This document shows positions 1-36,198 of a DNA stretch of 36,198 bases, piece by piece. The notes below the pieces were generated by a model. That model saw only the letters and a list, made by a program, of their open reading frames with translations, did not search any database and had not been told where the DNA came from. Position numbers and translations under genes: made by a program. The DNA is from Novosphingobium sp. (GTDB lineage: Bacteria; Pseudomonadota; Alphaproteobacteria; Sphingomonadales; Sphingomonadaceae). Position 1 is the first letter of the stretch. Each line of letters begins with the position of its first letter. Where the stretch lies: positions 1 to 36,198 of the forward strand of contig JACDQK010000153.1 of the NCBI GenBank assembly GCA_015657645.1, given 5' to 3'.

Positions 1-124
1 ACCAGCTTTATCCAGCTTGATCCCCAAGGCGCTGAAGGCCATCGGCCCCCGCCGCGATCGAGCTGGCCCAAATGCCGAGGGCCTGACCGCCCCATGCGCG
101 CTCAATCGAAGTGAGACTGGGAAT

Positions 125-568
125 ATGAGCAAGTCCAAAGCCCGCCCCGCCGCCCGCCTCGCGGCCGTGCAGGCGCTTTATCAGCACGCGATGGAAGGAA
201 CGCCGCAGGCCTCTCTGCTCGACGAATTCCACCGCCACCGGCTTGGCGCGGAGATCGAGGGCGACCAGTACGCTGCGGCCGAAGTCGCCTTCTTCGATGC
301 CATCGTCCAGGGCGTGATCGCTCGCTACGAGGAAATCGATGACCTGCTCGAGGCGCGCCTGGCCGAGGGCTGGAAGCTGGAGCGGCTCGACAAGACCATG
401 CTCCAGATCCTGCGCGCCGGGACCTGGGAACTGCTCGCCCGCCCCGACGTGCCGACCGGCACCGCGATCAGCGAATATGTCGACGTCGCCCACGCCTTCT
501 TCGAGGCGCGCGAGGCGAAGTTCGTCAACGGCCTGCTCGATGCCGTGGCCAAGGACGTGCGCGGCTGA
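125..568 (+). CDS. nusB: Transcription antitermination factor NusB
   Basis: NusB pairs with ribosomal protein S10 (NusE) and binds boxA RNA in rRNA leaders, which lets RNA polymerase resist Rho-dependent termination. The 147-residue product has the usual family length and all-helical character. It opens with a basic stretch and the RxxAVQALYQ helix, and ends with the conserved EYVDVAHAFFEAREAKFVNGLLD segment (quoted in two parts: EYVDVAHAFF and EAREAKFVNGLLD). The ATG at 125 was chosen because the family motif starts about ten residues later; the frame stays open further upstream but that part has no family character. The stop overlaps the start region of thiL, so the two genes are probably co-translated. 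Its partner NusE is encoded by rpsJ near the right end of this window. Confidence 0.95.
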   Translation: MSKSKARPAARLAAVQALYQHAMEGTPQASLLDEFHRHRLGAEIEGDQYAAAEVAFFDAIVQGVIARYEEIDDLLEARLAEGWKLERLDKTMLQILRAGTWELLARPDVPTGTAISEYVDVAHAFFEAREAKFVNGLLDAVAKDVRG

Positions 569-1438
569 ACCGCGAAGCTGCCTTCATCGCTGCCCTGCGT
601 GGTTTGGCCACGCATCCCGCCGCGCGCGGGCTGGTTGATGACTGTGCCGTGCTGGAGCTGGGCGGCGAAGCGCTGGTGCTGTCGCATGACGCCATGGCGG
701 AGGGCGTCCACTTCCTGCCCGGGCAAGATCCGGCCGATGTCGCCTGGAAGCTGGTCGCCAGCAATCTGTCCGATCTCGCCGCCAAGGGCGCGGAGCCGCT
801 TGGCGTGCTGCTGGGCTACCAGTTCGGGGCGGACGACCAGCGCTTCCTGGATGGGCTGGCCGAGGTGCTGGAGCATTATGGCGTCCCGCTGCTCGGCGGC
901 GATACGATCAGCGCCAGCGGGTCGCAGGTATTGGGTCTGACCGCGCTGGGCCGCGCGACCCATCGCCCGGTGCCGGCGCGCAGCGGTGCAAGCCTTGGCG
1001 ACGGTCTCTGGATTACCGGCCCGGTCGGCGCAGCCATGCTGGGTTTCGAGGGCTTGCGCGATGGCTCCGGGGCAGACAGCACCGCCTTTCGCCGTCCGCT
1101 GGCCCTGCTGGCCGAAGGCTGGGCGCTCGCCCCGCTGGTCACGGCGATGATGGACGTCTCGGACGGGCTGCTGCTCGATGCCAGCCGCATGGCCCGTGCT
1201 TCCGGCGTCAGTTTCGGGATCGACAGTGCAGCGGTGCCGATCGCCACGCCCGAAGCCCGCCGCGCCGAAGCGCTGCGCTGGGGAGAGGATTACCAGCTGC
1301 TGTTTACCCTCCCGCGGGGTGGAGCCGCCGGTGAAAGCTTACCGGATCGGCGAGGCTGTGCCGTCAGCGCAAGCGCCAATCCTGCTCGACGGACAGCCGC
1401 TCAGCGAAGAAACCGGCCTCGGCTACGAGCACCGCTAA
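565..1438 (+). pseudogene. thiL: Thiamine-monophosphate kinase ThiL, single-base frameshift near the 3' end
   Basis: ThiL phosphorylates thiamine monophosphate to thiamine pyrophosphate. Family motifs are clear: VDDCAVL, SHDAMAEGVHF, NLSDLAAKGA, LLGGDT, DVSDGLLLD and GEDYQLLFTLP, with the Asp residues that bind metal and ATP. After LFTLPR the frame is lost near 1315-1319. The expected C-terminus, including EPPVKAYRIGEAVP and LSEETGLGYEH, continues in the next frame to the TAA at 1436-1438. Removing one G from the GGGG run restores a reading of about 290 residues. No ATG lies at the N-terminus. An in-frame CTG at 565, inside the nusB stop (CTGA), gives the expected LNREAAFIAALRGLATHP start, while a TTG at 604 would drop 13 residues. 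The indel is probably a sequence error, but a real pseudogene cannot be excluded. Confidence 0.85.
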
Positions 1439-2381
1439 AGCGGCGAAACGTCCACGCCGCGCGCCTTCAGGATCGGCTTGAGCGCGTAATAGGCTTCCTT
1501 GGTCCGGTGGTTCGGGATGCCCGGATAGAGGTGGTGGACGATGTGGTACTGCATCCCCATCGACAGGATATGGCCGACCCGGCTCTTGAACAGGTTGGTG
1601 TTCTCATAGCGGCCAGTCTTGCCCTCACGCGGATGGTGCGGGGCCCAGGACAGGAAGAAGCGGATATAGCTGAGGCCGATGTGGCGCGGCAGCCACCAGA
1701 TCAGCGCGGCTTCGATCGCATAACCGTTCCAGGCCATGGTGAAGAGCGTGGCCATGAAGAACAGCTGGAGCACCATGGTTTCCACCAGCGCGCGGCGCGC
1801 CTCAGGCGTGCCCATTTCGGCCAGGATCCGCTTGTAGTGATGGATCGAACCATCGACGCCGGGCTGGCGGTTGTACCAGGTCTTGTACCAGGCCAGCCAC
1901 ATGTTGGGGGCCTCATCGGTATAGTCCGGGTCCTTCTCGGGATGGTTGGTGTGGTAGTGATGCTCAAGGTGCATCAGCCGCGCCATCGAGAAGGGGAACA
2001 CGATCGGCAGGGTCGAGACCGCGCCAACCGCCTCGTTCAGCCAGCGATACTTGGTGCCCGCGCGCCGATGTTCGAATGCATCGCTTCATGGCTGGTGACA
2101 TAGCCGCCAACACAGAAGAAGCATGACAGGACGAAGGCCAGCGGCAGGTTGAGCTGGCCCATGATCGCCAGCGGGAAGAACGACAGCCAGACCGCAAAAC
2201 CCAGGAAGGCCGCCACGGAATAGGGCCACATCGTGCCGCCATGATACTGGCGGGCAATCGCGATCTCTTCCTTGCGCAGGTCGCGCCGGGTGTAGCGGTC
2301 CATCCCGTCCGGGCCGAGCGGGAGGGCGGCGCGATCCTGTGCCGGAGTGTCTGATCGGAGCAGCAGATCCTGTTCGCTCAC
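1435..2381 (-). pseudogene. Membrane fatty-acid desaturase family protein, single-base frameshift
   Basis: This is a membrane di-iron oxygenase of the fatty-acid desaturase superfamily. All three histidine boxes are present: HEAMHSN in the N-terminal part, HLEHHYHTNH in the middle and HIVHHLYPGIP near the C-terminus, with hydrophobic helices between them. The N-terminal frame (GTG at 2381) ends early at 2037, and the rest runs in another frame to the TAG at 1435-1437. Adding one C to the CCC run near 2057-2059 joins NIGA to GTKYRWLNEAVG and gives about 315 residues. The substrate could be an acyl chain or a carotenoid (CrtR-like beta-carotene hydroxylases belong to this superfamily), and the sequence alone does not decide. 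The GTG start overlaps the stop of the upstream small gene (GTGA). The 3' end overlaps the convergent thiL stop. Confidence 0.8.
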
Positions 2382-2572
2382 AGCCAGCGCCCCCTGATAT
2401 TTGCGACGAGTCCCCAGGTGCCGCCGATGATCAGGCCAAAGGCAATGTTGCTGATCCCGAAGGGTGTGGGCACATCCCAGACCGCCATCAGTTGTGCGAT
2501 GAGCGGAGCGATAAAGCCGATGCCGAAGAAGAACGGCATCCAGGCAAGCACTTGTTTGAGAACGGTGGCCAT
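2378..2572 (-). CDS. Small hypothetical membrane protein, 64 residues
   Basis: I do not recognise this protein. It has 64 residues with two predicted membrane helices, roughly residues 3-30 (rich in F, I, L and A) and 40-58 (IAFGLIIGGTWGLVANI), and a short basic tail. It starts at an ATG (2572). Its TGA stop overlaps the GTG start of the desaturase as GTGA, which indicates translational coupling and supports it as a real gene. It may be an accessory membrane subunit of the desaturase, but that is inference from position only. Confidence 0.65.
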   Translation of the reverse strand: MATVLKQVLAWMPFFFGIGFIAPLIAQLMAVWDVPTPFGISNIAFGLIIGGTWGLVANIRGRWL

Positions 2573-2685
2573 GGCGTTAACTTCTCACAAACCATCCAAA
2601 CACGCAAGATTCCTTGGATTCGCCCTGCTGTCCCATCTGGATACGCCCCTAGCGGAAGTGGCGGGGAAAAGGCCGCGCGAAATTA

Positions 2686-2714
2686 TTGCATGGCCGGAAA
2701 ACGTGCTCTAGCGT
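2686..2714 (+). promoter_or_regulatory. Candidate hppA promoter (TTGCAT-N17-TAGCGT)
   Basis: The -35-like TTGCAT (2686-2691) and -10-like TAGCGT (2709-2714) are 17 nt apart, about 57 nt upstream of the hppA start. The -10 form TAGnnT also appears in front of two other genes in the window (5008 and 12630), which supports it as the local promoter style. There is no experimental evidence. Confidence 0.45.
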
Positions 2715-2723
2715 CCCGCCCAG

Positions 2724-2739
2724 CCCCGCGTTCGCGGGG
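2724..2739 (+). other. Short GC hairpin in the hppA leader
   Basis: CCCCGC and GCGGGG form a perfect 6-bp stem around a GTTC loop, between the candidate promoter and the hppA ribosome-binding site (the AAGGGGGAG stretch just before 2765). No T-run follows, so it is probably an mRNA-stability or leader element rather than a terminator. Confidence 0.4.
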
Positions 2740-2770
2740 TTCCTACTAAGATATAAGGGGGAGCGAACTC

Positions 2771-4888
2771 GTGGATCTCGTCACGCTCGCAATTATCCTT
2801 GGCCTGGTAGCCGTGCTGTACGGCTTCATTACCAGCCGCCAGGTGCTCGGCGCATCCGCCGGGAATGCCAAGATGCAAGAAATCGCCGCCGCCATTCAGG
2901 AAGGGGCGCAAGCCTATCTGAAGCGGCAGTACACCACCATTGCCATCGTCGGCGCGATTGTCGCGGTGATCGTGTTCTGGGCGCTGGGGGCCGTTTCGGC
3001 TGCCGGCTTCCTGATCGGCGCGATCCTGTCGGGCGTTGCCGGCTTCATCGGGATGAACATCTCGGTGCGCTCGAACGTGCGCACAGCCGCCGCTGCCCAG
3101 ACCGGGCTGCAGGCGGGTCTGACCCTGGCCTTCCGCGCCGGTGCCATCACCGGCATGCTGGTGGCCGGCCTCGCGTTGCTCGCCATCGCGGTGTTCTATT
3201 ACTACCTGACCACCGTGGCCGGCTACACCGTGGGCGGCGATGACCGTACCGTGATCGACGGCCTGGTCGCCCTCGCCTTCGGTGCCTCGCTGATCTCGAT
3301 CTTCGCGCGTCTCGGCGGCGGGATCTTCACCAAGGCTGCCGACGTCGGCGCCGACCTGGTCGGCAAGGTCGAAGCGGGCATTCCCGAAGACGATCCGCGC
3401 AACCCGGCCGTGATCGCCGATAACGTGGGCGACAACGTGGGTGACTGCGCCGGCATGGCTGCCGACCTGTTCGAAACCTATGTCGTCACCGTCGGCGCCA
3501 CCATGGTGCTGACCGCGCTGCTGCTGAAGGGCCTCGGCGACATGCTGATGCCGATGATGGCCCTGCCGCTGCTGATCGGCGGCGTCTGCATCGTCACCTC
3601 GATCATCGGCACCTACTTCGTCCGCCTGGGTGGCGGCACGAACATCATGGGCGCCATGTACAAGGGCTTCCTGGTCACGGCCGTTCTCTCGATCGGCGCG
3701 ATCTGGTGGGCGATTTCCTATGCTCTGGGCAGCATGGAAACCGTGATGAGCTACACCGTCCTCGACACCACGGTGAACTTCACCGGCCGCGTGCTGTTCT
3801 ACTGCTCGCTGCTGGGCCTGGTCATCACCGGGCTGATCATCTGGATCACCGAGTACTACACCGGCACGAATTATCGTCCGGTCCGCTCGATCGCCAAGTC
3901 GTCGGAAACCGGCCATGGCACAAACGTGATCCAGGGTCTGGCGATCAGCCTTGAATCGACTGCGCTGCCCACGATCGTGATCTGCGCCGGCATCATCATC
4001 GCTCACCAGCTCGCTGGCCTGATCGGGATTGCCTATGCGGCAACCGCGATGCTGGCTCTCGCCGGGATGGTCGTTGCGCTCGATGCCTATGGTCCCGTCA
4101 CCGACAATGCCGGCGGCATTGCCGAAATGGCCGGCCTCGACGATTCGGTCCGTGAAAAGACCGACGCGCTCGACGCGGTGGGCAACACCACCAAGGCCGT
4201 GACCAAGGGCTATGCCATCGGTTCGGCCGGTCTGGCCGCGCTGGTGCTGTTCGCAGCCTATACGACTGACCTTCGCGAGTTCTTCCCTGATCTGGTCGTC
4301 AGCTTCAGTCTGGAGAACCCCTACGTGATCGTCGGCCTGCTGCTCGGCGCGCTGCTCCCGTACCTGTTCGGTGCGATGGGCATGACCGCCGTGGGCCGCG
4401 CCGCCGGTGACGTGGTGAAGGACGTGCGCGACCAGTTCGCCAACGACAAGGGCATCATGGCCGGCACTTCCAAGCCGGACTATGCCCGCACCGTCGACCT
4501 GGTGACCAAGGCGGCGATCAAGGAAATGATCGTTCCGTCGCTGCTGCCGGTGCTGGTGCCGATCGTGGTCTATTACGTGATCACGGCCGTTGCCGGTCAG
4601 GCCAATGGCTTTGCCGCACTCGGCGCGCTCCTCCTGGGCGTGATCGTCGGCGGCCTGTTCGTCGCGATCTCGATGACCTCGGGCGGCGGCGCATGGGACA
4701 ATGCCAAGAAGTACATCGAAGACGGCCACCACGGCGGCAAGGGCTCTGAAGCCCACAAGGCTGCGGTGACCGGTGACACGGTCGGCGATCCTTACAAGGA
4801 TACTGCCGGTCCGGCCGTCAACCCGATGATCAAGATCACCAACATCGTCGCGCTGCTGCTGCTCGCGGCGCTGGCCGGGGGGCACTGA
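2771..4888 (+). CDS. hppA: K+-independent H+-translocating membrane pyrophosphatase
   Basis: This inner-membrane pump hydrolyses pyrophosphate and moves protons across the membrane, recovering energy from biosynthetic PPi. The 705-residue product shows about 16 hydrophobic helices and the conserved PPi/Mg motif [20 protein letters not shown] (20 residues). A second Asp-rich site is at [16 protein letters not shown], and a third near the C-terminus at [15 protein letters not shown]. In [16 protein letters not shown] the Lys (residue 475) and Thr (residue 478) occupy the positions that separate the K+-independent class from the K+-dependent class, which has Ala and Gly/Ala there. The start is GTG at 2771, preceded by a strong AAGGGGGAG. 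It is monocistronic, with its own promoter and an intrinsic terminator. Confidence 0.96.
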
Positions 4889-4928
4889 GGCGGCACCAGC
4901 CACCTCGCCCACCGCCGGGTGAAGAAGA

Positions 4929-4959
4929 CCCCGTCCGGAGCGATCCGGGCGGGGTTTTT
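4929..4959 (+). terminator. Rho-independent terminator of hppA
   Basis: CCCGTCCGG (4930-4938) pairs with CCGGGCGGG (4945-4953) with one G-T wobble and a short loop, followed directly by TTTTT. It lies about 40 nt after the hppA stop. Confidence 0.85.
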
Positions 4960-4985
4960 CTGTTGGGATTAGGTCCTTTGGCCCA

Positions 4986-5013
4986 TTGCAAGCGCCCCGC
5001 GTTTCGGTAGGTT
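4986..5013 (+). promoter_or_regulatory. Candidate promoter of the S9 peptidase gene (TTGCAA-N16-TAGGTT)
   Basis: TTGCAA (4986-4991) and TAGGTT (5008-5013) are 16 nt apart. They lie between the hppA terminator and the peptidase start, about 48 nt upstream of the GTG at 5061. Confidence 0.45.
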
Positions 5014-5060
5014 CCCCACATTCGGGTTGCACTGGTCGCGCCCTATCGGAGGTTTTGGAA

Positions 5061-7172
5061 GTGCTTGGAAAGAACATCCTGCTCGGCGGCGCACTGGCTG
5101 CCGTGCTCAGCCTGTCGCTGTCTGCCCCCGCTGCAGCGCAAACCACGCCGGGGACCCCGGTTGCCACCAAGGTTTCGCTCAGCGTCCTGACTGAACTGCC
5201 GGCCCTGTCGCAAGTGCGGATGTCACCCGACGGGACCAAGGCAATGGTCACCCTGGGCGGCGGCAATGACTTCGTTTATGCCCTGCTCGACCTGATCAAT
5301 GGCGGCAAGCCGAAGGTCATCGCCTCAGCCGAAACCTACAAGGAAGCCGGCCAGAGGGCCATTTCCAGCTATCGCTGGGTCGGCAACCGCTACATCCTGT
5401 TGACACTCAACTCGCGCGAGGCAATCGGCGGGCGGCGCGTCGATCTGTCGCGGCTGGTGTCCTACGATACCGAGACCGGAACGAGCACGCCGGTCGCCTG
5501 GCGCGATTCAACCGGCGGCGCGGCAAATGTCCTTTACGTCGATGAGAAGAACCTGCGCATCCTGCTCGCGCGCGGTGTTGATACCGGCAACACCGAAATG
5601 ATGTTCCGCGATCGCGTCGAATGGGTCGACATTGTATCGGGCAAGCCGATCGAAATCGTCCAGCAACCAAACCCGATCGTCGGCGGCTGGGCGGCTGACA
5701 GCAACGGCGTGGTCCGGCTCGGCTTTGGCGGCGACCGCGACACCGGCGAAGAACGGTATCTGTACCGCTCCAAGGCAGGTGAGCCGATCCAGACCGTACA
5801 GAAGGTAATCGACAAGGACTTCGCCGGTGGTGGCCTGCGCCCGGCGATGTTCCTTCAGGAACCCGACATGGCTATCGTGACTAGCAATCACGAAGGCTTC
5901 AACGCGGTCTACAAGGCCAACATGCGCACGATGCAGATCGTGTCGAAGATGTTCTCGGCTCCGGTCGGCTATGAAGTCGATGGCGTGATTACGGGCGAGA
6001 ACGGCAGCAAGCTGCTGGGCTACGCGTTCACCACCGATCGCCCGCGCCAGTACTTCGTCGATCCGCAGCTCAAGCAGATTAAGGCCTTCCTTGACGAAAG
6101 CTTCGGCAAGGACAACGCGCAGATCGTCTCGCGCGGGGAGAAGAACCAGAAGCTGATCGTGGCCCTGTCGCAGCCGCGCCAGCAGCCGGCCTATTACACT
6201 TACGATACGATCTCCGGACAGATGCAGCTGATCGGCTATGCCAGCCTGACGATCAAGGACGGGTTGATGAACCCGGTCGAGGCGATCCGCTACAAGGCCA
6301 GCGACGGACTGGAAATCGAAGCAATTTTGACCCGCCCCCGGCTGCGCGCCGGCCAGGGCAAGCTGCCGATCGTGGTCCTGACCCATGGCGGCCCCTATGG
6401 CGTGCGCGATGACGCGGTTTACGATCAGTGGGCCCAGTCGATTGCCGAACAGGGCTATGTGGTAGTCCAGCCGAACTATCGCGGTTCGGGTGGCTATGGC
6501 CGTCAGTTCCTCAAAGAAGGCCGCAAGGACGGCTTCGGCACGCGGATGCAGGACGATCTCAATGACGTAGTCGATCATCTCGCCGCCAAGGGCGAAGTCG
6601 ATCCGGCCCGCGCCTGCATGATGGGCTGGTCCTATGGCGGCTATGCCTCGGCCCGCGCCGCCCAGCGCGATCCGCAGCGCTGGCGCTGCACCATCGCCGG
6701 AGCGGGCGTCTATGACCTGCCGATGATGCGCTCCTACGACCAGGGCTACCTTGGCTCGTTCGGCGCGAACTACCTCGCCAAGGGTGCAAACTCACTGCAG
6801 GACGTTTCGCCGGCGCTGCAGACCAAGACCAGCTGGTCACCGATCCTCGTCGTCCACGGCGTGCGCGATCCGCGCGTGCCGATCGCCCAGAGTCGCACCC
6901 TGGTTTCCAGGCTGCGCTCTTCGGGCAAAGTCGAAGGCGTCGATTTTGCCTATATCGAGCAGCCCAAGAACGGCCACTACGGGATCTTCTTCACCAAGGA
7001 AGAGCGGATTGAATGGCTGGGTGGCACTGCTGCCTGGCTCAACAAGTTCAACCCAGCTTACGTGCCGAGCGATGCCGACTATGCCAAGACGCCCGAGCCC
7101 GATCCCGAAGTCGTGAAGATGGCGACCCGGTTGTTCGGCGGCAGTGGCGGCACGCCCAGCGCGAGCAAATAG
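5061..7172 (+). CDS. Exported S9-family (prolyl oligopeptidase/acylaminoacyl-peptidase-like) serine peptidase
   Basis: The product (703 residues) is a serine peptidase with an N-terminal beta-propeller-like region and a C-terminal alpha/beta-hydrolase domain (about residues 430-680). The catalytic triad is visible: Ser524 in GWSYGGYASAR, Asp603 in HGVRDPRVP, His639 in NGHYGIFF. HGGPYGVRD supplies the oxyanion region. Residues 1-26 form a Sec signal peptide (basic start, hydrophobic core, APAAAQ cleavage region), so it acts in the periplasm or outside. The GTG at 5061 was chosen because it gives this signal peptide and sits about 9 nt after a CGGAGG; the open frame extends 25 codons upstream without family character. 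Likely job: cleavage of short peptides for nutrition. It is followed by a hairpin terminator. Confidence 0.9.
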   Translation: MLGKNILLGGALAAVLSLSLSAPAAAQTTPGTPVATKVSLSVLTELPALSQVRMSPDGTKAMVTLGGGNDFVYALLDLINGGKPKVIASAETYKEAGQRAISSYRWVGNRYILLTLNSREAIGGRRVDLSRLVSYDTETGTSTPVAWRDSTGGAANVLYVDEKNLRILLARGVDTGNTEMMFRDRVEWVDIVSGKPIEIVQQPNPIVGGWAADSNGVVRLGFGGDRDTGEERYLYRSKAGEPIQTVQKVIDKDFAGGGLRPAMFLQEPDMAIVTSNHEGFNAVYKANMRTMQIVSKMFSAPVGYEVDGVITGENGSKLLGYAFTTDRPRQYFVDPQLKQIKAFLDESFGKDNAQIVSRGEKNQKLIVALSQPRQQPAYYTYDTISGQMQLIGYASLTIKDGLMNPVEAIRYKASDGLEIEAILTRPRLRAGQGKLPIVVLTHGGPYGVRDDAVYDQWAQSIAEQGYVVVQPNYRGSGGYGRQFLKEGRKDGFGTRMQDDLNDVVDHLAAKGEVDPARACMMGWSYGGYASARAAQRDPQRWRCTIAGAGVYDLPMMRSYDQGYLGSFGANYLAKGANSLQDVSPALQTKTSWSPILVVHGVRDPRVPIAQSRTLVSRLRSSGKVEGVDFAYIEQPKNGHYGIFFTKEERIEWLGGTAAWLNKFNPAYVPSDADYAKTPEPDPEVVKMATRLFGGSGGTPSASK

Positions 7173-7211
7173 CCCGCGTTAGCCAATCCTTGGGATTTCA
7201 AGGTTAAAACT

Positions 7212-7253
7212 CCCGGTTGCGGCGCCTTCTGGCCGCAGTAACCGGGGGTTTTT
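7212..7253 (+). terminator. Rho-independent terminator after the S9 peptidase gene
   Basis: TCCCGGTT-GCGGC pairs with GCCGC-AGT-AACCGGG (a 3-nt bulge on the 3' side) and is followed by GGTTTTT. The 3' arm and T-run touch the TTG start of the next gene at 7255, so the hairpin may also affect that gene's translation. Confidence 0.75.
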
Positions 7254-7254
7254 C

Positions 7255-8430
7255 TTGGCAAGCAGCGCACCGCTGGTCCTGCCTGACACGACGCGGCCCA
7301 GTGCCGCCCCCCTTGCTGCGCCCGCAGTTGACGTAAGCGTCACCGACTGGCGCGGCGCCGACAGCCCGGATTTCCGCGCCGCCTGGGACGCCCTGGCCCG
7401 CCACGCGGCCGATCCCAATCCATTCTTCGAAAGCTGGTACCTGCTGCCGGCCCTGCGCGCCCACGATCCGGCTGGCGAAGTGCGGCTATTCTGCCTTCGC
7501 CAGAACGGTGAGCTGGTCGGGCTAATCCCGCTGGCCCGCCTGCCGCGCTATTACGGCAAGCCGATCCCGCACTGGTCGGTCTGGATCCACGGCAACTGTT
7601 TCCTTGGCGCGCCGCTGGTCGCCAAGGGTCATGAAGCGGCATTCTGGCAAGCGCTGCTCGATTGGGTCGACGGCCATGCCGCTGCCGGCCTGTTCCTGCA
7701 CCTGCCGCACTTGCCGCTGGATGGCCCCAACCACCGCGCACTCTCCGCACTCTGCACCGAACAGCGCCGCCCGGCCGGGCTGGTCCACCGCGAGGAGCGC
7801 GCCTTGCTCGCTTCCGACCTCGCGCCCGAGGCCTATCTCGAAGCCGCGCTGACCGGCAAGAAGCGCAAGGAACTGCGCCGCCAGTTCGCCCGCCTGTCCG
7901 AACTGGGCGAACTGACGATCAGCCACAGCCGCGACGATGCGGGCCTCGAGCAATGGATCGAGGACTTCCTCGCGCTCGAGCACTCCGGCTGGAAGGGCAG
8001 CGCCGGATCGGCCCTCGCTTCGCACCACACCACCGCGCAGCTGTTTCGCGAGGCCCTGCCCGGCGCCGCCGCGCGCGGGCGGCTCGAGCGGCTGACCATG
8101 GCGCTCGATGGCGAGCCGCTGGCCATGCTGGTCACCTTCCTGACCGCACCGGGCGCCTTCTCCTACAAGACCGCGTTCGACGAGCGCTTCGCCCGCTTCT
8201 CCCCCGGCGTGCTGCTACAGCGCGCCAACCTGGCCATGCTGGATGATCCGGCGATTGCCTGGACTGACTCATGCGCCGCGGCCGACCATCCGATGATCGA
8301 TCACATCTGGGGCGAGCGCCGCGCAATCGGGCGGATCTCGCTCGGCATCGGCGGCGTCGCTCGCCGTCTGACCTTTTCCGCCCTGCTCCGGCTGGAGCTG
8401 GGCCGCCATCCTGCAGGACTGGACCGATGA
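7255..8430 (+). CDS. GNAT-family (CelD/BcsL-like, FemAB-fold) acyltransferase
   Basis: The 391-residue protein resembles the CelD/BcsL-like group of acetyltransferases with duplicated GNAT folds. Visible markers are NPFFESWYLLPAL near residues 55-68, KKRKELRRQFARLSELG in the middle, FLALEHSGWKGSAGSAL, and the strand-rich C-terminal half with FSYKTAFDERFARFSPGVLL. No signal peptide or membrane segment is seen. The only plausible start is the TTG at 7255, directly after the upstream terminator's T-run; the GGGGG in the hairpin's 3' arm is the only Shine-Dalgarno-like stretch. It overlaps the next gene by ATGA, so the two are translated together. The acyl acceptor is unknown; cell-surface polysaccharide or lipid modification is common for this group. 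Confidence 0.7.
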   Translation: MASSAPLVLPDTTRPSAAPLAAPAVDVSVTDWRGADSPDFRAAWDALARHAADPNPFFESWYLLPALRAHDPAGEVRLFCLRQNGELVGLIPLARLPRYYGKPIPHWSVWIHGNCFLGAPLVAKGHEAAFWQALLDWVDGHAAAGLFLHLPHLPLDGPNHRALSALCTEQRRPAGLVHREERALLASDLAPEAYLEAALTGKKRKELRRQFARLSELGELTISHSRDDAGLEQWIEDFLALEHSGWKGSAGSALASHHTTAQLFREALPGAAARGRLERLTMALDGEPLAMLVTFLTAPGAFSYKTAFDERFARFSPGVLLQRANLAMLDDPAIAWTDSCAAADHPMIDHIWGERRAIGRISLGIGGVARRLTFSALLRLELGRHPAGLDR

Positions 8431-9266
8431 CCGTCTTTTCCCCCGCCGAACGCGAACGTTTCGCCGCGCACTATCCGGAAGTGCCGCACAAGCTGGCCCA
8501 TGCCCTGGGCCGCCATCCGCTGCTCGAGCTGGATGCCCTCGCCCGCCTGGCCGAAGCGCTGCCGGCGGAATCGATCGAGTACAACCAGGCTGACCTGCCG
8601 ATCGGCATCGACGGCAAGCCCGACCCGACCGGCATCCCGATCGGCGAAACGATCCGCAAGATCGAACAGACCGGGTCCTGGGCCGCGCTCAAGAATGTCG
8701 AGCAGGTGCCCGAATATGCCGCGCTGCTGGCCGACCTGCTGGCCGAAATCCAGCCGCAGATCGAGGCGAAGACCGGGCGGATGATGAAGACGCAGGCCTT
8801 CATCTTCATCACCAGCCCGAACGGCGTGACGCCCTATCACTTCGATCCGGAGCACAACATCCTGCTGCAGATCCGCGGCTCCAAGGTGATGACCCAGTTC
8901 CCGGCGGGCGATGCCGCCTATGCCCCGGACGAGGTCCACGAGGCCTACCACACCGGCGGCGGGCGCGAGCTGAAGTGGCGCGACGAGCTGCTGGCGGGTG
9001 GTACCGAATTTCCGCTCAAGGCCGGCGAGGCGCTGTTCGTGCCGGTGATGGCCCCGCATTTCGTCCGCAACGGGCCGGAGCCGTCGGTCTCGCTCTCGAT
9101 CACCTGGCGCTCGGAATGGTCATTTGCCGAGGCCGATGCGCGGGCCTTCAATTCGGTCCTGCGCCGGATCGGCCTCAGGCCGCGTCAACCGGGCCGCTGG
9201 CCGCATCGCAACGTTGCCAAGGCGCTGGGCTGGCGGGTGGTGCGGCGCTTGTCGCTGCGGGCTTAA
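8427..9266 (+). CDS. Cupin-like (JmjC-type) protein, possible Fe(II)/2-oxoglutarate oxygenase
   Basis: The 279-residue product carries the metal-binding pattern of cupin-8/JmjC-like oxygenases: His138 and Asp140 in YHFDPEHNI, and a distal His211 in MAPHFVRNGPEPSVSLSITW. The order is an N-terminal helical part (1-110), the double-stranded beta-helix (about 115-235) and a basic C-terminal tail rich in Arg. The start ATG overlaps the GNAT stop as ATGA. The tight coupling suggests both enzymes act on the same, unidentified substrate. Hydroxylase activity is inferred from the conserved HxD...H triad only. Confidence 0.75.
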   Translation: MTVFSPAERERFAAHYPEVPHKLAHALGRHPLLELDALARLAEALPAESIEYNQADLPIGIDGKPDPTGIPIGETIRKIEQTGSWAALKNVEQVPEYAALLADLLAEIQPQIEAKTGRMMKTQAFIFITSPNGVTPYHFDPEHNILLQIRGSKVMTQFPAGDAAYAPDEVHEAYHTGGGRELKWRDELLAGGTEFPLKAGEALFVPVMAPHFVRNGPEPSVSLSITWRSEWSFAEADARAFNSVLRRIGLRPRQPGRWPHRNVAKALGWRVVRRLSLRA

Positions 9267-9321
9267 CCGACCGGCTAAAACCGGATTGACGGGCGCGGAC
9301 GCCGCCCGCAAAGGGCATGAC

Positions 9322-10215
9322 ATGGCTGATGCTGATCCTACGCCCCAAGAGCTCGTTCGCTGGCTGGTCAAGCTGCTGGACGTCAAGCACGTTAGCGGAG
9401 ACGAGTTTACCGGGCGCCGCAAGCGCGGAGGGATCGGACGGGTGTTCGGCGGTCAGGTCATCGCCCAGGCGCTCGCCGCTGCGGAACGGACCGTATCGGA
9501 AGACCGCTCGGCGCACTCCCTGCACGCCTATTTCCTGCGCGGCGGCAGCGAAGATCATGAGATCGAGTTCTCGGTCGCGCGGGACTTTGACGGCAAGTCC
9601 TTCTCCAACCGGCGCGTCGTGGCCAGCCAGCAAGGCAACCCCATCCTGAACTTCACGGCTTCGTTCCAGCGGCACCAGGAAGGCTTGCACCACCAGGAAT
9701 CGTCCATGCCGGACGTGCCTGGACCCGAAGAGCTCCCCTCTGAAGCAGACCTGCGCCGCCAGATTGCGGACAAGATGGATCCGGCCCAGCGGCACCAGTT
9801 CCTGCAGCCGCGGCCGATCGAATTGCGCGGTGTCGAAGGACGGCACTGGCTCAACGACGGGCCTGCCCCGCCCTATGCCAATTCCTGGTTCCGCGCAGTT
9901 GCACCGCTGCCCGACGATCCGCGCATCCACCGCGCCGTGTTGGCCTATGCCAGCGACATGACACTGCTTGGCACTTGCGCCCTGCCGCACGGCCTGTCGT
10001 GGTCCCGCGGCGAAGTGGTCAGCGCCAGCCTGGACCACGCGGTGTGGTTCCACGATGATTTCCGCGCCGACGAATGGCTGCTCTATGCCACCGACAGCCC
10101 CTGGTCCGATCGCGGCCGCGGCTTTAACCGCGGCCGGATTTTCACGCAGGACGGCCGCCTGGTCGCCAGCGTCGCGCAGGAAGGCATGATCCGCCGGGCC
10201 ACGCCCAAGGCCTGA
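9322..10215 (+). CDS. tesB: Acyl-CoA thioesterase II (TesB-type, double hotdog)
   Basis: The enzyme hydrolyses medium- to long-chain acyl-CoA to free fatty acid and CoA in the cytoplasm. The 297-residue length fits the TesB family (about 286-290). The N-terminal hotdog contains RVFGGQVIAQALAAAERTV and LHAYFLRGGS. The C-terminal hotdog contains YASDMTLLGT with the catalytic Asp, SLDHAVWFHDDFRADEWLLY, and SVAQEGMIR with the Gln of the active-site network. The ATG at 9322 follows an AAAGGG; the frame is open further upstream but that part overlaps the cupin gene out of frame. It lies 55 nt after the cupin-like gene and converges on the VOC gene. Confidence 0.93.
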   Translation: MADADPTPQELVRWLVKLLDVKHVSGDEFTGRRKRGGIGRVFGGQVIAQALAAAERTVSEDRSAHSLHAYFLRGGSEDHEIEFSVARDFDGKSFSNRRVVASQQGNPILNFTASFQRHQEGLHHQESSMPDVPGPEELPSEADLRRQIADKMDPAQRHQFLQPRPIELRGVEGRHWLNDGPAPPYANSWFRAVAPLPDDPRIHRAVLAYASDMTLLGTCALPHGLSWSRGEVVSASLDHAVWFHDDFRADEWLLYATDSPWSDRGRGFNRGRIFTQDGRLVASVAQEGMIRRATPKA

Positions 10216-10226
10216 GGCCGATCGCG

Positions 10227-10610
10227 TCAGGGCTGGTAGGGCTTAGGCTCCCACAGCTCGATCTTGCGGCCTTCGGGGTCCATCAGGTGCGCGAAGCGGC
10301 CATTGCCTTCGTCGGGGAACAGCTTGACCGGTTCAACCCCCGCCGCTGCAGCCTGGGCCAGCATGCCGTCGAGATCGTCGACCATCAGGTTGAACATGAA
10401 TTCCTTGTCGGACGGCGCGAAGTAATCGGTTTCGGCTGAAAAGGGTGAGAACACCGTGCCGGCGCCCGGATGGGCAGCAGCAAGATCGGGCGTGAAGAAG
10501 GCGCCCCATTCGTCGCCGGCAATGCCCAGCACGCGGTTGTACCAGTCACGCGTTGCCGCCGGATCGGCCGACTTGAAGAACAGGCCGCCGAGGCCAAGAA
10601 CTTTCGCCAT
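10227..10610 (-). CDS. VOC (glyoxalase/bleomycin-resistance/dioxygenase) superfamily protein
   Basis: This 127-residue protein is a single-chain VOC fold with two beta-alpha-beta-beta-beta modules. It opens with FFKSADPAATRDWYNRVLGI, typical of the first module, and ends with GRFAHLMDPEGRKIELWEP, where the Glu of KIELWEP is the usual metal ligand. The usual first-module His ligand is not obvious. The ATG at 10610 lies 6 nt after AGGAG, which decides the start over the longer open frame. It begins only 19 nt after the uvrC stop and is probably co-transcribed with it. The substrate is unknown. Confidence 0.85.
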   Translation of the reverse strand: MAKVLGLGGLFFKSADPAATRDWYNRVLGIAGDEWGAFFTPDLAAAHPGAGTVFSPFSAETDYFAPSDKEFMFNLMVDDLDGMLAQAAAAGVEPVKLFPDEGNGRFAHLMDPEGRKIELWEPKPYQP

Positions 10611-10629
10611 TTCAGACTCCTGCTGTGGT

Positions 10630-12564
10630 TCAGCCACCTGGATGGTAGAAGTCATAGACTGTCTGGGCAACCGTCCCGCTCACCCCCGGCGCGCGCTGCA
10701 GGTCTTCGAGGCTCGCCGCGCGGACCTTGCTGGCCGTGCCGAAGTGCAGCAGCAGCGCGCGCTTGCGGGCCGGGCCGATGCCGGGGATTTCATCGAGCGG
10801 TGATGCGGTGATCGCGCGGCTGCGCTTTTCGCGATGCGCCCCGATGGCAAAGCGGTGAACCTCGTCGCGCAATCGCTGGAGGTGGAACAGCAGCGGCGAA
10901 TTTTCGGGCAGCATCTTTTCGCGCCCGTCAGGGAAGTGAAACACCTCGCGCCCGTCGCGCCCGTGGTGCGGCCCCTTGGCGATGGCAATCAGCGGCACGT
11001 CCTCGATCCCGAGGTCCTCCAGCGTATCGCGCGCAGCTGACATCTGGCCCTTGCCGCCGTCAATCAGGACCAGATCGGGCCACATCCCGCTGTCGCGATC
11101 CGGGTCCTCGTCCTGGACGCGGGCGAAGCGGCGCTGGAACACTTCGCGCATCATCGCGAAGTCATCGTTGGTCTGGGCGGTCTTGATGTTCCACTTGCGG
11201 TACTGGCCCTTGATGAAGCCATCCGGCCCGGCCACAATCATCGCGCCCAGCGCCTGGGCGCCCTGAATGTGGCTATTGTCGTAGACCTCGATCCGCTGGG
11301 GCGGCTCCGGCAGCTCCAGGAACTCCGCCAGTTCGCGATTGAGCCGGGCCTTGGTGCCGCTCTCCGCTGCCCGGCGATCCAGCGCTTCAGTCGCATTGCG
11401 CTGGGCCTGCTCCATCAGCCGCCGCCGGTCGCCGCGCTGCGGGACTGACAGCTCGACCTTGCCGCCGGCCGGTCCGGCAAAGGCCTCCGCCAGCAGGTCA
11501 GCCTCGGGCAGCTCGCGGTCGACCAGGATCAGCCGCGGCGGTGGCACCTCTTCATAGAACTGGGCGAGGAAGGCGGTCAGCACTTCCTCTGCGCTCAGGC
11601 CATCGGTGTGGCCGGGGAAGAAGGCGCGGTGCCCCCAGTTCTGCCCGCCGCGAATGAAGAAGGCCTGGATCCCGAACTGGCCACTCTTCTCGGCAATCGC
11701 GAAGACATCGGCATTGCCGACGCCCTCGGCATTCACGGCTTGGCTGCCCTGAATGAAAGTCGCGGCGCGCAGCCGGTCGCGCAACATGGCCGCGCGTTCG
11801 AAGTCGAGCGCTGCGGCGGCTTCCTCCATCTGGGCATTGAGCTTCGCCTGGACTGCCGAGCTTTTACCGCCGAGGAAATCCTTCGCCTCGCTGACCAGCT
11901 CATCATAGCCCGCAGCGTCGATTCGCCCGACGCAGGGGGCCGAACAGCGCTTGATCTGGTAAAGCAGGCACGGCCGATCGCGGCGGCTGAAAAAGTTGTC
12001 AGTGCAGGACCTTAGCAGGAACAGCTTCTGCAGCGCGTTAATCGTGGTATTGACCGACCCCGCGCTGGCGAAGGGGCCATAGTAATTGCCCTTGGCCTTG
12101 CGCGCGCCGCGATGCTTGGTGATCCGCGGGAAGTCGTGATCGGCGCGCAGCAGGATGAAGGGGAAGCTTTTGTCGTCGCGCAGCAGGACGTTGTAAGGCG
12201 GGCGATAGCGCTTGATCAGCTGTGCTTCGAGCAGCAGCGCCTCAGCCTCGGAATTGGTGGTGACAATCGTCATCGCCCGGGTCTGGCTGACCATCCGCTT
12301 GAGCCGCAGCGGCAGCCGCTCGACCTGGGTATAATTCGCTACCCGGTTCTTCAGCGCCCGCGCCTTGCCGACATAGAGCACATCGCCGCGCGCATCGAGC
12401 ATGCGGTAGACCCCCGGCTTGGGCTTCAGCGTCGCCTGCACCTCGCGGATCGCAGCCACGCCAGCCTCCAGATCGGGCTGGCTGCCCTTGACCGTATAGG
12501 TCGCGCGCTCCTCGTTGAAGCGTTCGGCGGCATTGGGTTGGTCAGGACGTCCGGCGCGGGCCAT
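10630..12564 (-). CDS. uvrC: Excinuclease ABC subunit C
   Basis: UvrC makes the dual incisions of nucleotide excision repair after UvrAB has marked the lesion. The 644-residue product has the full set of domains. An N-terminal GIY-YIG nuclease comes first (KPGVYRMLDARGDVLYVGKA, about residues 53-72). A Cys-containing stretch follows (CTDNFFSRRDRPCLLYQIKR), then a UVR helix pair near residue 250 (EEAAAALDFERAAMLRDRL). The RNase H-like second nuclease carries IEVYDNSHIQGAQALGAMIV and DLVLIDGGKGQM. A C-terminal helix-hairpin-helix pair ends it (IPGIGPARKRALLLHFGT). The start ATG at 12564 precedes a slightly extended, Arg/Glu-rich N-terminus. Confidence 0.97.
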   Translation of the reverse strand: MARAGRPDQPNAAERFNEERATYTVKGSQPDLEAGVAAIREVQATLKPKPGVYRMLDARGDVLYVGKARALKNRVANYTQVERLPLRLKRMVSQTRAMTIVTTNSEAEALLLEAQLIKRYRPPYNVLLRDDKSFPFILLRADHDFPRITKHRGARKAKGNYYGPFASAGSVNTTINALQKLFLLRSCTDNFFSRRDRPCLLYQIKRCSAPCVGRIDAAGYDELVSEAKDFLGGKSSAVQAKLNAQMEEAAAALDFERAAMLRDRLRAATFIQGSQAVNAEGVGNADVFAIAEKSGQFGIQAFFIRGGQNWGHRAFFPGHTDGLSAEEVLTAFLAQFYEEVPPPRLILVDRELPEADLLAEAFAGPAGGKVELSVPQRGDRRRLMEQAQRNATEALDRRAAESGTKARLNRELAEFLELPEPPQRIEVYDNSHIQGAQALGAMIVAGPDGFIKGQYRKWNIKTAQTNDDFAMMREVFQRRFARVQDEDPDRDSGMWPDLVLIDGGKGQMSAARDTLEDLGIEDVPLIAIAKGPHHGRDGREVFHFPDGREKMLPENSPLLFHLQRLRDEVHRFAIGAHREKRSRAITASPLDEIPGIGPARKRALLLHFGTASKVRAASLEDLQRAPGVSGTVAQTVYDFYHPGG

Positions 12565-12607
12565 GGGTCCCCATTAGGGACGATGTGGGCTAGGCAAAAG
12601 GCCAATG

Positions 12608-12635
12608 TTGACGCCGGGGGATCGTCTGTTAGGCT
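12608..12635 (+). promoter_or_regulatory. Promoter of the WS/DGAT operon (TTGACG-N16-TAGGCT)
   Basis: TTGACG (12608-12613) and TAGGCT (12630-12635) are 16 nt apart in the divergent gap between uvrC and the acyltransferase gene. They lie about 50 nt upstream of the TTG start at 12687. Confidence 0.55.
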
Positions 12636-12686
12636 CTCCCGCAATTACAGGCCGTTGCACCGGTCGGATGCAGGAGGGGATCAGGT

Positions 12687-14276
12687 TTGCGTCAGCTCCA
12701 GGGGATGGATGCGTCGTTCGTGGCGCTTGAGACGCGCAACTCGCCGATGCACATCGGCTCGATCCTGATCTACAATCCTGAAACGGCCCCGGGTGGCTTT
12801 GTCCGCTTTAAGGATATCCTAGCCTTCATGGAAAGCCGGATGCAGCTGTCGCGCACCATGCGGCAGCGGCTGGTGCGGGTGCCGTTCGATCTCGACTATC
12901 CGTACTGGATCGAGGATCCGGATTTCGATCTGGAATACCACGTCCGCCACGTCGCCCTGCCCAAGCCGGGTGACTGGCGCCAGCTGTGCATCCAGGCTGC
13001 GCGGGTCTTCGCCCGGCCGCTCGACCTCACACGCCCGCCGTGGGAATTCACGGTGATCGAAGGGCTCGACAACATCCCCGGCGTGCCCAAGGGCAGCTAC
13101 GCCATGGTCACCAAGGTGCACCATGCGGCGATCGACGGGATGAGCGGGATCGACCTGATGGAGGCGCTCCATACGCTGCTGCCCGACACGCCCCCGCCCT
13201 CCGAGCCGGACAACTGGCAGCCGGAAGCGGTCCCCAGCCCGGCCTCGCTGATCGCCAAGTCCTGGCTCAATGCCGTTGCCAATCCGGTCCGCCAGCTTGA
13301 AGTTGCCGCCAAGGCCATGCCGGGCCTCGCCCGCGCTGTGAAGGGTCTCGCGACCAAGGATTTTGCCCTCCACGGCGAGATGATCGCCCCGCGCACCCGC
13401 TTCAACCAGGTGATCTCGACCAGCCGCGTGGTCGAAGGCCGCTCGGTCCCACTGTCCGATATCAAGGCGATCCGCACCGCGGTGGAAGGGGCCAAGGTCA
13501 ACGACGTGTTCCTGACCATCATCGGCGGGGCCATGCGCAAGTACCTTGAGGCCAAGGACGACCTGCCGGACAAGACCCTGACCGCGATGGCGCCGATTTC
13601 GGTGCGCGGGAAGGACGAAAAGGGCGACATGGGCAACCAGGTCGCGGCGATGATCGCGCCGCTGGGCACGCACCTGGCCGATCCGATTGACCGGCTCGAA
13701 TACGTCTTCTCGCAGACCGCCAATTCCAAGGCCATGACTGACGCGCTCGGCGCCCGCAACATGACCGAGATGAGCAAGGTCAGCCCGGCACTGTTCATGG
13801 CGCTGGCCGCCCAGGCCTATACCCGCCTTGGCCTCGCCAACCGGGTCGCCCTGCCCTTCACCACGGTGGTGACCAATGTTCCGGGTCCGCCAGTGCCGAT
13901 CTATTCGGCCGGGGCGCGGCTGGAAAGCATGATGGGCCTGCTGTGCCTGACCGATGGCTTGGGCCTGGGTCACGTCGTGCAGAGTTATGTCAAGGAGGCG
14001 ACGATCGCCTTCACCGCCTGCCGCAACCTGCTGCCCGATCCGGAGTTCTACGCCCAGTGCATCGAAGACAGCTTCCACGAGCTGCGCGAAGCCGCGGCGA
14101 AGATGCCGGAACCGCGCGTTCCCTCGGCAAAACCCGTCAAGCCAGCAAAGGCCGCAGCCAAATCGGCCAAGCCCACCGCGAAGCCAAAAGCCGCGCCCAA
14201 AGTGAAAACCACAACGACAAAGAAGCCGGCCACCAAGAAGCCGGCCACCAAAAGCAGGAAGGTCGCCAAAAAATGA
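12687..14276 (+). CDS. Wax ester synthase/diacylglycerol acyltransferase (WS/DGAT) family O-acyltransferase
   Basis: WS/DGAT enzymes transfer an acyl group from acyl-CoA to a long-chain alcohol or diacylglycerol at the membrane face, making storage lipids. The 529-residue protein has the catalytic HHxxxDG motif at His145-Gly151 (KVHHAAIDGMSG), an N-terminal LQGMDASFVALE start, and the PLF-like and VVTNVPGPPVPIYSAGARL region near residues 390-415. The last ~55 residues form a Lys/Ala/Pro-rich tail not found in typical members. The start is a TTG at 12687, 7-8 nt after a strong AGGAGGGG; no ATG fits the family N-terminus. Its stop overlaps the hydrolase start (ATGA). Storage-lipid synthesis is a family inference; the substrate is not shown. 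Confidence 0.88.
   Translation: MRQLQGMDASFVALETRNSPMHIGSILIYNPETAPGGFVRFKDILAFMESRMQLSRTMRQRLVRVPFDLDYPYWIEDPDFDLEYHVRHVALPKPGDWRQLCIQAARVFARPLDLTRPPWEFTVIEGLDNIPGVPKGSYAMVTKVHHAAIDGMSGIDLMEALHTLLPDTPPPSEPDNWQPEAVPSPASLIAKSWLNAVANPVRQLEVAAKAMPGLARAVKGLATKDFALHGEMIAPRTRFNQVISTSRVVEGRSVPLSDIKAIRTAVEGAKVNDVFLTIIGGAMRKYLEAKDDLPDKTLTAMAPISVRGKDEKGDMGNQVAAMIAPLGTHLADPIDRLEYVFSQTANSKAMTDALGARNMTEMSKVSPALFMALAAQAYTRLGLANRVALPFTTVVTNVPGPPVPIYSAGARLESMMGLLCLTDGLGLGHVVQSYVKEATIAFTACRNLLPDPEFYAQCIEDSFHELREAAAKMPEPRVPSAKPVKPAKAAAKSAKPTAKPKAAPKVKTTTTKKPATKKPATKSRKVAKK
14220..14249 (+). repeat. Tandem 15-bp repeat (2 copies) in the WS/DGAT tail
   Basis: Two perfect copies of AAGAAGCCGGCCACC lie side by side and encode KKPAT twice. 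They are part of the low-complexity basic tail, so the tail length may vary between strains by slippage. Confidence 0.85.
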
Positions 14277-15069
14277 CAGCAGCCAGTGCCGCATTCCCGC
14301 AGCCGAGCCATGCTCGGCCGCCCTCGCGCCTGTTCGCCTTTGCCGAGCCGCGCGCCTTGCTGGAACTGGCGGCGTTCTATGCGGTGCGGCCCTATCTTTC
14401 CAACCTGCCGGAAGGCGATGGCCACCCGGTGCTGGTCCTGCCGGGCTTCCTGGCCTCCGACAGTTCGACTGCACCTTTGCGCAAGCTGCTCAAGCAGCTT
14501 GGCTATGATGCGCGCGGCTGGGGCATGGGCCGCAACGTGCGGATCGACGCGCCGCGCGTGCACGAGATGGAATCGATGCTGCTGCGGATCTACCGCGAGA
14601 CCGGCCGCAAGGTCTCGATCGTCGGCTGGAGCCTGGGCGGCGTCTTCGCCCGCGAGCTGGCCAAGGCCCACCCCGAAGCGGTCCGCTGGTGATCTCGCTC
14701 GGCAGTCCGATCTCTGACGACCGCCGCCATTCCAACGCCGCGCGCTTGTTCGAATATCTCAATGGCCGCGATCCGGAGCCGATCCGCCAGGGCCGCTTCG
14801 TCGATCTCCACCGCGCGCCGCCAGTGCCGACCACTTCGATCCTGACCAAGACCGATGGCGTGGTCCACTGGCGCGGTTCGGTGCAGAAGCGCTGCGCCCA
14901 TCCGCACACCGAAAACATCGAGGTGCTGGCCAGCCACTGCGGTCTGGGCTTCAATCCCAGCGCGGTCATCGCCATCGTCGACCGCCTGTTGCAGCCCGAG
15001 GGTGAGTGGAAGCCGTTTGAGCCGCGCCTGTCGCAGCGCTGGATGTTCCCCAAGACCAGCCTGCAATAG
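14273..15069 (+). pseudogene. Alpha/beta hydrolase (lipase-like), single-base frameshift
   Basis: The N-terminal part reads MTAASAAFPQPSHARPP, then HPVLVLPGFLASDSST and the nucleophile elbow GWSLGGVFARELA. It hits a TGA at 14690-14692 right after PEAVRW. The rest of the fold follows in another frame from about 14689: VISLGSPISDD, then TKTDGVVHW (candidate catalytic Asp) and LASHCGLGFNP (candidate catalytic His), to a TAG at 15067. Adding one C (CGCTGG to CGCCTGG at about 14686) joins the halves as VRLVISLG and gives about 265 residues. The ATGA overlap with the WS/DGAT gene indicates an operon. It is likely a lipase or esterase working beside the acyltransferase. Sequence error is more likely than real decay because both halves are otherwise intact. 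Confidence 0.8.
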
Positions 15070-15074
15070 ACTCA

Positions 15075-16016
15075 ATGTCTACCCGTCACCTGGTCGATCC
15101 CGAGCTGCTGCCGCTGCTCGATCTGCTGCCACCGACCGATCTGGCGGCAATGGACCTGGGTGAGCTGCGCGTGACCAGCAACGCGCGCTATGCTTTCCTG
15201 GGCGCCCCGCCGCTTGCCCCGGTTGTCCACACCATCGCCGGACCGGGCGGTCCGCTGGAGATCTATCTCTACGATCCGGCGCCCGGCGCACCCGGACGGG
15301 CCGCGCTGCTCCATATCCATGGCGGCGGGATGATCATGGGTTCGGCCAGCGTGATGCAGGCCGGGCCTGCGGCCATGGCGCAGGCGCTGGGGATCCCGGT
15401 TGCCTCGGTCGAGTACCGGCTCGCCCCGGAGCACCCCTTCCCCGCCCCGCAGGAAGATTGCCTCGCCGCACTGAAGTGGCTGGCCGGACTTGCCGAAGTC
15501 GATCCCGAACGGATTGGCATCACCGGTGAAAGCGCCGGCGGCGGCCTGGCCGCAGCGGTCGCGCTGATGGCCCGCGATCTGGGTGGTCCGCAGCTGGCCG
15601 CGCAGTTCCTGACCTATCCGATGCTGGACCACCGCACCGGCAGCGCCAATTGCCCCTATGACAACGCGACGACCGGGGAGTTTGTCTGGACCCGCTCCTC
15701 GAACCGCTTTGGCTGGGGCGCCTTGCAGGGGACTTACCAGCCGACCGACGAACGGCGCGGCTGGTACTCGCCCACCCTGGCGGAGGACTTGTCCGGCCTG
15801 CCGCCGACCTGGATCGGCATGGGCAGCCTTGACCTGTTTTACGACGAAGACCTCGACTTTGCCCGCCGCCTCGTCGCGGCCGGGGTGCCGGTTGAGCTCC
15901 ATTCCTATCCCGGTGCGATCCACGCTTTCAACGCGGTCGCGGAAAGCCGCCTGGCCAAGGCCTATGGCCGCGATCTGATGGGCGCCATGGCGCATTGGCT
16001 GCAGGTCGCCAGATAA
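15075..16016 (+). CDS. Alpha/beta hydrolase, family IV (hormone-sensitive lipase-like) esterase
   Basis: The 313-residue cytoplasmic esterase shows the family IV pattern. The oxyanion motif HGGG begins at His82 (HIHGGGMIM). The nucleophile is Ser153 in GESAGGGLAA. The acid is the Asp in GSLDLFYDED and the base is the His in GAIHAFNAV. The YRLAPEHPFPA segment that follows HGGG in this family is present. The ATG at 15075 lies five bases after the preceding stop, so it belongs to the WS/DGAT operon as the third gene. Substrates are probably short-chain or medium-chain esters; that is a family inference. A hairpin terminator follows. Confidence 0.92.
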   Translation: MSTRHLVDPELLPLLDLLPPTDLAAMDLGELRVTSNARYAFLGAPPLAPVVHTIAGPGGPLEIYLYDPAPGAPGRAALLHIHGGGMIMGSASVMQAGPAAMAQALGIPVASVEYRLAPEHPFPAPQEDCLAALKWLAGLAEVDPERIGITGESAGGGLAAAVALMARDLGGPQLAAQFLTYPMLDHRTGSANCPYDNATTGEFVWTRSSNRFGWGALQGTYQPTDERRGWYSPTLAEDLSGLPPTWIGMGSLDLFYDEDLDFARRLVAAGVPVELHSYPGAIHAFNAVAESRLAKAYGRDLMGAMAHWLQVAR

Positions 16017-16022
16017 GCAAAA

Positions 16023-16050
16023 GGGCCGCGCGAGCTTCCCCGCACGGCCC
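16023..16050. terminator. Bidirectional hairpin between convergent genes
   Basis: GGGCCGCGCG pairs with CGCACGGCCC (one mismatch) around an 8-nt loop. On the minus strand it is followed by TTTTGC and on the plus strand by CTTCCTT. It sits between the esterase stop and the stop of the convergent exported protein, so it probably ends both transcripts. Confidence 0.65.
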
Positions 16051-16070
16051 CTTCCTTCATTTCCGTCCGA

Positions 16071-16586
16071 TCAGATCGCCTGGCCGTCCACGTTGACGTT
16101 GCGGATTCGGCCGTCGCGGTCGATCACGCAGCTGAAGCTGCCATTGCCGGTAGTCGTACCGGCAACCCGCCAGCCGCCATCGGCGCGGTTGACACTCTCG
16201 ACCTCGCCGACGCGGGTCTTGCCGCGGTTCACTTCATCGATGCAGCGGTTGATTGCGCTGTCGATGCCGGTGCCTTCGCGCCATTCGGGGCGATCGTCGT
16301 CGCTGCCATAACGCGGCGCTTCCTCGCGATCGCGGGGGAGCGGCTGGCGATAATCGTCCTGCTGCTGGCGCTGCTTGTTGGCCTTGCTGGCGGCGCTGGC
16401 GATCGCGGCGATCCCGCCGATGATCAGAATGCCGGCGAGGATATCGCCGCCATCGACCCGGTCGTGGTTGCGGTAATGCCCGCCCCAGCCGCCACCCCAG
16501 CCGCGTGCCATGGCTGGCGTTGCGGCCATCGAAAACGATGCTGCCAGCGCCAGGGCGGCTGCGCTCCGCTTGAACTTACCCGTCAT
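16071..16586 (-). CDS. Exported Gly-zipper protein of unknown function (paralogue A)
   Basis: I do not recognise a function. The 171-residue product has a signal peptide (MTGKFKRSAAALALAASFSM, cleavage near TPAMA), a Gly/Trp-rich stretch, then a hydrophobic glycine-zipper segment GDILAGILIIGGIAAIASAA. A polar linker follows, with a C-terminal domain containing one Cys pair (INRCIDEVNRG and FSCVIDRDGRIRNVNVDG) that may form a disulfide. The ATG at 16586 is preceded by GGAAGGGG and was preferred to a GTG six codons upstream. It is the downstream neighbour and paralogue of the gene at 16691-17305, sharing the zipper and the C-terminal pattern. Periplasmic or envelope-attached location is inferred. 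Confidence 0.75.
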   Translation of the reverse strand: MTGKFKRSAAALALAASFSMAATPAMARGWGGGWGGHYRNHDRVDGGDILAGILIIGGIAAIASAASKANKQRQQQDDYRQPLPRDREEAPRYGSDDDRPEWREGTGIDSAINRCIDEVNRGKTRVGEVESVNRADGGWRVAGTTTGNGSFSCVIDRDGRIRNVNVDGQAI

Positions 16587-16636
16587 CTGCTTGACCCCTT
16601 CCACCGCGCGACTCGCGCCAATGCTAACAAGGACTT

Positions 16637-16670
16637 GGGCGATTCAGGCTTTCGCTTGCCTGAACCGCCC
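16637..16670 (-). other. 13-bp hairpin between the two paralogous genes
   Basis: On the minus strand GGGCGGTTCAGGC pairs with GCCTGAATCGCCC (12 Watson-Crick pairs and one G-U) around an 8-nt loop. No T-run follows. It could end or stabilise the upstream paralogue's mRNA. Confidence 0.5.
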
Positions 16671-16690
16671 GTCGTCCGGATGCTCAGCGG

Positions 16691-17305
16691 TTAGAGGCCG
16701 CGGATCCCGTTGTAGTCGAGGTCGACAATCCGGCCCCGCTCGATCCGGCACTTGAACGAGCCGGAGTCATAGCCGCGCAGGTTGTCGTTCCAGCCGCGGT
16801 AGTCACCGCCCCAGCCCCGGCCATAGTTGCCATCGCCGCGGCGCCAGTCGCGCCCGTTGCTGTTGACCGCGATCCGCCCGCGCACTTCATAGCCATAGCG
16901 GGTTTCACGAATGTCGCGGACGTCGGTCACGTCGGCGCGGCCATAGCTGTAGCGCGCGGCGTTGCGCTCGGCGGCAAAGACGCACTGTTCAACAGCGCGG
17001 CGCGGGTTGCCGCGGCGGACATTGTCATCGCGATAGCCGTAGCCCTGGTTATAGCCATAGTCATTGCCGTAACCGGCCCGGTCATAGCGATAATCGCGAT
17101 CGTAGCGGTCATTGTTCTTGCTGGCTGCCGAAGCGACGGCAGCGATGCCGCCGATGATCAGGGCGCCGGCAATTACATCGCCCGCGCTGACACCGTCGCG
17201 ATCGCGGCGATCGGCAAAAGCCGGAGTGGCCGAAGCGAGTGCCATCGCGCCAGCCGCAACGGTGGCAATGGTGCCCTTGGCCAGAGCTTTGGACATGGTC
17301 TTCAT
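16691..17305 (-). CDS. Exported Gly-zipper protein of unknown function (paralogue B)
   Basis: The 204-residue product has a signal peptide (MKTMSKALAKGTIATVAAGA, cleavage near TPAFA). The zipper GDVIAGALIIGGIAAVASAA is nearly identical to that of its neighbour. A low-complexity Tyr/Arg/Asp/Gly-rich middle follows (repeats such as YDRDYRYDRAGYGNDYGYNQ), then a C-terminal domain with RRAVEQCVFAAERNA and SFKCRIERGRIVDLDYNG. The two Cys match the Cys pattern of paralogue A. The ATG at 17305 lies after AAGGAA. The function is unknown; an envelope role is suggested by the export signal and zipper, as in other small Gly-zipper surface proteins. Confidence 0.75.
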   Translation of the reverse strand: MKTMSKALAKGTIATVAAGAMALASATPAFADRRDRDGVSAGDVIAGALIIGGIAAVASAASKNNDRYDRDYRYDRAGYGNDYGYNQGYGYRDDNVRRGNPRRAVEQCVFAAERNAARYSYGRADVTDVRDIRETRYGYEVRGRIAVNSNGRDWRRGDGNYGRGWGGDYRGWNDNLRGYDSGSFKCRIERGRIVDLDYNGIRGL

Positions 17306-17466
17306 GGCTTGGTTCCTTCACTGCGCCGGAGCAATGTCGTCCGGCCATGAAGGTGGTCTAGCGACTCGTCCGTGGCACGAAGCTGAACCCTGCTGTTAGG
17401 CGACGTTCAGATTCAAGGGCATTTACATGAACGAGGATTTTAGCAGTCCATTAAGCATGAAAGCCT

Positions 17467-18201
17467 ATGATTCCGGCCATGCCTGATTGGTTCGTGTTCT
17501 ACTCAGCCCCTGCGGTCGCGCTGATCCTCATCGCCTGGGAGCGACTTATCGGGGCGCCTTCAACCGATTGGCTGATCAACCTGCAATCCTGGGCACTCAA
17601 GCTGCTGGGCGCGTTCACGGTCTACGAAGTGGTTCGCGCCTGGGATGGCCCGGCCCTGATCGATGGCGCCGCCCTGCCCACCTGGCTGGCAGTGATCCTT
17701 TACGTGCTGGTCTATGACCTGGCCGAGTACCTGTTCCATCGCATGCAGCACCGGGTGCCGCTGTTGTGGGCGATGCATTCGCTGCATCACTCCGATCCGA
17801 ACATGTCGGTGCTGACGACCAACCGCCACTTCTGGGCCGATCCGCTGTTCAAGTCGGTAACGGTCTGGTCGGCGGCAGCCCTGCTGATCTCACCCACGCC
17901 GACGGCGCTGGCGGTCTATACCGTGCTGAGCCTGTTGAACTTTGTCTCGCACTCGCAGCTGCCGCTCAACCTGGGCAAATGGTCATGGGTGATCAACACC
18001 CCGGCCTATCACCGGCGGCACCATTCGGCCCTGCCTGAGCATTACGACAGCAACTTCGCCGCGATCCTGCCGATCTGGGACGTGCTGTTCGGAGACTATA
18101 ACCGGCCGGAAGGCATGCCCCCGACCGGTTATTCAACCCGCCCGCGCAACCTGCGCGAGCAATTGTTCTGGCCGCTCTACCACGGCCGCAACGGGGCCTA
18201 G
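17467..18201 (+). CDS. Sterol desaturase/fatty-acid hydroxylase superfamily membrane protein
   Basis: This 244-residue inner-membrane protein carries the histidine clusters of the superfamily: EYLFHRMQHRVP, MHSLHHSDPNMSV, and AYHRRHHSALPEHYDSNFAA near the C-terminus, which bind a di-iron centre. About four hydrophobic helices surround them (for example residues 8-22 and 75-92). The ATG at 17467 is used; an in-frame ATG four codons later (MPDWF) is equally possible, and no strong ribosome-binding site decides. The substrate (fatty acid, sterol-like or hopanoid lipid) cannot be told from sequence. Its TAG stop shares the CTAG palindrome with the convergent peptidase gene. Confidence 0.88.
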   Translation: MIPAMPDWFVFYSAPAVALILIAWERLIGAPSTDWLINLQSWALKLLGAFTVYEVVRAWDGPALIDGAALPTWLAVILYVLVYDLAEYLFHRMQHRVPLLWAMHSLHHSDPNMSVLTTNRHFWADPLFKSVTVWSAAALLISPTPTALAVYTVLSLLNFVSHSQLPLNLGKWSWVINTPAYHRRHHSALPEHYDSNFAAILPIWDVLFGDYNRPEGMPPTGYSTRPRNLREQLFWPLYHGRNGA

Positions 18202-20402
18202 CGCGCGGGCACCTGCAGCCCGCTCCATTGGGCCAGGAAAGCCAGCACGTCGGCTCCTTCAGCCACGGCCTTGTCGGTCGGTTTGCCCGAGCCGTGGCCG
18301 GCGCGGCTTTCGATCCGGATCAGATGCGGCTTGTCCCCGGCCTTGGCGGCCTGCAGCGCGGCGGCGTACTTGAAGCTGTGGCCCGGCACCACGCGGTCAT
18401 CGGTATCGGCCGTGGTCACCAACATGGCCGGGTAATTCACCCCCACCTTGATGTTGTGATAGGGCGAATAGGCCCGCAGCACGCGCCAGTCGGCTTCCTT
18501 GCTGGGATAGCCGTAGTCATCGACCCAATAGCGCCCGGCGGTGAAGCGATCGAAGCGGAGCATGTCCATCACGCCGACCGCGGCGTTGCCGGCCGCGAAC
18601 AGGTCGGGCCGCTGGTTGACCACCACGCCGACCAACAAACCGCCGTTCGAACCGCCCTGGATAGTCAGGCCGCTCTTGGGCGTGATCCCTTCGGCGATGA
18701 GGTATTCGCCGGCTGCGATGAAGTCATCGAAGACGTTCTGCTTGTTGCCCAGCCGACCGGCATCGTGCCAAGCCTTGCCGTATTCGCCGCCGCCGCGCAG
18801 GTTGGCGAGCGCAAAGGCCCCGCCCGCTTCCAGCCAGGCCATCCGCGCGGCGGAGAAGCCCGGCGTCAGCGAGATGTCGAACCCGCCATAGCCATAAAGC
18901 AGCGTCGGCACCGCCTTGCCGGCCTGGGCCACGTCCTTCTTGCGCACCACGAACATCGGCACGCGCGTGCCGTCCTTTGAATTGTAGAAACGCTGTTCGA
19001 TCGCGTAGTCGGCCGGATTGAAGGTCAGCTTGGGCAGCGCGAAGGGCTCGCTCTTTCCGGTGCGGGTATCGAAGCGGAAGATCCCGCTCGGCTGGTTGAA
19101 GCTGGAGAAGGAATAGAAGGTCTCCGGATCGCCCGGCTCACCGCTGAAGCCAGAGGCTGTGCCAATGGCGTTGAGCGCGATCTGCTGGACCGGCTTGCCA
19201 TCGAGCGAGCGAACCTCTGCCACCGATTTGGCATCCCTGAGATAGGCCAGGATCAGCCGATCACCCACGATCTCGGCGCGCTCCAGCGTTTCGGCACGTT
19301 CAGGGATGATATCGGTGATTTCTGGCCGAGGCTCGAGGCAAACGTCATCGGCCTTGGTCGAGTCCGCGCAGGGAATGCGATACAGCGCCTGCTTCTTCAG
19401 ATCGACCCGCACCACCTTCATCCGTGGCGCATCCTTGTTGGTCACAAAATACAGTGCATCGCCCATACCATCGATCAGGTTCCAGGCATGATCAAGGCCG
19501 CCGATCAGGGTCTTCGCTTGCCATTTGCGGTCCTTGCGCAGGGGCAGGATGTGGACTGCGTAGCGGCTGTCCGTCCCTTTCGATGTGGTCACCACAACCC
19601 AGCGACCATCGTGCGTAACCTGCGCGCTGTGACCCAGCTCCGGATCGTTCGGCGTGGAATAGACCAGCTCGTCCTGCGACTGCGGCGTGCCGATGCGGTG
19701 GAAGTAGACCGCCTGGTTCTTGTTGAGCGACTGGAATTCCGCCCCCGGCTGCGGCTCGGGGAAGCGCGAGTAGAGGAAGCCCTCGTTGCCGACCCAGGCG
19801 ATATTGGTGAACTTGGCCCACTTGACCCCATCACCCAGCACCTTGCCGGTGGTGGCATCCAGCACCTTGATCGTCCGCCAGTCCGACCCGCCATCCTGGA
19901 TCGAATAGGCCAGCAGCTTGCCATTCTTCGATGGCACCCAGGCATCAAGCGCAGTGGCGCCGTCCTTGGCCCAGGTGTTGGGATCGATCAGCAACCGCGG
20001 CTTGCCGTTCAGCCCCTTGCGGACGAACAGCTGCGACTGGTTCTGCAGACCGGAATTGCGCATGTAGAAGTAATTGCCGCCAGCCTTGCGCGGCAGGCCG
20101 AAGCGTTCGTAGTCCATCAACGCCTTGATCCGCTGGGCGAACCACTGGCGCTGGGGCAGCTGGGCGAGATAGCCCTGGGTCAGGGCATTCTGCTGCGCCA
20201 CCCAATCGGCCACCGCTTTGTCCGTGCGGACATCGTTTTCCAGCCAGCGATAGGGATCGGGGACCGCTTCGCCGAACTGGGTCTCGACCAGGTCGAGCTT
20301 GCTGGTCTCAGGGTAGGACAAGGTCATCTTTTCGGCGGTGACGGGAGATACGAGCGACAAGGCAAGGATGGCGGCCAGGGTGGCCGGAATGCGGCGCGAC
20401 AT
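18198..20402 (-). CDS. Exported prolyl oligopeptidase (S9A)
   Basis: The 734-residue protein is a prolyl oligopeptidase cutting after proline in short peptides. A signal peptide (MSRRIPATLAAILALSLVSP, cleavage near VTAEK) places it in the periplasm. The family start DPYRWLEND follows, then a seven-bladed propeller region (about 75-420). The hydrolase domain has LLYGYGGFDIS, nucleophile Ser near residue 585 in QGGSNGGLLVG, Asp in TDDRVVPGHSFK and His in RAGHGSGKPT. The ATG at 20402 follows GGAG. It lies directly after the terminator of the ribosomal operon and is probably expressed separately. It is the second exported S9 peptidase in the window. Confidence 0.93.
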   Translation of the reverse strand: MSRRIPATLAAILALSLVSPVTAEKMTLSYPETSKLDLVETQFGEAVPDPYRWLENDVRTDKAVADWVAQQNALTQGYLAQLPQRQWFAQRIKALMDYERFGLPRKAGGNYFYMRNSGLQNQSQLFVRKGLNGKPRLLIDPNTWAKDGATALDAWVPSKNGKLLAYSIQDGGSDWRTIKVLDATTGKVLGDGVKWAKFTNIAWVGNEGFLYSRFPEPQPGAEFQSLNKNQAVYFHRIGTPQSQDELVYSTPNDPELGHSAQVTHDGRWVVVTTSKGTDSRYAVHILPLRKDRKWQAKTLIGGLDHAWNLIDGMGDALYFVTNKDAPRMKVVRVDLKKQALYRIPCADSTKADDVCLEPRPEITDIIPERAETLERAEIVGDRLILAYLRDAKSVAEVRSLDGKPVQQIALNAIGTASGFSGEPGDPETFYSFSSFNQPSGIFRFDTRTGKSEPFALPKLTFNPADYAIEQRFYNSKDGTRVPMFVVRKKDVAQAGKAVPTLLYGYGGFDISLTPGFSAARMAWLEAGGAFALANLRGGGEYGKAWHDAGRLGNKQNVFDDFIAAGEYLIAEGITPKSGLTIQGGSNGGLLVGVVVNQRPDLFAAGNAAVGVMDMLRFDRFTAGRYWVDDYGYPSKEADWRVLRAYSPYHNIKVGVNYPAMLVTTADTDDRVVPGHSFKYAAALQAAKAGDKPHLIRIESRAGHGSGKPTDKAVAEGADVLAFLAQWSGLQVPAR

Positions 20403-20421
20403 GCGGTACTCCGAAATGCGA

Positions 20422-20458
20422 AAAGGCGGGGGTGACCGTAGCAGTCACCCCCGCCTTT
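20422..20458 (-). terminator. Rho-independent terminator at the end of the ribosomal operon
   Basis: A perfect 15-bp inverted repeat (AAAGGCGGGGGTGAC and its complement) with a 7-nt loop. On the minus strand it ends in CCTTTTCGC. It lies 30 nt after the rplQ stop and ends the alpha operon. Confidence 0.9.
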
Positions 20459-20488
20459 GCAACTGGACCAAAGGTCGCAGCGAAGCGC

Positions 20489-20902
20489 TTATTCGGCGTC
20501 GTCGGCCATCATGACCGGGCCCGAATCCTGGCCCTTGGCCGAGGTGTCACGGTCAACCAGTTCGATCACCGCGAGCGGGGCAGCGTCCGAAGCGCGGATG
20601 CCGGCCTTGATCACGCGGGTGTAGCCGCCCTGGCGATCGGCGTAACGCGCGGCCAGGACTTCAAACAGCTTCTTTTCCTGGGCTTCGTCGAGCAGACGAG
20701 CATGGGCCAGACGGCGGTTCGACAGGCCGCCATGCTTGGCCAGCGTGATCAGCTTTTCCAGGTACGGGCGCAGTTCGCGTGCCTTGGGCAGCGTGGTGGT
20801 GATCTGTTCGTGCTTGATCAGCGCCGCCGACATGTTGCGCAGCAGCGCCTTGCGGTGGCTGGAAGTACGGTTGAGCTTACGCCCGCCAACTTTGTGACGC
20901 AT
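20489..20902 (-). CDS. rplQ: 50S ribosomal protein L17 (bL17)
   Basis: L17 binds 23S rRNA near the polypeptide exit side of the large subunit. The 137-residue product begins with the invariant [17 protein letters not shown] and contains [20 protein letters not shown]. The C-terminal tail beyond the core (about residues 118-137, acidic DDAE end) is slightly longer than in E. coli (127). It is the last gene of the alpha operon, 108 nt after rpoA, with a UUCG hairpin in the gap and a strong terminator behind it. Confidence 0.98.
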
Positions 20903-20982
20903 GGGTCATTCCTTCGTTCGTTAGGGGCCCGTATCAGGTAGCCCGTAGCTGGCAGCAGTCGCGGTCGCCGCCGATTACCGTC

Positions 20983-21002
20983 GGGGCACCCGAAGGTGCC
21001 CC
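20983..21002 (-). other. UUCG-tetraloop hairpin between rpoA and rplQ
   Basis: On the transcribed strand GGGGCACC-TTCG-GGTGCCCC forms a perfect 8-bp stem closed by a C(UUCG)G tetraloop, an unusually stable fold. It starts just 8 nt after the rpoA stop. No T-run follows, so mRNA processing or 3'-end protection is more likely than termination. Confidence 0.7.
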
Positions 21003-21010
21003 GTATCTGG

Positions 21011-22069
21011 TTAGCCCAGCAGCTCTTGTTCGAGCTTCTTGGCCATTTCTTCGATGTTTTCCGGCGGCCAGCCAGGGATGTCCATGCCGAGGCGCAGGCC
21101 CATCGAGCTCAGGACTTCCTTGATCTCGTTGAGGCTCTTGCGGCCGAAGTTCGGCGTGCGGAGCATCTCGGCCTCGGTCTTCTGGACCAGGTCGCCGATG
21201 TAGATGATGTTGTCGTTCTTGAGGCAGTTGGCCGAACGCACCGACAGCTCGAGCTCGTCGACCTTCTTGAGCAGGTAACGGTTGAGCTGGTTGGTATCGC
21301 TTTCCTCGGCCGGAGCAGCGGCGATGCCGATCATCGGCGAGGAACCCATCGGCACGGCATCGTCGAAGTGGACGAACAGCGAGAGCTGGTCCTGAAGGAT
21401 CCGCGCGGCAAAGGCCACGGCATCTTCCGGGGTAACCGTACCGTCGGTTTCGACAGTCAGGTTCAGCTTGTCGTAGTCCAGCTCCTGCCCGATGCGGGCG
21501 TTGTCGACCTTGTACGAAACCTGACGGACCGGCGAGTAGAGCGAATCGACCGGGATCAGCCCGATCGGCGCGTCAATCGGACGGTTGCCGACGGCCGGGA
21601 CATAGCCCTTGCCGGTGTCGGCGGTCAGTTCCATGTTGAGCGTCGCACCTTCGTCGAGGTGGCAGATCACGAGGTCCTTGTTCATGACCTCGATGTCACC
21701 CGAGACGGCAATGTCGCCAGCCTTGACTTCGGCCGGACCGGTTGCCGAGAGCTGCAGACGCTTCGGGCCTTCACCCTGCATCTTCAGTGCGATCTGCTTC
21801 ACGTTCAGCACGATGTCGGTGACATCTTCACGCACGCCGGCCAGCGACGAGAATTCGTGCAGCACGTTCTCGATCTTGATCGACGTGATGGCCGCGCCCT
21901 GCAGCGAGGACAGCAGCACCCGGCGCAGCGCGTTGCCCAGCGTCAGGCCGAAACCACGCTCCAGCGGCTCGGCGACGAAAGTGGCGCGGCGCTTGGGGTC
22001 GTTGCCCGGCTTCACCTCGAGGGCGTTGGGCTTCTTGAGTTCCTGCCAGTTCTTGATGTTGACAGTCAT
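21011..22069 (-). CDS. rpoA: DNA-directed RNA polymerase subunit alpha
   Basis: The alpha subunit dimerises to assemble RNA polymerase and contacts activators and UP elements. The 352-residue product has the N-terminal assembly domain (residues 1-230; [20 protein letters not shown]) and the C-terminal DNA-binding domain (about 260-330; [14 protein letters not shown] and [12 protein letters not shown], with the Arg and Asn/Lys positions that contact the minor groove). The C-terminal tail adds about 20 residues. It lies between rpsK and rplQ as usual; rpsD is absent from the operon, as in other alphaproteobacteria. Confidence 0.98.
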
Positions 22070-22109
22070 GGACTTCCCCTAGGGTCTTGTTTTGGCGGGA
22101 CCGGCCACT

Positions 22110-22165
22110 GCGCTTCTCAGCGCTGCGACCGATCCTGAACTGCGGCGATGGGGCCCCATCACCGC
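22110..22165 (-). other. Two hairpins in the rpsK-rpoA gap
   Basis: On the minus strand the first (22142-22165) is GCGGTGATGG-GGCC-CCATCGCCGC, a 10-bp stem with one U-G pair. The second (22110-22123) is GCGCT-GAGA-AGCGC, a perfect 5-bp stem with a GNRA tetraloop. They lie between the rpsK stop and the rpoA ribosome-binding site (AGGGGAAG) and may modulate rpoA expression or protect the upstream mRNA. Confidence 0.55.
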
Positions 22166-22175
22166 GATAGCATGA

Positions 22176-22565
22176 TCAGACGCGGCGACGCTTCGAAGGC
22201 CGGACCCCGTTGTGCGGGATCGGCGTAACGTCGCGGATCGAAGTGATCGTAAAGCCGACGGCCTGGAGGGCACGCAGCGCGCTTTCACGGCCCGAACCGG
22301 GGCCCTTCACTTCGACTTCCAGGGTGCGCACGCCGTGTTCGGCGGCCTTCTTGCCGGCATCGTCCGCAGCCACCTGAGCGGCATACGGGGTCGACTTGCG
22401 GCTGCCCTTGAAGCCCATCATGCCGGCGCTGGACCAGGAAATCGCATTGCCCTGGGCGTCGGTGATGGTGATCATGGTATTGTTGAAGCTGGCATTCACA
22501 TGCGCGATGCCGCTGGTGATGTTCTTCCGCTCGCGGCGCTTAATGCGCTGGGGTTCGCGTGCCAT
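22176..22565 (-). CDS. rpsK: 30S ribosomal protein S11 (uS11)
   Basis: S11 sits on the small-subunit platform near the mRNA exit and the E site. The 129-residue product contains the diagnostic segments [56 protein letters not shown] and the C-terminal [18 protein letters not shown]. Length is as in E. coli (129). It is placed 57 nt after rpsM and before rpoA. Confidence 0.98.
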
Positions 22566-22622
22566 TTGGTTGTCCTACTCGAATATCGGGAAGGGAAAGC
22601 TGCTAGGCCTGAGGCCTGCTGC

Positions 22623-22991
22623 TTACTTCTTCTTGCCGGCGATGGGCTTCGCCTTACCCTTGCGGGTGCGGGCGTTGGTGTGGGTGCGCTGACCGCGAAC
22701 CGGCAGCCCCTTACGGTGACGCAGGCCGCGATAGCAGGCCAGGTCCATCAGGCGCTTGATGTTCATCGCGGTCTCGCGGCGGAGGTCACCCTCAACCGTG
22801 TGCTCGGCGTCGATCGATTCGCGAATGTGCAGAACTTCCTGGTCGGAAAGGTCCGAAACGCGGCGGGCATGGTCAATACCCAGCTTGTCGATGATCTGGC
22901 GGGCCTTGAAGGGGCCGATACCGTGAATGTAGGTGAGCGCGATAATCACGCGCTTGTTGGTGGGGATGTTTACCCCGGCAATACGAGCCAC
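22623..22991 (-). CDS. rpsM: 30S ribosomal protein S13 (uS13)
   Basis: S13 is a head protein of the small subunit that contacts the P-site tRNA and forms bridges to L5. The 122-residue product starts [19 protein letters not shown] and has [13 protein letters not shown] and [20 protein letters not shown]. The basic C-terminal tail ends in KPIAGKKK. It is the first gene of the alpha operon here, with a good promoter about 145 nt upstream. Confidence 0.98.
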
Positions 22992-23135
22992 TTACTTCTC
23001 CATGCTCCACAGAAGGCGGCAGAGGATCCGCGACCTTCCATCTCAACGCTCATTCGTCAGAACGGCAAAAAGCCCGGTTGGCGCGCCAATGGCCCTCGCC
23101 TTCCGGACTTATCCGTTCATGCCGAATGGACCGGG

Positions 23136-23164
23136 CGCTTAAGGCGATTCGCCCCGCCTGTCAA
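23136..23164 (-). promoter_or_regulatory. Promoter of the alpha operon (TTGACA-N17-TAAGCG)
   Basis: On the minus strand a perfect -35 TTGACA (23159-23164) and TAAGCG (23136-23141) are 17 nt apart. They lie just after the stop of the SRPBCC gene, leaving a leader of about 140 nt before rpsM. This gives rpsM-rpsK-rpoA-rplQ transcription independent of secY-adk. Confidence 0.65.
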
Positions 23165-23184
23165 CGCCGCAGTTCCCCGTGGTT

Positions 23185-23757
23185 TCAGGGCTTCGGCGGG
23201 TCGACGGCTTCCTTGGCCGGTGCCGCCTTGTCAGCCAGGCGCTGAACCTGCTCGGCCAGCACCTTGTCGACCAGCGGCGCCAGCTCGGCCGGCTTGCCTT
23301 GCCATACGCCGCCCACGACATAACGCCACTTGACCTGCGTCCCCTCACCCACCCGCTTGAGGGTGATTGTAAGAACGCCGTGGACCGCTTCACCCTGCAG
23401 CGGCCCCAGGCCGCCGGTCATCCGCAGCACCCCGCGCTGGGGATCGGCATAGACGACGTGCATGTGCTCGACGCTGCCCATCCGCTGCCCCTCGGGCGCG
23501 TCAGCCGGCTTGGGCAGCTTCTCGCAGAAGCAGCCGGTCGCCTGGGCATCGAGGTAGAGATTGGCAGCGTCGCCCGAATAGGTGTGGCTGGGCGACCACC
23601 ACTGGTTTGGGGCGACCAGGACCTTCCAGACCGCCGCAGGATCCGCCGCAACAGTGGCGACATGATCGCTGACAAAACCGGTGTCGGATGAGGCGGTCAG
23701 TTCAGCCTGCAGCGGTGATGCCAGCAGGAGTGCCGTAGTGGCCAGTAAACGGTGCAT
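23185..23757 (-). CDS. Exported SRPBCC (START-like) domain protein
   Basis: The 190-residue product has a signal peptide (MHRLLATTALLLASPLQAEL) and a START/SRPBCC-like fold. The recognisable parts are DHVATVAADPAAVWKVLVAP (first strand and helix), VVYADPQRGVLRMTGGLGPL, TITLKRVGEGTQVKWRYVVGG and a C-terminal helix (LVDKVLAEQVQRLADKA). Members bind hydrophobic ligands. It lies 24 nt after adk and probably belongs to the secY-adk transcript. This non-ribosomal, exported protein inside the ribosomal block is unusual; its function is unknown. Confidence 0.8.
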   Translation of the reverse strand: MHRLLATTALLLASPLQAELTASSDTGFVSDHVATVAADPAAVWKVLVAPNQWWSPSHTYSGDAANLYLDAQATGCFCEKLPKPADAPEGQRMGSVEHMHVVYADPQRGVLRMTGGLGPLQGEAVHGVLTITLKRVGEGTQVKWRYVVGGVWQGKPAELAPLVDKVLAEQVQRLADKAAPAKEAVDPPKP

Positions 23758-23781
23758 CGCTCTTCCCTCCCCCTGGCAGGA

Positions 23782-24429
23782 TCAGGAAGCGATAACCTGT
23801 TCGATTGCCGCCGTCACCTGGTCCATGTCGGCCATGCCGTCAACGCGCGCGACAATTCCGCGCGCTTCGTAGATCGGCAGGATCGGCGCGGTCTTGGCGC
23901 GATACTCGGCCATGCGGGTCCGCACGGTTTCTTCGTTGTCGTCCGGACGGCGCTTGAACTCGGTTGAGCCGCACTTGTCGCAGGTGCCATCAACCTGCGG
24001 CCGCTCGAACTTGTCGTGATAGCCCTTGCCGCAATTGGCGCAGGTGAAGCGACCGGTGATGCGCTCAACCAGCGCGTCCTCATCGACCGCCAGTTCGATC
24101 ACGTGGTTCAGGGTGCGACCGCGCTGGCCCAGGATCGCGTCGAGCGAATGGGCCTGTGCCTCGGTCCGCGGATAGCCATCGAAGATCGCGCCGGTTTCGG
24201 AACCCATCGCGTCCAGTTCTTCGCCGATCAGCGCCGAGACGATTTCATCCGAGACGAGTTCGCCGCGTTCCATCACCGCCTTGGCCTGGAGGCCGACCGG
24301 AGTAGCGGCCTTGACCGCCGCCCGGAGCATGTCGCCGGTTGAGAGCTGGCGCATGCCGTGCCGCTCTACCAATCGCTGCGCCTGAGTGCCCTTGCCCGCA
24401 CCCGGGGGGCCCAGAAGGATGATGTTCAC
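23782..24429 (-). CDS. adk: Adenylate kinase, zinc-lid type
   Basis: Adenylate kinase interconverts ATP + AMP and 2 ADP in the cytoplasm. The 215-residue product has the P-loop GPPGAGKGT at residues 7-15, the AMP-binding STGDMLRAAV and IFDGYPRTEAQA, and a long-form LID. The LID has four cysteines in two CxxC pairs (FTCANCGKGYHD and GTCDKCGST) that bind structural zinc. It lies 22 nt after secY, the classical spc-operon order. The C-terminus QVTAAIEQVIAS is complete. Confidence 0.98.
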   Translation of the reverse strand: MNIILLGPPGAGKGTQAQRLVERHGMRQLSTGDMLRAAVKAATPVGLQAKAVMERGELVSDEIVSALIGEELDAMGSETGAIFDGYPRTEAQAHSLDAILGQRGRTLNHVIELAVDEDALVERITGRFTCANCGKGYHDKFERPQVDGTCDKCGSTEFKRRPDDNEETVRTRMAEYRAKTAPILPIYEARGIVARVDGMADMDQVTAAIEQVIAS

Positions 24430-24451
24430 GTCAGCTACCCCCGAGTATCGA

Positions 24452-25819
24452 TCAGCGAATGCGGCCTTTCAGCTTCGCCTTCTTGATAAGGTCGCCATAC
24501 TGGTGCGCCAGCAGGTGCGACTGGATCTGGGTGATCGTATCGACTGTCACGTTGACCACGATCAGCAGGCTGGTGCCGCCCAGGAACATCATGTTGAGCC
24601 CGGTCGAGGCGATCCACCATTCCGGGATCACGCAAACCACGGTGATGTAAAGCGCGCCGATCACCGTGATCCGGGTCAGCACGTAGTCCAGATAGGTGGC
24701 CGTGCTCTTGCCCGGGCGGATGCCGGGGATGAACCCGCCATTGCGCTTCAGGTTGTCGGCGGTTTCTTCCGGATTGAACACCACGGCGGTGTAGAAGAAG
24801 CAGAAGAAGATGATGCCGAGCGCATAGAGCGTCATGTAGAGCGGCTGGCCATGCGCCAGGTACTGGTTCAGCGTCACGATCGCGCTGCCCATGGTCGTAT
24901 CCGGCGAAATCGAGTTGCCGGCAAACTGGCTGATCGTCAGCGGCAGCAGCAGCAGCGAGCTGGCGAAGATCGGCGGGATAACGCCTGCGGTGTTGATCTT
25001 GAGCGGCAGGTGGCTGCGATCGGCCTGCATCATGCCGTGCTGGCTGGCACGCTTCGGATACTGGATCAGCAATCGCCGGGTCGCGCGTTCCATGAAGCAG
25101 ATGAACAGGATTAGCACCACGACCACGCCCACCGCCATCGCGATGGTGAAGCCGCTGATCGAGCCCGAACGCCCGCCTTCAAACAGGTTGGAAATGAAAG
25201 TCGGCATCTGCGCAACGATACCGGCCATGATGATCAGCGAAGTGCCGTTGCCGATCCCGCGGCTGGTGATCTGTTCGCCCAGCCAGAGCAGGAACATCGT
25301 CCCGCCGATCAGGCTGATCACGGCCACCACCTTGAACATCATGCCCGGGTTGACCACGGCCTGCAGCCCGCTCGAAGCGCCATAGGCTTCAAGCCCCGAA
25401 GCGATGAACCAGCCCTGCACTGCGGTCAGCAGCACGGTGCCATAGCGGGTGAACTGGTTGAGCTTCTTGCGGCCGCTTTCGCCTTCCTTCTTCAGCGCCA
25501 TCAGCGAGGGATGGAGCGAAGCGGCCAGCTGAATCACGATCGAGGCGGTAATATAGGGCATGATGCCAAGCGCGATGAGGCTCATGCGCTCAAGGCTGCC
25601 GCCCGAGAAAGTGTTGAAGATATCGAGGATGCCACCGCGCGTCTGGGCATAGAGCTGCTCGAGCACCAGCGGGTTGACCCCGGGGAGCGGCACGAAGCTC
25701 AGGAAGCGGAAGACAATCAGGGCACCCAGCGTGAACCAGATGCGGTTCTTCAGCTCGGTCGCCTTGGAGAAATTCGCGAGATTGAGATTGCTCGCAACGT
25801 TATCGGCACGTGAAGCCAT
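24452..25819 (-). CDS. secY: Protein translocase subunit SecY
   Basis: SecY is the channel of the Sec translocon in the inner membrane. The 455-residue product has about ten membrane helices. The start is ELKNRIWFTLGALIVFRF (helix 1). The plug region is near GGILDIFNTFSGGSLERMS. LGIMPYITASIVIQL and the cytoplasmic loop QTADNLKRNGGFIPGIRPG (in this gene read EETADNLKRNGGFIPGIRPG) are typical. It has its own promoter, apart from the upstream rplO terminator-like hairpin, and is followed by adk after 22 nt. Confidence 0.98.
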   Translation of the reverse strand: MASRADNVASNLNLANFSKATELKNRIWFTLGALIVFRFLSFVPLPGVNPLVLEQLYAQTRGGILDIFNTFSGGSLERMSLIALGIMPYITASIVIQLAASLHPSLMALKKEGESGRKKLNQFTRYGTVLLTAVQGWFIASGLEAYGASSGLQAVVNPGMMFKVVAVISLIGGTMFLLWLGEQITSRGIGNGTSLIIMAGIVAQMPTFISNLFEGGRSGSISGFTIAMAVGVVVVLILFICFMERATRRLLIQYPKRASQHGMMQADRSHLPLKINTAGVIPPIFASSLLLLPLTISQFAGNSISPDTTMGSAIVTLNQYLAHGQPLYMTLYALGIIFFCFFYTAVVFNPEETADNLKRNGGFIPGIRPGKSTATYLDYVLTRITVIGALYITVVCVIPEWWIASTGLNMMFLGGTSLLIVVNVTVDTITQIQSHLLAHQYGDLIKKAKLKGRIR

Positions 25820-25868
25820 CGGGTAAGTGAACCTTGCTTTGGGTCCGCCCCGGACCGCTGATCAGCCC

Positions 25869-25896
25869 CATATAGGGAGCGTGCGGCGAAGTCCAA
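25869..25896 (-). promoter_or_regulatory. Promoter of secY-adk (TTGGAC-N16-TATATG)
   Basis: On the minus strand TTGGAC (25891-25896) and TATATG (25869-25874) are 16 nt apart, about 50 nt before the secY ATG and directly downstream of a terminator-like hairpin. Both boxes are close to the sigma-70 consensus. Confidence 0.65.
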
Positions 25897-25909
25897 ACCC
25901 TGCAAACAA

Positions 25910-25940
25910 ATCCATCCCCGCCTGAGCGGCGGGGATGGAT
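25910..25940 (-). terminator. Terminator-like hairpin after rplO
   Basis: A perfect 13-bp stem (ATCCATCCCCGCC and its complement) with a 5-nt loop lies 6 nt after the rplO stop. On the minus strand TTTGTTTG follows. It is probably an intrinsic terminator that ends much of the upstream ribosomal transcript. Confidence 0.75.
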
Positions 25941-25946
25941 TCGAAA

Positions 25947-26465
25947 TTACTTCGCAGCCTTGTTGGCTTCGCGGCGAGCAGTCTTCTTCTCGTGCTCGCT
26001 CGGCTGTTCAGCCGGGAGTTCAACCGAACCGCCGGCCTTCTCAACCGCAGCGACCGCGCCCTTGCTGGCGCCGGTGACTGCAAACTTGACCTTGGCGGTG
26101 AACTCACCCTTGCCGAGCAGGCGGACGCCATCCTTGCCGCCACGGGCCAGGCCGGCGGCCTTGAGCGCGGCGTGATCGATCACGGCCTTGATGTCGAGCT
26201 TGCCCGCGTCGATGAACTTCTGGATCAGGCCCAGGTTCACTTCGGCATAGTCCTTGGCGAAGATGTTGTTGAAGCCGCGCTTCGGGATCCGCATGTGCAG
26301 CGGCATCTGGCCGCCTTCGAAGCCGTTCACCGAGACGCCCGAACGAGCCTTGGCACCCTTCTGGCCGCGGCCAGCAGTCTTGCCCTTGCCCGAACCGATA
26401 CCACGGCCGACGCGCATGCGACCCTTGCGGGCGCCCTTGTTGTCAGAGATTTCGTTGAGTTTCAT
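25947..26465 (-). CDS. rplO: 50S ribosomal protein L15 (uL15)
   Basis: L15 is a late-assembling 23S rRNA-binding protein. The 172-residue product starts [20 protein letters not shown] and has the Gly/Lys-rich extension [20 protein letters not shown] and the diagnostic [20 protein letters not shown]. The C-terminus carries an extra charged tail (about residues 150-172, [16 protein letters not shown]), making it longer than E. coli L15 (144). Terminator-like hairpins lie on both sides of the gene. Confidence 0.98.
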
Positions 26466-26505
26466 GTCGTTGCACTCGCTTTCGCTTTAGTCGCGCTGAA
26501 AGAAA

Positions 26506-26527
26506 CATCCCGGCCGAAGCCGGGATG
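26506..26527 (-). terminator. Terminator-like UUCG hairpin between rpmD and rplO
   Basis: On the transcribed strand CATCCCGGC-TTCG-GCCGGGATG is a perfect 9-bp stem with a C(UUCG)G loop, followed by TTTCTTTC. It may be a partial terminator or attenuator inside the operon, because rplO has no evident promoter of its own. Confidence 0.6.
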
Positions 26528-26536
26528 CTGGATTGG

Positions 26537-26713
26537 TCAATCGACCACAGCCACCATATGCGGCAGCTTGGCGATCGCGCCGCGCACTTCGGGAGTATCT
26601 TCCAACTCCACCACGCGGTGCATCTTGCCCAGGCCCAGGCCGACCAGAATCTTCTTCTGGCTTTCCGGGCGACGGATCGGCGAACCGATCTGCTTGATCT
26701 TGATCTTCGCCAT
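26537..26713 (-). CDS. rpmD: 50S ribosomal protein L30 (uL30)
   Basis: L30 is a small 23S rRNA-binding protein. The 58-residue product reads [20 protein letters not shown], then [20 protein letters not shown] and a C-terminus ending [10 protein letters not shown]. This is the complete bacterial short form (E. coli 59). The ATG at 26713 lies 6 nt after the restored rpsE stop. Because of the rpsE indel a long rpsE frame runs across this gene, so automatic callers may miss it. Confidence 0.95.
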
Positions 26714-26719
26714 GTCAGC

Positions 26720-27444
26720 TTACTCCGTGATCGCGCAGCTTCGGCTTCCGCCTCGGCTGCGCTCGCACCGCCGCGACCCAGCAGGTCGGCAACCTTCTTG
26801 CCGCGACGCTGGGCGACCGACTTCGGCGAAGTCTGGCTAACCAGAGCGTCGAAGGTGGCGCGGATCATGTTGTAGGGGTTCGAGGTGCCGACCGACTTGG
26901 TCACCACGTCGGCCACGCCCAGGCTTTCGAAGACGGCGCGCATCGGACCACCGGCGATGATCCCGGTCCCGGCCGGAGCCGAACGGACATTCACCTTGCC
27001 GGCACCGAAACGGCCCTTGCCGTCGTGATGCAGGGTGCGGCCTTCCTTGAGCGGAACGCGAACCATCTTCTTCTTGGCCGAGGCAGTCGCCTTGGTGATG
27101 GCTTCCGGCACTTCGCGCGCCTTGCCATGACCGAAGCCAACGCGGCCCTTGCCATCGCCAACCACGACCAGCGCGGCGAAACCGAAGCGCTTGCCGCCCT
27201 TGACGGTCTTAGAGACGCGGTTGATGTGGACCAGCTTTTCGATCAGCTCTTCGCCACCGTCATCGTCGCCGCCACGGCCACGACGATCGTCACGGCCACG
27301 GCCACGACCGCCACGGTCATTGCCGCCGCGGTCATTGCCGCCGCGACCACGGCCACGGCCGCGGGCTTCGCGCTGCTCGCCACCTTCGGTGGCACCGGTC
27401 GCCTCGACGGCGACTTCGTTTTCCATATTGGTTTCGTCAGCCAT
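26720..27444 (-). CDS. rpsE: 30S ribosomal protein S5 (uS5), RGG-rich N-terminus; frameshift at the last codons
   Basis: S5 helps the small subunit keep decoding accurate and sits at the mRNA entry channel. The core is complete: [60 protein letters not shown] and [20 protein letters not shown]. The first ~65 residues are an extension with acidic residues and then Arg/Gly repeats ([20 protein letters not shown]), absent from E. coli S5. At the 3' end the frame slips near 26732-26735 after AEAEAEAA; one extra G (GCGCG to GCGGCG) gives AAAITE and a TAA at 26720-26722, for 241 residues. As written, the frame runs on to 26443 across rpmD, which is very unlikely to be real. Confidence 0.93.
27314..27343 (-). 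repeat. Tandem 15-bp repeat (2 copies) in the rpsE N-terminal extension
   Basis: Two perfect copies of CGGTCATTGCCGCCG (plus-strand reading) encode RGGND twice. They lie within a wider Arg/Gly-coding low-complexity tract (about 27250-27365). Confidence 0.85.
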
Positions 27445-27446
27445 CG

Positions 27447-27788
27447 TCAGAACTCCAGCCCGCCTTCACGGGCGGCATCAGCCAGCGCCTTGACGCGGCC
27501 ATGGAACAGGTACCCGCCGCGATCGAACACGACGGAAGTGACGCCAGCCTTCTTGGCAGCTTCGGCGAGGGTCGAACCGACCTTGGCCGCAGCGTCGACG
27601 TTGGAACCGCCCTTGCTGCCCAGGGTCGATGCGGCTGCCAGCGTGCGGCCGGCGGCATCGTCGATGATCTGGGCATAGATGTGGCGGCCCGAACGGTGCA
27701 CCGAAAGCCGCGGACGGCCACCGGCGCGCGCCTTGAGCGCGGTGCGAACGCGCCGACGACGGCGCTCGAACAGGGAAAGCTTGGCCAT
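27447..27788 (-). CDS. rplR: 50S ribosomal protein L18 (uL18)
   Basis: L18 binds 5S rRNA with L5 and joins it to the central protuberance. The 113-residue product has the basic start [18 protein letters not shown], then [20 protein letters not shown], and the C-terminal [20 protein letters not shown] with AREGGLEF. Its ATG overlaps the rplF stop by one base (TAATG), showing translational coupling. Confidence 0.98.
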
Positions 27789-28321
27789 TACTTCTTCTTC
27801 CCTTCCTTGCGGAAGATGAACTCGCCGCGGTACTTGATACCCTTGCCCTTGTAAGGCTCGGGCTTGCGCCAGCGGCGGATCTCGGCCGCAACCTGGCCGA
27901 CCTTCTGCTTGTCGATCCCAGAGATTTCGACCGTGGTGTTATCCGGGGTCTTGATCTCGATGCCTTCCGGCACGTCGAAGTTCACGTCGTGGCTGTAGCC
28001 GAGCTGCAGCTTCAGGATCTTGCCCTGAGCCGTGGCGCGGTAGCCAACACCGGTGATCTCGAGGACCTTGGTGTAGCCCTGGGTGACGCCGGTCACCAGG
28101 TTGTCGACGAGAGTGCGCTGCATGCCCCAGAAGGCACGCGCCTGCTTGCTGTCATTGGCCGGCAGCACCGAAATGCTGTCACCTTCGACCTTGTAGGCGA
28201 TCTCGTCGCGCAGACCCAGCGTGAGGGTGCCCTTGGGGCCCTTCACGGTGAGGGTGCCGTTCGCGATTTCGGCGCTAACGCCGCTCGGGATCGACACCGG
28301 ACGCTTACCGATGCGGCTCAT
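27788..28321 (-). CDS. rplF: 50S ribosomal protein L6 (uL6)
   Basis: L6 lies near the GTPase-associated region of the large subunit. The 177-residue product (E. coli 177) starts [15 protein letters not shown] and contains [36 protein letters not shown] and the C-terminal [20 protein letters not shown]. The ATG overlaps the rpsH stop by one base (TGATG). Confidence 0.98.
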
Positions 28322-28716
28322 CAGAACACCTCCGCCAGCACTTCGCCGCCGACGTTGTGAGCGCGCGCTTCGGCATCCGAAAGCACGCCACGCGGCGTCG
28401 AGACGATGGTGATGCCAAGACCGTTGCGGATCACCGGCAGCTCCTTGCTGCCCGAGTAGACCCGGCGGCCCGGCTTCGAGACGCGAGCGACGTGCTTGAT
28501 CGCCGGTTCGCCCTCGAAGTACTTCAGTTCGATCCGCAGCTGCGGGTGGGCGCCAGTGGCGTCCTCCGAGTAACCACGGATATAGCCTTCGCGCTGCAGG
28601 ACTTCGAGCACGCGGGCGCGCAGCTTCGAAGCCGGCGAAAGGACGGAGTCCTTCTTCGCCCGCTGGCCGTTACGGATACGGGTGAGCATATCACCCAGGG
28701 GATCGGTCAGTGCCAT
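28321..28716 (-). CDS. rpsH: 30S ribosomal protein S8 (uS8)
   Basis: S8 binds the central domain of 16S rRNA and, in E. coli, also represses the spc operon by binding an L5 region of its mRNA. The 131-residue product starts [20 protein letters not shown] and ends with the typical [20 protein letters not shown] and [10 protein letters not shown]. It lies 10 nt after rpsN. I did not find an S8-binding mRNA mimic with confidence. Confidence 0.98.
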
Positions 28717-28726
28717 CTCTAGGTCC

Positions 28727-29032
28727 TTACCAGCTCGACTTCGTCACGCCCGGAATCATGCCCTTGTTGGCAAGATCACGGAGTTCGATGCGGCAGAGGC
28801 CGAACTTGCGGTAGTAGCCGCGCGGGCGGCCGGTGGTGGCGCAGCGGTTGCGAACCCGGGTCGGGTTGCCGTTGCGCGGGATTTCCGCCAGCTTCAGACG
28901 GGCGATCAGACGCTCGGTTTCGTCGAGCGACTTGTCGTCAGCCTGCGCCTTGAGGGCAGCATACTTGGCTGCATACTTCTTCACGAGCTGCTTGCGGCGC
29001 TCGTTCTTGTTCACGGAACTCAGTTTCGCCAT
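28727..29032 (-). CDS. rpsN: 30S ribosomal protein S14 (uS14), zinc-free long form
   Basis: S14 is a head protein of the small subunit. The 101-residue product is the long form without the CxxC zinc knuckles: [20 protein letters not shown] at the start, then [20 protein letters not shown] and the end [12 protein letters not shown]. The two remaining cysteines are not in CxxC pairs. It lies 20 nt after rplE and 10 nt before rpsH. Confidence 0.98.
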
Positions 29033-29052
29033 GGACTTAAGCTCTCTTTATC

Positions 29053-29631
29053 TCAGGCCGCTTGCGCAGCTTCGGCTTCCGCCGGGAACGGGAAACCAAA
29101 CAGACGCAGCAGCTCGCGCGCTTCGTCGTCGGTCTTGGCAGTGGTAGTGACAATGATGTCCATCCCACGCACCTTCTCGATCTGGTCGTAGCTGATCTCT
29201 GGGAAGATGATCTGCTCCTTCAGGCCCATGGCATAGTTGCCGCGGCCGTCGAACGACTTGGCGTTGAGGCCACGGAAGTCGCGGATGCGGGGCATTGCCA
29301 CGGTGATCAGGCGATCGAGGAATTCGTACATGCGTTCCCGGCGCAGGGTAACCTTGCAACCGATCGGCATGCCTTCACGCAGCTTGAACTGCGCGATCGA
29401 CTTCTTCGCCTTGGTGATCACCGGCTTCTGGCCAGCGATCAGCTCCATTTCGGCGGCGGCAGTCTGGACCTTCTTCTTGTCCTGGCTGCCTTCGCCAACG
29501 CCCATGTTGAGCGTGATCTTTTCGATCTTCGGAACTTCCATCACGTTGGCGTAACCGAACTTCTCGGTCATCGCCTTGGCGATCTGCTCGTCGTACTTCT
29601 TGCGAAGACGGGGCACGTACTTATCAGCCAT
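29053..29631 (-). CDS. rplE: 50S ribosomal protein L5 (uL5)
   Basis: L5 binds 5S rRNA and contacts the P-site tRNA and S13. The 192-residue product includes [54 protein letters not shown] and [21 protein letters not shown] short Ala-rich C-terminal tail (AEAEAAQAA) extends past the E. coli end (179). The ATG lies 8 nt inside the rplX end, so translation is coupled. Confidence 0.98.
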
Positions 29632-29944
29632 CGATGGTCTCCCCGGACTTCACGGCCACGCGGACCTTCTTGCCGTCCTTGTCTTCAAAGCGCACGCGGG
29701 TCGCCTTGCCGGTCTTCGGGTCGACGAGGCCGACCTTCGACATCGCCAGCGGCGCTTCACGGCGATCGATCCCACCCTGCGGATTGGCTTGGCTGGGCTT
29801 GCGGTGACGGGTCGCCACGTTCACGCCCTGGACCAGGACCTTGCCATCCTTCGGCATGACCTGAAGGACAGTGCCGGTGCGGCCCTTGTCCTTGCCCGAG
29901 CGGACAACGACGTTGTCACCCTTCTTGATCTTGGCAGCGGACAT
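29624..29944 (-). CDS. rplX: 50S ribosomal protein L24 (uL24)
   Basis: L24 starts assembly of the 50S subunit near the tunnel exit. The 106-residue product has the KOW motif [20 protein letters not shown], then [20 protein letters not shown] and the closing [20 protein letters not shown]. It starts directly after the rplN stop and overlaps rplE by 8 nt. Confidence 0.98.
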
Positions 29945-30313
29945 TTAGAGGACCTCCGGCGCAAGGCTGATGATCTTCATGTAGCCCTTGCCGCGCAGTT
30001 CGCGGACCACGGGGCCGAAGATGCGGGTGCCGATGGGCTCGGCGTTCTTGTTGATCAGCACGGCAGCGTTGCTGTCGAAGCGGATCACGCTGCCGTCAGC
30101 GCGGCGCACGTCCTTGCGGGTGCGAACGATGACGGCGCGGTGCACGTCGCCCTTCTTCACCTTGGTGCGGGGCTGTGCTTCCTTGACCGACACCACGATG
30201 ATGTCGCCCACGCCGGCAGTGCGGCGCTTCGAGCCGCCCAGCACCTTGATGCACTGGACGCGCTTCGCGCCGCTGTTGTCAGCGACGTCGAGGTTTGATT
30301 GCATCTGGATCAT
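29945..30313 (-). CDS. rplN: 50S ribosomal protein L14 (uL14)
   Basis: L14 contacts 16S rRNA across the subunit interface. The 122-residue product begins [20 protein letters not shown] and includes [40 protein letters not shown] and the C-terminal [20 protein letters not shown]. Length matches the family (122-123). The AAGGAA ribosome-binding site lies within a pair of alternative hairpins in the rpsQ-rplN gap. Confidence 0.98.
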
Positions 30314-30317
30314 AGAT

Positions 30318-30356
30318 CCGGTTCCTTCTCACTGGCTTGCCGGAACCAGTCCGGCA
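30318..30356 (-). promoter_or_regulatory. Alternative hairpins over the rplN ribosome-binding site
   Basis: On the minus strand TGCCGGA-CTGGT-TCCGGCA (30338-30356) forms a 7-bp stem. In competition, CTGGTTCC (30342-30349) can pair with GGAACCGG (30318-30325), which contains part of the AAGGAA ribosome-binding site of rplN. The two folds share bases 30342-30344 and cannot coexist, a layout compatible with translational control. Confidence 0.4.
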
Positions 30357-30376
30357 GTTCCAAAATGGGTGTCGAC

Positions 30377-30646
30377 TTAGACGTCAGCTTCGACCGCAGC
30401 GGTCTTGCCGGCCTGGACCCGCTCGATGACCTTCCAGGTCTTGAGCTTCGAAATCGGCGCCGATTCCTCGATGCGCACGGTTTCGCCGGTCTTGTAGGCG
30501 TTGTCTTCGTCGTGGGCGTGATACTTCTTCGAACGACGGATGATCTTCCCGTAGAGCGGGTGCTTCACCTTACGCTCGACCTTCACGACCACGGTCTTGT
30601 CGGTCTTGTCGGAAACCACAGTCCCGATCAGGATACGCTTGGGCAT
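30377..30646 (-). CDS. rpsQ: 30S ribosomal protein S17 (uS17)
   Basis: S17 is a primary 16S rRNA-binding protein. The 89-residue product starts [20 protein letters not shown] and has [40 protein letters not shown] and [14 protein letters not shown]. It lies 11 nt after rpmC. The C-terminal [11 protein letters not shown] extends slightly past the E. coli end (84). Confidence 0.98.
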
Positions 30647-30657
30647 CTGTGGGCTCC

Positions 30658-30858
30658 TTACTTCGCTGCGCGGGCGCGTTCGCCCTGCAACGTCTTGATG
30701 CGGGCGATGTCGCGGCGCACTTCCTTGATGCGCGCCGGGCGCTCAAGCTGGTTCGTCGCGGCCTGGAAGCGCAGATTGAACGCTTCCCGCTTCAGTTCGG
30801 CCAGGTCAGCGGTCAGCTGATCCTCGGTCTTGGCGCGGAGGTCTTCAACCTTGGCCAT
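30658..30858 (-). CDS. rpmC: 50S ribosomal protein L29 (uL29)
   Basis: L29 lies at the tunnel exit and with L23 forms the docking site for trigger factor and SRP. The 66-residue product reads [20 protein letters not shown], then [20 protein letters not shown] and ends in [20 protein letters not shown]. Two ATGs stand side by side (30861 and 30858). The second is chosen because it is 6 nt after GGAGG while the first is only 3 nt away. The rplP stop TGA overlaps these start codons. Confidence 0.95.
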
Positions 30859-31292
30859 CATTCACCTCCCAGGTGCGAGGTGTCACCCAGGCGGGCGACG
30901 ACCTTGGTCTTGATCGGCAGCTTCATCGCAGCGCGGCTGAAGGCTTCGGCGGCCAGCGGGCCGGCAACGCCGTCCAGTTCGAACAGGATGCGGCCGGGCT
31001 TCACCCGCGCTGCCCAGTATTCGATCGAACCCTTGCCCTTACCCTGACGGACTTCGGCAGGCTTCTTCGAAACCGGCACGTCCGGGAACACGCGGATCCA
31101 CAGACGCCCCTGGCGCTTGATGTGGCGCGTGATCGCACGACGGGCGGCTTCGATCTGACGAGCGGTGATCCGCTCCGGCTCAAGCGCCTTGAGGCCATAG
31201 GACCCGAAGTTCAGGTCGGTACCGCCCTTGGCGTCGCCCTTGATGCGGCCCTTGAAGGCCTTGCGGAACTTGGTTTTCTTAGGTTGCAGCAT
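30858..31292 (-). CDS. rplP: 50S ribosomal protein L16 (uL16)
   Basis: L16 helps form the A site of the large subunit. The 144-residue product begins [20 protein letters not shown] and contains [40 protein letters not shown] and a long [20 protein letters not shown]. The end [21 protein letters not shown] is a slightly longer tail than E. coli (136); here quoted parts are KLPIKTKVV and [10 protein letters not shown]. It lies 3 nt after rpsC. Confidence 0.98.
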
Positions 31293-31295
31293 GAC

Positions 31296-32006
31296 TTAGT
31301 TCCTGCGGTCATCGCGCGCCGGGCGCACGCCGGAGGTCTGAGCCTCCATCATCAGGCGGTCCTGGGCCATCGGATCGTGGCCAAGGATCTCGCCCTTGAA
31401 GATCCAGCACTTGATGCCGATGATCCCATAGGCGGTCAGCGCTTCGGCTTCGGCGTAGTCGATGTTGGCGCGCAGGGTGTGCAGCGGCACGCGGCCTTCG
31501 CGGTACCATTCGACGCGGGCGATTTCAGCACCGCCGAGACGGCCCGAGCAGGTGATCTTGATGCCTTCGGCACCAAGACGGAGCGCGGACTGCACGGCCC
31601 GCTTCATCGCGCGGCGGAACGCCACGCGGCGGATCAGCTGATCGGCAATACCCTGGGCGACAAGCTTGGAATCGATTTCCGGCTTGCGGATTTCGACGAT
31701 GTTCAGCTTGACGTCGCTCGAGGTCATCGCGGCGAGCTGCGAGCGCAGCTTTTCGATGTCCGCGCCCTTCTTGCCGATGATGACGCCCGGACGGGCGGCA
31801 TAGATCGAAACGCGGCACAGCTTGGCCGGACGCTCGATGACCACCTTGGAGATCGCGGCCTGGGGCAGCGTTTCCATGATGAACTTGCGCATCTTGAGGT
31901 CTTCCTCAAGCATCTGCGCATAGTTCTTGCCTTCGGCGTACCAGCGGCTGTCCCAGGTACGGTTGATCTGCAGACGCAGGCCGATCGGGTTGCTCTTGTG
32001 ACCCAT
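31296..32006 (-). CDS. rpsC: 30S ribosomal protein S3 (uS3)
   Basis: S3 is at the mRNA entry channel and has helicase activity with S4 and S5. The 236-residue product starts [20 protein letters not shown]. The KH domain carries the GxxG loop in [17 protein letters not shown]. The C-terminal domain has [40 protein letters not shown] and [17 protein letters not shown] short Arg/Asp-rich tail closes it. It lies 2 nt after rplV. Confidence 0.98.
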
Positions 32007-32008
32007 GA

Positions 32009-32386
32009 TCAGGCCTCCTCAACTTCACGGACCACGATCCGCAGCCGCGAGAACGGCTTCAGGATGCGGGTCGACTTGCCACGGCCACGGGTGTGGAACC
32101 GCTTCATGGTGACCGACTTGCCGACGCTGGCTTCAGCCACGACCAACGCGTCAACGTCGAGGTTGTGGTTGTTTTCCGCATTGGCGATCGCCGAAGCGAG
32201 CACCTTGCGGGCGTCGACAGCCATCGCCTTGGTCGAGAAGGCGAGGATGTTCATGGCCTCTTCGGCCTTCTTGCCGCGGATCAGGGCGGCGACCAGGTTG
32301 AGCTTCTGGGCCGAACCACGGATAGTGGTGCCGACCGACAGGGCTTCCTTTTCGCCAACGCGGCGCGGAGCAGCTTGCTTGCTCAT
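32009..32386 (-). CDS. rplV: 50S ribosomal protein L22 (uL22)
   Basis: L22 lines the exit tunnel with its long beta-hairpin, where macrolide-resistance changes occur. The 125-residue product includes [60 protein letters not shown] and the hairpin region [20 protein letters not shown]. It overlaps the rpsS stop by one base (TAATG). Confidence 0.98.
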
Positions 32387-32664
32387 TAGCGCTTGCCCTT
32401 CTTGTCGGCAGCGTGGCCGGGGAAGCTGCGCGTGGGCGCAAATTCACCAAGCTTGTGACCGACCATGTCTTCGTTGACCGAGACGGGGATGAACTTGTGG
32501 CCGTTATAGACGTTGAACGTCAGGCCGACGAACTGCGGCAGGATCGTCGAACGACGCGACCAGGTCTTGATCGGTGCGGCGCGAGTGCCGGCGTCCTGCT
32601 GGGCTTCCGCCTTTTTCAGCAGGTGCAGGTCGACGAAGGGGCCTTTCCAGACGGAGCGTGCCAT
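32386..32664 (-). CDS. rpsS: 30S ribosomal protein S19 (uS19)
   Basis: S19 forms a complex with S13 in the head of the small subunit. The 92-residue product begins [20 protein letters not shown] and contains [40 protein letters not shown] and [20 protein letters not shown]. It is 6 nt after rplB and coupled to rplV. Confidence 0.98.
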
Positions 32665-32670
32665 GGTGGC

Positions 32671-33507
32671 TTACCTCTTCTTCTTGGCGTGACGCGAACG
32701 GATAATCATCTTGTCCGTCTGCTTGTTATGGCGGGTACGAGCACCCTTGGTCGGCTTGCCCCACGGGGTAACCGGATGACGGCCACCCGAGGTGCGGCCT
32801 TCACCACCACCGTGCGGGTGGTCGACCGGGTTCTTGGCGACGCCGCGGGTCAGCGGACGACGGCCAAGCCAGCGGTTGCGACCGGCCTTGCCCAGGTTGG
32901 TGTTCTGGTTGTCGGGGTTCGAAACCGCGCCAACCGTGCCCATGCAGTCACCGCGCAGGTAGCGCTGCTCGCCCGAGTTGAGGCGAACGATCACCATCCC
33001 GCGGTCACGACCGACGACCTGGACGTAAGTCCCGGCCGAACGGGCGATCTGACCGCCCTTGCCCGGCTTCATCTCCACGTTGTGGCAGATGGTGCCGACC
33101 GGCATCTGGCTGAGCAGCATGGCGTTGCCCGGCTTAACGTCGGTCTTTTCACCAGCGACCACCACGTCACCGACAGCGAGGCGCTGCGGAGCGATGATGT
33201 AGGTCTGCTCACCGTCTTCGTACTTGACGAGCGCGATGAAGGCCGTGCGGTTGGGGTCATATTCCAGACGCTCAACCGTAGCCGGCATGTCCCACTTACG
33301 ACGCTTGAAGTCGATGAAGCGGTACTTCTGCTTGTGACCACCCGCGATCCCGCGCGAGGTCACATGGCCCTTGTTATTGCGACCACCGGTCTTGTGCTTG
33401 CCTTCGGTCAGCGCCTTGACGGGCTTGCCCTTCCACAGCGACGACTTGTCGACCAGGATCAGGCCGCGGCGGCCGGGGCTGGTCGGGTTATAGTTCTTGA
33501 GTGCCAT
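32671..33507 (-). CDS. rplB: 50S ribosomal protein L2 (uL2)
   Basis: L2 is a large primary 23S rRNA-binding protein needed for subunit association and peptidyl transfer. The 278-residue product has the start [20 protein letters not shown]. The middle includes [20 protein letters not shown]. The conserved C-terminal motif is [20 protein letters not shown], with the His near the peptidyl-transferase centre. It ends in the basic [12 protein letters not shown]. It lies 9 nt after rplW. Confidence 0.98.
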
Positions 33508-33516
33508 GGTTCAGCC

Positions 33517-33822
33517 TCAGATCCCGCTGGTGACGTCGATCGACTGGCCAGCAGCCAGCGTCACAACAGCCTTCTTCACGTCCGAGCGCTTGTAGGGCTT
33601 GCCCTTCCAGCGCTTGGTCTTGCCCTTCTGGGTCAGCGTGTTCACGCTCTTGACCTTCACCCCGAACAGCGCCTCGACGGCCGCCTTGATTTCGGGCTTG
33701 GTCGCCTTTTCGGCGACCTTGAAGACCACAGCGTTGTTCTCGCTGAGCAGCGTCGACTTCTCGGTGATGTGGGGAGCCACGATCACGTCGTAGTGACGCG
33801 TGTCGATTGCGTCCTTAGCCAT
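33517..33822 (-). CDS. rplW: 50S ribosomal protein L23 (uL23)
   Basis: L23 at the tunnel exit docks trigger factor and SRP. The 101-residue product includes [60 protein letters not shown] and a C-terminus ending SIDVTSGI. It starts 8 nt inside the end of rplD, so the two are translationally coupled. Confidence 0.98.
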
Positions 33823-34441
33823 TGAAACGCGCCTCCAGCTTTTCGACCGCGGCGCGCGTCAGCACCAGCGTATCATGCTTCAGGATGTCATAGACGTTCG
33901 CGCCGATCGCCGGGAGGACGTTGATGCCATAGAGGTTGGCCGAAGCGCGGGCGAAGCCCTCGTTCACGGCGTCACCATCGATCACCAGCACCTTCTTGCC
34001 CCAGTTCGCCTTGGCGAGCTGTTCGGCAACAGCCTTGGTCTTGGCATCCTTGAGCTCAAGGGTGTCAACAACCACCAGGTTGCCGTTGGCCTTCGACGAC
34101 AGTGCCATCTTCAGACCGAGCGCACGAACCTTCTTGTTCAGCGAAACGTCGAATTCACGACGACGCGGACCCATGGCCTTGCCACCGCCGATGAAGATCG
34201 GGGCCTTGCGGTCACCGTGACGAGCCGTACCGCCGCCCTTCTGGCGACCGAACTTCTTGCCGGTGCGGGCCACGTCCGAACGCTCGCGAGCGGCGCGGGC
34301 GATGCCGCGGCGGTTCTCGAGCTGCCAGGTGACAACGCGGTGAAGGATGTCAGCGCGCGGCTCAAGGCCGAACACGTCATCGTTGAGTTCGATATCGCCC
34401 TTGGCGGCGGTGCCATCGAGGTTGGAAAGCTTGACCTTCAC
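33815..34441 (-). CDS. rplD: 50S ribosomal protein L4 (uL4)
   Basis: L4 lines the exit tunnel with an extended loop and, in E. coli, represses the S10 operon by acting on its leader RNA. The 208-residue product has [20 protein letters not shown], then the loop [20 protein letters not shown] and [20 protein letters not shown]. The C-terminal domain includes [20 protein letters not shown] and [20 protein letters not shown]. It starts 3 nt after rplC. If L4 autoregulation exists here, the rpsJ-rplC interval is a natural target to test. Confidence 0.98.
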
Positions 34442-34444
34442 GAC

Positions 34445-35206
34445 TTAGCCCTCCTGACCTTCGGTCGCTTCGACGGCCGCGGTGTCTTCCGCGGGGGTGT
34501 CGGCAGCGGCCGGAGTTTCGTTGCTGTTGGCGGCACCCTTGATGCCGGCCGGATAAGGCGCTTCGGCGTGGCGCGAGACCTTCACCGAGTCCTTGACGGT
34601 CAGCCAGGAGTTCTTAGCGCCCGGGACCGAACCCTTGACGAAGATCAGGCCGCGCTCATCATCGACGCGGACGACTTCGAGGTTCTGCTGGGTGCGGTTG
34701 CGGTCACCCATGTGGCCGGCCATCTTCTTGTTCTTGAAGACGCGGCCCGGATCCTGGCGGTTACCCGTCGAACCGTGGGCACGGTGGCTGATCGAAACAC
34801 CGTGGGTGGCGCGCATACCGCCGAAACCCCAGCGCTTCATCGCGCCCTGGAAGCCCTTGCCCTGGGTCGTGCCGGCAACGTCGACCATCTGGCCCGGCAC
34901 GAAGTGCGAGGCAGCGATCGTTGCGCCAACTTCCAGCACGGCATCATCGGCCACGCGGAATTCGACAACCTGGGCCTTCAGGGGAACCTGAGCCTTTGCG
35001 AAATGTTCACGCTGCGGCTTGGCAACGTTCTTCTGCTTGGCACTGCCGGCACCCAGCTGAACCGCGACGTAGCCGTCGGTTTCAGCGGTGCGCACGGACA
35101 CCACCTGGCAATCTTCCAGCGCCAGGACGGTCACGGGCACATGCCGGCCGTCCTCCTGGAACAGGCGGGTCATCCCCACCTTCTTGGCGATCACGCCGGT
35201 ACGCAT
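34445..35206 (-). CDS. rplC: 50S ribosomal protein L3 (uL3) with C-terminal extension
   Basis: L3 starts 50S assembly and reaches the peptidyl-transferase centre. The core has [40 protein letters not shown] and [20 protein letters not shown]. It continues [20 protein letters not shown]; the Gln in GNRQDPG is the site methylated by PrmB in E. coli. The 253 residues exceed the usual ~210 because of an Ala/Glu/Thr-rich acidic tail (about residues 218-253, ending ATEGQEG). The ATG at 35206 follows an AGGAGAA. A 258-nt structured gap separates it from rpsJ. Confidence 0.97.
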
Positions 35207-35464
35207 GATCCGTTCTCCTACAGAGGCCTGCGAGGACCATCCCCGCAGGCGTGTTCAGCCCGAAATGTGAAACGAGCCCCGTCCGGGCTGAGTGCCTCCG
35301 GGTGGAGGCGAGACGGGGGACGCTGGCCCGGATAAATCCGGAGGTATCCCTTGTGTCCCCGACTATTGCCGGGGCTCTGTCTCGTCGCGGATTTCCCTGC
35401 TCGGGTTCCGCTAGGAGCCGGGTCGAAACCCGGTAATCAGCGGCCCTTAGGCCGCGCCGGCTGA
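35207..35464 (-). promoter_or_regulatory. Structured rpsJ-rplC intergenic RNA (candidate leader with pseudoknot)
   Basis: This 258-nt gap has no convincing gene but many stems. Plus-strand coordinates: 35435-35441/35460-35466 with an inner GGCC stem (overlaps the rpsJ stop); 35418-35423/35428-35433 (CCGGGT, UUCG-type loop); 35357-35361/35370-35374 (CCCCG); 35328-35332/35337-35341 (CCGGA); 35294-35299/35304-35309 (GCCTCC); and 35226-35232/35244-35250 (GCCTGCG). Two further 7-bp pairings interlock as an H-type pseudoknot: 35256-35262 with 35284-35290 (CAGCCCG), and 35277-35283 with 35312-35318 (CCCCGTC). Their inner arms abut directly, which favours coaxial stacking. The rplC ribosome-binding site lies just beyond the last hairpin. 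Confidence 0.6.
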
Positions 35465-35776
<312 letters not shown>

Positions 35777-35796
35777 TATGTCCTGCTACCGATGAG

Positions 35797-35820
35797 AAAG
35801 AGCAACGGGGGCTTACCCCC
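35797..35820 (-). promoter_or_regulatory. Candidate boxB-like hairpin plus boxA in the rpsJ (nusE) leader
   Basis: On the minus strand GGGGG-TAAG-CCCCC (35807-35820) is a perfect 5-bp stem, followed after GT by TGCTCTTT (35797-35804), which equals the core of bacterial rRNA boxA. The order hairpin-boxA matches rRNA antitermination leaders. It ends about 20 nt before the rpsJ start. Confidence 0.45.
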
Positions 35821-35838
35821 AAACAAATTCGAGCCGCG

Positions 35839-35867
35839 CCCCTACACAGGGTCCGGGATTCGCGCAA
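35839..35867 (-). promoter_or_regulatory. Weak candidate promoter of the S10 operon (TTGCGC-N17-TAGGGG)
   Basis: TTGCGC (35862-35867) and TAGGGG (35839-35844) are 17 nt apart on the minus strand, about 65 nt upstream of rpsJ. The -10 box is poor. It is listed because the position fits a leader that would contain the boxA-like element. Confidence 0.3.
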
Positions 35868-35985
35868 GCCCCTTTTCTTGCGCAATTGCGGCAATTCCGC
35901 GGGGTTGAGGCCTGCCCTTCCCGCCGAGTAAGAAAATGACTCAAAGCAAGCCTACCGCGTAACAGATGTGGCATCCGTCACAGAA

Positions 35986-36198
35986 TCAACGCCCCTTCTT
36001 CTTCCCGAGCGGCGCGTTGAAATCCGGGTCCTTGCCGGCCACCCAGGCGATGAACTTCTCCACGCGCGGCTCGATCCTTAGCAGGCTGGCATCCAGGCCG
36101 TAGCGTTGCAGTTCCGAATTGGAGAAGGTCGTGATCAGCATGTTCTGGCAGATCGGGTGCATCGGCACGGTATCGCGCCCGCCCCGGCTCTTCGGCAC
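35986..36198 (-). CDS. C-terminal part of a small HNH-endonuclease-like protein (cut by the window edge)
   Basis: The visible 70 residues begin VPKSRGGRDTVPMHPICQN and end WVAGKDPDFNAPLGKKKGR. This resembles the C-terminal half of small HNH-type proteins of alphaproteobacteria, where HHPVPKSRGG is followed by HPICHRTIHATFSNAEL. In this copy the segment reads HPICQNMLITTFSNSEL, so the histidines expected after the Cys are replaced, which suggests a changed or inactive metal site. The frame is open at the edge, and the first codon (GTG) reads as the Val of VPKSRGG rather than a start. Its N-terminus lies outside the window. The assignment is from memory of the family and only moderately certain. 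Confidence 0.6.
   Translation of the reverse strand: MPKSRGGRDTVPMHPICQNMLITTFSNSELQRYGLDASLLRIEPRVEKFIAWVAGKDPDFNAPLGKKKGR

Follow-up and report, generated by a model that had tools for sequence, protein, structure and literature searches.

The locus described here raises the question of why an acyltransferase of the WS/DGAT type should end in a long Lys/Ala/Pro-rich tail, and why it should be followed by genes for alpha/beta hydrolases. The genes lie on a stretch of 36,198 nt from Novosphingobium sp. (assembly GCA_015657645.1, contig JACDQK010000153.1), referred to in its entirety as the window, which comes from a draft genome of 3.0 Mb in 334 contigs, its closest named relatives being assemblies of Novosphingobium and Sphingomonadaceae. 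A preliminary description, made from the sequence, had proposed a three-gene operon for both synthesis and breakdown of esters under one promoter, had compared the tail in composition with those of histone H1 and PhaP/PhaF, and had suggested that it might tether lipid granules to the nucleoid or membrane. The features concerned are the following.

12687..14276, + strand: WS/DGAT acyltransferase gene, 529 aa, TTG start (PF03007, PF06974, TIGR02946)
14097..14273, + strand: Lys/Ala/Pro-rich tail of the acyltransferase, residues 471-529, past the last family-model match (residue 470)
14273..14692, + strand: N-terminal half of hydrolase 1, carrying the serine motif GWSLGG; its start overlaps the acyltransferase stop in ATGA
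14689..15069, + strand: hydrolase 1, C-terminal half with the conserved Asp and His, in a different frame; 98% identical to the intact protein of relative L008
15075..16016, + strand: hydrolase 2, an alpha/beta hydrolase of HSL type (198 bits to PF07859; HGGG at 82, GESAG at 151)
16020..16060, + strand: possible transcript end, a GC-rich hairpin downstream of hydrolase 2 that lacks a clear T run (-18.9 kcal/mol, z -3.0)

The identification of the first gene product as a WS/DGAT is secure. It scores 426 bits against TIGR02946 (cut-off 310), with the model match ending at residue 470, both Pfam domains are above cut-off (PF03007, 213 bits; PF06974, 118 bits), and the active-site motif HHxxxDG is intact as HHAAIDG at residue 145, its HH, D and G being invariant across 25 aligned relatives. 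The protein has both family domains at full length and closely resembles the solved WS/DGAT chains 7nxg and 6chj (E values of 4e-54 and 1e-49), yet these chains, at 463 and 455 aa, are too short to include a polycationic tail of about 60 residues, although the crystallized constructs may have been trimmed. The enzyme, the single WS/DGAT detected in the source genome, probably makes storage fat. Within the genus the acyltransferase is patchily distributed, being carried by four of 24 other genomes (G001-G024). The TTG start codon of the window is shared by 57 of 78 relatives and is possibly a conserved means of keeping translation low.

The tail itself, put at about 55 residues in the preliminary description, is indeed present and comprises about 59. 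The acyltransferase core has a GC content of 65% and the tail one of 60%; the tail DNA yields Lys/Ala/Pro-type sequence in the coding frame alone, the other two frames being different. Conservation in relatives, the check that had been proposed beforehand, was assessed in 80 sequences (79 Sphingomonadales relatives and the window protein), the tail being taken as everything after residue 470, and it bore the earlier claim out, since net charge past this residue is at least +8 in 71 of the 80. The 75 tails of at least 25 residues have a median length of 60 (26-88) and a median net charge of +17, and are composed of K (26%), A (28%), P (13%), T (10%), S (6%) and R (6%), with hydrophobic and aromatic residues practically absent. 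Sequence change has been far quicker in the tail than in the core: the window protein and L011 are 93% identical in the core and 43% identical in the tail. A basic tail of Lys/Ala/Pro type was nevertheless scored in 50 of 63 family members but in not one of 455 ORFs drawn from 36 gene families that recur nearby, and is thus not a product of chance. The tail is missing, or nearly so, in L042, L062 and L068, which indicates that the enzyme can do without it.

Certain words are more frequent in the tails than in within-tail shuffles, namely KPAA (z about 14), PAAK (about 11), AKPA (about 7), KKPA (about 6) and, more modestly, PAKKA (about 4), all of these z-scores being inflated by kinship among the family members. 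KPAA occurs in 38 of the 75 tails and PAKKA in ten, and a set of 39 distant WS/DGAT tails likewise shows enrichment of KPAA, PAKK, KKPA and PAKKA. The window's own tail lacks the exact word KPAA and has KPAT and KPAK instead, and the histone motifs SPKK and TPKK are not enriched in the family tails. The suggested likeness to histone H1 and PhaF-type tails therefore holds for composition and for repeat words of KPAA type. The acyltransferase is an ordinary WS/DGAT with a recurrent and apparently undescribed C-terminal variant. A structure model of the protein (mean pLDDT 48) was too poor for placing the tail or judging its disorder.

Similar tails are also found on distant WS/DGATs. WS/DGATs were carried by 21 of 289 alphaproteobacterial genomes and by 57 of 398 Pseudomonadota genomes in our samples, and about 40 of 125 non-redundant Pseudomonadota WS/DGATs have a strongly basic tail (39 by an automatic rule, and L106 assigned by hand). 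Others stop where the domain does or carry acidic tails, the latter being seen on L119, L135, L136, L142, L143, L213, L214 and L216. On a FastTree phylogeny of 137 sequences the tail state changed at least 20 times, compared with 32-46 times in 40 shuffles, a count which is only rough because the tree is a quick one with long branches. The tail is inherited within clades, yet has been repeatedly gained or lost.

The gene that follows the acyltransferase, hydrolase 1, has a conserved Ser (in GWSLGG), Asp and His in alignment, consistent with a serine hydrolase. The intact L008 protein matches generic alpha/beta-hydrolase models alone, and a fold search likewise returned generic alpha/beta hydrolases (RutD, ABHD6, BioH and monoglyceride lipase) with TM scores of about 0.5, so that no specific substrate is indicated by sequence or fold searches. 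Assignment as BioH was considered and rejected, the N-terminal half scoring 26.5 bits against a TIGR01738 cut-off of 207. Of 77 relatives, 59 have a 4 nt overlap between the acyltransferase and hydrolase 1 genes and nine others an overlap of 1 nt; the 4 nt overlaps support co-translation. In the distant set, hydrolase 1 is the commonest neighbour of WS/DGAT (found within 2.5 kb, upstream or downstream and on either strand, at 38 of 110 loci and in 34 of 58 genomes). The proposal of an operon for both synthesis and breakdown is thus supported by the overlap and by the recurrence of the pair across Pseudomonadota, and hydrolase 1, identified so far only by its fold, is a good candidate for the enzyme, whether lipase or thioesterase, that turns over neutral lipids in bacteria. 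An association between tail and hydrolase 1 (Fisher P=0.009, uncorrected) disappeared with phylogenetically independent pairs, and the two therefore look like independent traits.

In the window, hydrolase 1 is split. Comparison with four close relatives places a one-base deletion between 14682 and 14683, which leads to an early stop; the gene is uninterrupted in 76 of the 77 relatives that have it, the remaining copy being cut by a contig end. Both halves are 98–99% identical to the intact L008 protein, so that the gene does not look decayed. Near 26735, rpsE (ribosomal protein S5; 26443-27444, minus strand) has likewise lost a single base and with it the stop, and reads on into rpmD out of frame, the normal stop being present in three relatives. 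We consider both deletions to be probably sequence or assembly errors, because the relatives are intact, hydrolase 1 looks undecayed and the second deletion affects an essential gene in the same window; a recent real mutation is the less likely alternative. Programmed frameshifting was rejected as an explanation for hydrolase 1, as all other copies spanning the site are intact and the rpsE deletion suggests sequence error.

Hydrolase 2 has an intact frame, and its closest solved chains by sequence are lipases and esterases. It falls below the cut-offs of the named NCBIfam subfamilies (LipP1, 200 bits against 350; GESAG HSLs, 123 against 430) and, by these scores, is an unnamed branch of the hormone-sensitive lipase family. 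It was found in only nine of 80 related loci. In L025 (7515-8456) and L038 (2232-3173) it comes immediately after the acyltransferase, overlapping it by 4 nt, and hydrolase 1 is missing there; the two hydrolases may thus be interchangeable. The coupling of the acyltransferase to two different hydrolases, as first described, is therefore confined to a small lineage. The three-gene layout is mostly right, except that the middle gene is here split by the deletion; for the single promoter, a scan gave no credible candidate. Promoter and terminator scans yielded nothing firm, and the hairpin at 16020..16060 was not picked up by the latter. Genes located upstream in Erythrobacteraceae (permease, FAD oxidoreductase and ParA-like) were considered as operon members and left out as lineage-variable.

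Lysine-rich tails of comparable make-up are known from proteins of other storage bodies. In Pseudomonas, the KPAA domain of AlgP is required for the spacing of polyphosphate (polyP) granules, and a similar domain of PhaF is thought to bind PHA granules to the chromosome (PMC9239181). The acyltransferase family shares with these proteins a Lys/Ala/Pro C-terminus enriched in KPAA-type words; however, the tail is here attached to an acyltransferase rather than to a phasin or an AlgP helical domain, it is about 60 residues long as against 154–195 in PhaF and AlgP, and there is no further sequence similarity. Pfam gives WS/DGAT domains alone, with no phasin or AlgP-type N-terminal domain, and the protein is therefore not a member of the PhaF/AlgP type but merely resembles it in its tail. 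A neutral-lipid context is shared with MLDS of Rhodococcus jostii, which, like HBHA, has a lysine-rich C-terminus; that of MLDS, of PAKKA type, is a DNA-binding element that connects lipid droplets to DNA, and Lys-to-Glu substitution abolishes the binding (PMC5504291). The word PAKKA is found in the minority of WS/DGAT tails noted above, but MLDS is a droplet coat protein and not an enzyme, and Pfam detected no domain of the MLDS family in the acyltransferase. WS/DGAT genes beside lipid genes have also been described from coastal sediments, with Sphingomonadaceae among the hosts and an alpha/beta hydrolase adjoining WS/DGAT in Woeseia (PMC10351704), although in the passages considered the hydrolase is not treated as a phylum-wide partner and the tail is not mentioned. 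A search of the open-licence literature, which excludes most subscription journals, gave no description of WS/DGATs with a polycationic tail.

We hypothesize that the locus is a neutral-lipid operon in which the tail anchors the acyltransferase to a polyanion, most likely nucleoid DNA and otherwise an anionic membrane, a reading to which, by analogy with the proteins above, we would give a probability of roughly 0.45. The WS/DGAT would transfer the acyl group of acyl-CoA to a fatty alcohol or to diacylglycerol, presumably giving wax ester or triacylglycerol, and hydrolase 1, joined in this lineage by hydrolase 2, would hydrolyse the product or its precursors at ester or thioester bonds, translational coupling of hydrolase 1 allowing neutral-lipid synthesis and turnover to be co-expressed. 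The tail would act as a selected polycation of KPAA-type words, probably disordered, which may hold the enzyme, together with any lipid droplet forming beneath it, at a polyanionic surface, most likely nucleoid DNA, much as the lysine-rich tails of PhaF, AlgP and MLDS have been proposed to do for other storage bodies. A possible but rather less probable explanation is that the tail is an electrostatic anchor to the anionic inner membrane, the site of the diacylglycerol substrate, or to the phospholipid coat of the droplet. The substrates and products of the enzyme reside in membranes, the tails carry a high net positive charge, and polycationic tails can bind anionic lipids as well: the lysine-rich C-terminus of mycobacterial HBHA binds phosphoinositides and is required for lipid inclusions (PMC6176652). 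Against this, the aromatic and bulky hydrophobic residues that are frequent beside polybasic membrane anchors are practically missing, and the tail words resemble those of DNA-binding tails, and it is for these reasons that we favour DNA over the membrane.

The rapid divergence of the tail, its range of lengths among the longer examples, the many changes of state on the tree and the few relatives without it are what would be expected of a low-complexity solubility or spacer tail, drifting and tolerated, with no specific partner. We regard this as unlikely, in that a basic composition has been retained in 71 of 80 family members despite the divergence, and that words are enriched beyond composition, in distant tails as well, while no neighbouring ORF has such a tail. 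It is more improbable still that the tail connects neutral-lipid synthesis to another storage body by binding polyP or PHA granules. AlgP, with its KPAA domain, does associate with polyP granules (PMC9239181), some alphaproteobacterial WS/DGAT genes sit in PHA regions (PMC10351704), and the source genome encodes a PHA synthase and a phasin; these PHA genes, however, are located on a separate contig (C48), and the operon contains no polyP or phasin gene.

Anchoring to a polyanion, with nucleoid DNA as the preferred partner, may have a wider application, about which we are distinctly more tentative: many Pseudomonadota WS/DGATs might carry a polycationic DNA-binding tail that has arisen several times, so that the enzyme itself would set nascent droplets on the nucleoid and have them shared at division, without a phasin-like tether. 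To our knowledge, the placement of neutral-lipid droplets in bacteria is understood for very few species (MLDS in Rhodococcus). If the proposal is true, an H1-like tail on the synthase would be a simple droplet-positioning device in culturable Erythrobacter, Novosphingobium and other Pseudomonadota.

A few further features of the window may be recorded. No Rfam match was obtained in it. Opposite the acyltransferase lies an antisense open frame of 551 aa (12819-14474, minus strand). Such frames turn up repeatedly in the relatives too (families 6 and 9), and the one in the window is most likely a by-product of GC-rich coding. Adjoining the operon are two genes on the minus strand (16071-16604 and 16691-17305) for Gly/Arg-rich, secreted-looking proteins without a Pfam match, and this pair recurs downstream in Novosphingobium-like relatives (family 8).
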